Assembly (NCBI GenBank): GCA_013334925.1
Contig: JAAXWP010000001.1
Location: 62,001-126,000 of the forward strand
DNA from: Chlorobiaceae bacterium
GTDB lineage: Bacteria > Bacteroidota > Chlorobiia > Chlorobiales > Chlorobiaceae
Direction of reading: 5' to 3'
Length of the DNA: 64,000 bases
Numbering within the stretch: position 1 is the stretch's first letter; each line of letters starts with the position of its first letter. The position numbers and the translations under genes are program-made. This document shows, piece after piece, positions 1 to 64,000 of this stretch. A model generated the notes under the pieces. The model had not been told where the DNA came from and did no database searches. It worked only from the letters and a program-made list of their open reading frames with translations.

Positions 1-557
1 GTGATACAGATGTCCGCGCCCCAGTCGTCGAAATGGAACTCGTGGGCGCCAATCGCCGTGATGCCGTCGACGAGGATGAGCGCATCGGACTCTTCCCTGA
101 TGGCCGCGCAGAGAGCTCTGATGTCGGACGCCGTTCCAGTCGATGTTTCGGAGTGCGTGAGGCAGACGCCACGTGCATCCGGGTTGGCGCGAAGCAGCTC
201 GACGAGGCGTTCCGGCTGCAGAGCCGATCCCCATTCGACCTTTTCCTCTACGCAGTTGCCGGTGAAGATGCGTACCAGTTCTCCCCAGCGTTCACCAAAC
301 TTGCCGCCGTTGATCGTAATCACCTTGTCACCAGGGCCGAACAGGCTTGAAATCGAGGCCTCCATGCCGCCGGTGCCGGAGCAGGTCATGACCACAACAG
401 GCTGGGTTGTCCTGAACAGGTACTGGAGGTCTTCGTGCACCTGCTCCAGGATCTCCATGAATTCAGGGTTCCGGTGATGGATAATCGGAGCCGCCATGCT
501 GAGCATGACATTCTCGGGTACGGGGGTCGGGCCGGGGGTGAAAAGTCTTTTTTTCAT
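1..557 (-). CDS. class V aminotransferase, C-terminus cut by window edge
   Basis: This is a PLP-dependent class V aminotransferase of the serine/alanine-glyoxylate type (older annotations: soluble hydrogenase 42 kDa subunit). It would move an amino group between serine or alanine and a 2-oxo acid in the cytosol. The ATG is at 557 on the minus strand and about 185 codons are visible with no stop. Family marks are the start MKKRLFTPGPTPVPENVM, the IIHHRNPEF segment, the CSGTGGMEA loop that binds cofactor phosphate, THSETSTG and DGITAIGAHEF with the PLP-contacting Asp. The catalytic lysine would lie beyond the edge. The long plus-strand frames across it are antisense shadows. The exact substrate cannot be told; a phosphoserine or serine-glyoxylate role is equally possible. 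Confidence 0.85.
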   Translation of the reverse strand, partial: MKKRLFTPGPTPVPENVMLSMAAPIIHHRNPEFMEILEQVHEDLQYLFRTTQPVVVMTCSGTGGMEASISSLFGPGDKVITINGGKFGERWGELVRIFTGNCVEEKVEWGSALQPERLVELLRANPDARGVCLTHSETSTGTASDIRALCAAIREESDALILVDGITAIGAHEFHFDDWGADICI

Positions 558-1127
558 GAACGGGCCTTGGTTGTAGGCTTCTGTGGATACGACGTTACTG
601 TTCGACGCTTCCGGCCACACGGCCGGCCGGGGGGACAATATAAGCATTTCGGAAACGCAGTAAAGGGCTTTACGGTGCAAAACGGTCACAACTTGCCCGG
701 TATCGGGCTGTTCGAACCCATGTCGGGCACCGGAGCTGTCTTTCTGTTTTGTCGGTGTGCTTTTTGACTGCAGGAAGAGTGGGCTTCATTCGCTGTTTTC
801 AGTCAGCAACGGCGTAAGTCATAATCCCGTGGCAGCCAGTTATTTTCTTATTGCTTCGGTAACATTGAGTCGCAAATGAATGCCGCTCCAAATCTGTCAT
901 CCTGAACGAAGTGAAGGATCCATCTTCATTTTAAAAAGAGAGTTATGGATTCTTCTTCCGACAAGCCGGGATCAGAATGACATTGTCTGTTGAGGTGAGT
1001 TGTGCCCTTTAATTACCGGAACAATAACAGAGATGGATTTTTCGATATGGTTCAGTGCCCCGGGCGGCAGGTACTGATCGACGAAAGGGATAAAGCCGGT
1101 TGGTCTGGAGTGGGCGGGACGAAACTG
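558..1127. other. intergenic region with one dispersed inverted repeat
   Basis: About 570 bases lie between the divergent start of the aminotransferase and the terminator of the carA unit. Small plus-strand frames here show no family resemblance or ribosome binding site. The only structure I see is the inverted repeat at 895-982, listed separately. Confidence 0.5.
895..982. repeat. dispersed imperfect inverted repeat (tgtcatcctgaacga type)
   Basis: The left end reads tgtcatcctgaacgaagtg and the right end, reverse complemented, begins tgtcattctgatcc. About 88 bases can therefore fold into one long imperfect hairpin, with a further ggatc/ggattc match inside. Elements with this tgtcat(c/t)ctga end are common as dispersed intergenic repeats in many bacterial genomes. 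No coding capacity is seen. Confidence 0.6.
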
Positions 1128-1157
1128 AATCGGGGTGGCGGTGAGGCCACCCCGATT
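1128..1157 (-). terminator. hairpin terminator after carA
   Basis: A perfect 12-bp stem (aatcggggtggc / gccaccccgatt) with a 6-base loop starts 10 bases past the carA stop. On the minus strand it is followed by cagtttcg, a modest U stretch, so termination may be incomplete. Its position fits the end of the tsaD-yajC-carA unit. Confidence 0.6.
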
Positions 1158-1166
1158 GCGGACAGG

Positions 1167-2276
1167 TCAGTTCTGCGCGTGGGCCATCAGTTCGACGAAC
1201 TCCTTGAAGAGGTAGTGCGAATCGTGAGGGCCAGGGGCAGCTTCAGGGTGATACTGCACGGAGAAGCAGGGCAGTTCGCGGTGCCTCACGCCCTCGACCG
1301 TCTGGTCGTAAAGGTTCCGGTGGGTGAGCTGAAGCACATCCGGAAGCGAGCATTCGTTGACGGCGAAACCGTGGTTCTGCGAGGTGATCTCGATCCGGTT
1401 GTCCAGCAGGTTCTTGACCGGGTGGTTCGCACCGTGGTGACCGAACTTGAGCTTGTAGGTCTTCGCGCCGAAGGCGAGCGAGAGCAGCTGGTGTCCGAGG
1501 CAGATACCGAAGATCGGCAGGCGACGGGTGGTCCGGTTGTATTCGGCGAGTTCCCTGATCGTCTCGATAGCGTAAGTCACGGCAAACGGGTCGCCGGGGC
1601 CGTTGGAAAGGAAGACGCCATCAGGGTTCATGGCAATCACTTCGCTTGCCGGGGTGTTGGCGCTCACGACGGTCACTTTGCACCCTTCGCCCTGGAGCTG
1701 GCGGACGATATTGGTTTTGATGCCATAGTCGAAGGCGACGACGTGGTATTTCGCTTCAGGGGCGTCACAGACATAGGACGATGAGGTGGTGACCCGCTTG
1801 ACCAGATCGAGGCCGGTCATCTCTGGAATGTCGGCGGCCTGCTGTTTCAGCGTCTCGACGTCGGTGCATGCTGTCGAGATGACACCCCGCATCGCGCCTT
1901 TCTGGCGGATCTCGCGGACGAGCTTGCGGGTATCGATGCCGGCAAGTCCCATCACTCCGGCCTCTTTCAGCGTGTCGTCGAGGCTCCGGGTAGATTCGTA
2001 GTTGCTGTACACGTTCGATGCTTCGCGCACGATCAGTGCGGAAGCCCATATTTTCGATGATTCATCATCATTCGGCGTGATGCCGTAGTTCCCGATGAGG
2101 GGGTAGGTCATGACCACCATCTGTCCGGTATACGATGGATCCGTGAGGATCTCCTGGTATCCGGTGAGCGAGGTGTTGAAAACGACTTCACCAGTCGCTT
2201 CGCCGACATGGCCGAATGCCGTGCCGCGGTAAATCGAGCCGTTTTCGAGGACCAGTATCGCTGGTATTTCCTGCAT
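1167..2276 (-). CDS. carA: carbamoyl-phosphate synthase small (glutaminase) subunit
   Basis: It hydrolyses glutamine and channels ammonia to the large subunit CarB for carbamoyl phosphate, which feeds arginine and pyrimidine synthesis. The 369 residues match the family length. The N-terminal CPSase small-chain domain (about 1-140, with [17 protein letters not shown]) is followed by a class I glutamine amidotransferase domain. The triad is visible as Cys259 in GICLGHQ, and His343 and Glu345 in [18 protein letters not shown] and the [10 protein letters not shown] segment are also conserved. It is the last gene of a minus-strand run, 9 bases after yajC. CarB is not in the window. Confidence 0.96.
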
Positions 2277-2285
2277 CGCTGCCTG

Positions 2286-2639
2286 TCACTCCTTTGTGGC
2301 GAGCTTGTCGCCGGTTTCCTGTTTTTCGATGTTGGCGATCGCCGAACGTTCGAATTTGATCTTCACATTATCGGCAACCTGAACAAGAACCGTTTTTTTC
2401 TCGGTTTCGATCCCGGCTACGGTGCCGTGAATGCCTCCGATGGTGACTACCCGGTCGCCGCGCTTGATGTCGTCGAGCAGTTTTTCACGGTCTTTCTGCT
2501 TTTTCTGCTGGGGGCGGATCATGAAGAAGTAGAAAACGATGAAGATCAGGACGAGCGGTACGATCTGGACAATGGGGTTCGGCGTCTGACCTCCGGTCGG
2601 AGGTGCGAAAAGCATCAGGGCTAAAGTAAGGTCGTGCAT
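2286..2639 (-). CDS. yajC: preprotein translocase accessory subunit YajC
   Basis: YajC is a small single-span protein that associates with the SecDF-YidC part of the Sec translocon in the inner membrane. I start it at 2639 (MHDLTLALMLFAPP), giving 117 residues, the usual length. The open frame extends 28 codons upstream, but that stretch is polar and unlike the family. Marks are the hydrophobic span near residues 24-42 (IVPLVLIFIVFYFFM), then IRPQQKKQKD and the basic GDRVVTIGGIHGTV core. No strong ribosome binding site precedes either start, so the start is moderately certain. It lies between tsaD and carA on the same strand. Confidence 0.9.
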   Translation of the reverse strand: MHDLTLALMLFAPPTGGQTPNPIVQIVPLVLIFIVFYFFMIRPQQKKQKDREKLLDDIKRGDRVVTIGGIHGTVAGIETEKKTVLVQVADNVKIKFERSAIANIEKQETGDKLATKE

Positions 2640-2767
2640 GTCGGTAGCTTGCTGTTGGTAATCGGTAGCTGGCGTGCGGACCGGGTTTGCGTTCCGGTCC
2701 GGGCGCTCTTTTTCTGATCTCAAAGATAAGGTATTTCTCCAACTATTTCAATGAGAGGATTGGGGGC

Positions 2768-3811
2768 TCAGCCGGCGGGGGTAAAGCGGGCGAAGGGGGC
2801 TGCGTCGTAGGCATTTCCGCGTACCCGTCCGCGGTCGATCATGAGGCCAGCCATCGTGGCGATCATGGCGGCGTTGTCGGTCGAATAGGCGATATCGGGA
2901 ATGTACAGCTCAAGGCCATGCTTCCGGCAGGCTTCACCCATGGCTGCCCGCAGGCCGGAGTTGGCGCTTACGCCTCCGGCTACCGATACGGCGCTGACTC
3001 GGTGGAGGAGTGCTGCGGCGATGGTTTTCCCGACCAGCACGCTGACGATCGCATCCTGGATCGATGCGGCGATGTCCGCCAGATGTCGTTCGATGTGCTC
3101 CTGTTCGTGCTGGCCAAGCCAGGTGAGCACAGAGGTTTTGAGTCCGGAGAAGCTGAAATCGAAATTGCCGCGATAGCTCCGGCTCGTCTGTGAACTGGCG
3201 GTCAGGGCGCGCGGGAAGCGGTGGAATGCGGGGTCGCCATCTTTGGCGAGTCGGTCGATGACCGGGCCGGCGGGATAACCGAGGCCCAGCATTTTGCCGG
3301 TCTTGTCGAAGGCCTCTCCCGCAGCGTCGTCTATCGTTCTGCCGATCACCTCGTATGAGAGGTCCTGATGCACGACGGAGAGCATGGTATGGCCGCCCGA
3401 TACGGTCAGGGAGACGAAATCGCCTTCAGGTTTTCGGGCAGAGGCTTCATCGCTGATGAACGGCGAAAAGATGTGTGCTTCGACGTGATTGACCGGTATG
3501 AACGGTTTGCCGAGCGCCCAGGCAAGTCCCTCGGCGAAGCACAATCCCACCATGACAGCCCCGATCAGTCCGGGACCGGCGGTGGCGGCTATGACATCAA
3601 GCTCGTTTTTTGTTATATTTGCCTCCTTGAGCGCAGTGTCGACGATCGATACGATCAGTCGTTCGTGCTCTCTGGAAGCCAGTTCCGGAACGACTCCCCC
3701 GAAGTCGCCGTGACAGCGTTGCGAACTGACAACGTTTGAACGGACAGCCCCGTCCACGAGGATTGCCGCCGACGTTTCGTCACAGCTGGTTTCTATTCCG
3801 AGAATGTTCAT
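2768..3811 (-). CDS. tsaD: tRNA N6-adenosine threonylcarbamoyltransferase
   Basis: TsaD (YgjD/Gcp, ASKHA fold) transfers the threonylcarbamoyl group from TC-AMP to A37 of ANN-decoding tRNAs, working with TsaB and TsaE. The 347 residues match the family. Visible marks are [12 protein letters not shown] at residues 5-16, the iron ligands His109 and His113 in [19 protein letters not shown], the [19 protein letters not shown] segment, FSFSGLKT, and the C-terminal [13 protein letters not shown] and [10 protein letters not shown] motifs. It is first in the minus-strand unit with yajC and carA, and its start faces the plus-strand gene at 3834 with only about 20 bases between them. Confidence 0.96.
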
Positions 3812-3833
3812 GGTTCAAGATGACGTGAGTGAT

Positions 3834-4061
3834 ATGGCAAAAGCTAAGAAAGCGGAGAACAATAGCAAACCGAGACCGAAGCTGGGCTTCATGAACATGC
3901 TGTTCGTGCTTGCCGGTGCCGATCTGGTTCTGTTTTTTGCCCCGGGTATGGGACTCGGCTACAGCATGGCCCCGATCGACGACCGGATGGCCTGGACCAT
4001 GCTCGCAATCGGTATCCTTCTCCTCGTTGTCGGTCTGCGCGGCATTTTCAGGAAGAGGTGA
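3834..4061 (+). CDS. small two-span membrane protein, unknown
   Basis: The frame is open from 3804, inside the tsaD start, but the ATG at 3834 (MAKAKKAENN) avoids that overlap and gives 75 residues. The N-terminus is lysine-rich, followed by hydrophobic segments near residues 20-36 (MNMLFVLAGADLVLFF) and 52-70 (MLAIGILLLVVGL) and a basic tail GIFRKR. I do not recognise a family. It precedes the MoxR/Bat genes on the same strand with an 80-base gap, so it may or may not belong with them. Confidence 0.6.
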   Translation: MAKAKKAENNSKPRPKLGFMNMLFVLAGADLVLFFAPGMGLGYSMAPIDDRMAWTMLAIGILLLVVGLRGIFRKR

Positions 4062-4143
4062 TCATCCACAGTTTTAACGCTCCCTCCGGAAGTCGCCACA
4101 CCGGTTTTCAGGGGTGCCCGAACGATACAGGAGAACAATTGTC

Positions 4144-5142
4144 ATGAAGCAGGAAACGGAACTCGAAGCTCTTGGCAGGGAAATAGCCGGGGAAGCGGTG
4201 TTTATCGATCGTGTCCGTGAGGTGCTCGCCTCCCGCATTATCGGCCAGAGAGCGGTTGTCGACAGGGTGCTGATCGCCATGCTGGCCAATGGTCATCTGC
4301 TTCTCGAAGGCGTGCCCGGCCTGGCCAAGACCTTAATCGTCCGGACCTTCGCTTCCGCGATGAACCTGTCGTTCCGGCGCATTCAGTTCACTCCCGACAT
4401 GCTTCCGGCCGACCTGATCGGTACGATGATCTACAACCCCAAGGAGATGGAGTTCTATCCCCGGAAGGGCCCGGTTTTCGCGAATGTCATCCTTGCCGAC
4501 GAGATCAACCGCTCGCCAGCCAAAGTTCAGTCGGCGCTGCTGGAGGCCATGCAGGAGAAACAGGTTACCATCGGCGAAGAGACCTATCCGCTCAGTGAGC
4601 CCTTCATGGTGCTGGCCACGCAGAATCCGGTCGAACATGAGGGTACCTATATGCTGCCCGAGGCACAGCTCGACCGGTTCATGATGAAGGTCATGGTGGA
4701 TTATCCTTCGTATGAAGAGGAGCTGGAGATCATGCAGTGGGCCACCGCCGCGCCTTCACAGATTGAAGTGCCCGCAGTGGTCCAGCCGGAAGACATCTTC
4801 CGCGCCAGGCGCCTGGTCGATCGCATCTATGTCGATCAGCGGGTGCAGCGCTATATTGTCGACCTGGTCATGGCGACGAGGTATCCCGATCGTTACGGAC
4901 TGGAGATCCTGGCACCGATGATCGAGTATGGCGCTTCTCCCAGGGCATCGATTTTCCTCTTGCTCGCGTCCAAAGCTCACGCCTTCCTGCAGTCCCGCTC
5001 ATACGCGACACCCGAGGATGTGAAGATCATCGCCTACGATGTGCTGCGTCACCGCATCAGGCCGAGCTACGAGGCTGAGGCCGAAAACATGAAGGCTGAG
5101 GATTTCATCAGGAACATTCTCGAACATGTGCAGGTGCCCTGA
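4144..5142 (+). CDS. moxR: MoxR-family AAA+ ATPase
   Basis: MoxR ATPases act as chaperones that, together with von Willebrand factor A (VWA) proteins, mature or assemble other complexes. The start at 4144 follows aggagaacaattgtc, a good ribosome binding site, rather than the upstream in-frame ATG at 4114. The product has 332 residues. Walker A is GVPGLAKT (56-63) and Walker B VILADE (115-120). ALLEAMQE and LATQNPVEHEGTY (sensor 1) follow, and the C-terminal lid contains GASPRASI. The stop overlaps the next start (tgatg), so the DUF58 gene is translationally coupled. This order (moxR, DUF58, BatD-like, BatA, BatB) is the classic Bat layout. Confidence 0.93.
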   Translation: MKQETELEALGREIAGEAVFIDRVREVLASRIIGQRAVVDRVLIAMLANGHLLLEGVPGLAKTLIVRTFASAMNLSFRRIQFTPDMLPADLIGTMIYNPKEMEFYPRKGPVFANVILADEINRSPAKVQSALLEAMQEKQVTIGEETYPLSEPFMVLATQNPVEHEGTYMLPEAQLDRFMMKVMVDYPSYEEELEIMQWATAAPSQIEVPAVVQPEDIFRARRLVDRIYVDQRVQRYIVDLVMATRYPDRYGLEILAPMIEYGASPRASIFLLLASKAHAFLQSRSYATPEDVKIIAYDVLRHRIRPSYEAEAENMKAEDFIRNILEHVQVP

Positions 5143-6074
5143 TGTCGCAACGGGAACAGGTCATCAGGGGCGATCGCCGTCCTGGGCCCTCTCCCGGCAA
5201 AGAGCCGAGCGAGCTGACCAGGAAGATCCGCAAGCTCGAAATCCGCTCGAGACGTCTGGTCAACGAGCTGTTCAGCGGCGAGTACCACTCCACGTTCAAG
5301 GGTCGAGGTATCGAGTTCAGTCATGTCCGCGAGTACCAGTATGGTGACGATGTCCGGGCGGTCGACTGGAACACCTCTGCGCACAAGAACGGGCTGTATG
5401 TCAAGCTGTTCACCGAGGAGCGGGAACGGACACTTCTGCTGCTGCTCGATGGATCGGGGTCGATGCTGTTCGGCAGCGGCGCCCGGCTCAAGAAGGATCT
5501 TGCTGCAGAGGTGTCGGCTATTCTTGCCTTCAGTGCCGTGCAGAACAACGACAAGGTTGGGCTTCTGATATTTACCGATCGGGTTGAGACCTTCATCCCT
5601 CCGCGTAAGGGACGGGCTCATGCACTGGCCATCCTTCGGGAGATTTACTCGCTCGACAATTCCAGCCGCAAGACCGATATCGATTCGGCCCTCGGCTTCA
5701 TCCGCCGCACGCAGAAGCGCAAGGCGATCGTTTTTCTTATGACCGATCTTGTCGGGTCGGGTTACGAACGCGGGATGAAACTGCTGAACACCCGTCACGA
5801 TTTCGTTACCATCCATCTCGGTGATCCGCTCGATCTGGATCTGCCTCGCACCTGCCTTCTCGACCTGGTCGATCCCGAAAGCGGCGAACGGGTGACCGTC
5901 GATGCCAGGAGCAGGCTGCTGCTCGACCGTTACGCGGCAGCAGGTCGCCGCGACCGGGAGGATCTTCGCCAGCAGCTCAGGCGCATGAAGGTGGATACCG
6001 TGTTTCTGGAAACCGATCGCTCGATCATCGGTGCTCTCAACGCTTTTTTCAGGAACCGTGAACGGAAAGTGTAG
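5142..6074 (+). CDS. DUF58 / VWA-like protein of the MoxR-Bat operon
   Basis: This 310-residue cytosolic protein has the DUF58 signature GIEFSHVREYQYGDDVRAVDW near residues 56-76, followed by a VWA fold with a MIDAS-type metal site DGSGS at 103-107. A second acidic strand ends in FLMTDL. DUF58 proteins are the usual partner of MoxR ATPases. The start is an ATG sharing its A with the last base of the moxR stop. No membrane segments are evident. Substrates are not known for this branch. Confidence 0.9.
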   Translation: MSQREQVIRGDRRPGPSPGKEPSELTRKIRKLEIRSRRLVNELFSGEYHSTFKGRGIEFSHVREYQYGDDVRAVDWNTSAHKNGLYVKLFTEERERTLLLLLDGSGSMLFGSGARLKKDLAAEVSAILAFSAVQNNDKVGLLIFTDRVETFIPPRKGRAHALAILREIYSLDNSSRKTDIDSALGFIRRTQKRKAIVFLMTDLVGSGYERGMKLLNTRHDFVTIHLGDPLDLDLPRTCLLDLVDPESGERVTVDARSRLLLDRYAAAGRRDREDLRQQLRRMKVDTVFLETDRSIIGALNAFFRNRERKV

Positions 6075-6081
6075 CCGGTTC

Positions 6082-7029
6082 ATGCGCATGGCCCTTGTTT
6101 GCGGCGCCATGTTACCCGGAATGTTCGCGATTCCGGTCGCTGAGGCGGAGCCGTTACAGGCTTCAGATATAACCGTAAGCGCCGAGCCTGACAGTCTGTT
6201 TGCCGGCGAGCGGCTTCACTATATGATTGTCGTTCATCATGACGGACGGCAGCCCGTCAGGGTCGGGGGGCTGGAAGTCGGCCCCGACAAACCGTTTGAA
6301 CTGGCAGGGCGCAGCGAGAGCTCGGCGAAGCTGCCCGATGGCAGCATGGAACTTCGCGTCACGACCGACCTTGCGGCTTTTGGCATCGGCAGGCAGCGCC
6401 TTCCTGGATTCACGGTGAGCGCGGGTCGGGATACCCGTTTCACATTCCACCCGACAGTCGCTGTCGTGGTCGCCAGTATGACCGATTCGACCATGACCCG
6501 GCTTCGTCCGGCAGCTCCACCTGTTGGCCCCGGATTTCTTCCCTGGTTGCTGCTGCTGCCGGCTGTTGGCGTGATCGGCTTGCTCGTGTTCGCCATCGTG
6601 CATCTGCTGCGCATGACGCTGCTCAAAGACAGTCGAGGAGCTTTTTTCGATCCTTCCAGGGTAGCGCGACAGAAACTCAGGTCGCTTGACCGGCAGCTTT
6701 CCAGAGGTCTCGCCCCAGCCGAGGCGTATGAAACGCTGAGCAACATCCTGCGTGAATTTCTGCAGCACAGGTTCCGGTTCCGTGCCATGGAGCAGGTTAC
6801 CCAGGAGATAGCCGAAGAACTTGAATCCAGAGAGGTCAAAGCCCGGGATCTCGTACTCAAACTGCTGCTTCGCGCCGATTTCATCAAGTTCGCCGACGGT
6901 CTGCCTGACATGGCCGAGTGTCGCAGTTCGCTGAAAATCGCCGAAGCATTCTGCTACGGTACTCCGGATCAGCTCGATGCTATTTCCGGGGCCGACGATA
7001 GTACGCCATCGTCTGTGACCCAGGGATGA
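6082..7029 (+). CDS. BatD-position membrane protein with signal peptide
   Basis: This 315-residue protein sits where BatD normally lies. The start at 6082 (MRMALVCGAMLPGMFAIP) gives a signal peptide ending near AEA; a GTG at 6058 is an alternative. A periplasmic beta-rich region follows, with the BatD/DUF4381-like start ASDITVSAEPDSLFAGE. One membrane span lies near residues 155-175 (LPWLLLLPAVGVIGLLVFAIV after a PPVGPGF linker), and a cytosolic helical tail with LRSLDRQLSRG ends the protein. It is much shorter than BatD of about 550-600 residues, so assignment rests on position and the general domain plan. Confidence 0.75.
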   Translation: MRMALVCGAMLPGMFAIPVAEAEPLQASDITVSAEPDSLFAGERLHYMIVVHHDGRQPVRVGGLEVGPDKPFELAGRSESSAKLPDGSMELRVTTDLAAFGIGRQRLPGFTVSAGRDTRFTFHPTVAVVVASMTDSTMTRLRPAAPPVGPGFLPWLLLLPAVGVIGLLVFAIVHLLRMTLLKDSRGAFFDPSRVARQKLRSLDRQLSRGLAPAEAYETLSNILREFLQHRFRFRAMEQVTQEIAEELESREVKARDLVLKLLLRADFIKFADGLPDMAECRSSLKIAEAFCYGTPDQLDAISGADDSTPSSVTQG

Positions 7030-7053
7030 CAAGGAAAACATGGCGAGGTAAAC

Positions 7054-8058
7054 ATGGATGAACTGAAGGTGCTGGTTTCCGGACTGAAATTTTCCGATCC
7101 ATGGTGGCTGCTGCTTCTGCCGGTACTGGCAACCCTGGACGGATGGAAGCGGATTGTCGGCCGCAGGTGGATGCCAGGGGTACTGTTCCCGGGGATCGGA
7201 CGTCTGCGTCGAGAAGGGCTCGCCGTCAATCCGCTGAAGGGCACCTTTCCAGCCGTGTTGCGCTGGGCCGCCCTGATTGCCGGAATTCTCGCGCTGGCTG
7301 GTCCCAGGGCGCCGTTGCCACCATCAGCGCTTACCTCGAACGGTATCGACATCATGCTTGCGCTCGATGTCTCCGAATCGATGCGTCAGCGGGATTTTGA
7401 TGGTAAATCAAGGTTCGATGCCGCGCGTGATGCCGCCCGGGAGTTCATCGGCAATCGGCCGGCCGACCGTATCGGGCTCCTCGTTTTCAGTGGCGGCAGC
7501 TTTACCCGCTGCCCGCTGACCCTCGATCACCATGTGCTCGACCGGCTGGTCAATGAAACGGAACCAGGGTTCATCCAGGAACAGGGCACGGCTATCGGAA
7601 CGGCGGTGCTGACGGCGACCAACCGGCTCAAGGCCTCCGAATCCCGGGAGAAAGTGCTCGTGCTCATTACGGATGGCGAGAACAATTCCGGTGAAGTGCC
7701 CCCTTCGACAGCCGCTCATCTGGCCGCACAAAACGGAGTCAGGATCTATACGGTGTTTGCCGGCAGGCTTGGCGCGGTTCTGTCAGGTGAGAATACGGTG
7801 GTACAGGGATCTTCGCGGCAGGGAAGAGAGGCGTTGGCAGAGGTTGCCCGGGTAAGCGGAGGCCGGACGTTCACAGCGGACGATCCGGTCGGGATGAACC
7901 GGACATTCCGTGATATCGACCGGCTTGAAAAAACCCGTCTGCAAGGTCGACGCCCGGCTCGTACGGCCGAACTCTACCCATGGTTGCTGATGGCTGCAGG
8001 GGTGATGCTGGTGCTCGAAATGGGACTTTCTGCGACAAGATTCATGAGGATTCCCTGA
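7054..8058 (+). CDS. batA: VWA-domain membrane protein, BatA-like
   Basis: Two N-terminal spans (about 16-28 and 68-82) precede a VWA domain starting at about residue 97, and a C-terminal span lies near 312-328. The metal-ion-dependent adhesion site is DVSES (105-109), with LITDGENNSG completing it. LVFSGGSFTRCPLTLD and GTAIGTAV are typical of Bat proteins. The 334 residues match the family. BatA and BatB are thought to work with MoxR in the membrane, facing the periplasm, and were named for aerotolerance in Bacteroides. The gene follows the BatD-like gene by 24 bases and ends 1 base before batB. Confidence 0.9.
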   Translation: MDELKVLVSGLKFSDPWWLLLLPVLATLDGWKRIVGRRWMPGVLFPGIGRLRREGLAVNPLKGTFPAVLRWAALIAGILALAGPRAPLPPSALTSNGIDIMLALDVSESMRQRDFDGKSRFDAARDAAREFIGNRPADRIGLLVFSGGSFTRCPLTLDHHVLDRLVNETEPGFIQEQGTAIGTAVLTATNRLKASESREKVLVLITDGENNSGEVPPSTAAHLAAQNGVRIYTVFAGRLGAVLSGENTVVQGSSRQGREALAEVARVSGGRTFTADDPVGMNRTFRDIDRLEKTRLQGRRPARTAELYPWLLMAAGVMLVLEMGLSATRFMRIP

Positions 8059-8059
8059 C

Positions 8060-9091
8060 ATGTGTTTTTCAAGACCCGAATATCTTCCTTTTCTCTGGCT
8101 GGTCATTCCATCGCTCCTGTTCGCACTCTATGGCGCGAGGCGCAAACTGAGAATCCGGCAGAGAATCGCCGGTGGCACTGCCGATCCGTCTATCGTGCCA
8201 GAGTTCAGGTTTTTCAGGCTGTTCACGCGCAGGGCGATGTACTGCGCTGCCATTGCCCTTTTCTTTTTTGCCATGGCGGGTCCCGAACTCTGCAGCGGAG
8301 AGAGACCTGAACGTCGCAGAGGCGCGGACGTGGTCTTCATGCTCGATGTGTCCACCAGTATGTTCGCCAGAGATGTGGCCCCCGACAGGCTCTCGCGCGC
8401 AAAGGCCGAAATCCTGCAGATCAGCAGGGGGTTCGGTGAAGGCCGGAGGGCGCTGCTGCTGTTTGCGGCGACGCCGGTTGTCCAGTGTCCGCTGACAACG
8501 GACCAGGAGCTCTTCGAAACGCTGCTCGATGTCTCCTCTCCGGATCAGGTTGAAGCCCAGGGAAGTGTATACCGGAGGGCGTTCGATGCGGCAAGAAACC
8601 TCTTCGATGAGGCCAGACGGCAAAATGGAGGTGAAACGGTGCTGGTTCTTGCGGGAGATGGCGAGGACCACGGAAACGATCTTCGTGCAGCCCTTTCCGG
8701 CCTGAAATCAAGAGGTATCAGAGTCTATGCGATCGGAGTCGGCTCCGGCGCAGCTGTGCCCATTCCATTGCCGGCTACGGCGTCAAGGCCGGAAACCATG
8801 AAAGTCGATGCCAGTGGGGATGTGGTCATGACCAGTTTCAGGCCAGGTTTCTTTGCCGAGCTGGTCAACGCCTCGGGCGGACGCTATTATCACAGCCGAC
8901 CGGATGTACCGGTAGGTTCTCAGGTCGCGGCGGCCATTGCCCGGGAGGCTGCGGCATCCCGATGGGTGATGGTGCCTGGTAACCGGAGGCCAATTCACCA
9001 GCCAATCATTGCCGCCGCCCTGCTCGCCCTGTTCGCAGGTATCACAACAAGCGATGTTTCGCGCAGAAACCGCAGGGGTATGCGGGGGTGA
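8060..9091 (+). CDS. batB: VWA-domain membrane protein, BatB-like
   Basis: This is the paralogue of the preceding gene, 343 residues, with the same plan: two N-terminal spans (about 8-24 and 59-74), a VWA domain and a C-terminal span near 310-325. The MIDAS motif is DVSTS (96-100). LLFAATPVVQCPLTTD and VLAGDGEDHG match BatB. The start ATG lies 1 base after the batA stop. The usual TPR protein BatC does not follow; the next gene is an unrelated 95-residue ORF. Confidence 0.9.
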   Translation: MCFSRPEYLPFLWLVIPSLLFALYGARRKLRIRQRIAGGTADPSIVPEFRFFRLFTRRAMYCAAIALFFFAMAGPELCSGERPERRRGADVVFMLDVSTSMFARDVAPDRLSRAKAEILQISRGFGEGRRALLLFAATPVVQCPLTTDQELFETLLDVSSPDQVEAQGSVYRRAFDAARNLFDEARRQNGGETVLVLAGDGEDHGNDLRAALSGLKSRGIRVYAIGVGSGAAVPIPLPATASRPETMKVDASGDVVMTSFRPGFFAELVNASGGRYYHSRPDVPVGSQVAAAIAREAAASRWVMVPGNRRPIHQPIIAAALLALFAGITTSDVSRRNRRGMRG

Positions 9092-9169
9092 CCCTCCCGC
9101 CAGTGGCTTCTTGTATGAAAGATTGTTACATTTCCATTTTAACCACCAGAAGAAACAGGGGGACGCGAT

Positions 9170-9457
9170 ATGGAGCAGCACGAAACCGGTCAGAGGATTC
9201 TCGATCCGATCGAACGGGCGAAACTCGGCATCAAGGTATTCAACCTTCCTTTCGACGAGGCTGAGGCCATCATCGACGATTATGTCAGTGGCAAGAACTA
9301 CGACCAGCAGAGTGTCGATTATTTCAAGGACCAGATCGCGACCGAGAAGAACATCAAGTCAAAAGGTGCGGAACTCCTGATCACCGGCGGCGAGATCATC
9401 AGACTCGTGACGACCGCCTTCTTCCAGAACCTGCCCAAGCCACCTCAGGAGCGCTGA
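9170..9457 (+). CDS. conserved-looking 95-residue protein, unknown
   Basis: The ATG at 9170 follows caggggg at a fitting distance. The 95 residues are polar and mostly helical, without signal or membrane segments: ILDPIERAKLGIKVFN, then FDEAEAIIDDYVSGK and a C-terminal GGEIIRLVTTAFFQNLP. No family is recognised. It lies 78 bases after batB on the same strand and could be the end of that operon or a separate unit. Confidence 0.65.
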   Translation: MEQHETGQRILDPIERAKLGIKVFNLPFDEAEAIIDDYVSGKNYDQQSVDYFKDQIATEKNIKSKGAELLITGGEIIRLVTTAFFQNLPKPPQER

Positions 9458-9463
9458 TTTCTC

Positions 9464-9505
9464 CGGGCCGGGGCGCAACTGAAGTCTTCGGCCCGATCTT
9501 CCTTT
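9464..9505 (+). terminator. possible weak terminator after the 95-residue gene
   Basis: Arms cgggccg (9464-9470) and cggcccg (9489-9495) can pair across an 18-base loop, followed by atcttcctttt. The long loop and broken T run make this weak. The rest of the gap to 9615 is the upstream region of the ClpB-like gene; I see no CIRCE element (ttagcactc/gagtgctaa). Confidence 0.35.
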
Positions 9506-9615
9506 TCCCGATGGTGACGTTTTTGCCCTTTTTACGGTTAATTAAGTGTGAGCATTGAGGATGGCTCCCAGCCAAATCCTCTGCCGAACCGAAAACAAGC
9601 AAGAACCTACGAACC

Positions 9616-10935
<1,320 letters not shown>

Positions 10936-10999
10936 AGGAGTGCGGGCATTCCTGTCCGCCATATCCACCTCTCACCACGGTTCTCTCTTTGCACGTACG

Positions 11000-11039
11000 G
11001 GATTTCCAATCCAGCTTTTAAACGGCGGATTGGAAATCC
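11000..11039. repeat. perfect 13-bp inverted repeat between clpB-like gene and ATPase cassette
   Basis: ggatttccaatcc (11000-11012) and ggattggaaatcc (11027-11039) are exact reverse complements with a 14-base spacer. It could be a terminator for the ClpB-like gene (no T run follows) or an operator for the downstream cassette. The surrounding 250 bases are AT-richer than the genes on each side. Confidence 0.6.
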
Positions 11040-11082
11040 TGTCCTCCTGTCTGCAATATTGATTTTATGCTCAACAAACCCG

Positions 11083-11147
11083 TTGCCAACAAAAATGTTT
11101 GGAATTTGCGGGCTTGTTTTATAATTATCCAGCAAAAGTGTTGGCAA
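11083..11147. repeat. second inverted repeat ttgccaaca / tgttggcaa upstream of the ATPase cassette
   Basis: Perfect 9-bp arms lie at 11083-11091 and 11139-11147, 35 bases upstream of the first ATPase start. The arms are 47 bases apart with an AT-rich interval. Such a pair could be two half-sites for a regulator. Nothing further is shown. Confidence 0.4.
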
Positions 11148-11181
11148 TAAATCTGTTGGTTGATAACAACAAGTTCATCCC

Positions 11182-12420
11182 ATGGATAGAAAACTGAGGC
11201 AGGCGCAAGGCAACTGGGTTGATGGCGAGCGGTTCTGGGGGCGGGAAGTCGATATCAGGATTCTGACCCGTCTGGTCGATGACGGTGCGCATATTTCGAT
11301 TGTCGCCCAGCGCAGGATGGGCAAAACAAGCCTCATGAAGGAGCTTGCCCGATTGCTGAGTGACCGGTATATCTGTCTGTACCTCGATTTGCAGAAAGAG
11401 TCGGTGCCAACTGATGCCATAGCGGAACTTGCATTGGTGCTCAAGCCCCATAACCCCTTGTGGGAGAAGGGAAAACGTCTTTTTGCCAATATATGGCAGT
11501 CCGTATCCGGGGGTGTCGAAGAGGTCAGCTGCGGGGAGATCGGGATCAAGCTGAGGGCTGGACTCGATTCAGGTAACTGGATGGACAAAGGGGACGAACT
11601 GTTCAGGATCCTTTCGAAATCTGAAAAGCCGGTGCTGCTCATGATCGACGAACTCCCGCTGATGGTGAATCGCATGTTGCGGGCGGGAGATGGGGGTATG
11701 ACACGTGAAAATATCAGGCAGGTAGATCGGTTTATGTCATGGCTTCGGAAAAACAGCATCGAACATCAGGGAAAGGTTCGGATCATGCTTTCCGGAAGCA
11801 TCGGGCTCGAGCCAGTATTACATCAGGCGGGGTTGAGTGCCGTGATCAACAACTACCAGCCTTACGATCTGAAGCCCTGGGATCATGAGAGTGCGGCGGG
11901 ATGCCTGACAGCCCTGGCCAGCTACGAAGAGATTGTTTTCGACGATCATGCGGTGCTGCGCATGGTCGAAAAGCTCGGATGCTGTATTCCACACCATGTG
12001 CAGCTCTTTTTCGCCTGTGTTTTCAACTATTGTATGCATCGGAGGGTCATGCACTTCAGTGCGGAGGAGGTAGATGATCTTTATGAAACGGAAATGCTTG
12101 GATTCCGTGGTCATGCGGAGATGACGCATTATGAGGAGCGCCTGTCGATGTATTTCGAGAAGGAGCGCCTGCCGTTGGTGAAAGCCATGCTGACAGAAAC
12201 AGCCGTTACCGGTGTTTTAACCAGAGCAGTGATTCTTGAACTGCGCGAGGAGTATGCCTCGCAGGCAGGTTGCCCTGATGAAGCTCTTGATGAGATGCTG
12301 AGAATTCTGCAGCACGACGGCTATTTCACGAAAAAAGATGAGGGGTATGTGTACGAATCGAACCTGCTCAGGGACTGGTGGAGAAAAGCGCACGAAGAGT
12401 TTTACACAAGGAGGGCATAA
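11182..12420 (+). CDS. P-loop ATPase (archaeal-ATPase/STAND-like), first of a pair
   Basis: The 412-residue product starts with FWGREVDIRILTRLVDDGAHISIV, the usual entry to archaeal-type ATPases (PF01637-like). Walker A is AQRRMGKTS (42-50) and Walker B VLLMIDE (151-157), with a sensor segment IMLSGSIGLEPVL. The C-terminal half is helical, probably winged-helix, and ends in LRDWWRKAHEEFY, a tail typical of this family. No transmembrane segment is seen. It is followed after 3 bases by a second ATPase with its own P-loop. Function is unknown; related ATPases occur in regulatory and defence contexts. The start at 11182 follows a leader with inverted repeats. Confidence 0.82.
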   Translation: MDRKLRQAQGNWVDGERFWGREVDIRILTRLVDDGAHISIVAQRRMGKTSLMKELARLLSDRYICLYLDLQKESVPTDAIAELALVLKPHNPLWEKGKRLFANIWQSVSGGVEEVSCGEIGIKLRAGLDSGNWMDKGDELFRILSKSEKPVLLMIDELPLMVNRMLRAGDGGMTRENIRQVDRFMSWLRKNSIEHQGKVRIMLSGSIGLEPVLHQAGLSAVINNYQPYDLKPWDHESAAGCLTALASYEEIVFDDHAVLRMVEKLGCCIPHHVQLFFACVFNYCMHRRVMHFSAEEVDDLYETEMLGFRGHAEMTHYEERLSMYFEKERLPLVKAMLTETAVTGVLTRAVILELREEYASQAGCPDEALDEMLRILQHDGYFTKKDEGYVYESNLLRDWWRKAHEEFYTRRA

Positions 12421-12423
12421 GCA

Positions 12424-14226
12424 ATGGCCAGGCAGTTCGTGAAATACAATCCTGCGTTTCTTGATACCGGGAAGCTTGTTGAAAATTTCGTGGTTCGGGA
12501 AACGGATTTGCAGATGATTGCCCGGACCGTGCGCGACAATATGGCGGCCTCGAACCAGCATGTACTGGTGATTGGCCCGCGCGGGAGTGGCAAAACGACG
12601 CTGGTTCGGAGGGTATCCGCCGAGATCAGGCGTGACGAAGCTCTTGACAAGGCATGGTATCCGCTTGTTTTCGCCGAGGAGAGTTACAATGCGCTGACAG
12701 CGGCAGATTTCTGGCTTGAGTCGATTTTCCATCTCGCCGAGCAGACTGGAGACGGGCGCTGGATGGCATCGTACGATGAACTGCGCCGCGATCCCGATGA
12801 AAAAAGGCTCGCCCAGCGCGCGCTCGGCAAATTGCTCGATTTTGCTGACAGCATCGGGAAGCGAATCCTGCTGATCGTGGAGAATCTCGACATGCTGCTT
12901 TCGGAATTTTCAGATGAGACTGATGCTTGGGCACTGCGGCATACGCTCATGAACGAACCGCGGCTCATGTTGCTGGCGACGGCGACTGGCCGTTTCGAGC
13001 AGATCGACCATCCGGCAAAGGCCATGTTCGAGATGTTCAGGATCCACGAACTGAAGCCGCTCGACGACGAAGAGTGCAACAGAATATGGGCCCTGGTTAC
13101 CGGCGAACCATTGCCTGGAGAGCAGATTCGCCCGATCAGGATTCTGACCGGCGGGAACGCACGCTTGATTGCTATTATTGCCAGATTTGGGGCGAATCGT
13201 TCGTTCAGTGAGTTGCTTGAAGAGCTGGTCGACCTCATCGACGAGCACACCGATTACTTCAAGAGCCATCTCGACAACATGGCTCCAAAAGAGAGGAAGG
13301 TCTATCTCGCGCTCGCGGAGCTCTGGAGCGTGGCGACGGCCAAAGAGATCGCCGATATGGCGCGTATGGATGTGAACGCAACCAGCGCACTCCTGAACCG
13401 CCTGGTCAGTCGTGGCAAGGTCGTGGCCGAGGGGAAGGCAAAAAAAGATCGCCGCTACCGTCTGGCCGAAGGGATCTATAATCTCTACTACCTTATGCGT
13501 CGTCGTGGAGGCCCTTCAGCAAGGGTCAAGGCTGCAGTGAAGTTCATGGTTGCTCTTTATGAGCCGGTTTCCGCCGCCAGGTTGCTGTTTGACGAATCGA
13601 AAAGCCTGCAAACGGAGCAACTTGGCGTTTACATCATGGCTTTTGAAGAGCTGTTTCGTTCCTCATCAGTATATGGGCGATTGGAGATAGCTGGTACGCT
13701 TCCTGTATCGATCCTTGATTCTCCGTATTTGGCAAACCAGACCAGGGAGAACATGGTCGCTTGGCGTGATCTTTCGGTGAATGGCTACGCAGACAAATTG
13801 CCTGCGTTGATTGAATGTGTGACGCGTGCAAGCGAGCTGATTGGTCGGGCCCACCTCATGCATGAACAGCAACAGGGGGGGGCGGCTGATGCCGTTCTGG
13901 TTGAAACCGCTGGACTTGTCAAGGAAATCATGAGTAATCATGGCCTTTTCTTGCTGCTGCTGATTGCGGAGAGCCCCGATCTGTTTGATCGATACCTGGA
14001 GCCGATGATCATGATGGTTCTCGATCTCGCGGTTTCCGGGCAGGCTGAAGCGACGCTCCGGATTCTTGAAGGCTCGCCGGCAGCGCCCGAGCTGGAACTG
14101 CTCGTTGTTGCTTTGAGGGTTATACTGGGTCAGGAAGTACATGCCGCACCGGATATTCTTGAAATGTCAATCGATGTCGCAAAGCGGATCGGGAATCTGA
14201 CGCTTAAAAGAAGACAGCAAGGATAA
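12424..14226 (+). CDS. P-loop ATPase with winged-helix and helical C-terminus, second of a pair
   Basis: The 600-residue product opens with YNPAFLDTGKLVENFVVRE and NQHVLVIGPRGSGKTTL; Walker A is GPRGSGKT (51-58). A hydrophobic strand ILLIVENLDML (148-158) is the Walker B equivalent, with a Glu-Asn pair instead of Asp-Glu. AAA sensor-like LMLLATATGRF follows. Residues about 285-360 look like a winged helix (TAKEIADMARMDVNATSALLNRLVSRGKV). The rest is all helical. I recall longer relatives carrying TPR repeats at the end, so the C-terminus may be shortened here. An aggagggc stretch precedes the start, overlapping the end of the first ATPase gene, which points to coupled translation. Confidence 0.82.
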   Translation: MARQFVKYNPAFLDTGKLVENFVVRETDLQMIARTVRDNMAASNQHVLVIGPRGSGKTTLVRRVSAEIRRDEALDKAWYPLVFAEESYNALTAADFWLESIFHLAEQTGDGRWMASYDELRRDPDEKRLAQRALGKLLDFADSIGKRILLIVENLDMLLSEFSDETDAWALRHTLMNEPRLMLLATATGRFEQIDHPAKAMFEMFRIHELKPLDDEECNRIWALVTGEPLPGEQIRPIRILTGGNARLIAIIARFGANRSFSELLEELVDLIDEHTDYFKSHLDNMAPKERKVYLALAELWSVATAKEIADMARMDVNATSALLNRLVSRGKVVAEGKAKKDRRYRLAEGIYNLYYLMRRRGGPSARVKAAVKFMVALYEPVSAARLLFDESKSLQTEQLGVYIMAFEELFRSSSVYGRLEIAGTLPVSILDSPYLANQTRENMVAWRDLSVNGYADKLPALIECVTRASELIGRAHLMHEQQQGGAADAVLVETAGLVKEIMSNHGLFLLLLIAESPDLFDRYLEPMIMMVLDLAVSGQAEATLRILEGSPAAPELELLVVALRVILGQEVHAAPDILEMSIDVAKRIGNLTLKRRQQG

Positions 14227-14409
14227 ATCCAGCATTTCCACGCTGCAAGATCGGGGGCGGGACGGCGTCAAAACTTACGATATCCGTGCAAAATCCGAGA
14301 TGGCACGCCAATCGGGTTTTAACGCCGGAAAATCGTACATTACGGGTTGAAGCTTCATTGCATGTTTTATCCCGTTTGATTTTATTTGACCAACAAAATC
14401 AGGTATGCC
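14227..14409. other. short intergenic region
   Basis: This stretch between the ATPase pair and the Ysc84-like gene has no gene-like frame. A small plus-strand frame across 14286-14507 overlaps the Ysc84 gene and looks like a shadow. No clear terminator was found. Confidence 0.5.
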
Positions 14410-14958
14410 ATGATGAAGACTATGAAAATGACCAGGATGCTGCTGATGCTTATGGCAGCTTTGACCATGCTGTTCGGGACCGCACGGGCCGGATGGGACC
14501 CGTCTGATGAAGCCAACGCGCAGCGTACCATCGACAAGTTCAGGCAGAAAGATCCTTCACTGGAGCGCTTCTTTTCGAGAGCGTATGGCTACGCTGTATT
14601 TCCGGAAATCTACAAGGGCGGATTCATGCTTCTCGGTGGCGGACACGGCAAGGGCATGGTGTACGAGAGTGGCATGATCATCGGCCGTTCGACGGTGACC
14701 CAGGTCAATGTCGGGCCACAGCTCGGCGGACAGTCGTTTGCCGAGATCATCTTTTTCAAGGACAAGGGCTCCCTTGACAACTTCAAGAAGGGGAACTTCG
14801 AGCTGAATGCCCAGGTGACGGCGGTCGCCGTCAACACCGGCATGGCCACCAATACCGACTATTCGAATGGCGTGGCCGTGTTTGCCATGCCGAACGCCGG
14901 TATCATGGCCGAGATTTCAGCCGGCGGACAGAAGTTTACGTTCCAGCCCGGTCAGTAG
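14410..14958 (+). CDS. secreted Ysc84/SYLF-domain protein
   Basis: The product has an N-terminal signal peptide (MMKTMKMTRMLLMLMAALTM, cleavage near TARA-GW) and a SYLF (DUF500/Ysc84) domain, a lipid-binding fold. Marks are FFSRAYGYAVFPEIYKGGF, GGGHGKGMVYESGMIIGRSTV, VGPQLGGQSFAEIIFFKD and the end VFAMPNAGIMAEISAGGQKF. The length (about 182 residues) is usual for periplasmic versions. The start is uncertain between 14410, 14413 and the upstream ATG at 14386; 14410 follows an aggt and gives a normal signal. It stands alone between the ATPase pair and gatB. Confidence 0.85.
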   Translation: MMKTMKMTRMLLMLMAALTMLFGTARAGWDPSDEANAQRTIDKFRQKDPSLERFFSRAYGYAVFPEIYKGGFMLLGGGHGKGMVYESGMIIGRSTVTQVNVGPQLGGQSFAEIIFFKDKGSLDNFKKGNFELNAQVTAVAVNTGMATNTDYSNGVAVFAMPNAGIMAEISAGGQKFTFQPGQ

Positions 14959-14986
14959 AATTTTTTCACCATTGCAGTCTGCATAA

Positions 14987-16414
14987 ATGAATTATGAAAT
15001 CGTCGTGGGCCTCGAGGTCCATTGTCAGCTGAATACGGAGAGCAAGGCCTTCTGCGGCTGTTCGGCCAAATTCGGAAAAGCGGCAAATGCCAACGTCTGC
15101 CCGGTATGCCTCGCGCTGCCGGGCGCGCTGCCCGTACTCAACGCCCGTGTGGTCGAGGATGCGGTCAAGCTCGGACTGGCAACCAACTGCACCATTGCGC
15201 GCCACTCCATTCTGGCCCGCAAGAACTATTTCTATCCCGATCTTCCGAAGGGATACCAGATTTCACAGTTCGAGGAACCGATCTGTTCCGAGGGCATGAT
15301 CCACATCGAGACCGATGAGGGGCACAAGGATGTCCGCCTGGTGCGTATTCATATCGAGGAGGATGCCGGCAAGTCGATCCACGACATTGGCGACGACACC
15401 TATATCGACGTGAACCGCTGCGGCGTGCCGCTGCTCGAGATCGTGAGCTATCCCGACATCCGCACTTCCAGAGAGGCCTCTGCCTATCTGCAGAAGCTTC
15501 GCCAGATCGTCAAGTACCTTGGCGTTTCCGACGGCAACATGGAGGAGGGCAGCCTCCGCTGTGATGCCAACGTTTCGGTAAGGCCGGTCGGTGCGACCGA
15601 GTACGGCACCCGGACCGAGATCAAGAACATGAACTCTTTCAAGAACGTCGAAAAGGCGATCGAGTACGAAGCCAAGCGCCACATCGAGGTGATCGAGGCT
15701 GGCGGAAAGATCGTGCAGGAGACTCGCCTCTGGGACGCCGACAAGCAGGAGACCCGCTCCATGAGGGGCAAGGAGGCCGCGCACGACTATCGCTACTTCC
15801 CGGATCCGGATCTTGTACCCGTCCTGGTCGATGACGAGACGCTCGAACGACTGAAGCTCGAACTGCCCGAGTTCCCCGAGGACCGTTCCGCCCGTTTCGT
15901 GGCCGAGTACGGCATTCCTGCGTACGATGCCAGCGTAATCACCGTCGAGCGCGAACTGGCCGATTATTTCGAAGATACCGTGAAGGCTTCCGGCGACGCC
16001 AAGGCTTCGTCGAACTGGGTAATGGGTGAGGTGATGCGCACCCTGAAGGAGAAATACCTGGATATCGCCGAGTTTGGCATATCACCGGAACGCCTTGGCG
16101 GACTCATCCGCATGATCGGTGCCGGAGCGATCAGCAACACCATCGCCAAGCAGGTGTTCGAGATCATGCAGTCCGATGAGGCATCGGCCGAAGCGATCGT
16201 GGAGCGTGAAGGGCTTGCCCAGGTTTCCGATACCGGTGCCATCGAGGTGGCGATCAGGGAAATTCTGGACGCCAATCCGAAACAGCTCGAGCAGTACCGC
16301 AGTGGTAAGACGCAGCTTTTCGGCTTTTTCGTCGGTCAGTGCATGCAGAAGACAAAAGGTAAGGCGAACCCTAAGGTCGTGAACGAAATTCTGAAGGGAT
16401 TGCTGGACGGGTGA
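14987..16414 (+). CDS. gatB: Asp-tRNA(Asn)/Glu-tRNA(Gln) amidotransferase subunit B
   Basis: GatB is the tRNA-binding kinase subunit of GatCAB, which amidates misacylated Glu-tRNA(Gln) and/or Asp-tRNA(Asn). The 475 residues are the normal length. The start [20 protein letters not shown], the zinc-site region [24 protein letters not shown] (Cys pairs visible), [23 protein letters not shown] and [12 protein letters not shown] are family hallmarks. The helical YqeY-like tail ends with [15 protein letters not shown]. GatA and GatC are not in the window. Confidence 0.97.
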
Positions 16415-16458
16415 TCGTTTCTCCAGGGTTTCCGCCCCGGTGAAGGTTGTCTTCGTAG

Positions 16459-16702
16459 GAGGCTGTCTCAGAAGACAGCTCGGATGGTTAAAGAGTATCC
16501 GGGAGCGCCGAGCGCCAGCTCGGCAATGGCAGCGAAGGTGCCGGTGGGTTGTATTTGATTTTTTTCATAGTGCCGCTTTAATGGAATAAAAACAGCTGCG
16601 TTAGTTGTGATTGGATGCTTTTTCGATGAGATAAAGCTGCCGAGCTGGGGCTCGGCGTTCCCAGGGATGAAACTGCCTCGGCTTTGCTTATGAGACAGCC
16701 TC
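16459..16702. mobile_element. MITE-like element with nested inverted repeats
   Basis: Terminal inverted repeats gaggctgtctca (16459-16470) and tgagacagcctc (16691-16702) are a perfect 12-bp pair bounding 244 bases. Inside is a second, 25-base near-perfect pair: gggagcgccgagcg... at 16501-16525 against its complement at 16638-16662, with a few mismatches. No transposase frame is present. The rest of the gatB-xseB gap holds nothing else I can identify. The target-site duplication is not clear (gta/cgta context on both sides). Confidence 0.6.
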
Positions 16703-16757
16703 GTAATGGATGAGAAAAAAGGATTTGCGAAAGCGGCTGATTCCGCTCCGGTCCGTT

Positions 16758-18099
<1,342 letters not shown>

Positions 18100-18101
18100 C
18101 G

Positions 18102-18596
18102 ATGCCGGCTGCCGAAACTCGTATCAGGAATGCTCGCCTGGCTGACGCCACGGCCATTTCGAAGATCACCGAAAGCTATGCGGGGCAGGGGATCATGCTC
18201 AAGCGCCCCGTCGAGAATATTATCGAGGATATTCGTAATTTCTTCGTAGCCGAGTATCAGGGGCGTGTCATCGGCTGCTGTGCCGTGGCCTTCTACACCG
18301 AGCGGCTCGCCGAAATCCGTTCCCTTGCCGTGCTCGAAGAGTTCAAGCGTACCGGTATCGGACGCCTGCTGGTCGAAAAGGCCGAAGTCGTGCTCACCGA
18401 AGAGGGGGTCCGGGAGGTTTTTGTGCTTACCCTCAATCCGGGATTTTTCGGAAGATTGGGGTACACGGAGATCGAAAAGGAGTATTTCCCGCAGAAGATC
18501 TGGCGCGACTGCACCAATTGCCCGAAGCTTATGGCCTGCGATGAAATCGCCATGGTCAAGAGATTGCATCAACTTCAAACCTCCACAGAGTCGTGA
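18102..18596 (+). CDS. GNAT acetyltransferase, short ArgA-like
   Basis: The 164-residue single-domain GNAT protein resembles short stand-alone N-acetylglutamate synthases used by bacteria lacking the kinase-fused ArgA. Marks are IRNARLADATAI, SLAVLEEFKRTGIGRLLVEKAE (acetyl-CoA loop), NPGFFGRLGY, and the C-terminal WRDCTNCPKLMACDEIAMVK with its Cys pattern typical of this group. The ATG at 18102 is 2 bases after the obgE stop. If correct, it makes N-acetylglutamate for arginine synthesis; another amino-acid acetyltransferase role cannot be excluded. Confidence 0.8.
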   Translation: MPAAETRIRNARLADATAISKITESYAGQGIMLKRPVENIIEDIRNFFVAEYQGRVIGCCAVAFYTERLAEIRSLAVLEEFKRTGIGRLLVEKAEVVLTEEGVREVFVLTLNPGFFGRLGYTEIEKEYFPQKIWRDCTNCPKLMACDEIAMVKRLHQLQTSTES

Positions 18597-18859
18597 TTGT
18601 ACAGGAAGTGACTATCAGGAACAGCGCCGGTCTGCATACCAGGCCAGCGGCGGCGGTCGTCAAGCTCGCCTCGAAGTTCAAGTCCGATTTCTTCATCGAG
18701 ATGGAGGGGGCGGAGATCAATGCCAAATCCATCATCGGCGTGATGAGTCTGGCTGCACCGAAGGGATCCCGTCTGCTGCTCCGACTCGAGGGTGAGGATG
18801 AGATCGAGGCTGCCCGGCAACTTGTTGAATTTTTCGAACAGGGGTTCGGCGAAGCATAA
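18593..18859 (+). CDS. ptsH: HPr-family phosphocarrier protein
   Basis: The 88-residue product is a full HPr fold. The phosphorylated His15 is in NSAGLHTRPAAAV and the regulatory Ser46 in NAKSIIGVMSLA, both exactly placed. HPr carries phosphate from enzyme I to PTS components or serves in Ser46-dependent regulation by HPr kinase. The start is GTG, overlapping the stop of the upstream acetyltransferase gene, so translation is coupled. No other PTS gene is in the window, so the role here is more likely regulatory than in sugar uptake. Confidence 0.92.
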   Translation: MIVQEVTIRNSAGLHTRPAAAVVKLASKFKSDFFIEMEGAEINAKSIIGVMSLAAPKGSRLLLRLEGEDEIEAARQLVEFFEQGFGEA

Positions 18860-18889
18860 GGCCTGGCCGGACGCACATCGTGCATACCG

Positions 18890-20023
18890 TTGCGAATCGC
18901 GTTGATCAGCCCGTTCCCCCCGCTGAAGGGTGGCATCGCACGATTCAGCAACAGGCTTCTGCCTGCCCTGTCTGAGGCCGGTTGCCAGGTGCTTCCGGTA
19001 CCATTCAGGCGTCTCTATCCTCGCTGGCTGCTCAATGGCCGCACTGCTGCTGATTCGTCGTTGCCGGTCGACACCGGCAGTACCTTCAGTCTCGACCTCG
19101 TGAATCCCCTGACCTGGATAACGACAGCCATCGCACTTCGGCGCATCAAACCCGACGTTCTGCTCGTGGCTTACTGGACAGGCCTGCTCGCTCCGCTGTG
19201 CACCGTGTTGCGCACGATCACCGGAATCAGGACACTGGTCCTTCTGCACAACTTCACTTCGCATGAACGGCTTCCGGCCGAGAATCTGCTGCAGCGCCTC
19301 CTCCTTTTCTCCGCAGACGGTTTTGTCACGCTCTCAGCGAGCGTGCAGCGTGAGCTTGACGCCACCGGTAATCGCTTGCCCTCCATTTCGCTGTTTCATC
19401 CACTCTACGAACCATCGTCTCCGGGGCCGCATCGGGAGGTTGCACGGCAGGCGCTTGGGTTGTCCGACAGGGAAAAGGTGCTGCTCTTTTTCGGTTATGT
19501 CCGCCGCTACAAGGGGCTTGATCTGCTGCTCGATGCCATGGCAGCAGTGCTTCGCAGCGACCCGGCGATCCGTCTGGTGGTTGCCGGTGAATTCATCGGA
19601 AGTGAGCGATATTACCGCGATATGGCTGGGCGTCTTGGCATTGCCGGGAGTGTCGATTTCCGGCCGGGTTATGTGCCGGCAGACGAGGTCGGGCAGTTGT
19701 TTGCCGCTGCGGACGCTGTCGTGCTTCCTTACCGGTCGGCTACGCAGTCCGGGGTGGTTCCCCTCGCTTTTGGCTATCGGGTTCCGGTTATCGCCTGCGA
19801 TGCCGGCGACCTTTCCTCGCAGGTAGAACATGGCGTGTCAGGCTGGATTGTCGACCGCCCTGATGCAGCCGCACTGGCAGAAGGCATCCTCGAATTTTTC
19901 CGCTCGGGTGGACCGGCAGGCATGAAAGACGGAATTGAAACTGCTCGAAAAGCGCTTTCATGGCAGGTGTTTTCGGAGCGGCTCGTCGCGTTTCTGGAAC
20001 GTCAGGCGAGGGGTGGGGCATGA
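18890..20023 (+). CDS. glycosyltransferase family 4
   Basis: This 377-residue GT-B fold enzyme starts at TTG 18890 (RIALISPFPPLKGGIARFSNRLL), 30 bases after the HPr stop. The C-terminal Rossmann half has LLFFGYVRRYKGLDLLLDAM, VVAGEFIGSERYY, the YVPADEVGQLFAAADAVVLPYRSATQSGVVPLAF donor-binding block, and AGDLSSQVEHGVSGW. GT4 enzymes use NDP-sugars or similar donors, cytosolic side of the inner membrane. It heads seven packed genes for a surface polysaccharide or glycolipid. Donor and acceptor cannot be predicted. Confidence 0.85.
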   Translation: MRIALISPFPPLKGGIARFSNRLLPALSEAGCQVLPVPFRRLYPRWLLNGRTAADSSLPVDTGSTFSLDLVNPLTWITTAIALRRIKPDVLLVAYWTGLLAPLCTVLRTITGIRTLVLLHNFTSHERLPAENLLQRLLLFSADGFVTLSASVQRELDATGNRLPSISLFHPLYEPSSPGPHREVARQALGLSDREKVLLFFGYVRRYKGLDLLLDAMAAVLRSDPAIRLVVAGEFIGSERYYRDMAGRLGIAGSVDFRPGYVPADEVGQLFAAADAVVLPYRSATQSGVVPLAFGYRVPVIACDAGDLSSQVEHGVSGWIVDRPDAAALAEGILEFFRSGGPAGMKDGIETARKALSWQVFSERLVAFLERQARGGA

Positions 20024-20877
20024 GGGAAACCCGGATAGCCGTCATTGTGCTGAACTGGAACGGAGTCGAAGACACGCTTGCCTGTCTGGCGTCGCTCTCG
20101 AAGGTCCGGGGACCGGAATTCACCACGCTGCTGGTGGACAATGGCTCCTCCGACGGAACCGTGAGGCTTGTCCGTTCGGCATTTCCCCAGGTCGAAGTGC
20201 TCGAACTTCCCCGTAACGTCGGATTCGCAGCCGGCAACAATGCAGGATTCTTCTCGTTGAGGGAGCGTGGCTTCGATACGGTCGTGTTCCTGAACAATGA
20301 CACGATTGTCGATGACGGTTTTCTCGAGCCGCTCGTCGAGGCATTGCGGGATCCGTGGGTCGGCGTCGTGGTGCCTAAGATACTGTACATGGACGATCCC
20401 GGGCGCATCTGGTATGCCGGTGGAATCGTGAATCCGGCCACCGGGCTTATCGCACATCGTGGCATCAGGATGCCTGACGGGCCTGAATACAGCGTATCCG
20501 GACCGACAACCTACGCAACAGGATGCTGCATCTGTATGCGCAGCGCCGATTTCGGACGTCTCAAGGGTTTCGACGAGCGCTTCGCCATGTACGGTGAGGA
20601 TGTCGACCTCTCCCTGAGGGTCCGCGAAACCGGCCGGATCATCCTGTATGTGCCGGCGTCGAGAATCTGGCACAGGGTTTCGGCTTCGTCAGGCGGGGAG
20701 ATGAACTTCGGCAAGCAGCTCAGGAAAAGCCGCGCAGCCTTCAGGATCATGCGTCGTCACCGCATGTGGAGCGGTCTGCTGCTCTACCCGCTGCTGTTGC
20801 CGTTTCGAGCAGCGTCCGCCCTGCTGAAGACTTCACCGCTGTTCCGATCGATCGATCGACGGGAGGGAGGCGCATGA
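20020..20877 (+). CDS. glycosyltransferase family 2 (rhamnosyltransferase-like)
   Basis: The start ATG overlaps the upstream stop (ATGA), giving 285 residues. The GT-A start IAVIVLNWNGVEDTLACLASL, VDNGSSDGTV, NVGFAAGNNAGF, and the metal-binding FLNNDT form the GT2 nucleotide-sugar site. ATGCCICMRS and FDERFAMYGEDVDLSLRVRE with the catalytic ED pair follow. The tail is hydrophobic (GLLLYPLLLPFRA). This arrangement matches the rhamnosyl-type GT2 group that extends O-antigen or other surface glycans. The exact sugar is unknown. Confidence 0.85.
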   Translation: MRETRIAVIVLNWNGVEDTLACLASLSKVRGPEFTTLLVDNGSSDGTVRLVRSAFPQVEVLELPRNVGFAAGNNAGFFSLRERGFDTVVFLNNDTIVDDGFLEPLVEALRDPWVGVVVPKILYMDDPGRIWYAGGIVNPATGLIAHRGIRMPDGPEYSVSGPTTYATGCCICMRSADFGRLKGFDERFAMYGEDVDLSLRVRETGRIILYVPASRIWHRVSASSGGEMNFGKQLRKSRAAFRIMRRHRMWSGLLLYPLLLPFRAASALLKTSPLFRSIDRREGGA

Positions 20878-21443
20878 GTGGGGAGTTCAGAACGGTGGTC
20901 GATTCCGCATGGTGTTCCGATCCTGCCCATACGGTCCGCTGGGAGAAGACGATCGCTTTTCTGCAGGCATCCGGTCTGACAGGCCGGAAGATTTCGTCGG
21001 GGCTCGATATCGGTGACCGCACACCCATGACTGAAAGGCTCGAAACGCTCTGCGGTTGCCAGTTCGACAACACGTCAGTCGATCTCGATATCGGAACGCT
21101 CGACGGATGTTACCCGGTGGTGACGGCCTTCGAGGTGCTTGAACATCTCTACAACCCACTGCATCTCCTGCTCGAAATCCGCAAGGCGCTTGCTCCGGGA
21201 GCGGCATCACGCATCTTTATCTCGACGCCTGCCTGGAAGCCGTTGTTCCTGCAGAGTCCGGACCACTTTCACGAGATGACGCGCCGTGCGCTCGAATCGC
21301 TGATCGATCGTGCCGGTTTCGATGTGGTACGACGGGGTGAGTTTCGAATCCGTACGCGGCGATTCTGTCTGACCGGCATTCGTCCGCTGCTTCGCTGCAT
21401 CTTCGAAAAAACCGTGATCTATGAGCTCGCGGCAAGGCCATAG
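20874..21443 (+). CDS. class I SAM-dependent methyltransferase
   Basis: The ATG again overlaps the upstream stop (ATGA), giving 189 residues. The Rossmann methyltransferase plan is visible: SSGLDIGDRTPMTERL (SAM loop, an unusual variant of DxGxG), DLDIGTLDGCYPVVTAFEVLEHLYNPLHLL, then IFISTPAW and ESLIDRAGFDV. The SAM-binding loop is divergent. It probably decorates a glycan or lipid carrier sugar. Its last 23 bases overlap the next glycosyltransferase gene in another frame. Confidence 0.75.
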   Translation: MSGEFRTVVDSAWCSDPAHTVRWEKTIAFLQASGLTGRKISSGLDIGDRTPMTERLETLCGCQFDNTSVDLDIGTLDGCYPVVTAFEVLEHLYNPLHLLLEIRKALAPGAASRIFISTPAWKPLFLQSPDHFHEMTRRALESLIDRAGFDVVRRGEFRIRTRRFCLTGIRPLLRCIFEKTVIYELAARP

Positions 21444-22587
21444 GGGGCGTCACGACGGGTACACGCTCGTCTGGTTCTCGGAGATCCAGTGGGATTTCCT
21501 TTCGACCCGCAAACAGCGGCTCCTGCAGCGTTTTCCGGAAGAGTGGCAAATCCTCTTCGTCGAACCCTTCGCACTCGGACGACGGCAGCACTGGCTGCCC
21601 GTGAAGCGGGGCAGGGTGACGGTCGTGACCATTCCGTTTCTGAAGCAGGTCCCGGCAGGAACGGTTGCGCTGTTCGACAGGGCGTCGGTCCGATGGGTGG
21701 TCTCGCTTGTCGGGAGCGTGCTTGCAGGCTTCTGGATGCGGGTGCTCGGTTTTTCACGGCGCGACAGGATCGTCGGGCTGAGCAACATCTTCTGGGGGAG
21801 CGTAGCGGCGAAAATGCCGTGCAGCTTCCGCTTTTACGACGCCAACGACGATCACCTCGGCTTCACGGCGGCTCAGGAATGGCTCAGGAACTCGCTTCAG
21901 CGCTATCTCGATGCCTGCGACCTGCTATTTTACGTGAGTCCTGAACTACTCGAAAAGCTGCTGCCGGCACCAGGTACGCGATGCATCGAACTGGGCAATG
22001 GCGTCGAATTCGACCATTTTGCCCGTCCGGTGGCAACGGTGCCGGATGCGCTCGCAGCCCTACCCGGACCGATACTCGGCTATGTCGGCGCACTCGACTG
22101 GATCGATGCCGATCTGGTCGAATCGCTTGCCAGGGCTTATCCTGAATGCAGCGTCGTGCTGGTTGGCCCAGCCTACGCCAGGGAGTGGACGGCGCGTCAC
22201 GTCTCCCTGCTCGGGCTGCCGAATGTCCACTGTCCCGGAAAGATCGATTACGATGAGCTTCCCTCCTGGATGCAGCGGTTCGATCTCGCACTCATGCCGC
22301 TCGAACGCAGCGAACTCAAGCGGGCATCAAATCCCAATAAACTCTACGAATACACGGCAGCCGGCGTGCCGGTGCTGGCCATCGACTACTGCAGCGCGGT
22401 CGCCCGTGCAAGCCAGGTGGTGACGGTTACCGGAACTCCCGAAGAGTTCGTGCGGCTCGTGCCGCAGGCCATGGCAGACCAGAGGAGGGAAGCGCGCCAG
22501 GCATTTGCGAGGGAGCATTCATGGGACGCACTTGCGGAAGCCATGGTCAGTGAACTGGAAGATGTTTATCGCCGGAGGCACGGATGA
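21421..22587 (+). CDS. glycosyltransferase (GT4-type)
   Basis: The 388-residue GT-B protein starts at ATG 21421, inside the methyltransferase gene. Marks are YTLVWFSEIQWDFLSTRKQRLLQRF, FYDANDDHLGF, CDLLFYVSPELLEKLL, IELGNGVEFDHF, ILGYVGALDWIDADLVESLA, VVLVGPAY, LPNVHCPGKIDYDELPSWMQRFDLALMPL and the donor-binding NPNKLYEYTAAGVPVLAI. This is the pattern of TagE/teichuronic or capsule-type GT4 enzymes. It is coupled to the flippase gene by an ATGA overlap. Confidence 0.82.
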   Translation: MSSRQGHRGRHDGYTLVWFSEIQWDFLSTRKQRLLQRFPEEWQILFVEPFALGRRQHWLPVKRGRVTVVTIPFLKQVPAGTVALFDRASVRWVVSLVGSVLAGFWMRVLGFSRRDRIVGLSNIFWGSVAAKMPCSFRFYDANDDHLGFTAAQEWLRNSLQRYLDACDLLFYVSPELLEKLLPAPGTRCIELGNGVEFDHFARPVATVPDALAALPGPILGYVGALDWIDADLVESLARAYPECSVVLVGPAYAREWTARHVSLLGLPNVHCPGKIDYDELPSWMQRFDLALMPLERSELKRASNPNKLYEYTAAGVPVLAIDYCSAVARASQVVTVTGTPEEFVRLVPQAMADQRREARQAFAREHSWDALAEAMVSELEDVYRRRHG

Positions 22588-24077
22588 AGCCGGAGGTCAC
22601 CATAGCCCGTCAGGCTGGCATCTCCATGGCCGGTTTCGCCTTCGGCCAGATCGTGCGGTTCGGCTACAATCTCGCGGCTGCCCGGCTGCTCGGCGCGGAG
22701 GCTCTCGGCATTTACGCTCTGGTGGTCGCAGTCATGCAGGTCGCAGAGACGGTTGCCGCCCTCGGGCTCGACGCAGCGCTTCTGCGGTTCGCCAACCAGC
22801 AGGACGGCGAAGTCCGCCAGCGAGCGGTCGCTTCGGCACTGAAGACGGGATCGTTTTCCGCGCTCGCGGTTTCGGTTCTGTTGGTACTGCTTTCTGGTCA
22901 GATCGCAACGGTTCTGCATGGCGGGGAGCTTCTGCGTCTGGTGCTCTGCAGTGCCGCAGCGGCCATACCGGTGACGGTGACGACGCTGCTGGCCGGTCAT
23001 GCCGCCCAGGCATTCCGAAGGCTCGCCCCGAAGGTGGTTGCAACCCAGATGGTCGCGCCCCTGGCGCTGCTTGCGCTGATGGTTACAGGACGCCTTCTTT
23101 CCGGTGTCGAAATGGCGCTTGTCCTGCCGTATGTGCCTGCGGCCCTGCTGGCGTTCGTCACCGTCCTGCCCGGGTTCAGGAGTACTACCGGCGTCAGGCT
23201 CCGCGACGTGGCGGCTGCCCGGATCGACAGCTCCATGCTTTCGGTTGCCCTGCCTCTGCTGGTCATTTCGCTCTTCGGTATGTTTTCCCACTGGATCGAC
23301 ATCATGATGCTTGGATTTCTGACGGATCCACGTACCGTCGGTCTCTACCAGCCGGCGGCCCGGACCGCAGGGCTGTTGCGGTCGGTTTTCCTGGCCTTCT
23401 CGGGAATTGCCGCGCCAATGATCGCTTCGAGTCATGCTCGTGGGGATGTCGCCGGCATCCGCAGGCTTTACGACCTCGTCAGCCGATGGGTACTGACGAT
23501 CGTGCTTTTTCCAGCGCTACTGATCGTTCTCTTTCCCCGGGAAGTGCTCTCCGTATTCGGTGAAGGGTTTCCGGAAAGCTCGACGGCGTTGCTCCTTCTT
23601 TCTTTGTCTGCATTGCTCCAGGCCTGGTTCGGGCTGGGCAGCACCGTGCTTGCCATGGCCGGAGGCGAGCGACTGAGCCTCCTGAACCAGGCAGCGGCAC
23701 TCTGCCTGCAGATCATGCTCCATCTGTTGCTCATTCCGCGTTTCGGGCTCGATGGAGCTGCCGTTTCAACACTCGCGGTCACCATCCTGCTTTCGGCGGC
23801 AAGGGCGCTCGAAATGCGCTATCTGCTCGGCATCGCCCTTTTTTCAGGACGTGTCTGGAAACCGCTGCTCTCGGCACTGCTGACCGGCGCCGGCCTGAGC
23901 CTGATCCGGCCATGGCTGCATTCCCAGCAGCCCCTGCTGGCAATCCTCGTTGCAGCTGCCGGTGCGTCGTTGCTCTACATGGTATTTCTGCGGATGTTTC
24001 GATTGGAACAGGAGGAGCTGGAGGTTATTTTCAGTTTCATACCTTTTCTCAAAAAAACAACGAAAGATAGTCCGTGA
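22584..24077 (+). CDS. polysaccharide flippase, Wzx/MVF family
   Basis: The 497-residue protein is almost entirely hydrophobic with about 12-14 predicted spans, beginning ISMAGFAFGQIVRFGYNLAAARLLGAEALG, the typical start of Wzx/MATE-like exporters. It would flip undecaprenyl- or lipid-linked oligosaccharides across the inner membrane. GMFSHWIDIMMLGFLTDPRTVGLYQPAARTAG marks the second half. The start overlaps the upstream stop (ATGA) and the end overlaps the GTG of the next gene, so it is coupled on both sides. Confidence 0.88.
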   Translation: MKPEVTIARQAGISMAGFAFGQIVRFGYNLAAARLLGAEALGIYALVVAVMQVAETVAALGLDAALLRFANQQDGEVRQRAVASALKTGSFSALAVSVLLVLLSGQIATVLHGGELLRLVLCSAAAAIPVTVTTLLAGHAAQAFRRLAPKVVATQMVAPLALLALMVTGRLLSGVEMALVLPYVPAALLAFVTVLPGFRSTTGVRLRDVAAARIDSSMLSVALPLLVISLFGMFSHWIDIMMLGFLTDPRTVGLYQPAARTAGLLRSVFLAFSGIAAPMIASSHARGDVAGIRRLYDLVSRWVLTIVLFPALLIVLFPREVLSVFGEGFPESSTALLLLSLSALLQAWFGLGSTVLAMAGGERLSLLNQAAALCLQIMLHLLLIPRFGLDGAAVSTLAVTILLSAARALEMRYLLGIALFSGRVWKPLLSALLTGAGLSLIRPWLHSQQPLLAILVAAAGASLLYMVFLRMFRLEQEELEVIFSFIPFLKKTTKDSP

Positions 24078-26449
24078 AGAATGCCGCTTGGCCATACCTG
24101 GCCGCCGTTTCGCTATTCATGATCCTCGGGATTCTGCTCTTCGGAAACGTGCTGCTGCTCCAGGTCGTGCCCGGTTCCCCTGACAGCATTACGCCGATGG
24201 GCCTCTCGAAAGCGCTGGATGCACTTCGTGCGCGGACCGGAGTCTATCCGCTCTGGGAGCCATGGACATTCTCCGGAATGCCGACGGTCGAAGCGTTCAG
24301 CTATCTGAGCGGCCTCTATCTGCCGAACATCCTGTTCGAGTTCCTGCATCTTGATGGTGTGTACACCCAGTGGGTGCATCTCGTGTTTGCCGGAGCCGGT
24401 GGCTATGCGCTCTCGCGACGTCTCGGCATGCGCGATTTGCCGTCGTTCCTTGCCGGGGCGGCATTCATGATGAACCCGTTCATGATCGCCATGTTCGCTT
24501 TTGGCCATGGCAGTCAGCTTATGACCTCTGCCTATATGCCATGGGCGCTCTGGGCCGCTCTGGGGCTTGCCGAAAAGGGGAGGCTTTCCGATGCCGGTAT
24601 GCTCGCTCTCGTTCTGGGACTTCAGTTGCAGCGCGCCCATGTCCAGATTGCCTGGTACACCTGGCTGATTACCGTACCGTTTCTCCTGCTTCTCATCCTG
24701 ACTAAACCGAAAGGCAAGGGGACCGGCCAGGTCGAGTTGCTGACTGCCGCAGCACTGTTTCTTGGCGTAGCCATGGCAATGCAGATCTACCTGCCGGCGC
24801 TCGACTATCTGCCGTCGTCTGCCCGATCGGCAGCTGGTGATGCCGATGCAGCCTATAAATATGCCACCATGTGGTCCATGCATCCGGCAGAGCTTCTGAC
24901 CTATCTTCTGCCTGGAGCCTTCGGATTCGGAGGCGCGACCTACTGGGGAGCTATGCCCTTCACCGATTTTCCGCACTATGCCGGCATCGTTGTGCTCATC
25001 CTGTCGATTTCGGGTATCGTGGCCGGCAGGAAGCAGCCCAGGGCGCTCTTCTTTGCCGCTGCAGCTGCGCTGTTCCTGCTGCTTTCGTTCGGTAGCTGGT
25101 TCAGCCCTGTCTATGATCTGTTCTACCGCTTTGCGCCGCTTTTCAAAAGCTTCAGAGTCCCTTCGATGGCGCTTGTCGGCCTCTCGCTGTGCATCTCCAT
25201 ACTTGCCGGCTACGGTCTTCAGGCATTCCTTGACAAGCCACTCGCCGAAACATCACCGGTGCTGCGCTGGTCCGCGATGCTTCTCGCTCTTGCAGCCATA
25301 CTGTTTCTCTTTTTTGAAGGCTCTTTCGAGCAGTTGCTTCGAGCCCGGTTTCCGCTGGTGCAGGTCGAGAGTCCTGAGATCGCCTCCATGGTGGACAATG
25401 TTCGCTGGAGTCTCTGGCAGGGAAGCTTCTTCATTCTCATCATGGCCGCTGGTGCAACGGCAGGTCTCGTGTGGCTTGCCGCGAGGAAAATGATCACACC
25501 GTCGCAGGCGGCTCTGGTGCTTGTCCTGATCTCGGCAGCCGATCTGTTCTGGATCGACCGGCAGGTACTCTTTCCGGACAACAGCTCCCTCCGTCCGTCG
25601 CCGCTTGTCGAACGCACACAGATCGACCGGGCGCTTGCCGGTGACGAGGTCACCTCATTCCTGTCGAAACAGCCCGGTTCGTTCAGGATCTATCCTGTCG
25701 GACCGATTTTCTCCGAAAACAAGTTCTGCATTTCAGGCATCGAGTCGACCGGGGGTTACCATGCCGCCAAACTCGGGATCTACCAGGAGTTTCTCGCCCG
25801 GACCTCGAATCTGGCGAACATCGGCGTGCTGCGGATGCTCAACGTTCGCTATGTCGTCTCTCCCGTACAGCTCGACTATCCTGAGCTGACGACGGTCATG
25901 ACCGGTGTGCTCAGGAGTGTTTCCGGCGATGTGCCGGTGGCGGTCTACCAGCTTTCCGGCACCATGCCGAGAGCCTGGTTCGCCCCGGAGGTGACAGCGG
26001 TCGCGAACGACGCCGAAGCGGTCGAACCGGTGATGGCCGGAAAAGCCCAATCGGGAGCTGCCTGGGCGACAGGGGTTTCCTGGCAGGGCACGAAGCGATT
26101 CTCGGGCGGAACGATTCTCGCCCTCGAGCTATCCTCCGAATCGACGGTCATGAAGGTCCGTGCGGACGGTGATGCATTTCTGGTGCTGAGCGAGGTGTTC
26201 TATCCGAAGCGCTGGAAGCTCTCGGTCGATGGCCGCGAACGACAGACGGTGAAGGTCAACGGTCTCATTCGTGGTGTCGAACTTCCCGCAGGGGAGCACG
26301 AGGTGCGTTTTACCTATGACCGGAGCCGTTTCGAGACGGGGCAGCTGGTTTCGTCTGCCGCTCTCGTCATCACGCTGCTCCTGATTGCCGCAGGTATCGT
26401 CATGGAACGACGGTCGGCCAGCAGAATTTCCAACGACAACAGGAAGTAA
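24074..26449 (+). CDS. YfhO-type multi-span membrane protein
   Basis: The 791-residue protein starts at GTG 24074, coupled to the flippase stop. About 12 spans are followed by a C-terminal soluble domain (about 520-760) and a final span near 755-775. The LYLPNILFEFLHLDGVYTQWVHLVFAGAGGYALSRRLG region and the GGYHAAKLGIYQEF motif match YfhO (PF09586). YfhO proteins are proposed glycosyltransferase-like transporters of lipid-linked sugars, for example in teichoic acid glycosylation. Here it fits the surface-glycan operon. Its enzymatic activity is not shown by the sequence. Confidence 0.8.
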   Translation: MKNAAWPYLAAVSLFMILGILLFGNVLLLQVVPGSPDSITPMGLSKALDALRARTGVYPLWEPWTFSGMPTVEAFSYLSGLYLPNILFEFLHLDGVYTQWVHLVFAGAGGYALSRRLGMRDLPSFLAGAAFMMNPFMIAMFAFGHGSQLMTSAYMPWALWAALGLAEKGRLSDAGMLALVLGLQLQRAHVQIAWYTWLITVPFLLLLILTKPKGKGTGQVELLTAAALFLGVAMAMQIYLPALDYLPSSARSAAGDADAAYKYATMWSMHPAELLTYLLPGAFGFGGATYWGAMPFTDFPHYAGIVVLILSISGIVAGRKQPRALFFAAAAALFLLLSFGSWFSPVYDLFYRFAPLFKSFRVPSMALVGLSLCISILAGYGLQAFLDKPLAETSPVLRWSAMLLALAAILFLFFEGSFEQLLRARFPLVQVESPEIASMVDNVRWSLWQGSFFILIMAAGATAGLVWLAARKMITPSQAALVLVLISAADLFWIDRQVLFPDNSSLRPSPLVERTQIDRALAGDEVTSFLSKQPGSFRIYPVGPIFSENKFCISGIESTGGYHAAKLGIYQEFLARTSNLANIGVLRMLNVRYVVSPVQLDYPELTTVMTGVLRSVSGDVPVAVYQLSGTMPRAWFAPEVTAVANDAEAVEPVMAGKAQSGAAWATGVSWQGTKRFSGGTILALELSSESTVMKVRADGDAFLVLSEVFYPKRWKLSVDGRERQTVKVNGLIRGVELPAGEHEVRFTYDRSRFETGQLVSSAALVITLLLIAAGIVMERRSASRISNDNRK

Positions 26450-26450
26450 C

Positions 26451-27731
26451 GTGAGAAAAGCCCTGATACTTACCCGTGACTTCCCCCCACTCGTCACCAG
26501 CGGAGCTTCACGAGCGTGGAAGTTCGCCTCGAACCTTGTCACCATCGGCTGGGAGCCCATCGTCATTGCTCCGCCGTCCATTGCGACCATGGAGGCGACC
26601 ATGCCTTCGGGTTCGAACAGGATCGACGCACTGCATCGCACCGGGCCGGACGTCGATGCGGCCAAGCTGGAGCCCTGCGATCGCTGCGCATTGCTGCACG
26701 GGCGGCCGGTAGAGGCGCTCCGCCCTTTTTCCGCAAAGGTTACCGGTCTGTTCCGGGACAATTCGGATGGTGCTGTATGGGAGAAAAACGCATCCATTCT
26801 TGTCGAGCGACAGCTTGCCGAAAATCCGGACATCGATCTCCTTTATGCCCAGGGGCCGCCGCTCGAACCTCTCGAGCTTGCGCTTGAAACCGCCAGAAAG
26901 CACTCGCTGACGGTCGTTCTCGACATCACATCGCCGCTCGATCCAGCCATGCCGGCTCCCGGCACCACTTCGTCATCTACCGAAGCCAAAGCCGAGGAGC
27001 GCATCCTGTTGTCTGGCGTGCCGATGATCACGCCTACCCGCGCACTCAAGGAGTACTACCTGAAGAAGTACCTGGGCCGCCTCGAGTATGGCGCCATGAG
27101 CATCGTCCCCCATGCGTTCGATGCCACCCATCCCGCATTCAAACCGCGCGGATCGAAAGGACCTTCACTGACCATGCGTATCGCACTCCTTGCCGAAGAG
27201 GTTTCCAGGTCAGAGCTCAAAGCGCTCTTTTCCGGTCTCGAATCATGGGTGAAATCGGATGGCATCAGGAGCGGTGACATCGAACTGACCATTTTCGGCG
27301 AAGGCGCTCCGGAAATAGCCCGCCGGGCTGCCCGGAGCCCCCTGAAAACACTGCTGGTTCTCGATGAGGAGGGCGGTATCGGCAAACAGTTCGAAAATTG
27401 CAGGAATGCAGATGTTTTCTGTGCCCTGCTTGGCCGTACTCCCGCCAACACCTGCGCCATACCGGACCGGATGGTTGACGCTCTTGGCATGGGTGTGCCG
27501 CTATGCGCCATCCTTCCTGACGGCGTTGCCGCAAAAATGGTCATGGAGGCCGGTGGCGTGACGGCTGCTGCCGGCGATGCCGGCGCCATAGCAGGGCTTT
27601 TCCGGTCAGTCTATTCGGCGTGGCGTACGGATGCATTGCAGAGGCCCCCTGCGGATCTTGTTCAGCGTCACGCGATCGGCGCGGTCATCCAGGAGCTAAC
27701 CCGTGCCATTGCCTGGCAATACCTGCGCTGA
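26451..27731 (+). CDS. GT4-like glycosyltransferase, divergent
   Basis: The 426-residue product starts at GTG 26451, 1 base after the upstream stop. The open frame upstream of that is a shadow of the YfhO gene. The start RKALILTRDFPPLVTSGASRAWKFASNLV is the GT4 N-terminal loop, and SLTVVLDITSPLDP and MITPTRALKEYYLKKYLGRLEYGAMSIVPHAFD follow the acceptor-domain pattern. The donor half is weaker (ADVFCALLGRTPANTCAIPDRMVDALGMGVPLCAI). It closes the glycan run; no terminator is clear after it. Confidence 0.72.
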   Translation: MRKALILTRDFPPLVTSGASRAWKFASNLVTIGWEPIVIAPPSIATMEATMPSGSNRIDALHRTGPDVDAAKLEPCDRCALLHGRPVEALRPFSAKVTGLFRDNSDGAVWEKNASILVERQLAENPDIDLLYAQGPPLEPLELALETARKHSLTVVLDITSPLDPAMPAPGTTSSSTEAKAEERILLSGVPMITPTRALKEYYLKKYLGRLEYGAMSIVPHAFDATHPAFKPRGSKGPSLTMRIALLAEEVSRSELKALFSGLESWVKSDGIRSGDIELTIFGEGAPEIARRAARSPLKTLLVLDEEGGIGKQFENCRNADVFCALLGRTPANTCAIPDRMVDALGMGVPLCAILPDGVAAKMVMEAGGVTAAAGDAGAIAGLFRSVYSAWRTDALQRPPADLVQRHAIGAVIQELTRAIAWQYLR

Positions 27732-28135
27732 GTGGCCGTCATCCTGATGCGCGCATGTTCCCGATCCGTTCAGACAATCCATGTGTCATCGCACACCATG
27801 TTCATCCCGTCAGGCTTTGCGTGACTGTACCGCCTTTATCAGGGCAAAACCGTCATTAGTCGGTGGTATTTCCTGCCGGTTTTGGTGTGGTGGCGTCATG
27901 ATTGTATATTCGATGTATTGGTCTTGTGATGTGGATGTCACGGCAGGCCGCCCGTTTTCCGGGTACTTGCCTTTTCCTCGTTGCAGAGGGCTGAGCAAAA
28001 CCTGAGTTTCGATCAGCCGAAAAGGCATCGCCTTACGGTGGCCGCGTCGTCAGGTTAAGGTCGTTCAGGCATAATTTTATTGACCACTGCTTCGCTCCGG
28101 CAGAGCAGCTCCTGAGAATCATATTACACTTCCGC
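27732..28135. other. intergenic region, no gene seen
   Basis: About 400 bases between the glycan run and the WYL regulator. Short frames here have no recognisable products. No tandem repeat, tRNA or strong hairpin was found. It probably holds the end of the glycan transcript and the promoter of the WYL gene. Confidence 0.5.
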
Positions 28136-29116
28136 ATGTTACGTTCAAGCCCCCCACTTGTTCGCATGCAGTACATAGACCGTGAGCTTCGGAACCATCG
28201 TTTTCCGAACTGCGCACAGATTGCCGAATGTTTCGATGTCAGTCGCAGGAGCATCCAGCGAGACATCGATTTCATGAGAGATCGTCTTGGTGCGCCGATC
28301 GATTTCGATCGTCGAAGAAACGGATATCGCTACACGCAGGACTGGATGTTCGATACCTCTGCGATTGCCATACGGCAGCAGACAAACACTCAAACCGGAA
28401 TGACGGTGAGGCATCGGTTCGATGTCCCGCGCGATTCGCTCCATACCCAGACGAGCAACACTCTGCCTCACAACGCTCCGGTGCCGTTGTTTGACATTCC
28501 GTCGCTCGACCGGCTTGACGCTGGCGACTTCGACAAAGGAACCCTGAAGCTGCTCGAGCAGGCTATCGTCCAGAGGCGAAAGGTGAGAATAACCTATCTC
28601 ACCTCATCGCACCTGTCGACTTCAGAAAGGACCATCAGGCCATATCGCCTTCATTTCGATCACTCATCGGAAACCTGGTACCTCATCGCGTACTGTGAAC
28701 ATCGTCAGGATATCAAGGCATTTGCGGTCCGGAGGATTCACACTCCCGCGCTGACCCCTGAGCCGTTCATGTTACCGTCACTGTTCAGCATCCTCGGGTA
28801 TATCGATCGGGTGTTTCATCGACACCATACCTCGTTTCCGGTCGACATCTCCATCCGGTTCACCCCTTACCAGTCCCGATGGATCAGGTTGCGCCAGTGG
28901 CATTCGAGTCAGCAGATCGAGGAGCATGAAGATGGTTCGCTCACCCTCAGGATCACTATCGGCACCCTCAACGCCGTCAAACGCTGGGTCATGCACTTCG
29001 GTGCCCAGGCCGAGGTGCTCCAGCCGGAAAAACTTCGCGCAATGATCCGTGACGAAGTTGCCGTCATGGGGCAGGTTTACGAGACGGATGCAAAGGAGCG
29101 CAGGACCGATGCCTGA
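28136..29116 (+). CDS. HTH-WYL transcriptional regulator
   Basis: The 326 residues comprise an N-terminal winged helix-turn-helix (about 8-65: RMQYIDRELRNHRFPNCAQIAECFDVSRRSIQRDIDFMRDRLGAP), a linker, and a WYL domain (about 145-220: LLEQAIVQRRKVRITYLT...RTIRPYRLHFDHSSETWYLIAYCEHRQDIKAFAVRRIH). WYL domains are thought to sense nucleotide-like or other ligands; such regulators often control stress or defence genes. The C-terminal extension (WCX-like) ends near 310. Its targets are unknown; the two genes after it run in the opposite direction. Confidence 0.9.
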   Translation: MLRSSPPLVRMQYIDRELRNHRFPNCAQIAECFDVSRRSIQRDIDFMRDRLGAPIDFDRRRNGYRYTQDWMFDTSAIAIRQQTNTQTGMTVRHRFDVPRDSLHTQTSNTLPHNAPVPLFDIPSLDRLDAGDFDKGTLKLLEQAIVQRRKVRITYLTSSHLSTSERTIRPYRLHFDHSSETWYLIAYCEHRQDIKAFAVRRIHTPALTPEPFMLPSLFSILGYIDRVFHRHHTSFPVDISIRFTPYQSRWIRLRQWHSSQQIEEHEDGSLTLRITIGTLNAVKRWVMHFGAQAEVLQPEKLRAMIRDEVAVMGQVYETDAKERRTDA

Positions 29117-29178
29117 ATCCGGTCGACTTCAGAAGCAGGCTGGAATACATAATAATATATGGCCAGGCCGCGGGGCTT

Positions 29179-29751
29179 TCAGCTGACCGGGAAGCCCTCG
29201 CCGAGATCGATGACTCCCGGAAGCGTCAGCGAATGAAGCTCTTTTTCCATCAGGTTGACCTCCAGGCATCTGAAGACTCCTTTGCCCCGGCACTCTCCGG
29301 TATGGATTCTCATGAGCTTTCCTCCGATGATCTCCAGGGTGAACCCCTTGAGCATCAATTGCAGGGAGATGTCGAAAGGGATCGATTTCCTGATGACATG
29401 GTCGATTTCAACGACCAGCTCAGGCTTGTGCCGAGAGGTTATGGTGTGTTCAGGCAGCGGTTCCAGATAGCTCACATCCGGCGGATAGCGTTTGGCATCG
29501 GCATACTTCGCGAGGTCATGGTAATTTTTCCAGGCTCCAAGCATGATTTCAGCCATATCGATATCGAGAAGATGATCGATGTGGCTGACGACACAGTCCC
29601 AGACCGGCTTCCAGCCCACATTACCCTCCTCCGCGTCGATATGTTTATGGATCCCGGTGATGAGCTCTTTCGAATGGAGCTGTTCGATGCGTGAACTTTC
29701 CCGGGCAGGGGTTCCGAAAAAATCACGGAGCGTTATGGTGCTGTCAGCCAT
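29179..29751 (-). CDS. hypothetical protein, 190 residues
   Basis: I do not recognise this family. The product is soluble, with MADSTITLRDFFGTPARESSRIEQLHSKE at the N-terminus, a helical middle (VWDCVVSHIDHLLDIDMAEIMLGAWKNYHDLAKYADAKRYPPD) and a beta-rich end (HTITSRHKPELVVEIDHVIRKSIPFDISLQLMLKGFTLEIIGGKLMRIHTGECRGKGVF). The end of that beta region contains two cysteines. It lies 26 bases after the PASTA gene on the same strand, so it is probably in one unit with it. Confidence 0.7.
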   Translation of the reverse strand: MADSTITLRDFFGTPARESSRIEQLHSKELITGIHKHIDAEEGNVGWKPVWDCVVSHIDHLLDIDMAEIMLGAWKNYHDLAKYADAKRYPPDVSYLEPLPEHTITSRHKPELVVEIDHVIRKSIPFDISLQLMLKGFTLEIIGGKLMRIHTGECRGKGVFRCLEVNLMEKELHSLTLPGVIDLGEGFPVS

Positions 29752-29777
29752 GGTTTCGTGGATCTGGTTTTATGTCG

Positions 29778-30887
29778 TCAGTCAGGACGCATCTCCTGTG
29801 TTCCTTTGTCCTGGTGGATCACTACGGAGATCTCACGGTGCGACTGCGGAGGTTCCGATATCTGCAGGTTCTGTTCCCCCGGATCGAGGTGATCGAAAAT
29901 GCTGATGCTCTCACTTCCTGCGCCGGTATGGTTCCATCGTAAGCTGCGTCTGATGAGGACGATGCTGCCAAGCATGGCAAAGATTGCCACTGTTGCGACG
30001 AGAATTGCCGTTGTGGAGATGACCTGTGGCTGTCGATCTGAATGGGGGGAGATGAGCCTCGCAGGAACAGGGTATTCCCGGACAGCGGAGGGCGTTTCGG
30101 CAATGGCTGGCGGGGTGATCTCTGGTGGTTCCTGTTGCGGAGGTGCGGGCGGTTGCTGTGGAGGCGTTTCAGACGTACGCTCTCGAACGCGAAGTGTCAG
30201 CCGGATCAACGTACCTTTCCTTACACCGGTATCGGGCTGTGGATCCTGATCCTGGACGATGGCGCCGACTGGCGCTTCGTCGTCGCCAGCAGGAAGAGCG
30301 GTGAGCCCGGTGTGCTCGATGATATTTCTGGCATCAGGAAGCGCCAGGCCGATGACTCGTGGCACTTTCAAAATGACCGGAGTGGTTACTTCGAGGCGGA
30401 CGGCGCTTCCCTGGGGGAGATAGGTGCGCGGTAAGGGTGATTGCGAAATGACGATGTCCTCGGGTTCTCCCGGAGGTCCCTCGATAACGGGCTCGGCCGA
30501 AAGGCCTTTTTCTTCGAGAGTCTGGCGGGCCTGCTCGATCGGCTTGGTTCGAACATCCGGCACTTCGACACGGATGCGGTTCTGAACGGAATCTTTTCCA
30601 TCCGGTCTGACCACATGCGGCAGGAGTTCTCTGATGACAGGTAATATGACCTTCAGTCCATTATCGGTCTCATCAGCGCCGCTTATATCGTCACGCTGAT
30701 TTGACGGGCGATTATTTCCAGGCAGGGATGCCTGCGTCTGAGGGAATATGATGTACGTTTTCGAAGTGTCCAGTCTGCCGGCCGGCCCTGCTGGTGCGCT
30801 GTGACCGGTCGCCGCCTCCGCAGCAAGGAGCAGGGCCGGAGCGGTGAGCGCATGCAGAATGCAGCCGAGAATCGATCGTCTTGTCAT
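29778..30887 (-). CDS. secreted PASTA-domain membrane protein without kinase
   Basis: The 369 residues begin with a signal peptide (MTRRSILGCILHALTAPALLLA). Two PASTA repeats follow, about 107-170 (VEVPDVRTKPIEQARQTLEEKGL...) and 171-235 (VPRVIGLALPDARNIIEHTGLTAL...). A proline-rich linker and a single C-terminal span (about 290-312, ISTTAILVATVAIFAMLGSIVLI) come next, with a short cytosolic tail. PASTA domains bind peptidoglycan and usually sit on the outside of Ser/Thr kinases or penicillin-binding proteins; here no kinase or transpeptidase is attached. It is divergent from the str operon. Confidence 0.85.
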   Translation of the reverse strand: MTRRSILGCILHALTAPALLLAAEAATGHSAPAGPAGRLDTSKTYIIFPQTQASLPGNNRPSNQRDDISGADETDNGLKVILPVIRELLPHVVRPDGKDSVQNRIRVEVPDVRTKPIEQARQTLEEKGLSAEPVIEGPPGEPEDIVISQSPLPRTYLPQGSAVRLEVTTPVILKVPRVIGLALPDARNIIEHTGLTALPAGDDEAPVGAIVQDQDPQPDTGVRKGTLIRLTLRVRERTSETPPQQPPAPPQQEPPEITPPAIAETPSAVREYPVPARLISPHSDRQPQVISTTAILVATVAIFAMLGSIVLIRRSLRWNHTGAGSESISIFDHLDPGEQNLQISEPPQSHREISVVIHQDKGTQEMRPD

Positions 30888-31342
30888 GACTTGCAGGGTT
30901 CATCCGGTGAACATGGCCTGATGCCGGTGTGAACGCCTGGGCCGTACCGGAGATGGGCGCGGACGTACACGGAACATCGCACTGCAACTACGGTATGTGG
31001 GGGATAAAAACAAATACTGGTGACGCATATCAGTATACGGCTTTTTTCTGAGTTGTGAATCGACGGGTGGTGATGGCGTTGACGAGAGCTTGCGGTTGCT
31101 GCTGGCGGGAGGGCGTGAATATTCGTACAGAAGTGTGATGGTTTGCGGGAGGTCTACGGTGAAATGCCGGAATGTTGGTGGAATGTGGTGTAAAAAGAGT
31201 TCAAAAACGTGCCGGGTACAAAAATTTGCGTCTAACATTTTTGTTTTTTTTGTAAAAACTTGTACTTTGGCTGTCCTTACGGATTTTCCTGAATGATTTT
31301 TCATCAGAAGTTTCAAACGAAAACAGAAAGAGAGTATATCGT
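30888..31342. other. upstream region of the str operon and PASTA gene
   Basis: A divergent spacer of about 450 bases between the PASTA gene and rpsL. The half near rpsL is AT-rich (about 31190-31265) and probably contains the ribosomal promoter. Small frames here show no gene-like features. Confidence 0.5.
31241..31270 (+). promoter_or_regulatory. possible promoter of the str operon
   Basis: A ttg at 31241 in a T-rich stretch and tactttg at 31263-31269 resemble the Bacteroidetes/Chlorobi-type promoter (TTG, then TAnnTTTG about 20 bases on), with one base missing in the second box. It is about 75 bases upstream of rpsL. This is inference from resemblance only. Confidence 0.3.
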
Positions 31343-31741
31343 ATGCCGACGATTCAGCAGCTTATCAGGCACGGAAGAAGTGTGAAGGCGTCAAAGACCG
31401 CTTCCCCGGCACTGGAAAAATGTCCCCAGAAGCGTGGTGTCTGCACCCGTGTCTACACGACCACCCCGAAGAAGCCGAACTCCGCGCTTCGTAAGGTTGC
31501 CCGTGTGAGGCTGTCGAACAAGATCGAGGTGACTGCATATATCCCTGGTGAAGGCCACAACCTCCAGGAGCACTCCATCGTGCTTATCCGTGGTGGCAGG
31601 GTGAAGGATCTTCCTGGTGTGCGCTACCACATCGTTCGTGGTTCTCTTGATACCTCCGGTGTGGCCGATCGTAAGCAGAGCCGTTCGAAGTACGGCGCAA
31701 AAGTGCCGAAGGCCGGTGCCGCTCCAGCAAAGAAAAAGTAA
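31343..31741 (+). CDS. rpsL: 30S ribosomal protein S12
   Basis: S12 sits at the decoding centre and helps keep translation accurate. The [11 protein letters not shown] and [10 protein letters not shown] motifs, which contact the decoding site and hold the classical streptomycin-resistance positions, look wild type. At 132 residues it is slightly long; the extra residues are the Lys/Ala tail [13 protein letters not shown]. It is the first gene of the str block (rpsL-rpsG-fusA-tuf). Confidence 0.96.
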
Positions 31742-31765
31742 ACTGAATTTTTAACTCGGATAATA

Positions 31766-32236
31766 ATGGGAAAGAAGGGTTCCGGATACGGTGGGCGCGA
31801 TGTTGATTTCCGTTACAAGGATGAGACGGTCGCCCGTCTGATCAACGCGATCATGCTCGATGGTAAGAAGGCTGTTGCGGCCAAGGTCGTTTATGACGCT
31901 TTCGATATTATTTCCAACAAGGTTGAGGGTGGTGACGCTCTTGAGGTGTTCCGCAAGGCTATGGGCAATGTCGCTCCGGTCGTCGAGGTTCGCAGCAAGA
32001 GGGTTGGTGGTGCTACCTACCAGATCCCGATGGAGGTTCCTGCTTCCAGGAGGACCGCTCTCGCGTTCCGCTGGATCAAGCAGTACTCTAACAAGCGCGG
32101 CGGTCGTTCGATGGCTGAGAAACTTGCAGCCGAGCTGCTGGATGCAGCTTCCGAGCAGGGCGCTTCGGTCAAGAAGCGTGATGAAGTGCATCGCATGGCA
32201 GAGGCCAACAAGGCATTCGCCCATTTCAGGTTCTGA
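31766..32236 (+). CDS. rpsG: 30S ribosomal protein S7
   Basis: S7 is a primary assembly protein of the 30S head and in some bacteria represses its own operon. The 156 residues match the family, with MGKKGSGYGGRDVDFRYKDETVARLINAIMLDGKK, the VEVRSKRVGGATYQIPMEV core and RGGRSMAEKLAAELLDAA. It lies 24 bases after rpsL and 31 bases before fusA. Confidence 0.97.
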   Translation: MGKKGSGYGGRDVDFRYKDETVARLINAIMLDGKKAVAAKVVYDAFDIISNKVEGGDALEVFRKAMGNVAPVVEVRSKRVGGATYQIPMEVPASRRTALAFRWIKQYSNKRGGRSMAEKLAAELLDAASEQGASVKKRDEVHRMAEANKAFAHFRF

Positions 32237-32267
32237 GTCAGTACGAATTATTTAAATTTGATCGATC

Positions 32268-34382
32268 ATGACACGGCAGGTTGCGTTAGATAAAGTCAGG
32301 AATATCGGGATTATGGCCCACATCGATGCGGGCAAGACCACGACCACGGAGAGGATTCTCTATTATACTGGTCGTCTGCACAAGATGGGCGAAGTTCATG
32401 AAGGCGGTGCCACCATGGACTGGATGGAGCAGGAGAAGGAGCGCGGTATCACCATTACCTCCGCTGCGACGACCTGTTTCTGGACCCCGAAATATGGCAA
32501 CTTCACCGGTGTCAATCACAGGATCAATATTATCGATACTCCCGGTCACGTCGACTTCACGGTCGAGGTGGAGCGCTCCCTCAGGGTGCTTGACGGCGCG
32601 GTTGCGCTGTTCTGCGCTGTGGGCGGTGTCGAACCCCAGTCCGAAACCGTATGGCGTCAGGCCAACAAGTACGGTGTGCCGAGGATCGCATATGTCAACA
32701 AGATGGACCGCGTGGGCGCAGACTTCTTCGATACCGTCAAGGCTATCAGGGAGCGTCTTGGTGCCAACCCGGTACCGATCCAGATTCCGATCGGCCAGGG
32801 CGAGATCTTCGCCGGCTTCGTGGATCTGATCAGGATGAAAGGTATCATCTACGATAAGGAAGACGGCAGCACCTACACCGAGGTGGAAATTCCGCACGAT
32901 CTCGAGAATGAGGCCCGCACCTGGCGCATCAACATGCTCGAGGCGGTTTCCGAGGTCGACGACACCCTGCTCGAGAAGTATCTCAACGGTGAGGATATCA
33001 CCGAGTCTGAGGTTCGCAGCGTGCTGCGCCAGGCAACCCTGAGCGTCTCGATCATTCCGGTGCTCTGCGGTTCCTCTTTCAAGAATAAGGGTGTTCAGTT
33101 CATGCTGGATTCCGTTATCGATTATCTCGCTTCGCCGGTCGATGTGGGTTCGGTCGAGGGTCACCACCCGAGGACCGAAGAGTCGGTCGTTCGCCAGCCG
33201 AAGGATGAAGAGCCGTTTGCAGGCCTCGCCTTCAAGATTGCGACCGATCCCTTTGTCGGCAAGCTGACGTTCTTCAGGGTTTACTCCGGCGTGCTCAATG
33301 CCGGCAGCTATGTTCTCAATTCTGTTACTGGCAAGAAGGAGCGCGTCGGCCGTGTGCTGCAGATGCACTCCAACAAGCGCGAAGAGCGCGACTGCGTGTA
33401 TGCTGGCGATATCGCCGCAGCCGTGGGTCTCAAGGATGTGAGAACCGGCGACACGCTGTGCGATGAAAACAATCCGATCGTGCTCGAGAAGATGGTATTC
33501 CCCGAGCCGGTTATCGAAATTGCGGTCGAACCGAAGACCAAGGCTGACTCTGACAAGCTGGGCATGTCACTTGCCAAGCTCGCCGAGGAAGATCCGACCT
33601 TCCGTGTGAAGACCGACGAGGAAACGGGCCAGACACTGATCGCCGGTATGGGCGAGCTTCACCTCGAAATCCTTGTCGACCGCCTGAAGCGCGAGTTCAA
33701 GGTCGAGGCCAACGTAGGTCAGCCGCAGGTTGCCTATCGTGAAACCATTCGCGGTTCCGTTGAATTTGAGGGCAAGTTTGTCCGTCAGTCTGGCGGTAAA
33801 GGCCAGTTCGGTCTTGTCGTTCTCAAGGTCGAGCCGCTCGAAGAGGGCAAGGGCTACGAATTCGTCGACGGCATCAAGGGTGGCGTTATCCCGAAAGAGT
33901 ATATTCCGGCAGTCAATGCTGGTGTCCAGGGCGCCATGAAGGATGGTGTCGTGGCTGGCTTCCCGATGCAGGATATCAAGGTTACCCTTATCGACGGTAA
34001 GTACCACGAGGTCGACTCTTCTGAAATGGCATTCAAGATCGCCGGTTCCATCGGTTTCAAGGGTGCTGCCAAGAAGGCGAACCCGGTGCTGCTCGAACCG
34101 ATCATGAAGGTAGAGGTCATCACCCCCGAGGAGTATCTCGGTGACGTCATGGGTGATCTTTCCGGTCGCAGGGGACATATCGAGGGTATGGGCCAGCGCG
34201 CAGGCGCTCAGTTCGTCAACGCGAAAGTGCCGCTCTCCGAGATGTTTGGTTATTCGACCGATCTCCGCTCGATGACCCAGGGTCGTGCGAACTACTCGAT
34301 GGAGTTCGAGAGCTACCGCGAGGTGCCGCGCAATATTGCCGAGGCACTGCAGGAGAAGAGAGTTGGCAAGGATTCTGAATAA
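32268..34382 (+). CDS. fusA: elongation factor G
   Basis: EF-G drives translocation of tRNA and mRNA on the ribosome using GTP. The 704 residues hold the G1 motif AHIDAGKTT, the G2 region [12 protein letters not shown]3 DTPGHVDF, G4 NKMD, then domains II-V. No strong ribosome binding site precedes the start. The long minus-strand frame across its first half (32286-33368) is an antisense shadow. Confidence 0.97.
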
Positions 34383-34433
34383 AAGTTTTTCGTCACCGCA
34401 TCACTAAACAGATAACAGACAGGGAGAATAGCT

Positions 34434-35615
34434 ATGGCTAAAGAGTCATACAAGAGGGACAAACCCCACGTAAATATTGGTACAATCGGTCACGTTGACC
34501 ACGGCAAAACCACCCTGACCGCTGCAATCACCAGCGTTCTGGCAAAGCAGGGTATGGCTGCTTTCCGTGAATTCGGCGATATCGACAAGGCTCCTGAAGA
34601 GAGAGAGCGCGGTATTACCATCTCCACCGCACACGTCGAGTACCAGACGAAAGCGCGTCACTATGCGCACATCGACTGCCCCGGCCACGCTGACTACATC
34701 AAGAACATGATCACCGGTGCTGCCCAGATGGACGGCGCTATCCTCGTCGTTGCCGGTACCGACGGCCCGATGCCTCAGACCCGTGAGCACATCCTGCTTG
34801 CCCGTCAGGTTAACGTTCCTGCTCTGGTTGTTTTCCTGAACAAGGTTGACATCGCCGATCCGGAACTCCTCGAGCTGGTCGAAATGGAACTCCGCGAGCT
34901 CCTCACCGAGTACGGTTTCCCTGGCGACGATATTCCGATCATCAAAGGTTCCGCTCTGAAGGCCCTCGATGGCGACGCTGAAGGCGAAAAAGCCATCATG
35001 GAGCTCATGGATGCCGTTGACAGCTACATCCCGCAGCCGGTCCGCGACGTCGACAAACCGTTCCTGATGCCGGTCGAAGACGTGTTCTCGATCTCCGGTC
35101 GTGGTACCGTCGGTACCGGTCGTATCGAAAGAGGCCACATCAAGGTCGGTGAGGAAGTCGAAATCGTCGGTATCAAGCCGACCCGCAAGTCGGTCGTTAC
35201 CGGTATCGAAATGTTCCAGAAGATCCTCGACGAAGGTCAGGCAGGTGACAACGCCGGTCTGCTCCTCCGCGGTGTGGACAAGACCGAGCTCGAGCGCGGT
35301 ATGGTTATCTCCAAGCCGGGTTCGATCACCCCGCACACCAAGTTCAAGGCTGAGGTCTACATCCTGAAGAAGGAAGAAGGTGGCCGCCACACTCCGTTCT
35401 TCAACGGCTATCGTCCGCAGTTCTACTTCAGGACCACCGACGTTACCGGTTCGGTGACCCTTCCTGAAGGTGTCGAGATGGTCATGCCTGGTGACAACCT
35501 CTCGGTCGATGTCGAGCTGATCGCTCCTATCGCCATGGAGGAGAGCCTCAGGTTCGCTATCCGTGAAGGTGGCCGTACCGTCGGCGCAGGTTCCGTAACC
35601 AAGATCGTCGAATAA
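34434..35615 (+). CDS. tuf: elongation factor Tu
   Basis: EF-Tu brings aminoacyl-tRNA to the ribosome. The 393 residues contain GHVDHGKTT (G1), RGITIST (G2), DCPGHADY (G3), NKVD (G4) and the C-terminal barrels. GGGAG lies 8 bases before the ATG. Only one tuf copy is visible. A hairpin terminator follows directly, so the str block may end here. The 399-codon minus-strand frame over it is an antisense shadow caused by strong codon bias. Confidence 0.98.
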
Positions 35616-35633
35616 TCGGTAGATTGTCATCCC

Positions 35634-35663
35634 GGGGCGAGGCAACGCTCTCGCCCCTTTTTT
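35634..35663 (+). terminator. rho-independent terminator after tuf
   Basis: An 8-bp stem ggggcgag (35634-35641) / ctcgcccc (35650-35657) with an 8-base loop is followed at once by six T. It lies between tuf and rpsJ and would separate the str transcript from the S10 block, or act as an attenuator between them. Confidence 0.85.
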
Positions 35664-35692
35664 ATTGAAACCATCGAAACAGGGATAGACCA

Positions 35693-36004
35693 GTGGCTGT
35701 TCAGCAAAAGATCAGGATTAAGCTCAAGTCCTACGACCATAGCCTCGTTGATAAATGGGCTCTGAAGATTATTGATGTGGTCAAGCAGACGGATGCCATC
35801 ATTTTTGGCCCCATTCCGCTGCCCACCAAAACGCATGTGTACACGGTCAACCGCTCTCCTCATGTCGACAAGAAATCGCGTGAGCAGTTTGCATTTTCAT
35901 CGCACAAACGGTTGATCGAAATCATCAACCCGACGGCCAGGACCATTGATATGCTGATGAAGCTTGAGCTTCCAAGTGGCGTTGATGTAGAAATTAAGTC
36001 TTAA
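35693..36004 (+). CDS. rpsJ: 30S ribosomal protein S10
   Basis: S10 (NusE) is a 30S head protein that also joins NusB in transcription antitermination. The start is GTG at 35693, with AGGGA upstream, giving 103 residues: [22 protein letters not shown] and [29 protein letters not shown] are family marks. It is the first gene after the tuf terminator, 29 bases beyond the T run, leaving room for little more than a short leader. Confidence 0.96.
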
Positions 36005-36028
36005 AGTAAATAGAAAAGCTAATCGGAT

Positions 36029-36658
36029 ATGGGTGCGATTCTCGGGAAAAAAATCGGCATGACCCGTTTATACAATGATAAACGCGAAGCCGTCCCTTGT
36101 ACAGTGATTCAGGCCGGGCCCTGCTTTATTGCTCAGGTCAAGAACACGGAGAAAGACGGCTACGATGCTTACCAGCTCGGATTTGGCGAGCGTGACGAAA
36201 AGAAGGTCACCAAGCCAGTCGCCGGACATTATAAGAAAGCCGGTGTGAATCCGGGTTACATGCTGTCGGAAGTCAGCAAGGATCTTCTCGAAGGCGAATT
36301 TGTTGCCGGTAATCCCGTCAGCGTCAGCGTCTTCAAGGAAGGCGAGAAGATCAATGTACTCGGTGTCACTAAAGGTAAAGGTTTTGCCGGCGTCGTGAAG
36401 CGTCACAACTTCGGCGGCGGTTCCAGAACGCACGGTCAGTCCGACAGGCTTCGCGCTCCAGGTTCGGTAGGCGGCTCGTCCGATCCTTCCAGGACCTTCA
36501 AGGGCACCAGGATGGCTGGTCGTATGGGCGGTGCAAATGTGACGATCAGGAATCTCGAGATCGTCAGGATCATGCCGGAATCGAATCTCATTGTCGTGAA
36601 GGGTGCTGTGCCGGGTCCGAAAAATTCCTATGTAAAGATTGTTTCAACAACAAAGTAA
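36029..36658 (+). CDS. rplC: 50S ribosomal protein L3
   Basis: L3 is an early-assembling 23S rRNA binder near the peptidyl transferase centre. The 209 residues start [15 protein letters not shown] and contain [19 protein letters not shown] and [19 protein letters not shown], with the long loop that reaches the active centre. S10-block order is rpsJ-rplC-rplD-rplW-rplB-rpsS-rplV-rpsC-rplP-rpmC-rpsQ. Confidence 0.97.
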
Positions 36659-36677
36659 ACGCTGGGTGCACGGAACT

Positions 36678-37304
36678 ATGGAATTAAAAGTACTCAATAT
36701 ACAGGGTGTGGAAACCGGTGAAGTGGTGACGCTGAACGATGAGATTTTCGGTATAGAGGTTTCCGAGCACGCGATGTACCTCGACGTCAAGGCTATCCTC
36801 GCCAATCGCAGGCAGGGAACCCATAAAGCAAAAACCCGCGCGGAAGTCCGTGGCGGTGGCAGAAAACCATACCGTCAGAAAGGTACCGGCAATGCACGCC
36901 AGGGTTCAACCCGCGCAGGCATCATGGTCGGTGGCGGCACTATTTTTGGACCAGTGCCCCGTTCATACGAGCAGAAGGTCAATAAGAAAGTCAAGCTCCT
37001 TGCACGCCGTTCGGCTCTCAGCGCAAAGGCAGCTTCCGGACAGATCGTTGTCGTCGAGGATTTCACGCTCGGTGGCATCAAGACCAAGCCGGTGGCAGAC
37101 ATGCTGAAGAACCTCGGTCTCGCAAGCAAGAAAACCCTGATGCTGACTCCCGCATATGACAATGTGGTCAGCACTTCGGGCAGGAACATCGAGAAGCTGA
37201 ACGTCATGGTCGCCGAGAATGCTTCGACCTATGACATTCTCAACAGCCAGGCCGTGCTTTTCCAGAAAGGCGCCCTGCAGAAAATAGAAGAAACATTAGG
37301 GTAA
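36678..37304 (+). CDS. rplD: 50S ribosomal protein L4
   Basis: L4 lines the exit tunnel and in E. coli represses the S10 operon. I start it at ATG 36678 (MELKVLNIQG), 208 residues; an upstream in-frame start would overlap rplC and extend past the family start. RGGGRKPYRQKGTGNARQGSTR (the tunnel-lining loop) and GPVPRSYEQKVNKKVKLLARRSALS are conserved. Confidence 0.95.
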   Translation: MELKVLNIQGVETGEVVTLNDEIFGIEVSEHAMYLDVKAILANRRQGTHKAKTRAEVRGGGRKPYRQKGTGNARQGSTRAGIMVGGGTIFGPVPRSYEQKVNKKVKLLARRSALSAKAASGQIVVVEDFTLGGIKTKPVADMLKNLGLASKKTLMLTPAYDNVVSTSGRNIEKLNVMVAENASTYDILNSQAVLFQKGALQKIEETLG

Positions 37305-37337
37305 TTACCGTTTGCCAGTAAACAGGAGAAGATTGCA

Positions 37338-37655
37338 ATGAAAAACCCGTTGTTGCGCCCATGGCTGACTGAAAAGAGCACCAGACTTACTGAGCAGAAA
37401 GGCCAGTACGTGTTCCAGGTCAAGCCGGACGCAGATAAGATCGATATCAAGAAGGCTGTTGAGGAGAAGTTCGGTGTTGACGTCACTTCGGTGCGCACGG
37501 TCAACTGCCTCGGCAAGTCAAAAAGGCAGTACACCCGGAAGGGCCTCATCGCAGGCAAGAAGAGCGACTGGAAAAAAGCGATTGTGACTCTCGGTAACGG
37601 GCAGGTCATCGACTACTATGCCGGCGCTGGCGATAAGAGCGACAAAAAGGATTAA
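37338..37655 (+). CDS. rplW: 50S ribosomal protein L23
   Basis: L23 sits at the tunnel exit and docks trigger factor and SRP. The 105 residues have the opening [24 protein letters not shown] and the [23 protein letters not shown] core. AGGAGA lies 9 bases before the start. Confidence 0.95.
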
Positions 37656-37678
37656 TAACAGGTTAGATAACAATTACG

Positions 37679-38518
37679 ATGGCAATCAGGAAAATGGACC
37701 CGGTAACCCCGGGCACGAGGTTCGCATCATATGCAGGTTTCGACGAGATCACCAAGAGCACTCCCGAAAAGAGCCTTCTTGTTCCGATCAAAAGAACTGG
37801 CGGACGTAACAGCAACGGCCGTGTGACCTCCCGCCACATGGGCGGCGGCCACAAGAGGTTCTACAGGATCATCGACTTCAAACGTAACAAGGATGGCGTG
37901 CCTGCAAAAGTCGCTTCGATCGAATATGATCCGAACCGTTCCGCAAGGATTGCACTTCTTAGTTATCTTGATGGAGAAAAACGTTATATTCTCGCTCCCA
38001 AAGGTCTGAAGGTCGGCGATCGCCTCGAAAGCGGCGAAAAAGTCGACATCAGGGTCGGCAATACCATGCCCCTGAAGAACATTCCGCTTGGCACCGATGT
38101 GCACAACATCGAGCTGAAAGCCGGAAAGGGTGGCCAGATGGCCCGTTCTGCAGGTGCATTCGCCGTACTCGCAGCACGTGAAGGAAACTATGCTACCCTG
38201 AAGATGCCCTCGGGCGAAATCAGGAAAGTTCGTGTCGAGTGCCGTGCCACCATCGGTGTCATCGGTAACTCCGAGCACGAGAATATCAGCCTTGGTAAGG
38301 CAGGACGCAGCCGCTGGCTCGGCATTCGTCCCCAGACCCGAGGCATGGCCATGAACCCGGTCGATCATCCGATGGGTGGTGGTGAAGGTAAGTCGAAATC
38401 CGGCGGCGGCAGAAGGCATCCGAAGTCGCCGTGGGGTCAGCTTGCAAAGGGTCTGAAGACCAGGAACAAGAAGAAAGCCTCGACGAAGCTGATCGTTCGC
38501 GGCAGGAACTCCAAGTAA
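37679..38518 (+). CDS. rplB: 50S ribosomal protein L2
   Basis: L2 is a central 23S rRNA protein needed for peptidyl transferase activity and subunit joining. The 279 residues end with the highly conserved [16 protein letters not shown] segment, which holds the essential histidine, and [41 protein letters not shown] opens the protein. Confidence 0.97.
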
Positions 38519-38551
38519 CATTGTGATATATAACAACAAGCAAAGAGTATT

Positions 38552-38848
38552 ATGCCAAGATCACTGAAAAAGGGCCCCTTCATCGAATACAAGCTGGAGA
38601 AGAGGATCCTTGATATGAACAGCAAAGGCGAGAAGAAAGTGGTCAAGACCTGGTCGAGGAGCTCCATGATTTCTCCGGATTTCGTCGGTCACACGGTTGC
38701 AGTCCACAACGGAAAGACCCATGTTCCGGTCTACGTCAGCGAAAACATGGTTGGCCACAAGCTTGGTGAGTTCGCTCCCACGAGAACGTTCCGCGGCCAT
38801 GCGGGCGGCAAGGCAGAGAAGGGCGGTTCGGCACCCAGGAAAAAATAA
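38552..38848 (+). CDS. rpsS: 30S ribosomal protein S19
   Basis: S19 lies in the 30S head with S13, near the A-site tRNA. The 98 residues show [19 protein letters not shown], the [50 protein letters not shown] core and a short basic tail. Confidence 0.96.
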
Positions 38849-38878
38849 TCTGAATAACGCGGAAAGGTAAGAGATATC

Positions 38879-39238
38879 ATGCAAGCTAAAGCAATTTTAC
38901 GGCATACACCGACGTCGCCCCGGAAAATGCGGCTCGTTGCCGGCCTTGTTCGTGGCAAGCAGGTCGATCAGGCTAAGGCCATCCTGCTCAACTCCACAAA
39001 AAGCGCATCCCGCAACGTGATGGTTACGCTCAAATCGGCAGTCGCCAACTACGCACAGCTCAACCCCAATGAGAGGGTAAACGATAACGAGCTGGTCGTG
39101 AAGGCTGTATTTGTCGACGAGGGCCCTTCGCTCAAGAGACTTCTGCCTGCCCCGATGGGTCGTGCATACAGGATCCGCAAGCGGTCCAATCACCTGACCA
39201 TCATCGTGGACAAGGTGAAAAAACCGGTAACCAAATAA
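38879..39238 (+). CDS. rplV: 50S ribosomal protein L22
   Basis: L22 contributes the beta-hairpin of the exit tunnel where macrolides act. The 119 residues include [52 protein letters not shown], the conserved hairpin. AAAGGTAAGAG precedes the start. Confidence 0.95.
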
Positions 39239-39253
39239 AACAAGGAGATAACA

Positions 39254-40015
39254 TTGGGTCAGAAAGTAAATCCAACCGGATTCAGGCTGGGAATCATCAA
39301 GGACTGGACTTCCCGCTGGTACGATGACGGACCGGTTATCGCCGAAAAGATCAAGCAGGATCAGGTTATCAGGAACTATGTCCTGGCAAGGCTGAAGAAA
39401 GAGAAGGCCGGAATTTCCCGCATCGTCATCGAAAGAACGACGAAGCATATCAAGATCAATATCTACGCTGCCCGTCCTGGCGCTGTCGTAGGTCGCAAGG
39501 GTGAAGAGATCAACAATCTTTCACAGGAGCTCACCCGTATCTCTGGCAAGGATGTCAAGATCGACGTCGTCGAAGTGATCAAGCCGGAGATCGAGGCTCA
39601 GCTCATCGGTGACAATATCGCTTATCAGCTCGAGAACCGTGTTTCGTTCAGGCGTGCCATGAAACAGGCGATCCAGCAGGCCATGAGGGCTGGTGCAGAG
39701 GGCGTCAGAATCCGCTGCGCAGGTCGTCTCGGCGGTGCTGAAATCGCAAGGGCAGAGCAGTACAAAGAGGGCAAGATTCCGCTTCACACGCTCCGTGCTA
39801 ACGTCGATTACGCAAGCGTAACGGCACACACCATCGCTGGTGCCATCGGCATCAAGGTTTGGGTTTACAAGGGCGAAGTGCTCGTCCAGAGGCTCGATGC
39901 CATTGAAGAGGACGAAATGAAGAAGATGCAGGAGCGCCGTGGCGATGCAAGGTCCAGAGGACGTCGCGACGAACGTGGCGGAAAACGCCGTCGTCGTCCA
40001 GCCAAGAAGGCCTGA
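39254..40015 (+). CDS. rpsC: 30S ribosomal protein S3
   Basis: S3 surrounds the mRNA entry channel and has helicase-like activity. It starts at TTG 39254 with a strong aaggag 7 bases upstream; the encoded start (M)[17 protein letters not shown] is the family start. The 253 residues include the KH domain motif [21 protein letters not shown] and [21 protein letters not shown]. The C-terminus is unusually basic ([19 protein letters not shown]). Confidence 0.96.
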
Positions 40016-40061
40016 TCGTCAAAGTACCATATAATCATCCGAAAAGAATGGAGTTGCCGGT

Positions 40062-40481
40062 ATGTTAATGCCAAAGAGGGTTCAATATAGAAAGACGCAG
40101 CGGGGACGCATGAAGGGGAACGCCGGTCGCGGTACCGACGTGACGTTCGGTTCCTTCGGACTGAAGGCGCTCGAGCCGGCCTGGATCACCAGCCGCCAGA
40201 TCGAAGCTGCCCGTATCGCGATGAACCGTTACATGAAGAGGGATGGAAAGATCTGGATCAGGATCTTCCCTGACAAGCCTGTCACCAAGAAGCCGGCTGA
40301 AACCCGAATGGGTTCTGGTAAAGGTTCGCCCGAGTTCTGGGTTGCCGTAGTCAAACCGGGTCGTATCATGTTCGAAGCCGATGGTGTGCCGCGCGAAGTT
40401 GCGGTTGAAGCCTTCAGGCTTGCGGCAAAGAAGCTGCCGATCAAAACAAAGTTCATCGTCAGGCCCGATTACGAAGGATAA
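40062..40481 (+). CDS. rplP: 50S ribosomal protein L16
   Basis: L16 organises the A-site of the large subunit. The 139 residues start [24 protein letters not shown] and contain [62 protein letters not shown] precedes the start by 8 bases. Confidence 0.96.
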
Positions 40482-40502
40482 CCGAGCAAAAGGAAGCGAA
40501 TC

Positions 40503-40709
40503 ATGAAAAAACACGAAATTGCGGCCATGAACAAGCAGGAGCTGCACGACAAGATCGAAGAGCTGCAGAACAGACTGGCCGACATCAACTTTTACAAGGC
40601 AATCGAACTGCCTCAGAATCCGATGGTTTTCCGTAACTCCAGGCGTGATATCGCCAGGATGAAGACCCAGCTCAAGCAGATGGAGCTTCAGGAAAACAGC
40701 AAAGCCTGA
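40503..40709 (+). CDS. rpmC: 50S ribosomal protein L29
   Basis: L29 is a small helical protein at the tunnel exit near L23. The 68 residues match: IAAMNKQELHDKIEELQNRLADINFYKAIELPQNPMVFRNSRRDIARMKTQLKQ. AAAGGAAG lies before the ATG. Confidence 0.93.
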   Translation: MKKHEIAAMNKQELHDKIEELQNRLADINFYKAIELPQNPMVFRNSRRDIARMKTQLKQMELQENSKA

Positions 40710-40744
40710 CGCCGGGCGGCAGGTAATCAATAACGGGTTTCAAA

Positions 40745-41044
40745 ATGGAAGAACAACAAAAAGGCAACGCAGCAATGGCAAGTGGATCCGAAACGAGGGG
40801 CAGGAAGAAGAGCTGGTTGGGCAAAGTCGTCAGCGACAGCATGGACAAAGGCATTGTGGTCGCCGTTGAGCGCCGTGTGCAGCATCCTGTCTACAAGAAA
40901 TATTTCAAGAAGACCACCCGCCTTATGGCTCACGACGAAAAGAACGAGGCTGCAGTGGGCGATCTGGTCCGTGTGACCGAGTGCAGGCCACTCAGCAAGC
41001 GTAAGAGCTGCAGGCTTGTCGAAATCGTCGAAAAAGCCAAGTAA
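40745..41044 (+). CDS. rpsQ: 30S ribosomal protein S17
   Basis: S17 is a primary 16S binder of the OB-fold class. The core [78 protein letters not shown] is typical. At 99 residues it is a little long because of a polar N-terminal extension; a second ATG at 40775 could be the true start, preceded by aaagg. I keep the first by default. Confidence 0.92.
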
Positions 41045-41080
41045 CAGGGTTTACTATCACTTTAAAGGGGTTAATGCAGG

Positions 41081-41449
41081 ATGATCCAGAAAGAGACTAA
41101 TCTGGTTGTTGCCGATAATAGCGGAGCGAAGAAGGTTCGTTGTATTCACGTGTTCGGTGGTACCGGAAGGCGTTATGCCGCGCTCGGCGATCAGATCATG
41201 GTATCGGTCAAGGCTGCGGTTCCTGGCGGCGTCGTTAAGAAGAAAGATGTCTGCAAGGCCGTTGTCGTCCGCTGCGTCAAGGAGCAGAAAAGGAAAGACG
41301 GCTCCTATATCAGGTTTGATGAAAATGCTGTCGTGTTGCTGAATGCTCAGGGCGAGCCGAGAGGTACCCGTATTTTCGGGCCTGTCGCACGCGAGCTTCG
41401 CGACAAGCGGTATATGAAGATTGTGTCACTCGCTCCTGAAGTTCTCTAA
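41081..41449 (+). CDS. rplN: 50S ribosomal protein L14
   Basis: L14 bridges to the small subunit and binds RsfS. The 122 residues are fully conserved ([85 protein letters not shown]). It is followed 11 bases later by a tRNA gene, before rplX. Confidence 0.97.
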
Positions 41450-41460
41450 GGAGCGGACAA

Positions 41461-41533
41461 GCGGGAGTAACTCAGCTGGTAGAGTCACAGCCTTCCAAGC
41501 TGTTGGTCGCGGGTTCGAGTCCCGTCTCCCGCT
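41461..41533 (+). tRNA. tRNA-Gly (TCC)
   Basis: A 73-base tRNA with a perfect 7-bp acceptor stem (gcgggag / ctcccgc), D stem actc/gagt, anticodon stem acagc/gctgt around the loop cttccaa with anticodon TCC, and T arm gcggg-ttcgagt-cccgt (one wobble pair). The CCA end is not encoded. It lies inside the ribosomal protein operon between rplN (11 bases before) and rplX (32 bases after), in the same orientation, so the tRNA must be cut from the long mRNA. Confidence 0.97.
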
Positions 41534-41565
41534 CTGGTTTATGAATATTATCATACAGGTCAACC

Positions 41566-41808
41566 ATGAAAGCAGGCATTAAAAAGATCAAGCTCCACGT
41601 CAAGAAGAATGATTCGGTTGTCGTCATCAGCGGTAACGACAGGGGCAAGAGTGGCAAGGTTCTGAAAGTGTTCCCACAGAAGGGCCGCGTCATTGTGGAA
41701 GGTGTGAACATCAGGAAGCGTCATATGCGCCCGACCCAGTCGAGCCCTCAGGGTTCGATCATCGAGCGCGAGTTCCCGATTCACGCATCGAATGTCAAGA
41801 AGAGCTGA
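41566..41808 (+). CDS. rplX: 50S ribosomal protein L24
   Basis: L24 is a KOW-domain protein that starts 50S assembly. The 80 residues contain [45 protein letters not shown]. At 80 residues it is shorter than the E. coli form (104), as in several other phyla. It is the first coding gene after the tRNA. Confidence 0.94.
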
Positions 41809-41871
41809 CAGTAAGCAAACAAACAATGGCAGGGTGACCAAGACCACCCTGGTAAAAGGATAAAGGAAGAG

Positions 41872-42459
41872 ATGTCGAAAAAAGTAGAAAATGCCCAGCA
41901 GGAGCCCGCAATGCCTGCTCGCCTCGAAGTACACTACAGGGAGAATGTTCTCCCCAAGCTCATGGAGCGCTTCAAATACAAGAATGTCATGATGGTTCCC
42001 CGCCTCGAGAAGATCTCGGTGAACATCGGTGTCGGTGAAGCCGCCTCCGAGCCGAAGCTCCTCGAAACCGCGATGCAGGAACTCGGTCAGATCACCGGTC
42101 AGAAGCCGCAGGTTCGCAAGGCCAAGAAGGCTATCTCGAACTTCAAGCTTCGCGAGGGTCAGGCTATCGGCTGCCGCGTTACCCTTCGTGGGAAAATCAT
42201 GTTCGAATTCATGGACCGCTTCGTTTCGGTCGCCGTACCGAGAATCAGGGATTTCAAAGGCCTGAGCGATACGAGCTTCGATGGTCGTGGCAACTACAAC
42301 GCCGGCATCAGGGAGCAGATCATTTTCCCGGAAATCGACATTGACAAGGTTCCGCGGATCAATGGCATGGATATCAGTTTTGTCACGTCTGCCAACACTG
42401 ACGAAGAGGCTTACGAGCTTCTCGCACAGCTCGGCATGCCGTTCAAGAAGAAGAACTAA
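41872..42459 (+). CDS. rplE: 50S ribosomal protein L5
   Basis: L5 binds 5S rRNA and touches S13 and P-site tRNA. The 195 residues have a polar N-terminal extension ([17 protein letters not shown]) before the core [49 protein letters not shown] and [35 protein letters not shown]. aggaagag sits close before the ATG. Confidence 0.96.
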
Positions 42460-42480
42460 TCACCTTTATCACAGACCAAG

Positions 42481-42750
42481 ATGGCAAGGAAAAGCATCAT
42501 AGCACGAAACGAAAAGAGGAAGAAGCTTGTCGAAAAGTATGCAGCAAAGCGTGAAGAGCTGAAGGCCGCCGGTGATTACCAGGCACTTGCACAGCTTCCG
42601 CGTGACAGCTCTGCGACCAGGGTTCGCAACCGTTGCGTTCTGACCGGCCGTGGGCGTGGCAACTACGAGAAGTTTGGCCTCTGCCGTCACATGTTCCGCA
42701 AACTGGCGCTGGAAGGCAAACTTCCCGGTGTCAGGAAAGCGAGCTGGTAA
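42481..42750 (+). CDS. rpsN: 30S ribosomal protein S14, zinc-free form
   Basis: S14 helps assemble the 30S head. The 89 residues are the long form without the CXXC zinc knuckle ([39 protein letters not shown]). No second, zinc-binding copy is visible in the window. Confidence 0.95.
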
Positions 42751-42813
42751 GCCGCCTTCCCGGTACGATTATAAAGATGTCTGTTCATACACGAATGTAA
42801 CCAACTGTTAGCC

Positions 42814-43209
42814 ATGCCTGTAACGGATTCCATAGCCGATTTCATCACCCGGATCAGAAATGCCGGAAGTGCTAAAAACAAGACGACCGATATTCCGTAT
42901 TCACAGCTCAGGGAGAATCTCTCAAAGCTGCTTCTCGACAAAGGGTATATCAAGAACTACACGGTGATTACCTCCGAGCAGTTCCCCTTCATCCGCATCG
43001 ACCTGAAGTATACTGCTGAAGGCCAGCATGCCATCAAGGAGATCACCAGGGTCAGCAAACCTGGCCGCAGGGTCTACGACGGCAAGGATATCAAGAGGTA
43101 TCTCGGCGGTCTCGGTCTGTACATCCTTTCGACCTCGAAAGGCATCCTCACCGACAAGGAAGCTCGCGAGCAGAATGTCGGCGGTGAAGTGCTGTTCCGT
43201 ATTTATTAA
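42814..43209 (+). CDS. rpsH: 30S ribosomal protein S8
   Basis: S8 is a primary 16S binder and the usual repressor of the spc operon. The 131 residues begin [27 protein letters not shown] and end [31 protein letters not shown], the conserved RNA-contact region. Confidence 0.96.
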
Positions 43210-43235
43210 TCATAAGCCAAGAGCATCAGTATACC

Positions 43236-43775
43236 ATGTCAAGAATAGGAAAAATGCCAATCAGGCTTGCTGATCAGGCTAAGGTCGAGGTGAAGGACAA
43301 TATGATCAGCGTCACTGGCCCAAAAGGAGCTCTCACCCAGGCCATGTGCGATGAAGTTACCATTTCAGTTGCCGATGGTGTCGTGACGGTCCAGAGGATC
43401 GACGACAGCAAGAGGTCCAGGGCGATGCACGGCCTGTACCGCATGCTGGTGAACAACATGATCGAGGGTGTGACCAAAGGTTTCACCAGGAAGCTCGAGA
43501 TCACCGGTGTCGGTTATCGCGCAGAGCTGAAGGGCGACCTTCTTGCGCTTACCCTCGGGTACTCACACATGATCTACTTCCAGGTCCCAAGCGAGATCAA
43601 AATCGAGGTACCGGATCCGGTTACCGTTCTTGTCAGTGGTATCGACAAGGCGCTTGTTGGCCAGATCGCCGCAAAGATCCGTTCGTTCAGGAAGCCTGAA
43701 CCGTATCGCGGCAAGGGTATCAAGTACGCAGGTGAGGTCATCCGTCGCAAGGAAGGCAAGGCTGCTGGTAAGTAA
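43236..43775 (+). CDS. rplF: 50S ribosomal protein L6
   Basis: L6 sits at the GTPase-associated centre. The 179 residues include MSRIGKMPIRLADQAKVEV, MHGLYRMLVNNMIEGVTKGFTRKLEITGVGYRAEL and the C-terminal EPYRGKGIKYAGEVIRRKEGKAAGK. Confidence 0.96.
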   Translation: MSRIGKMPIRLADQAKVEVKDNMISVTGPKGALTQAMCDEVTISVADGVVTVQRIDDSKRSRAMHGLYRMLVNNMIEGVTKGFTRKLEITGVGYRAELKGDLLALTLGYSHMIYFQVPSEIKIEVPDPVTVLVSGIDKALVGQIAAKIRSFRKPEPYRGKGIKYAGEVIRRKEGKAAGK

Positions 43776-43831
43776 CCGGCGCTCCTGCACCATAAAAAAG
43801 AAAGGTAACAACATTTACAGGGTTAGAGATA

Positions 43832-44191
43832 ATGAGCCAAATCGATAAAGCTGCACGCAGGCTGAAAATCAAGGCACGCAGCAGGGCCAGCGTTTACGGC
43901 ACCGAGGCAAGGCCGAGGCTTTGCATTTTCAGGAGCCTGTCCCAGATCTATGCACAGTTGATCGACGATGACAAGGGCAAGACCATTCTGTCGGCATCGA
44001 CGATGTCGAAAGACAGTGCCGGATTGACCGGAACCAAGTGCGAAGTCAGCGCCATGGTAGGCAAGATGCTTGCCGAGAAGGCCCTCGCACAGGGCATCAC
44101 CACTGTCGTCTTCGACAGGAACGGATTCCGCTACCACGGTCGCATCAAGGCTCTGGCCGATGGTGCTCGTGAAGCCGGACTGATCTTTTAA
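43832..44191 (+). CDS. rplR: 50S ribosomal protein L18
   Basis: L18 binds 5S rRNA with L5. The 119 residues contain [48 protein letters not shown] and [28 protein letters not shown], typical of the family. Confidence 0.95.
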
Positions 44192-44212
44192 AACTTTTCA
44201 AAGAGAAAGTAC

Positions 44213-44731
44213 ATGTCGAAAAAATCTGCCAGGAATATCAAGCCCGGTGAGTTGAATCTGAAAGAGAAGCTGGTGCATATCAACAGGACCGCAAAAGTGG
44301 TCAAGGGCGGTAAGCGCTTTGGCTTCAATGCGATCGTTGTTGTCGGCGACAAGGATGGTCACGTTGGATACGGGCTCGGAAAAGCAAACGAAGTTCAGGA
44401 CGCAATCGCAAAGGGCGTCGAAGACGGCAAGAAGAACGTTATCAAGGTGCCGATCGTGAAGGGAACCATCCCGCACCCGATCGTCGCGAAATATGGCTCC
44501 GCCAAAGTTCTGATGAAGCCGGCAACCCCCGGTACCGGTCTTATCGCCGGTGGCGCGGTCAGGGCCGTTCTCGAAATGGCTGGCATTCACGACATCCTCA
44601 CCAAGTCTCTCGGTTCGTCTAACCCGCATAACGTGGTCAAGGCAGCCATCAAGGGGCTCCAGAGCATTTCCGATGCGAACGATGTCGCAGAGCGTCGTTC
44701 CAAGAGCCTGAAAGAGGTCTTTGAAAGCTAA
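44213..44731 (+). CDS. rpsE: 30S ribosomal protein S5
   Basis: S5 lines the mRNA entry side and affects decoding accuracy. The 172 residues show [54 protein letters not shown], and [38 protein letters not shown], the conserved two-domain fold. Confidence 0.96.
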
Positions 44732-44748
44732 AAAGGAGAATGGTGATC

Positions 44749-44934
44749 ATGAGTGAGAAAACGATCAAAGTAACGCAGGTGCGCAGCGTAATCGGCGGCA
44801 CCAAAAAGCAGAAAGCGACGATCAAGGCTCTTGGCCTCGGCCGCCCGAACCACAAGGTTGAACTCAAGGACAATGCCTGCATCCGCGGTCAGATCCGAGT
44901 TGTTCAGCACCTGGTGAAGGTTGAGGAGCAGTAA
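44749..44934 (+). CDS. rpmD: 50S ribosomal protein L30
   Basis: L30 is a small 50S protein with the core IKVTQVRSVIGGTKKQKATIKALGLGRPNHKVELKDNACIRGQIRVVQHLVKVEE. Two in-frame ATGs exist. The first (44740) lies right next to the aaggag motif, leaving almost no spacing, so I choose the second at 44749, which has about 10 bases of spacing. The product has 61 residues. Confidence 0.93.
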   Translation: MSEKTIKVTQVRSVIGGTKKQKATIKALGLGRPNHKVELKDNACIRGQIRVVQHLVKVEEQ

Positions 44935-44968
44935 CAAGTATTCATAAAAGCAAGTCGGGAATCTAACC

Positions 44969-45523
44969 ATGGATTTAAGTTCACTTCGTCCTGCCAAGGG
45001 TGCAGTCAAAAACAGGAAGCGCGTCGGACGCGGCCCCGGTTCAGGCAATGGCACCACCGCCGGCAAGGGCAACAAGGGACAGCAGTCGAGGAGCGGTTAC
45101 CAGCGCCCACAGATTGAGGGCGGCCAGATGCCGATCTACAGAAGGCTCCCAAAATTTGGTTTCACCCCTCCGAACAGGAAGTCGGTGACCAGCGTCAACG
45201 TTTCGCAGATCCAGCAGTGGATCGATAAGGGTCTGGTGAGCGAAGAGATCAGCATCATCGACCTCAAGCATCTCTGCAACGCCAGCAACCAGGATTTCTT
45301 CAAGGTTCTGGGCAATGGCGAGCTTTCAGCCGCAGTGACCATCACGGCTCATTTCTTCAGCAAGACCGCTGAAGAGAAGATCACGAAAGCCGGTGGCAAA
45401 ACCGTTCAGGCCTTCCGTACGCTGGAAGAGGCTTCGAAGGTCAATGGGCTGCCGCTCGAGGAAGCTCTGCTGAAGCCGAAAGCGAAAGTGGTGAAGAACG
45501 TCAAGAAAAAGGTCAAGCCGTAA
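44969..45523 (+). CDS. rplO: 50S ribosomal protein L15
   Basis: L15 is a late-assembly 50S protein. The 184 residues show LSSLRPAKGAVKNRKRVGRGPGSGNGTTAGKGNKGQQSRSGYQ and YRRLPKFGFTPPN. It is somewhat long because of a lysine-rich C-terminus (LLKPKAKVVKNVKKKVKP). It immediately precedes secY. Confidence 0.95.
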   Translation: MDLSSLRPAKGAVKNRKRVGRGPGSGNGTTAGKGNKGQQSRSGYQRPQIEGGQMPIYRRLPKFGFTPPNRKSVTSVNVSQIQQWIDKGLVSEEISIIDLKHLCNASNQDFFKVLGNGELSAAVTITAHFFSKTAEEKITKAGGKTVQAFRTLEEASKVNGLPLEEALLKPKAKVVKNVKKKVKP

Positions 45524-45538
45524 AAAGACTGAGGTGTC

Positions 45539-46867
45539 ATGAAGCTTACTGAGAGTATTAGGAATATCAATAAAATTCCGGAGTTACGGCAGCGGATCCT
45601 CTATACCCTCCTGCTTCTGTTCATCTACAGGCTCGGATCGCATATTACCATTCCGGGAGTGGACGCAGCTGCGGTGGCAGGTGCGACCTCTTCCCACGCG
45701 AATGATCTTTTCGGTCTGTTTGACCTGTTTGTCGGCGGCGCGTTTGCACGCGCCTCCATCTTTTCCCTCGGTATCATGCCCTACATTTCGGCATCGATCA
45801 TCGTGCAGTTGCTGGGAGCGGTAACGCCCTATGTCCAGAAACTGCAGAAAGAGGGTGAAGAGGGACGACAGAAAATCAATCAGTATACCAGGTACGGCAC
45901 CATTCTGGTCGCCGCCCTTCAGGCGTGGGGCGTCAGCGTCAGCCTGTCAAGTCCTTCATCGTTCGGGAAGGTCGTGGTACCGGAGCCCGGATTTTTATTC
46001 TCACTGACCAGTATTTTCATCCTGACATCGAGCACGGTATTTGTCATGTGGCTTGGCGAACGGATAACCGAGCGCGGTATCGGCAACGGTATCTCTCTGA
46101 TCATCATGATCGGTATCATTGCACGCTTTCCGCAATCGCTCGTCGCTGAACTTCGATCAGTGTCTCTCGGCAGCAAGAACTGGATCGTCGAGATTATGAT
46201 TCTCGCGGTCATGGTCAGCATCGTCGCATTTGTCATCATTCTTACCGTCGGTACCCGAAGGATTCCGGTCCAGCACGCCAAGCGAGTTGTTGGCCGCAAG
46301 GTATACGGTGGCGGTACGCAGTACATCCCGATGAGGATCAACACTGCCGGCGTCATGCCGATCATTTTCGCCCAGTCCATCATGTTTCTGCCCAGCACCT
46401 TTCTTTCGTTCTTCCCTGAGAACGAGGTGATGCAGAAGATCGCTGCGGCACTTGCTTATGATTCATGGTGGTATGCGGTCATCTTCGGTTCGATGATCGT
46501 GTTCTTCACCTATTTCTATACAGCAATCGCATTCAATCCGAAAGAGGTTGCCGATACCATGCGGCGCCAGGGTGGTTTCATTCCCGGCATCAGGCCAGGC
46601 AAGAGCACCGCGGATTTTATTGACAATATCCTGACCAGGATCACGCTTCCAGGTGCGGTATCACTGGCGATCATCGCGATCCTGCCGACATTCCTCACCA
46701 AGTTTGGCAACGTGACACCAGGCTTTGCCCAGTTCTTCGGCGGCACCAGTCTGCTGATCATTGTCAGTGTCGGTCTGGATACGCTTCAGCAGGTTGAAAG
46801 TCACCTGATGATGCGACATTACGACGGATTCATGAAGACGGCCAAATCAAGAGGCCGCCAGGGATGA
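45539..46867 (+). CDS. secY: Sec translocon channel subunit SecY
   Basis: SecY is the ten-span pore of the protein-export channel. The 442 residues match. Marks are RILYTLLLLFIYRLGSHITIPGVD, SIFSLGIMPYISASIIVQLL, ITERGIGNGISLIIM, RRIPVQHAKRVVGRKVYGGGTQYIPMRINTAGVMPIIFAQS and ADTMRRQGGFIPGIRPGK. GAGG precedes the start. It lies 15 bases after rplO and is followed by map, not by adk. Confidence 0.97.
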   Translation: MKLTESIRNINKIPELRQRILYTLLLLFIYRLGSHITIPGVDAAAVAGATSSHANDLFGLFDLFVGGAFARASIFSLGIMPYISASIIVQLLGAVTPYVQKLQKEGEEGRQKINQYTRYGTILVAALQAWGVSVSLSSPSSFGKVVVPEPGFLFSLTSIFILTSSTVFVMWLGERITERGIGNGISLIIMIGIIARFPQSLVAELRSVSLGSKNWIVEIMILAVMVSIVAFVIILTVGTRRIPVQHAKRVVGRKVYGGGTQYIPMRINTAGVMPIIFAQSIMFLPSTFLSFFPENEVMQKIAAALAYDSWWYAVIFGSMIVFFTYFYTAIAFNPKEVADTMRRQGGFIPGIRPGKSTADFIDNILTRITLPGAVSLAIIAILPTFLTKFGNVTPGFAQFFGGTSLLIIVSVGLDTLQQVESHLMMRHYDGFMKTAKSRGRQG

Positions 46868-46880
46868 GAAAGGTAACGGC

Positions 46881-47672
46881 ATGATCACGATAAAGAGCGA
46901 AAGAGAAATAGATCTTATGCGGGAATCCGGAGCCCTTGTGGCACGGGTTCTCGACATGCTTCAGGACGAAATCGTTCCGGGCATGTCAACCAGACGGATG
47001 GACGAGCTTGCCGAGCAGTTCATCAGGGACAATCATGGTGTTCCAAGTTTTCTCAACTACGTACCCAAAGGCGAAGTCGGCGTTACCCCTTACCCTGCCA
47101 CACTCTGTGTCTCGATTAACGAGGAGGTCGTACATGGCGTACCGAGTGCAAGGCGCATCGTACGTGAAGGTGACATCGTCTCGGTTGATTGCGGTGTCTA
47201 TATGGGCGGGTATCATGGTGATGCGGCCAGGACCTTTGTGCTGGGTGAGATTCCGGCTGAAGTCCAGAAGCTGGTAGACGTCACCCGTGAGTGCCTCGAC
47301 CTTGGCATAGCACAGGCAATCACCGGAAACCGCCTCGGAGATGTCTCGTCAGCCATTGAAACACATGCGCGTTCCTTCGGCTTCAGCGTCATTGAAAACA
47401 TGGTCGGTCATGGCATTGGCAGCGAACTGCACGAAGATCCTGCAGTTCCGAATTACGGAAGAGCGCATTCCGGCGTCAAGCTTCGCACCGGCATGGCCCT
47501 TGCCATCGAGCCAATGATCGCGCTTGGTCGTTCGAGGAGAGCTGTCAGCAAACGTGGCGCCTGGGTTGCCGTGACCGAAGATGGCAAGCCGTCGGCACAT
47601 TTCGAACATACGATCGTTGTCAGGGAAGGTGCCGCGGAGGTGCTGACCCGTTCTCAGTCAGGCAAAGCCTGA
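46881..47672 (+). CDS. map: type I methionine aminopeptidase
   Basis: It removes the N-terminal methionine from nascent proteins. The 263 residues carry the metal ligands in [16 protein letters not shown] (two Asp), [20 protein letters not shown] (His), AIEPM (Glu) and HFEHTIVV (Glu). It starts 13 bases after secY with AAAGG upstream. Confidence 0.95.
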
Positions 47673-47706
47673 AACATACCAACCACCAGCAAAGCGGAGA
47701 GCTACA

Positions 47707-47925
47707 TTGGCTAAGGAAGAATCAATCGAAGTAGAAGGCGAAATTCTTGAAGCGTTACCTAATGCGCAGTTCAGGGTAAAGCTTGAAAACGGACTCGAGG
47801 TGCTGGCCCACGTGTCCGGTAAGATCAGGATGCACTATATCCGTATCCTGCCAGGTGATAAAGTCAAAGTTCAGATATCGCCCTATGACCTTTCAAAAGG
47901 GCGAATTACGTATCGATACAAGTAA
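47707..47925 (+). CDS. infA: translation initiation factor IF-1
   Basis: IF-1 blocks the A-site during initiation. It starts at TTG 47707 with cggagag upstream and has 72 residues of the S1/OB fold: [71 protein letters not shown]. The weak start codon is notable for so abundant a factor. Confidence 0.96.
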
Positions 47926-48035
47926 GAAAGTCAAAATATATTCAACATCCGGTTGATTATTAGAAAGGTATTTATTACATTACATGCCTTTTCATATTTT
48001 GGACTGACCGGACAATCATAGCGTGTGGGGTTACC

Positions 48036-48152
48036 ATGAAAATTTTTTCGTCTATCAAAAAACGTTGCGAGCACTGCAGGATTATCAAGCGCAAAGGTAA
48101 AAGATTTGTGATCTGCAAGGTGAATCCAAGCCATAAGCAGCGCCAGGGGTGA
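48036..48152 (+). CDS. rpmJ: 50S ribosomal protein L36
   Basis: This 38-residue gene is shorter than many ORF cut-offs. The product is [20 protein letters not shown] followed by [18 protein letters not shown], with the zinc ligands Cys11, Cys14, Cys27 and His33 of the zinc-binding form. GGGG lies 5 bases before the ATG. It sits in the standard place between infA and rpsM. Confidence 0.96.
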
Positions 48153-48186
48153 TCATCGGAACAAACAACAGACTTGAGAAAAACAT

Positions 48187-48564
48187 ATGAGGTTAGCTGG
48201 TGTAAATTTGCCATTGAACAAGCATGTCGTCATCGCACTGACGTATGTTTATGGTATCGGGAAAAAATCTGCTGAAGACATCCTGCAGAGGGCTGGTATT
48301 GCACAGACCAAGAAGGTATCGGAACTCAGCGATGAAGAGGCACATGCTATCAGGGAGATTGTCGGCAGCGACTATACAGTCGAAGGTCAGGCCCGAGGCG
48401 AGCAGCAGCTTGCCATCAAGCGTCTGATGGATATCGGTTGCTACAGGGGTCTTCGCCACAGGAGATCGCTCCCGGTCCGCGGTCAGCGTACCTCGACGAA
48501 CGCACGTACCAGGAAAGGTAAGCGTAAGACGGTCGCAGGCAAGAAGAAGGCTACCAAGAAGTAG
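48187..48564 (+). CDS. rpsM: 30S ribosomal protein S13
   Basis: S13 contacts P-site tRNA and the 50S bridge. The 125 residues include [70 protein letters not shown]. Confidence 0.96.
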
Positions 48565-48611
48565 TGATCCGAGTAATTCAGCAATAAGAGAGATAAACTA
48601 GCGACAGACTC

Positions 48612-48995
48612 ATGGCAACAGCGAGCAGGAAAAAAAAGAAAGTTAAGGTTACGCCTGAAGGTACCGTCCATATCAAGGCGTCGTTCAACAACGTCATGGT
48701 GACGATTACCGATACGCTCGGCAATACGGTTTCATGGTCCAGTGCCGGCAAGAACGGCTTCAAGGGTTCCAAGAAGAACACTCCTTATGCCTCACAGGTG
48801 ACATCCGAAGCGGCAGCCAAGGAAGCATACGACCTCGGTATGCGCCACGTCGATGTGTTCATCAAAGGCCCGGGCGCCGGTCGTGATGCCGCCATCAGGG
48901 CCCTCCAGGGTGTCGGTCTCGAAGTGAAGACGATCCGCGACATCACTCCGCTTCCGCACAACGGTTGCAGGCCGCCCAAGCGCAGAAGGGTCTGA
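48612..48995 (+). CDS. rpsK: 30S ribosomal protein S11
   Basis: S11 lines the 30S platform near the mRNA exit. The 127 residues have the conserved [46 protein letters not shown] and the end [18 protein letters not shown]. Confidence 0.96.
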
Positions 48996-49032
48996 CGGTT
49001 AATATCAAGAATTATCAATTGAAGCAATTGCT

Positions 49033-49644
49033 ATGGCACGATTCAGAGGCTCAATTACCAAGGTTTCTCGCAGGTTAGGGATAGCTCTTTCTCCGAAAGC
49101 TGAAAAATATCTCGAAAGACGCCCGTACGCTCCTGGCGAACACGGACAGTCCCGCAAAGGCAAAGTGTCGGAATACGCACTGCAGCTCCGTGAGAAGCAG
49201 AAGATGAAATACCTGTACGGTATTCTCGAAAAGCAGTTCAGGACCTACTACAGGAAAGCGGTCGCCCAGCGTGGTGTTACCGGCGACAACCTGGTGAAGC
49301 TTCTCGAAAGGCGCTTTGACAACGTAGTCTACCGCTGCGGTTTCTCTCCGTCGCGCGCAGGCTCTCGTCAGCTCGTTTCGCACGGTCACCTGCTTATCAA
49401 CGGCAAGAAAGTGAACATCCCTTCGTACCTCGTTTCTCCTGGTGATGTGATCGAGTTCAGGCAGAAGAGCCGCAACCTCGATGCTGTCGCTGATTCCCTG
49501 AACAAGGTGTCTGAAGCAAGGATTCCTGCATGGATCCAGGTTGACAAGGCGAACAGGAAAGCTGTATTCCTTGCAATTCCGGAGCGTGAGGCCGTACAGG
49601 AGCCTTACAACGAACAGCTGGTTGTCGAGTTGTACTCCAAGTGA
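49033..49644 (+). CDS. rpsD: 30S ribosomal protein S4
   Basis: S4 nucleates 30S assembly and often represses the alpha operon. The 203 residues contain [52 protein letters not shown] and the S4 RNA-binding domain RLDNVVYR-like stretch ([46 protein letters not shown]). Confidence 0.96.
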
Positions 49645-49679
49645 TAGTTATTTCTGAGAATCCTTAAGGTATCAAGACT

Positions 49680-50666
49680 ATGATATATCAGATGCAGATG
49701 CCTGCCAAGATTGAAGTTGATGAAGCAACCCACACTGGCAGCTTCGGGCGATTCATTGCCCAGCCGCTGGAGAGGGGATATGGAGTTACGCTTGGCAATG
49801 CCATGAGAAGGGTTCTGCTTGCCTCTCTCCCTGGTACGGCTATCACCGGTATCAAGATAGACGGCGTTTTTCACGAGTTTTCCACGATTGACGGTGTCCG
49901 CGAGGATGTTCCCGAGATCGTCCTGAACCTGAAGAAGGTTCGTTTCAAGTCGAACTGCAAGCGCAGCTGCAAGACGACTCTGACCCTCTCCGGCCCCAAA
50001 GAGTTCATGGCTGGCGATATTATCGCTCACGAAGGTGAGTTCGAGGTTCTCAACAAGGATCTTCACATCGCCACCGTCAATTCAGAGGCCACCGTGACGA
50101 TCGATATCTACATCGGCAGGGGACGTGGTTACGTGCCAGCCGAAGAGAACCGCAGCGAAGGAATGCCGATCGGCTTCATCGCTCTTGACTCGATCTTCAC
50201 ACCGATCAAGAACGTCAAGTTCACCGTCGAGAACACCCGCGTGGGTCAGCGCACCGACTACGAGAAGATGATTCTCGATGTCGAAACCGATGGCTCGATC
50301 ACTCCGGACGACTCGATCAGTCTCGCCGGCAGGGTCATCAACGAGCATTTTACGTTTTTTGCCAACTTCTCTCCGACCGAGGAAGAGTTCTCGGAAGAAG
50401 AGTACAAGCAGCTCGACGACGAGTTCGAGAGCATGCGCAAGCTTCTGCAGACCAAGATCGAGGATCTCGACCTGTCTGTTCGCTCGCACAACTGCCTCAG
50501 GCTTGCCGAAATCGATACCCTTGGTGACCTCGTCTCCAGAAGGGAAGATGAACTGCTGAACTACAAGAACTTCGGCAAGAAATCGCTGACAGAACTGAAA
50601 GAACAGCTTGAGAAGTTCAACCTCAAGTTCGGGATGGACATCACCCGGTACCAGATGAAGGGTTGA
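49680..50666 (+). CDS. rpoA: RNA polymerase alpha subunit
   Basis: RpoA dimerises to start RNA polymerase assembly and contacts UP elements and activators. The 328 residues hold the N-terminal domain ([57 protein letters not shown]) and the C-terminal domain ([48 protein letters not shown]). Confidence 0.97.
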
Positions 50667-50713
50667 AGCAGGCAAATTGTTTTTATTGAATCGATAAGAG
50701 CGGAACACAAAAC

Positions 50714-51184
50714 ATGCGTAAAGTTAAGCCAGCAAGGAAACTTGGGAGAACGGCCGCCCATAGAAAAGCAACTCTGTCGAACCTTTCGACCCAGCTGCTT
50801 ATCCACAAGCGTATCGAGACCACCGAGGCTAAGGCCAAGGAAACTCGCAAGGTTGTAGAAAAAATCATCACCAAGGCGAGGAAAGGTACCGTCCACGCCC
50901 AGCGCGAAATCTTCGGTCAGCTTCGTGACAAGGAAGCCGTGCGTGCCCTCTTCGAAGAAATTGTTGGCCGTGTTGGTGACCGCAACGGTGGTTACACCCG
51001 CATCATCAAGCTTGTCCCGCGTTTTGGCGATGCAGCCAAGATGGCCGTGATCGAGCTGGTCGACTATGCAGAAGCACCGTCGGCAGTGCAGAAGAGCACA
51101 AAGCAGGATCGTGCAAAGCGCGTCAAAGGTTCCAGGAAAGCCGAAGAGGCTGGAAAAGGACCGGAAGAGAACGCCGCCGAGTAA
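50714..51184 (+). CDS. rplQ: 50S ribosomal protein L17
   Basis: L17 lies near the tunnel exit. The core ([76 protein letters not shown]) is standard. The 156 residues include a Lys/Glu/Ala tail ([27 protein letters not shown]) not present in E. coli L17. It ends the superoperon. Confidence 0.95.
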
Positions 51185-51196
51185 CCCTCCCGTATA

Positions 51197-51212
51197 ACAC
51201 CGGAAACGGTGT
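51197..51212 (+). terminator. GAAA-loop hairpin after rplQ
   Basis: A 6-bp stem acaccg/cggtgt closed by gaaa lies 12 bases past the rplQ stop, without a T run. A second, longer pairing (gatagtcatcg against cgatgactatc) spans the ends of rplQ and rsmG. It may help stop transcription between these convergent genes. Confidence 0.4.
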
Positions 51213-51248
51213 CAGAAACACGATAGTCATCGTTTGCTGGATGAAAGA

Positions 51249-51902
51249 TCACCAGCGGGCGATGACTATCTGCTTTTCAGAAAACAGGGGGCTGATTTCA
51301 CTGATGGGAAGACGGTCTACCGAAGCGGGAAACCCGAGATGGCGCTCGCGATGCATCACGGCATCACCGATCTCTTTGTCCAGATTCCCTCCCTTGAGGC
51401 AGATCAGCACACCATCGTGTTTCAGCAGTCTTGCCGAATAAGCGCAAAGCTCTTCGAGAGGCGCAACCTGGCGGCTAAGCACGGTATCGAACAGCAAGCC
51501 CTTGAGTTCCTCGACACGGGAGTGCAGCGTCATGACGTTGTCAAGGCCGAGCTCTCCGGCCATGGCTTTGCACGCAGCGATCTTCTTTCCGGTAGAATCC
51601 ACGAGCAGGAACGAGGTCTTGGGAAACAGTATCCCAAGCGGGATGCCAGGAAGCCCACCTCCGGTTCCCAGGTCGAGTACCTTCTCTCCTGCAGTGAAAT
51701 CGTGGACGCGGCAGATCAGCAGCGAGTGGAAAACATGCTTGAGAATGATCGGAGCATCCTCTTTTCTGCTGATAAGGTTGACTTTGTTGTTCCACTCCTC
51801 GAGCAATTCGGTATACCTGACCAGTTTACCGAGCATCTCGTCATTTGCCGGAATAGCGTGATCGCGGCAGAGATCTTTGATCAGTTGCAGGTTGTTCTGC
51901 AT
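51249..51902 (-). CDS. rsmG: 16S rRNA (guanine-527-N7) methyltransferase
   Basis: RsmG (GidB) methylates G527 in the 16S rRNA. The 217 residues include [18 protein letters not shown], the SAM site [46 protein letters not shown] and the catalytic-region segment [25 protein letters not shown]. It converges on rplQ and is transcribed from near 51930. Confidence 0.95.
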
Positions 51903-52080
51903 AGGGCACTCATGTGATTCAGACGATTGAAAAAAAGGACAACAGGAAAAAACGATATTTTGCCGGCAAAGGCAAATCTGAGGTTTAGCTCATGCTGAAG
52001 GTGATGCATCAGATGAAAATGTTGTAAATTTAAGAAGCTGACAAATTACCTACCAAAGTATCTGAACGACAGCTAACCGC

Positions 52081-53193
52081 ATGACCCAGATTCCCGACAG
52101 TCACCTCTATGCCATCATTATGGCGGGAGGCATCGGAAGCAACCTCTGGCCCTTTTCAAGAAAGAAAACTCCAAAGCAGTTTCTCAGACTCTTCGATGGA
52201 TGCACGATGCTCCAGAGTACAGTCAAAAGGATTGCAGGGGCGGTTCCTCCCGATAACATCTACATCATTACCGGACGGCAGCATGCCCGTCTGATCAATG
52301 AGTACCTTCCGGATTTTGACCCACGGAACGTGATCGTGGAGCCGGCCGTACGAGATACGGCACCGTGCATTGCCCTCGCCACAACCTACATCAGAAAACG
52401 GGATCCTGACGCCGTTACGGTCGTCCTGCCATCAGATCATCTCGTGTTCGATGAGGAGCAGTTTCTGAGGACCGTCAGGAAGGGGGCGGTACTTGCCAGG
52501 GAAAAGGAGGGGCTCGTCACGATCGGCATTCATCCGGACCGACCGGAGACCCGGTACGGTTATATCCAGGCGGAGCCTACGGTGATGCTTGAGGACGAAG
52601 GTTCACTGTATCCCGAGATTCAGCAGTTCCGGGTGAAGACCTTTGCAGAAAAACCCGACCTGCAAACGGCTATCCAGTTTATCCAGAGTCGCGATTTCTG
52701 GTGGAACAGCGGTGTGTTCATCTGGCATGTGGACGTCATCGACCGGGAGTTCAGACGCTCGATGTCGGAGCTGTACCAGGATATGATGACCGTTCACGCC
52801 CATCTGGGGACTGAACGTGAAGAGTCGGTTATCGAGGATGTTTACAGCTGGATTCATCCGATCTCGATCGATTACGCCGTCATGGAGAAGGCGGAAAAGG
52901 TGTTCATGCTCGCTGGCAACTTCGGCTGGACCGATCTCGGGTGCTGGGACGAGGTGATCAAGGTGCTCGGAGGTGAAGGGCGGGAGAAAGACGGTCCCGA
53001 AGTTATCCGGCTCGATTCGGACAACGTCTTCGTTCGCAAGCAGAACGGAAAGGCTGTGGTGACCATCGGTGTCAGGGACCTTATCGTGATCGATACACCC
53101 GACGCCCTGATGATCTGCAACTCAGGATCATCGCTCGATGTCCGCAAGGTGGTGGATACCATGAGAAGGGAGGGGCTGGACCGCTATCTGTGA
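52081..53193 (+). CDS. manC: mannose-1-phosphate guanylyltransferase-like protein with altered signature
   Basis: It would make GDP-mannose from GTP and mannose-1-phosphate for glycan or cofactor synthesis. The 370 residues hold the nucleotidyltransferase half only; the isomerase half of bifunctional ManC/AlgA proteins is absent. The signature reads AGGIGSNLWPFSRKKTPKQF (residues 15-34), with Asn21 where the family has Arg that binds the nucleotide phosphates. VVLPSDHLVFDE, TRYGYIQAE, FAEKPDLQTAIQF, WWNSGVFIWHVD, SIDYAVMEKAEKVFMLAGNFGWTDLGCWDE are otherwise well kept. Activity is therefore uncertain, or the motif is a tolerated variant. Confidence 0.83.
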   Translation: MTQIPDSHLYAIIMAGGIGSNLWPFSRKKTPKQFLRLFDGCTMLQSTVKRIAGAVPPDNIYIITGRQHARLINEYLPDFDPRNVIVEPAVRDTAPCIALATTYIRKRDPDAVTVVLPSDHLVFDEEQFLRTVRKGAVLAREKEGLVTIGIHPDRPETRYGYIQAEPTVMLEDEGSLYPEIQQFRVKTFAEKPDLQTAIQFIQSRDFWWNSGVFIWHVDVIDREFRRSMSELYQDMMTVHAHLGTEREESVIEDVYSWIHPISIDYAVMEKAEKVFMLAGNFGWTDLGCWDEVIKVLGGEGREKDGPEVIRLDSDNVFVRKQNGKAVVTIGVRDLIVIDTPDALMICNSGSSLDVRKVVDTMRREGLDRYL

Positions 53194-53209
53194 GGGGTAA
53201 GGCGACGCG

Positions 53210-53263
53210 ATGGACTTCATGGACCTGATGGACGGAATGGACACAATGGACTGAATGGACGAA
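53210..53263. repeat. six-copy 9-bp tandem repeat (ATGGACnnn)
   Basis: Six units of nine bases each start with atggac followed by variable triplets ttc, ctg, gga, aca, tga and gaa, in one unbroken array directly after manC. The perfect hexamer with a degenerate spacer suggests a protein- or DNA-binding array, or a minisatellite. It does not form a coding frame: it encodes Met-Asp-X repeats with a stop in unit five. Confidence 0.75.
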
Positions 53264-53391
53264 TTGCCTGTTGACCTCCGGGTTTCGGCCTCTCAGATTC
53301 AGGAGGGATTTATCCCGACGGACATTACTGACTGCTTGCATTTTCTTTTCTTGAATAGCCCCGGGCTTCAGCCCGGGGGTAACGCCCCCCC
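53264..53391. repeat. intergenic stretch with CCCCGGGCT inverted repeat
   Basis: At 53359-53378 ccccgggct and agcccgggg flank two bases, a compact perfect palindrome-like hairpin of a type widely dispersed in bacterial intergenic regions. Otherwise no gene is seen. Confidence 0.5.
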
Positions 53392-53437
53392 AAAAAAAAG
53401 AAGAGGTCGGCTTCCCGCAAGGGGAGCCGACCTCTTC
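53392..53437 (-). terminator. strong terminator after cysS
   Basis: A 17-bp stem (53400-53416 with 53421-53437, one G-T pair) closed by gcaa is flanked on the left by eight A (53392-53399). Read on the minus strand this is a GC-rich hairpin followed by a U run, right after the cysS stop. On the plus strand it could also work weakly. Confidence 0.9.
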
Positions 53438-53458
53438 TTCAATACCGGTACGCTTTCA

Positions 53459-54910
53459 TCACTTCTTCTTCGACCAGGTCGTGCCCTCCTTGGTATCCTT
53501 GAGCTCGATGCCCTTGTCGATCAGCAGGTCCCTGATTCTGTCGCTGGTGGCGAAATCCTTGCGGGCTCTTGCCTCCTTGCGCAGTTCCAGCAGGACGCTC
53601 ATGACCTCCTCGAGGGTCTCTCCTCCCTCTGCTCCATCCTGTGACATGATCTCGTCACGACTTTTCAGAATGCCGAGAACCTCGCCTGCATAGCTCTCGA
53701 GGTAGGCGAGCGCCTCCTTTGCCGATTCCGGCGAGAGACCTTCCGCCCGATCGAGTGAACTGTTCAGCGCCTTGATGAACTCGAAGATTACCGAGACGGC
53801 AACCGGGGTGTTGAAATCGTCGTTCAGCGCGTCAGCACTCTTGTCAGCGAAAGACTGCACGTCGAGCGACCCGGTGCCTGCCGGCGCATCGAGCAGTCGC
53901 TTGCAGGTCTCCTGGAGCTTCGTGAAGCCGGACTGCGATGCACGGATTGCAGCATCCGAGAAATCGAGCGGAGAGCGGTAGTGCGACTGCAGAATGAAGA
54001 ACCTGATGACCATCGGATCGAAGCTCTTGTAGAGCTCCTTGAGCGTGACGAAGTTGCCGAGCGATTTGCCCATCTTGGTGCCATCGACGGTCACCATGTT
54101 GTTGTGCATCCAGTAGCGTACGAACGGTTTGTCCGTTGCGGCTTCAGACTGCGCGATTTCGCAATCGTGGTGCGGGAACTTGTTCTCCATGCCGCCACCG
54201 TGGATATCGATGGTCTCGCCAAGATACTTCATGGCCATGGCCGAACATTCGAGATGCCATCCCGGGTACCCTTCACCCCAGGGCGACATCCACTTCATGA
54301 GGTGGCTTGCTTCGGCTCTCTTCCAGAGCGCGAAATCAGAGGGATGGCGTTTGTCCGAGCGCTGCTCGACGCGACCTCCGGCCTGCAGGGCAGACTGGTC
54401 GGTGCGGCCGGAGAGGCGTCCGTAACCGGGAAACGATTCGACGGAGAAGTAGATATTGCCGTTGGATTCGTAAGCATGCCCTTTTTCGATCAGGCGTGAG
54501 ACGAGTTCGATCTGTTCCGGAATGTGGCCCGTTGCGGTCGGTGAGATGTTCGGCCGCATGACGCCGAGCCGGTCCATATCCTCGAAGTAGCTGCGCGTGT
54601 AGGACTGTGCGATCTCCATCGGATCGATCATCTCGCGTCGAGCCTGCTTTTCGATCTTGTCCTCGCCCTCGTCAGCGTCGTCGGTCAGGTGGCCAACGTC
54701 GGTGATGTTCTGGACATACCTGACCTTGTAGCCGAGATGGCGCATCCAGCGAACGACCACATCGAACGAGACGTAGCTCTTGGCATGGCCGAGATGCGCA
54801 TGGCCGTAGACCGTCGGTCCGCAGACATACATGCTGACCAGCCCGGGAATGAGCGGTTCGAAGGTATCCTTTGAACGGGTGAGCGAATTATAGATTTGCA
54901 GAGAGGACAT
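53459..54910 (-). CDS. cysS: cysteinyl-tRNA synthetase
   Basis: It charges tRNA(Cys). I start it at 54910 (MSSLQIYNSLTRSKD), 483 residues; the frame extends 14 codons upstream without family resemblance. The class I HIGH motif is HLGHAKSY, with the zinc ligand Cys in MYVCGPTVYGHA; the KMSKS motif reads KMGKSLGNF. The ERGG-like region (WHLECSAMAMKYLGETIDIHGGGMENKFPHHDCEIAQSEAATDKPFVRYWMHNNMVTVDG) is clear. The strong terminator follows it. Confidence 0.96.
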   Translation of the reverse strand: MSSLQIYNSLTRSKDTFEPLIPGLVSMYVCGPTVYGHAHLGHAKSYVSFDVVVRWMRHLGYKVRYVQNITDVGHLTDDADEGEDKIEKQARREMIDPMEIAQSYTRSYFEDMDRLGVMRPNISPTATGHIPEQIELVSRLIEKGHAYESNGNIYFSVESFPGYGRLSGRTDQSALQAGGRVEQRSDKRHPSDFALWKRAEASHLMKWMSPWGEGYPGWHLECSAMAMKYLGETIDIHGGGMENKFPHHDCEIAQSEAATDKPFVRYWMHNNMVTVDGTKMGKSLGNFVTLKELYKSFDPMVIRFFILQSHYRSPLDFSDAAIRASQSGFTKLQETCKRLLDAPAGTGSLDVQSFADKSADALNDDFNTPVAVSVIFEFIKALNSSLDRAEGLSPESAKEALAYLESYAGEVLGILKSRDEIMSQDGAEGGETLEEVMSVLLELRKEARARKDFATSDRIRDLLIDKGIELKDTKEGTTWSKKK

Positions 54911-55258
54911 CCGGTTATGTATTAAATGGTTGCTTCGTTCAGGGAGTGTCATGAAAGTTAAGCATTTGGGTTTTCAGGGCAAGGCCTTTTAGCCCAGCCG
55001 TGCCTGAATTACAGCAAATACCATACCGTCATCCACGGTTTTGCGTCATCTGCCCGGATAGTTGCATAAACACATCAGCGAGGCCTGCCTTTGCAATCCG
55101 GTGCGGGTACGGGAGGACTTTGAGACTGTCTCAGAAGTACAATCGATGAGGCCCCGGCTTCTCAGTTTGTTTCCGTAAATATTTCCTGCAGTTCCGGAGT
55201 TCAGCTGAATCCACCCCTGCCGCAAAGCATCGGCATACGGCATTTTTTTCGTGAAATC
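54911..55258. other. intergenic region upstream of a small broken gene
   Basis: No supported gene lies here. The motif ctgtctcagaag at 55126-55137 is the same as in the left end of the MITE-like element at 16463-16474, so this may be a remnant of the same repeat type. Minus-strand frames across 55046-55481 are likely shadows. Confidence 0.45.
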
Positions 55259-55431
55259 GTGAAAGAACGCGATAAGCCAGCCGTAAAACCGGTAGTAGCT
55301 GCTCCCGTTGCAGAAACCAGGAAGGCCGGGTTACCGAATGCCGATGTAAAAAGAGGGGTGTGAAGAAAAAGGCTTCTGAAAAGAAGACGTCAAAGAAAGA
55401 GGAAGCGCCGAAACCTGAAGCATCGAAGTAA
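55259..55431 (+). pseudogene. small Lys/Ala/Pro-rich ORF broken by a one-base homopolymer frameshift
   Basis: From GTG 55259 the frame reads VKERDKPAVKPVVAAPVAET, then RKAGLPNADVKRGV and stops. If one A is added to the A-run at 55348-55352 the frame continues as KKRGVKKKASEKKTSKKEEA and ends at taa 55429-55431 (PKPEASK). Total length would be about 57 residues, strongly basic, like the tails of nucleoid or ribosome-associated proteins. A good hairpin terminator lies 104 bases downstream. I do not recognise a family, and the start has no clear ribosome binding site. It could be a decayed gene, a sequencing error or a slippage site. Confidence 0.4.
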
Positions 55432-55534
55432 GCCTCAGGCCTGGTCCATCGATTTTCCGGGTGATTTGGTTGGTAACGCATCAGGTGCGTTGGTTATGGT
55501 TATCCGGTAGATCAGGACCGCGGTATTTTTCCGG

Positions 55535-55566
55535 AAAAGCCCCTTTTCAGTGAGGGGCTTTTTTAT
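55535..55566 (+). terminator. rho-independent terminator
   Basis: aaaagcccc (55535-55543) pairs with ggggctttt (55554-55562), a short loop between, and T continues to 55565. It ends a plus-strand transcript coming from the small Lys-rich ORF region and supports that a transcript exists there. Confidence 0.8.
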
Positions 55567-55934
55567 TGCCAGTTTATCAATCAGGGAAATGGCAGCCAGG
55601 CATGGACGGACTGAATGCGCAATTGTTTCCTGTTTTGCCCGTCTCGGGAGAATCCAGGCTCGAACGGCACGTTGCGCCTTGTTTCGACCGATCAGTCAAC
55701 CATTATCAGTACTGAATCCATCGCAATCGGAGCGTAGTGGTACCTCTATGGTTCCCCTGCCCGATACCTGAATGTTCTCATGCATCAGCGAACGTTAAAC
55801 ATGATGCCTGCCGAATTCGTAAATTGTCGAAAGCGGCGGGCTTGAGTTGTGTTTGCTTGTATAGTGCACCTCTCCGCCGATCATCCCGCTTAAAAGAAGG
55901 TATCGGCTGTTCCTGCAACCAGACGTAACCCGCA
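55567..55934. other. intergenic region, no gene seen
   Basis: About 370 bases before the Rieske-glutamate synthase gene. The small frames here show no recognisable features. It should contain the promoter of the next gene. Confidence 0.45.
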
Positions 55935-57569
55935 ATGAATCAGAGTGTTTCACCGAAAAAGGTCAAAGTCTCCACCTGGAGCGAACTGCAGGATGGCAAG
56001 CCTCGTTATGCCCTGGTTGGAGAGGTCGACCTGGTCGTGATCTTGCACGGGGATGAGGTCTCGGTACTTTACGGACGTTGCCTGCACCGCGGAGGACTCA
56101 TGTCCGACGGCATTGTGGAAGGTAAAAATCTCATCTGCGGTCTGCATGGCTGGGATTACCGGATCGATTCCGGCGTGAGCCAGTACAATAACGATGAGGC
56201 GCTCTATCGATTCCAGACATGGACCGACCAGGCGGCCGATGCGGTGTACGTCGACGAAAACGAAGTGGCGGAGTGGGCGCGAAGTCATCCGCAGCCCTGG
56301 AATCGCGAGGTTTACCAGGGACTCTATGCCGATATCCACGGAGGAGCTGAAGAGCCCTGGAACAACTATATCCACCAGCTTGCCGGGAAAGATCCGTCAG
56401 GATTCTCAGCTCAGGGGCCGATATCGGCCATGGGCGTGCCGATCGGCACGCTGCCGAAATGGGATGACATCCAGATCCTGACCGCCCAGCTTGCCATCCA
56501 GCCTCTCGATGACGACGCACCCGTCGGAACAGAAGTGGTCATAGGGCCAAGGGCTGCAAGGCCGCTACACCTCAAGATTCCCCTGCTGGTTACCGACATG
56601 AGCTACGGGGCGCTCGGACGGGAAGTCAAGATCGCTCTTGCCCGTGGCGCGGAAATGGCCGGAACCGGTATCTGTTCAGGGGAGGGCGGGATGCTTGAAG
56701 CCGAACGGGCCGAAAACACCCGATACTTTTACGAACTCGCTCCGGCGGGATTCGGATGGAATATCGAGCAGGTCACCCGTTGTCAGGCTTTTCACTTCAA
56801 AGCCGGTCAGGCTGCCAAAACCGGGGTCGGCGGTCTGTTGCCGGCTGACAAGGTCACCGAAGAAATTGCCCTGGTTCGTGGATTGGAACCGCACAAAGAT
56901 GCCCATGCCCCATCCCATTTTCGCGACCTGCGCACTCCGGCAGACTTCGCGCGTATGGCTGACCGCATCCGGGAAGCGACCGGAGGCATCCCGATCGGCT
57001 TCAAACTTTCGGCACAGCACATCGAAGAGGATCTCGATTTTGTCATCGATGCCAGCGCAGACTACATCATTCTCGATGGCCGGGGCGGCGGCACCGGAGC
57101 GTCTCCCAATCTGCTGAAAAACAACATCTCCGTTCCGACCATACCAGCCCTGGCCCGGGCGCGAAAACATCTCGACAAACGGGCAGCAACGCATATCAGC
57201 CTGATTATCACCGGAGGCCTGCGTACCGAGTCCGATTTCATCAAGGCTTTTGCGCTTGGCGCCGATGCCGTCGCACTGGGCAATGCCGCGATTCAGGCTG
57301 CCGGTTGCCTTGGTATGCGCGCCTGTCACAACAACAACTGTCCGGTCGGCGTCGCAACCCAGGACCCTCTGCTGCGCGAGCGCCTTTCGATCGACCGGGC
57401 AGCCCAGCGTGTCTATCGCTTTCTGCTCAACTCCGTCGCCATGATGCAGGTGATGTCGAGGGCCTGCGGTCACGATCACCTCAGTGGTTTTTCCAGCAGT
57501 GACCTGATAAGCTGGAAGCAGGAGATGACCGCACTGGCCGGAATTCGTTACGGAGGCGTCGCCGGGTAA
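55935..57569 (+). CDS. Rieske [2Fe-2S] - glutamate synthase (FMN) fusion protein
   Basis: The 544 residues join two modules. Residues about 10-110 are a Rieske ferredoxin domain with both binding pairs, C49-L-H51 and C68-G-L-H71 (CxH-x16-CxxH). From about residue 170 there is a glutamate synthase large-subunit FMN/alpha-barrel domain: PLLVTDMSYGALGREVKIALARGAEMAGTGICSGEGGM, SADYIILDGRGGGTGASP, and the [3Fe-4S] cysteines C458, C464, C469 in CLGMRACHNNNCPVGVATQ. The glutaminase domain of true GltB is missing. It is probably an electron-transferring oxidoreductase with glutamate-synthase-like chemistry; its substrate is unknown. It stands alone. Confidence 0.88.
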   Translation: MNQSVSPKKVKVSTWSELQDGKPRYALVGEVDLVVILHGDEVSVLYGRCLHRGGLMSDGIVEGKNLICGLHGWDYRIDSGVSQYNNDEALYRFQTWTDQAADAVYVDENEVAEWARSHPQPWNREVYQGLYADIHGGAEEPWNNYIHQLAGKDPSGFSAQGPISAMGVPIGTLPKWDDIQILTAQLAIQPLDDDAPVGTEVVIGPRAARPLHLKIPLLVTDMSYGALGREVKIALARGAEMAGTGICSGEGGMLEAERAENTRYFYELAPAGFGWNIEQVTRCQAFHFKAGQAAKTGVGGLLPADKVTEEIALVRGLEPHKDAHAPSHFRDLRTPADFARMADRIREATGGIPIGFKLSAQHIEEDLDFVIDASADYIILDGRGGGTGASPNLLKNNISVPTIPALARARKHLDKRAATHISLIITGGLRTESDFIKAFALGADAVALGNAAIQAAGCLGMRACHNNNCPVGVATQDPLLRERLSIDRAAQRVYRFLLNSVAMMQVMSRACGHDHLSGFSSSDLISWKQEMTALAGIRYGGVAG

Positions 57570-57831
57570 AGATAATGCGCAATACGAGTTGAGCACTTGA
57601 GGGGCATTCATGACCAGGGGCATGAATATGCCGGCTGTTCAATCCTGTATGGCTTATTTGGAAAACATGCTCGGCAAATCTCTTTTCCTGATCCAGGAGA
57701 ACAGGTGGATTTATTGCCATTATCGTGTTTCACGGGTCATATCGATACCCGGCTGATAGAGCTTGCCGAGGTTACTTCATTAGTGATTTAACGCATTAAA
57801 AAACCGCTCGATAATCTAATCCGAAGCTGAA

Positions 57832-58053
57832 ATGAAAAAGCATTTTGATGCGCCGACCGTGATTATCATTATCATCACTTTTGTGTTGTTTGCGATTGCC
57901 CTTTTTGTCAAGGGCTTTACACACGACCTGCTTCTGGAGGCGGGTGTATTTCTGATTTCTGTAAAACTCATTCTGTTGGGTTACAAGAACAGCGTCACAA
58001 ACAGTAAACTGCTGGAAGAGCTTCAGGAGATCAAGAGGCGGCTGAAAGAGTGA
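57832..58053 (+). CDS. small two-span membrane protein
   Basis: The 73 residues contain two hydrophobic segments (about 9-28 TVIIIIITFVLFAIALFVKG and 35-50 LEAGVFLISVKLILLG) and a short charged helix, NSKLLEELQEIKRRLKE. It is likely a small inner-membrane protein with a cytosolic coiled coil. No family is recognised. The preceding gap of about 260 bases has no other supported gene. Confidence 0.55.
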   Translation: MKKHFDAPTVIIIIITFVLFAIALFVKGFTHDLLLEAGVFLISVKLILLGYKNSVTNSKLLEELQEIKRRLKE

Positions 58054-58142
58054 ATCAGTCAGCAATGTTTCTGAAGGTGTGGTGCCCGGGCATGGCTTCT
58101 GGTGCGCTCAAACGATTGGACAACTATTTAATGTTCAGGTGA

Positions 58143-58466
58143 ATGAAGGATCGTTACTCTATGGTACTTGTGACAGGTATCAGTGTACTGCACTGGATTG
58201 TTTTCACGATCCTCTCTGGTTACTCTTCGGGAGGTGGGGCGGTCGCCGGATCAGCACCCGCATGGCTTGAAACGGTCACCTGGATTTTAGGTTCTCCGCT
58301 GATCTATTTACTCAAGTCGGATATGTCTGCGTTCATGGTCAATGGCATCAGGTGGTGGGGAGACGACTCGAACCTGCTGCTTGCCATGTCCGTACTTAAC
58401 TCGGCAATCTGGGGTACCGGGATTGGCGGTATCATTCAGGCCCGGCGGCAGAGCTTACAGAGCTGA
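58143..58466 (+). CDS. small membrane protein, unknown
   Basis: The 107 residues have about three hydrophobic segments (VLVTGISVLHWIVFTILSGYSS, WILGSPLIYLLK, LLLAMSVLNSAIWGTGIGGII). No family is recognised. It follows the 73-residue gene on the same strand with a 90-base gap. The open frame starting at 58079 overlaps it in a different frame and looks spurious. Confidence 0.55.
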   Translation: MKDRYSMVLVTGISVLHWIVFTILSGYSSGGGAVAGSAPAWLETVTWILGSPLIYLLKSDMSAFMVNGIRWWGDDSNLLLAMSVLNSAIWGTGIGGIIQARRQSLQS

Positions 58467-58713
58467 ACGGCGCGAGCATCTGACGAAAGGGGCGTGCGCA
58501 TGGCGGGTTTGGGTGACAAACAGCGCGTTACGCCAGATATTGCTTTGAGTATGATGTATAATGCGCGAAGAATTTGTAAATTCCTGCATGAGATAAAGTT
58601 CGTTTTTTATTTGGGATTATTTGCCTTGCCAGGCACCGCTCCCGGAAAAATCGACTCATCGTCCCCGTCTGAAGAGAAGGCTAAGTTCACCTAACTTTCA
58701 AGACAAAGACCTC

Positions 58714-59196
58714 ATGCCGCGTTATACACCGGAACAGCTCGCCAAGCGCAATGCATCCGTCTGGACAGAAATCCAGATCAAACTCGCTCCCATCCAGTTT
58801 CTCATCTTTCTCACCGGCATCGTGCTGAACACGCTCTATGCCAACCACATCATCGACATCAAGTTTTACTGGATCAGCGTCGCACTGCTTTTCAAGACCC
58901 TCTTTTTCGTCGTGCTTTTCATAACCGGTATGTTCTTTGAAAAGGACATTTTCGGCAAATGGGTCTTCTCGAAAGAGTTTTTCTGGGAGGATGTCGGCAG
59001 TTCCATCGCCACCGTCTTCCATTTCCTCTATTTCATTCTCGCATGGAAGGGATTACCCGAAAATATCCTGGTGATCGGTGCATACCTGGCCTACCTGAGC
59101 TATATCCTCAACGCCATCCAATATCTGGTCAGGATCTGGCTCGAGAAAAGTCACGAACGGAAAGTGAAGCTGAAAGCGGGTGTCGAAGAAGCCTGA
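58714..59196 (+). CDS. bchF/bchV: (bacterio)chlorophyllide vinyl hydratase, BchF/BchV family
   Basis: The family adds water to the C-3 vinyl of (bacterio)chlorophyllides, giving the 3-hydroxyethyl group needed for bacteriochlorophyll c, d and e. The 160-residue product starts at ATG 58714 ([20 protein letters not shown]) and has about four membrane segments: [70 protein letters not shown]. The YTPEQ..KR(N/D)ASVWTEIQ start is a clear family mark. Green sulfur bacteria have two paralogues, BchF and BchV; sequence alone does not tell me which. It is not beside other bch genes here. Confidence 0.85.
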
Positions 59197-59226
59197 CCGC
59201 CTGAAAACCATATCACTGAACCAGCC

Positions 59227-59451
59227 ATGAACGAACGTTTCACATCACTCTGGAATATCACCTTCCTTGTTACCGGACCATTATGGGCGATGCTCGTCTG
59301 GATGATCTGGACCTCAGGACAGCTGCAAACCCCGGCGGATCGGCAGATTTTCCTGTGGGTGGTCATTCCGGCGTTTGCCTTCATCTACATCTTCGGGTTC
59401 ATCGTCGCCAGACGACATTTTAAAAAACTGGGCTCCGGATCCCCACGCTGA
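59227..59451 (+). CDS. small two-span membrane protein
   Basis: The 74 residues hold two hydrophobic helices (about 8-28 LWNITFLVTGPLWAMLVWMIW and 43-61 FLWVVIPAFAFIYIFGFIV) separated by a short polar loop. It starts 30 bases after the hydratase gene, so it may be co-transcribed. It ends 16 bases before the acetyltransferase start. No family is recognised. Confidence 0.55.
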   Translation: MNERFTSLWNITFLVTGPLWAMLVWMIWTSGQLQTPADRQIFLWVVIPAFAFIYIFGFIVARRHFKKLGSGSPR

Positions 59452-59467
59452 ACCAGTCCATTGCTGT

Positions 59468-59971
59468 ATGAACGTCATGGAGTATGCCATCGGGCCGATA
59501 TCGAATGAAGACCGCACATCAGTCATCGACATCTTCAACTACTATGTGGAGCATTCGTTCGCGGCATATCCCGACAAGCGATTGCCCTACGAGGCATTCG
59601 ACCGTTTCCTGCAGATGTCGGGCGGTTTTCCGACAGGGACGATAAGAGACCGGAACGGTATGGTTGCCGGTTTCGGGATGCTGAAGGCGCATAGCGCTAT
59701 GTCCGCATTTTCCCGGACCGTCGAATGGAGCTGCTTCATCCACCCGGATCATACCGGCAAAGGGCTGGGCAGGAAGCTGCTCGACTATCTCGAAAAAGGA
59801 GCGGTCGAACAGGGGATTACCAGCATACTGGCCAGCATATCATCCCTGAATACCGGAAGCATCGCGTTTCATGAGCGCAATGGGTTTACGGCTTGTGGCC
59901 TCTTCAGAAAGGTCGGACAGAAGCATGGTCAGGAGTTTGATACGGTCTGGATGCAGAAAATGCTCAGATAA
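59468..59971 (+). CDS. GNAT N-acetyltransferase, phosphinothricin-type (MnaT-like)
   Basis: The 167 residues carry the GNAT core with FGMLKAHSAMSAFSRTVEWSCFIHPDHTGKGLGRKLLDYLEKGAVEQG, the acetyl-CoA loop GKGLGRK and a late strand IASISSLNTGSIAFHERNGFTACGLFRKVGQKHGQEFDTVWMQKM. This end is characteristic of the Pat/MnaT subfamily, which acetylates amino acid analogues such as methionine sulfoximine. The start may be 59468 or the in-frame ATG at 59477. The upstream frame is a shadow of the preceding gene. Confidence 0.85.
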   Translation: MNVMEYAIGPISNEDRTSVIDIFNYYVEHSFAAYPDKRLPYEAFDRFLQMSGGFPTGTIRDRNGMVAGFGMLKAHSAMSAFSRTVEWSCFIHPDHTGKGLGRKLLDYLEKGAVEQGITSILASISSLNTGSIAFHERNGFTACGLFRKVGQKHGQEFDTVWMQKMLR

Positions 59972-59999
59972 ACTGTACCACCAGACCCCATAGAATATT

Positions 60000-60041
60000 T
60001 CGGGCCCGACCGTCGGTAGAACTTGCCACGATCGGGCCCGA
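60000..60041. terminator. twin-palindrome hairpin between convergent genes
   Basis: The 10-base palindrome tcgggcccga occurs twice (60000-60009 and 60032-60041), which makes a 10-bp stem with a 22-base loop, or two small cruciforms. It lies between the acetyltransferase gene and the minus-strand 778-residue gene, so it may act as a shared terminator; there is no T run on either side. Confidence 0.5.
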
Positions 60042-60059
60042 GTGATTTGAGATCGATCC

Positions 60060-62396
60060 CTACGGATTGATGCGTTCCATCAGGAGTTGCTGGTGTACAT
60101 CGTATCTGACACTCAATCCACTGTTATAGCCGTTGGTCTGCCGTTTGTAGGCGAGCAGGTAGAAGGAGAGCGACGTGAAATACTCGCCTGGCTTGATCCA
60201 GCCGCCCTCGGTTGGCGCGGGCTGGAGCGAGACCGTGATCATGCCCGCATCGCTGAACTCCTGGGTAGTGCCGGTGTAGCCGCTGCAACTGTTATGGACG
60301 CTGCCCGAGATACCATTGAACAACGTCGTCCGGCCTGCCGGAGTGGTTGGATGCGGTTGCGGTGTGGCGCCGGATGGGGTGGTTTTTGAAACCGGCTGGC
60401 TGACCGACAGGGAGATCATCGGGGCCGGGCATCGGGCCATCGACAAGTCGAAGAAATGTACAAAGCCCTCCGGGTCGTTCGCCTTGAAGGTCAGTTCGAT
60501 CGGGGTATTCAACTGGGCGTCGGTCAGACGGAACAGGCCGCAGCCGGAATTTTCCACCAGCGGATCGGTGAACGCCGGTGCCGTCATTCCGAAGTTGAGC
60601 GGATTGTTATGGATGAAGAGCGCGATCATGTCGGTTCCGTTCGGTACCGGATGGCCGGCTCCGTCATAGCAGTCGACCCTTATGTGGAAGGTGCCGGGAG
60701 TCCTGACCCCGCTGACGATATCGTACAGTGCGGTGTTCAGTTGGATGTACCGGTCGAAGTTGGAGAACTCCCAGTCGATGCCGTCCACAAAGATTTCCCG
60801 CTGGATGTTTTTATAGGCCGGAACATTCTGCGCCGGGCCGCCGTCCACATGCAACGCCTGGGTGAACGGGCCTACATCGTCGCCGATGTAACCGGGCAGA
60901 TGGCGTTTTGAAAACCTCGGATGCTTGTAATTCTCGCTGACGAACTGCCAGTTGGCGACGCCCGAGCGTTTGATCCGGATGGTATACCACCTGGCCGTAT
61001 TCTGTGCCACGGTTTTGGCCAGATCGTACATGCAACCTTTGAAATCGATCGTTCCGCACCATGGTGCGCATTCCACGGTAAACCCGGCCAGCGAACTGTT
61101 GACGCTGACGATGCCGTTCTCTTCCAGATAGTTGCTGTAACCGTAGCGCCTCAGGGCTGCCGCCGTGAAGGATGCCGCAGTGTTCTGGTTGCCGCCGATG
61201 AAGACATTGCCGAGACTGCCGATCAGGTTGCCGTTGAAGCACGCCGACGACGGCTGGATCTGCGATTTCGGCAGGCAGAGGTCGATTCTTTTCAGGTTGG
61301 GGACGTTGAAATAGGGCGCGCTTTCGTAAAGGACGTTGTACGGTGAAAAGCTGGTGACCTTCACGATGATGTCGGGATAGGCAACCACGTTGATGCTTTC
61401 TCCGGGAGCGATATCGCTGGTGTCTTCGATATCCGGAAACGTCATGTCGAAAGAGAAGCGGAAAATATAGTTTCCAGCCATGTCGGTGATCGTGTCTCCC
61501 AGCAGCCTGCGGTTGCCGTTTCCCGTGTAAGGACCACCGGCCAGCTCAGCAGCGGTACGGTCGTACTCCTCGAAAGAGAGCGTCGTGTTCGGTGCCGGTG
61601 CGACCGTGCAGTTCCGGGCATAGAGCCCATCGATAACCTTCGCCAGTTCAAGGAGGTTTGACGATTCGATAATCGTGCTCGAGGACTGCTTTCTGACCGA
61701 ATCGATCAGCTGGAAGTTCGCAACCGCGAATTCCGGGTCGGATCTCTCCCTGGTCGACTTGGCTTTTGTCTTTTGCGCAGGGGCCTCCGATTCGATGCGC
61801 TGATACAGCAGCTCGGTATTCGGTTGTGTCGCCTCATTATAGATGTCGATCACGATAGGCTTGAATGGAGCGGGATCGGGAGGCAGCGGGCCGATGATGT
61901 CTTCTTTGGTTCTCTCAGGATAGTACTCCTCGAGAATCTTCCTCAACCTGGCGTTTTTCAGCGCCTCCCTCAGGGCGGCACGGGTTTCGATAACGAATAT
62001 CTGTTTGCGGCAGGGATTGAAAATACAACGCCCGCTATACAGCGATACCTTTCCGTAAAGAATGAAATCGTTGATGTTTACAGGAGTTTTACAGGTCAGG
62101 ATGAGGTCATTGAAATCCTCATCGCCACCGGCGTCATTGGAGAGGATGTCGAATTCATAGTTGCCGCTGACCTGCCGGGGATTGGTCAGTCTGGTGTCGG
62201 ATAACTGGAATCCGGAGCCCGGATTGTTCTGGATCGCTATCGACCATTGCGCTCCGGTGACATGGACAGTTGTGCCTGCTGTGCCGTTGTGCACGCCATT
62301 TCCGGTCGTTGCGCCACTGACGATAAATCGCTGGTCAAAGCTGGCGCTTTTCGATTTCACTGAAACGGTCCAGTTGCCCTGCATTGAGATAATCAT
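60060..62396 (-). CDS. large orphan protein with a GDEDFNDLIL motif
   Basis: The 778-residue product lacks a signal peptide and membrane segments. Residues 1-105 (MIISMQGNWTVSVKSKSASF...FDILSNDAGGDEDFNDLILTC) form a beta-sandwich-like domain with the acidic D-x-G-x-D-x-D-F-N-D pattern seen in calcium-binding secreted proteins. A charged helical stretch (about 140-260) and a central beta region (about 300-420, LLGDTITDMAGNYIFRFSF, transthyretin/Cna-B-like) follow, with many cysteines near 440-470. The C-terminal part contains two further beta-rich segments. AGGAG precedes the ATG. I do not recognise a family and no homolog is named here. Confidence 0.65.
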   Translation of the reverse strand: MIISMQGNWTVSVKSKSASFDQRFIVSGATTGNGVHNGTAGTTVHVTGAQWSIAIQNNPGSGFQLSDTRLTNPRQVSGNYEFDILSNDAGGDEDFNDLILTCKTPVNINDFILYGKVSLYSGRCIFNPCRKQIFVIETRAALREALKNARLRKILEEYYPERTKEDIIGPLPPDPAPFKPIVIDIYNEATQPNTELLYQRIESEAPAQKTKAKSTRERSDPEFAVANFQLIDSVRKQSSSTIIESSNLLELAKVIDGLYARNCTVAPAPNTTLSFEEYDRTAAELAGGPYTGNGNRRLLGDTITDMAGNYIFRFSFDMTFPDIEDTSDIAPGESINVVAYPDIIVKVTSFSPYNVLYESAPYFNVPNLKRIDLCLPKSQIQPSSACFNGNLIGSLGNVFIGGNQNTAASFTAAALRRYGYSNYLEENGIVSVNSSLAGFTVECAPWCGTIDFKGCMYDLAKTVAQNTARWYTIRIKRSGVANWQFVSENYKHPRFSKRHLPGYIGDDVGPFTQALHVDGGPAQNVPAYKNIQREIFVDGIDWEFSNFDRYIQLNTALYDIVSGVRTPGTFHIRVDCYDGAGHPVPNGTDMIALFIHNNPLNFGMTAPAFTDPLVENSGCGLFRLTDAQLNTPIELTFKANDPEGFVHFFDLSMARCPAPMISLSVSQPVSKTTPSGATPQPHPTTPAGRTTLFNGISGSVHNSCSGYTGTTQEFSDAGMITVSLQPAPTEGGWIKPGEYFTSLSFYLLAYKRQTNGYNSGLSVRYDVHQQLLMERINP

Positions 62397-62614
62397 GGTA
62401 CTCTCCTGTTAAATTACCTGGTGACTCTGATAAACACTGGTGACGATCTCCAACTTTCGACAGTGACGACCGGCAGAACAGCACTCGAATTCCTGGAAAC
62501 GGATTCGGAACCATGGTTTGGTTTGTCTGTAAGGCCTTCATGGGAGCTGCTGAATCCCGAAAAAGCCGCCTGCAAAGTGTCACGTGATTGAACTCAAGCC
62601 ATTCTGCTTCTCCG

Positions 62615-62869
62615 TCAGCTCTCCTCTTCTCCGATATCTTCAATCTGGGTGGTTACCGATCCTGTACTTGCATTGCCGTATACGGGACTTTCATTCCGGA
62701 GAATGTCAATGACCCGGGCGAAATTTTCGGCGGTCATATAGGGCGTCTCCTCGCGTTTGTCGTCGAAAGTGGTGAAGTAGAATTTTCCCAGACTGATTTT
62801 CGGATCCCAGAGTGCCTGGTAAGCTTTCAACTGGATCCAACCGTTGGTTCCCTGTGCGCAATGAGGCAT
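62615..62869 (-). CDS. 84-residue orphan upstream of the large protein
   Basis: The product is MPHCAQGTNGWIQLKAYQAL... with a central KFYFTTFDDKREETPYMTAENFARVIDILRNESPVYG and an acidic end IEDIGEEES. It has a very good ribosome binding site (AAGGAGGGG, 7 bases upstream) and is followed after 218 bases by the 778-residue gene on the same strand, so they are probably one transcript. Upstream of the ribosome binding site is the leader caaaccaaacaaa, also found before the edge gene at 63875. No family is recognised. Confidence 0.6.
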   Translation of the reverse strand: MPHCAQGTNGWIQLKAYQALWDPKISLGKFYFTTFDDKREETPYMTAENFARVIDILRNESPVYGNASTGSVTTQIEDIGEEES

Positions 62870-63567
62870 GGTTCACCCCTCCTTTTGTTTGGTTTGCAGA
62901 TAAAACAACACGTACGACAATGAAACGGCGGTCATGACACCTGCACCGCCGGTATAAGATTCCACCATGACAGCAAGCTTCGATGAAGCGATGGTTTCCT
63001 GCCATGACCCGAACGTTGTCGGACGCTCATCGTCCGCAGAGTTCAGGCATATTCTGGCAGATCGAAAACCAGACGTAACGGCAGGGCGCGTTTCGGCAGC
63101 CTTATTTCAAAAAAAGAAAGGAGCCCCGTCGAAAATGGACTGTCAACGGCTGTACTGATGAACTGATAAGCCTGGGGACTCGATGATCCCGGGCAATGGG
63201 GATTGCTGCTGTCTGGCGTTAAAAGCGGACCTGCGAATCAGAAAAACCGACTGCCTAACCGGCAAATTTCGACTACTGACGGGTACTGCCTGAACTGCTG
63301 GGAGTACAGATAGAAAGGAAGGTATCAACACTCATACGATACGAAACAGGGCACATGACTGCAAGTCTCGTGTGTGAAGAGTATGACAATGGCGCTGCCG
63401 TGTGACATGATACAGGTGCATTAACTCATTATTTCTTCGCCAACAACAGGACTTTTATCAGTTGAGCATTTTCCGAGAAACGGGTTCGGCTGTTTTACAC
63501 CGGGAAAACAACACGTGCATGGATTTGGATGAACCCTTGAGTTCGGCACCGTCTTGGAGGCTTTAAG
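62870..63567. other. intergenic region between divergent orphan genes
   Basis: About 700 bases with no frame of recognisable coding quality. Both ends contain translation leaders for divergent genes. A possible micro-ORF follows at 63568. No long repeat or tRNA is seen. Confidence 0.5.
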
Positions 63568-63684
63568 ATGTTGATGGTGATATTTTTAGCATCGCTGGGG
63601 GCAATGGCCGCTGATCTCGTGCGGCTGCAATCAGATGCATATATACTATTGTGGCTGAATTTTATGTGTTGTTATTTTATGTGA
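63568..63684 (+). CDS. candidate 38-residue hydrophobic micro-ORF
   Basis: ATG 63568 follows ggagg with 8 bases of spacing. The product is a single hydrophobic helix rich in Leu, Met and aromatic residues: MLMVIFLASLGAMAADLVRL followed by QSDAYILLWLNFMCCYFM. It could be a small membrane peptide, but the frame is short and the ribosome site could be chance. Not listed by length-based gene callers. Evidence is only the motif and hydrophobic composition. Confidence 0.25.
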   Translation: MLMVIFLASLGAMAADLVRLQSDAYILLWLNFMCCYFM

Positions 63685-63874
63685 TAAAGTTGTTGTATAT
63701 AGTGATCGGGGTCAGTACATAGTATTATTTCCGCTATTGAACCGAAGCGGTTTTCGTCATGATATCGTTGAACAAGGGGCGCACGGTTCTGGATGATTGC
63801 TTCATGATGCGAGGATGTTCTTTGCCTCTGTTTCGAGTTCTGGCTTTCAAACCAAACAAACGGGAGCAAGTAAA

Positions 63875-64000
63875 ATGTTGCCACTCGAATTTGCTGCATG
63901 GTCCCTCTATACCGGACCGGCCAACCTGAACAACATCATCGACGATCCATCCTGTCCATGGGTGGTCGGTCGATGGACCGGGATCAATGGCGATACATCT
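63875..64000 (+). CDS. orphan gene, cut by window edge
   Basis: The ATG at 63875 follows cgggagc with a good spacing, and 42 codons are open to the window end: MLPLEFAAWSLYTGPANLNN, then IIDDPSCPWVVGRWTGINGDTS. The rest is outside the window. The leader immediately before the ribosome site, caaaccaaacaaa, matches that of the minus-strand 84-residue gene at 62869. I do not recognise the product. Confidence 0.5.
   Translation, partial: MLPLEFAAWSLYTGPANLNNIIDDPSCPWVVGRWTGINGDTS

What the first reader, a model, noticed from the sequence alone, without database searches (positions are those of the whole stretch)
60060..62869. Orphan two-gene module: GDEDFNDLIL protein with a small partner
A 778-residue protein with an N-terminal acidic, possibly calcium-binding domain, Cna-B-like beta regions and no secretion signal lies downstream of an 84-residue protein with a very strong ribosome binding site. 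The combination is unlike any operon I recognise, so it is the best candidate for a new system in this window.
Basis: partly seen in the sequence, partly recalled or inferred. Interest (0 to 1): 0.6.

Follow-up and report, generated by a model that had tools for sequence, protein, structure and literature searches.

The report
Horizontally spread calcium-lectin-fold protein, partners lost

Summary
Both ORFs exist where stated; the two-gene module does not hold up. The 84-aa protein belongs to a small-protein family (LRNE...EPxGE) of the window's own bacterial family; its 85%-identical homolog sits beside an aldolase gene, with no 778-aa gene nearby. The 778-aa protein founds an undescribed family (no Pfam, NCBIfam, PHROG, PADLOC or PDB sequence match of weight). 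It is rare (1 of 37 genomes of its family, 3 of 297 of its phylum), yet 58-70% identical over full length in Planctomycetota, Myxococcota/'Deltaproteobacteria', Acidobacteriota and Bacteroidota; the window copy is sister to a Brocadiaceae copy. It thus moves horizontally and evolves under strong purifying selection. Elsewhere it forms a cassette with a DUF1360-like membrane protein (13 of 17 loci) and a CCGxKR protein (12 of 15 assessable); neither was found in the window's genome. It is not a canonical PA-IIL lectin: the C-terminal glycine carboxylate and sugar-contacting Asp96 are absent. Best mechanism: a non-classically released, calcium-dependent glycan-binding adhesin or matrix protein (export and ligand inferred).

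The parts
60060..62396 (-). 778-aa protein, intact; founding member here of a cross-phylum family with 11 conserved cysteines and no signal peptide
62070..62396 (-). residues 1-109: PA-IIL/LecB-fold calcium domain
   Evidence: AF2 pLDDT 92.3, pTM 0.84; the first 24 Foldseek PDB hits are all PA-IIL-family lectins
62106..62135 (-). residues 88-97 (DAGGDEDFND): predicted calcium loop; D88, D92, D94, N96, D97 match the spacing of LecB E95, D99, D101, N103, D104
   Evidence: sequence; conservation in 15 members; LecB ligands from PMC8752737; 7 of 20,000 shuffles of residues 1-110 give such a motif
62067..62069 (-). residue D110: carboxylate in all 15 members (14 D, 1 E), 13 residues after D97; candidate substitute for the missing C-terminal carboxylate (inference)
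61455..61499 (-). residues 300-314 (GDTITDMAGNYIFRF): Cna-B/carboxypeptidase-regulatory-like motif, not confirmed by any profile
62402..62407 (-). ribosome binding site AGGAGA of the 778-aa gene
62615..62869 (-). 84-aa protein; member of a small-protein family (LRNE...EPxGE) of the window's bacterial family; probably not functionally linked
62876..62886 (-). strong ribosome binding site (AAAAGGAGGGG) of the 84-aa gene

Best explanation
The 778-aa gene is a horizontally acquired, functionally constrained member of a new family. Its N-terminal domain folds like the PA-IIL/LecB two-calcium lectins and probably binds calcium through the DxxxDxDxND loop, and through calcium a glycan. The rest is a long, cysteine-rich, probably mostly beta, multidomain stalk. 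The usual unit is a three-gene cassette in which the large protein is (often translationally) coupled to a three-helix DUF1360-like membrane protein and followed by a small CCGxKR protein. I propose that the protein leaves the cell without a signal peptide, as related soluble lectins do, and works as a calcium-dependent adhesin or matrix protein that binds exopolysaccharide or surface glycans, the membrane protein helping to release or anchor it. In the window genome only the large gene is present, so it either uses a host route or works unanchored. The 84-aa gene is a neighbour by chance. Shown: family, distribution, cassette, absence of partners, selection, sister relation to Brocadiaceae. 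Predicted: fold and calcium loop. Inferred: glycan binding, export, role of partners.
For: 58-70% identity over full length in 11 genomes of four phylum-level groups, present in 1 of 37 genomes of the window's family and 3 of 297 of its phylum, 2 of 295, 1 of 392 and 1 of 396 in other samples. Window copy sister to Brocadiaceae, 100/99. As conserved as its homologs: 9 of 275 otherwise invariant columns changed, others 8-20. dN/dS about 0.06 in two close pairs. Cassette: DUF1360-like in 13 of 17 loci, CCGxKR in 12 of 15 assessable, 4-bp start/stop overlap of genes 1 and 2 in L002, L003, L004, L007, L009, L010. Fold: pLDDT 92.3; all first 24 PDB matches are PA-IIL, BclA, BC2L, RS-IIL, CV-IIL or thrombocorticin, E 5e-5 to 1.8e-3, next unrelated hit 6.8e-2. 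DUF4114 profile weakly matches 4 of 13 N-terminal domains, best E 0.0076; DUF4114 has been linked to PA-IIL/BclA/RS-IIL and its predicted calcium site is needed for exopolysaccharide-dependent twitching through PilY1.1 of Myxococcus (PMC9109919). Related soluble lectins BC2L-A, -B, -C are found outside the cell (PMC3164656).
Against: No sequence-profile link to PA-IIL. The sugar-contact Asp96 of LecB corresponds to A89 and to no acidic residue in any of 15 members, and the C-terminal glycine carboxylate that completes site and sugar contact in the known lectins cannot be present because the domain is N-terminal. TM-scores are only about 0.6. Export was not shown, and a cysteine-rich protein without signal peptide could also be cytoplasmic. 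The two usual partners are missing here.
Confidence: 0.45

Rival explanations
1. The calcium domain is structural only: calcium stabilises the fold but no sugar is bound, and the protein is a scaffold or envelope-assembly protein working with the DUF1360-like membrane protein.
For: Asp96 and the C-terminal carboxylate, both needed for sugar contact in the known lectins, are absent. In thrombocorticin one extra C-terminal glycine already abolished agonist activity (PMC9700728). D110 could close the calcium site within one chain.
Against: The ligand loop is kept in nearly all members across phyla, and the closest functional precedent (DUF4114 in PilY1.1) points to polysaccharide-dependent adhesion.
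Confidence: 0.25
2. The cassette is an antagonism system: the large protein is a secreted lectin-targeted antibacterial protein and one small gene gives immunity.
For: Rare, phylum-crossing distribution and tight linkage with a small membrane protein; proteases among neighbours.
Against: No toxin domain found by Pfam; full-length conservation instead of a variable C-terminus; the window and L005 carry the large gene without either small gene, which would leave the producer unprotected; no PADLOC hit.
Confidence: 0.1
3. A phage-derived structural module, such as a tail or head decoration, domesticated by bacteria.
For: DUF1360-like proteins match PHROG 781 and occur in phages, in one case between terminase and portal genes and in two viral contigs.
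Against: Large protein and CCGxKR protein are absent from 50,697 phage records and the large protein from 2.9 million viral contigs; the lectin domain has no convincing match in the viral fold library; no phage genes were recognised around the cassettes by eye.
Confidence: 0.07
4. One reading: a two-gene system of the 84-aa and 778-aa proteins.
For: Same strand, 218 bp apart, no terminator-like site in the gap on that strand.
Against: No linkage in any other genome in either direction.
Confidence: 0.05

Closest known systems
PA-IIL/LecB two-calcium lectins (LecB, RS-IIL, CV-IIL, BclA, BC2L, thrombocorticin)
   Same: Predicted fold; calcium-ligand spacing; no obvious signal peptide in the window protein, and related soluble lectins are released.
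   Different: Domain is N-terminal in a 778-aa protein; no C-terminal glycine carboxylate; Asp96 replaced by A89; no sequence-profile hit.
DUF4114 (PF13448), as in Myxococcus PilY1.1
   Same: N-terminal placement in a large protein and a predicted calcium loop; weak profile match in 4 of 13 members; literature links DUF4114 to PA-IIL lectins (PMC9109919).
   Different: Matches are far below the family cut-off; no PilY1 domain was found.
DUF1360 (PF07098), partner gene in other genomes
   Same: Partner matches PF07098 above the curated cut-off (27.3 vs 21 bits) and PHROG 781.
   Different: Function of the family is not known to me; one paper in the library mentions it; absent from the window genome.
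SpaA/Cna-B or carboxypeptidase-regulatory-like domains
   Same: A GDTxTDxxGNYxFRF stretch.
   Different: No profile hit in any of 15 members.

Membership tests
PA-IIL/LecB lectins | PA-IIL beta-sandwich fold | tested here: met
   Predicted structure only: pLDDT 92.3; first 24 PDB matches all from this family, TM about 0.45-0.66 by query length
PA-IIL/LecB lectins | Acidic and Asn calcium ligands at the spacing E95-D99-D101-N103-D104 | tested here: met
   D88-D92-D94-N96-D97; D88, D92, D97 in 15 of 15, D94 in 14 of 15, N96 is N or D; L009-like members have one extra residue after D88
PA-IIL/LecB lectins | C-terminal glycine carboxylate of the neighbouring chain completes the site | tested here: not met
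   Domain is followed by about 670 residues; C-terminus of the protein is ...INP; role of the carboxylate in PMC8752737 and PMC9700728
PA-IIL/LecB lectins | Sugar-contacting Asp96 | tested here: not met
   Equivalent position by spacing is A89; A, G or V in all 15 members
PA-IIL/LecB lectins | Profile match to the Pfam family | tested here: not met
   No hit at E up to 10 for the whole protein, nor for 13 N-terminal domains; no PDB sequence hit
PA-IIL/LecB lectins | Calcium-dependent binding of fucose or mannose | not testable with these tools
   needs protein
DUF4114 | Profile score above the curated cut-off | tested here: not met
   13.2 bits against 27 in the window domain
Three-gene cassette (large protein, DUF1360-like, CCGxKR) | DUF1360-like gene directly downstream | tested here: not met
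   Absent from the window and from the assembled genome; the control rang in B. subtilis
Three-gene cassette (large protein, DUF1360-like, CCGxKR) | CCGxKR gene | tested here: not met
   No hit in the genome at E up to 1; this search had no positive control of its own
Contractile injection or adhesin locus with known profiles | Profile hits to known components in the two genes | tested here: not met
   Pfam, NCBIfam, PHROGs, PADLOC without significant hits for both proteins

The most novel reading that the evidence does not exclude
A previously undescribed mobile three-gene adhesion or release cassette: a PA-IIL-fold lectin-like module that has been freed from its dependence on a C-terminal carboxylate (possibly replaced by the conserved D110), fused to a long cysteine-rich stalk, exported by a new route through a DUF1360-like membrane protein, and passed between phyla.
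Probability: 0.2. Interest if true: 0.7.

Novelty: new variant of a known kind. Interest (0 to 1): 0.45.

Why it matters
It puts a predicted fold and a testable calcium site on a protein family that none of the profile libraries covers, shows that the family is rare but moves between phyla with little change, and gives two proteins of unknown function (the DUF1360-like and CCGxKR proteins) a shared genetic context. If the N-terminal domain binds glycans, it would be a PA-IIL-type lectin site built without the C-terminal carboxylate that is called a hallmark of that family.

Tried and rejected
Pfam, NCBIfam, PHROGs, PADLOC and PDB sequence searches of both proteins: nothing significant. tblastn of the large protein in plasmids and phages and scans of viral contigs: none. 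Full-length AlphaFold model: poor beyond residue 106 (mean pLDDT 48), because only 12 close homologs could be used; the peptidylarginine deiminase, integrin and pilin matches are disregarded for that reason. The gasdermin-profile hit near L031 (E 0.005) is far below cut-off and was not pursued. Phage origin through DUF1360: partner only, no support from the large protein. CCGxKR in phages and plasmids: nothing significant. Recent-transfer test by composition: GC 55.9% and GC3 72% against 66.7 +/- 5.6% for window ORFs of 200 aa or more, so not atypical. Remnants of the two partner genes in the window: none by tblastn.

Full report
What is there. The window holds two minus-strand ORFs exactly as described: 60060-62396 (778 aa) and 62615-62869 (84 aa), both with good ribosome binding sites, the second an AAAAGGAGGGG. 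The genome (2.73 Mb, 101 contigs) encodes the bacteriochlorophyll a (FMO) protein with E 2e-222 and sits in a family of 2-3 Mb genomes, so this is very probably a green sulfur bacterium of the Chlorobiaceae; the name is my inference.

The 84-aa protein is not the partner. No locus with a relative of the 778-aa protein encodes it. Among 61 genomes it has one 85%-identical homolog, in a different genus of the same family (G036), between a 107-aa ORF and an ORF that looks like fructose-bisphosphate aldolase. More distant relatives of 78-116 aa share a C-terminal pattern, (V/I)xxxLRNExP(L/V)...TxxExxGE, in several genomes of the family; in those whose surroundings I read (L047-L052) the neighbours differ and no 778-aa gene is near. 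The pair in the window is best read as chance neighbours; I cannot exclude a joint transcript (no terminator-like site on that strand in the gap).

The 778-aa protein founds a new family. At E up to 10 neither Pfam nor NCBIfam matches it, PHROGs gives only a chance-level hit, PADLOC none. A scan of genome contigs returned 11 homologs that match 776-778 of its residues, 58-70% identical in the alignment: Brocadiaceae (Planctomycetota), a 'Deltaproteobacteria' bin placed in Myxococcota by the tool, two Acidobacteriota and seven Bacteroidota. Whole-genome searches found five more divergent homologs in another Bacteroidota family, one of them short, one genome matched in two pieces, and one distant homolog in a sixth setting. 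Prevalence is very low: 1 of 37 genomes of the window's own family, 3 of 297 of its phylum, 6 of 150 in family f9, 2 of 295 in the order of G308, 1 of 392 in the phylum of the Brocadiaceae genome and 1 of 396 in that of an acidobacterium. Several of these samples include the genome that seeded them.

It moves horizontally and is kept. In the tree the window copy is sister to the Brocadiaceae copy (support 100/99) and both group with the 'Deltaproteobacteria' copy (99/97), away from the Bacteroidota copies, although GTDB-style kinship puts the window in the same phylum as G054 and other Bacteroidota-type genomes. The window copy breaks 9 of 275 columns that are invariant in eight others; the others break 8 to 20, so there is no sign of decay. 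In two close pairs dN/dS of the large gene is about 0.05-0.06 (0.0295/0.513 and 0.0296/0.555). Its base composition is not atypical for the window, so the transfer is not recent or the donor was similar.

Its real partners. Clustering all ORFs of the neighbourhoods, only two other families recur widely: a 94-100-aa protein with three hydrophobic stretches that matches DUF1360 (27.3 bits, cut-off 21) in 13 of 17 loci, and an 84-102-aa M-x-C-C-G-x-K-R protein without any profile hit in 12 of 17, or 12 of the 15 where the contig reaches far enough (alignments). In six loci of the closer group the first two genes overlap by 4 bp. Pairwise identities of the large and DUF1360-like proteins go together (Spearman 0.50; 11 of 2000 permutations reach it), which fits joint inheritance but is not strong, because the short protein gives a poorly resolved tree. 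The flanks differ between loci apart from one pair (L032 and L035). Papain-like C1 proteases recur in four groups and a cysteine-rich 374-454-aa protein in three. The window and L005 lack both small partners; neither was found anywhere in the window's assembled genome.

The N-terminal domain is a PA-IIL-type fold. In the full-length model only the N-terminal 106 residues and parts of the C-terminus were predicted with fair confidence, and its best PDB matches were LecB-type lectins. Folded alone, residues 1-109 gave pLDDT 92.3 and pTM 0.84, and the first 24 PDB matches were all PA-IIL-family lectins, E 5e-5 to 1.8e-3, with the next unrelated structure at 6.8e-2. [quoted passage not shown] Asp96 contacts the sugar (PMC8752737). 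The window has D88, D92, D94, N96, D97 at the same spacing; three are acidic in all 15 aligned members, and the pattern appears in 7 of 20,000 shuffles. This mapping is by spacing, not by a superposition that I could inspect. DUF4114, which weakly matches 4 of 13 of these domains, has been linked to the same lectins and carries a calcium site needed for exopolysaccharide-dependent motility in PilY1.1 of Myxococcus xanthus (PMC9109919).

What it is not. It fails three features of PA-IIL lectins: no Pfam match, no acidic residue at the Asp96 position (A89; A, G or V in all 15), and no C-terminal carboxylate, since about 670 residues follow. In thrombocorticin a single extra C-terminal glycine abolished agonist activity (PMC9700728), so the sugar site, if there is one, must be built differently. 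A carboxylate at position 110 is present in all 15 members (14 D, 1 E) and is a candidate substitute (inference).

How it probably works. Related soluble lectins are released without detectable lysis (PMC3164656). By analogy I propose that the protein reaches the outside without a signal peptide, is stabilised by disulfides between its 11 conserved cysteines, and binds matrix or surface glycans in a calcium-dependent way, with the DUF1360-like protein as anchor or release partner where present. Only fold, loop, distribution, cassette and selection are computed; glycan binding, export and partner roles are inference. I give the mechanism 0.45.

Noticed in passing
62615-62869 and L047-L052, L055, L056: A family of 78-116-aa proteins ending in LRNExP(L/V)...E-P-x-GE(G)E, several paralogs in some genomes of the window's bacterial family, no Pfam hit at E up to 10.
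   Followed up: partly
L009:6799-7923, L012:6801-7925, L032:7519-8838, L034:11747-13108: A cysteine-rich 374-454-aa protein (IPCCPELIKD...CDVF at the start, RCCPP at the end) recurs beside the cassette and has no significant profile hit.
   Followed up: partly
L003:3364-4236, L004:12277-13254, L009:5764-6684, L010:10632-11555, L012:5766-6686: Papain-like C1 proteases recur within 8 kb of the cassette.
   Followed up: no
L031 (G559:C254:1-11238): Distant homolog (686 aa) beside a trypsin-like protease ORF, ORFs that look like an ATP-grasp pair and a B12/radical-SAM enzyme, and a 225-aa ORF with a sub-threshold gasdermin-profile hit (E 0.005).
   Followed up: no
L036:9295-10491: A 398-aa short form of the large protein, ending after the Cna-B-like motif, with CCGxKR but without the DUF1360-like gene.
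   Followed up: no
L008:8001-10274: The large gene is interrupted after about residue 694 while similarity continues to the end in another frame: broken gene or assembly error.
   Followed up: no
59375-59971: GNAT acetyltransferase gene directly downstream, facing the 778-aa gene.
   Followed up: no
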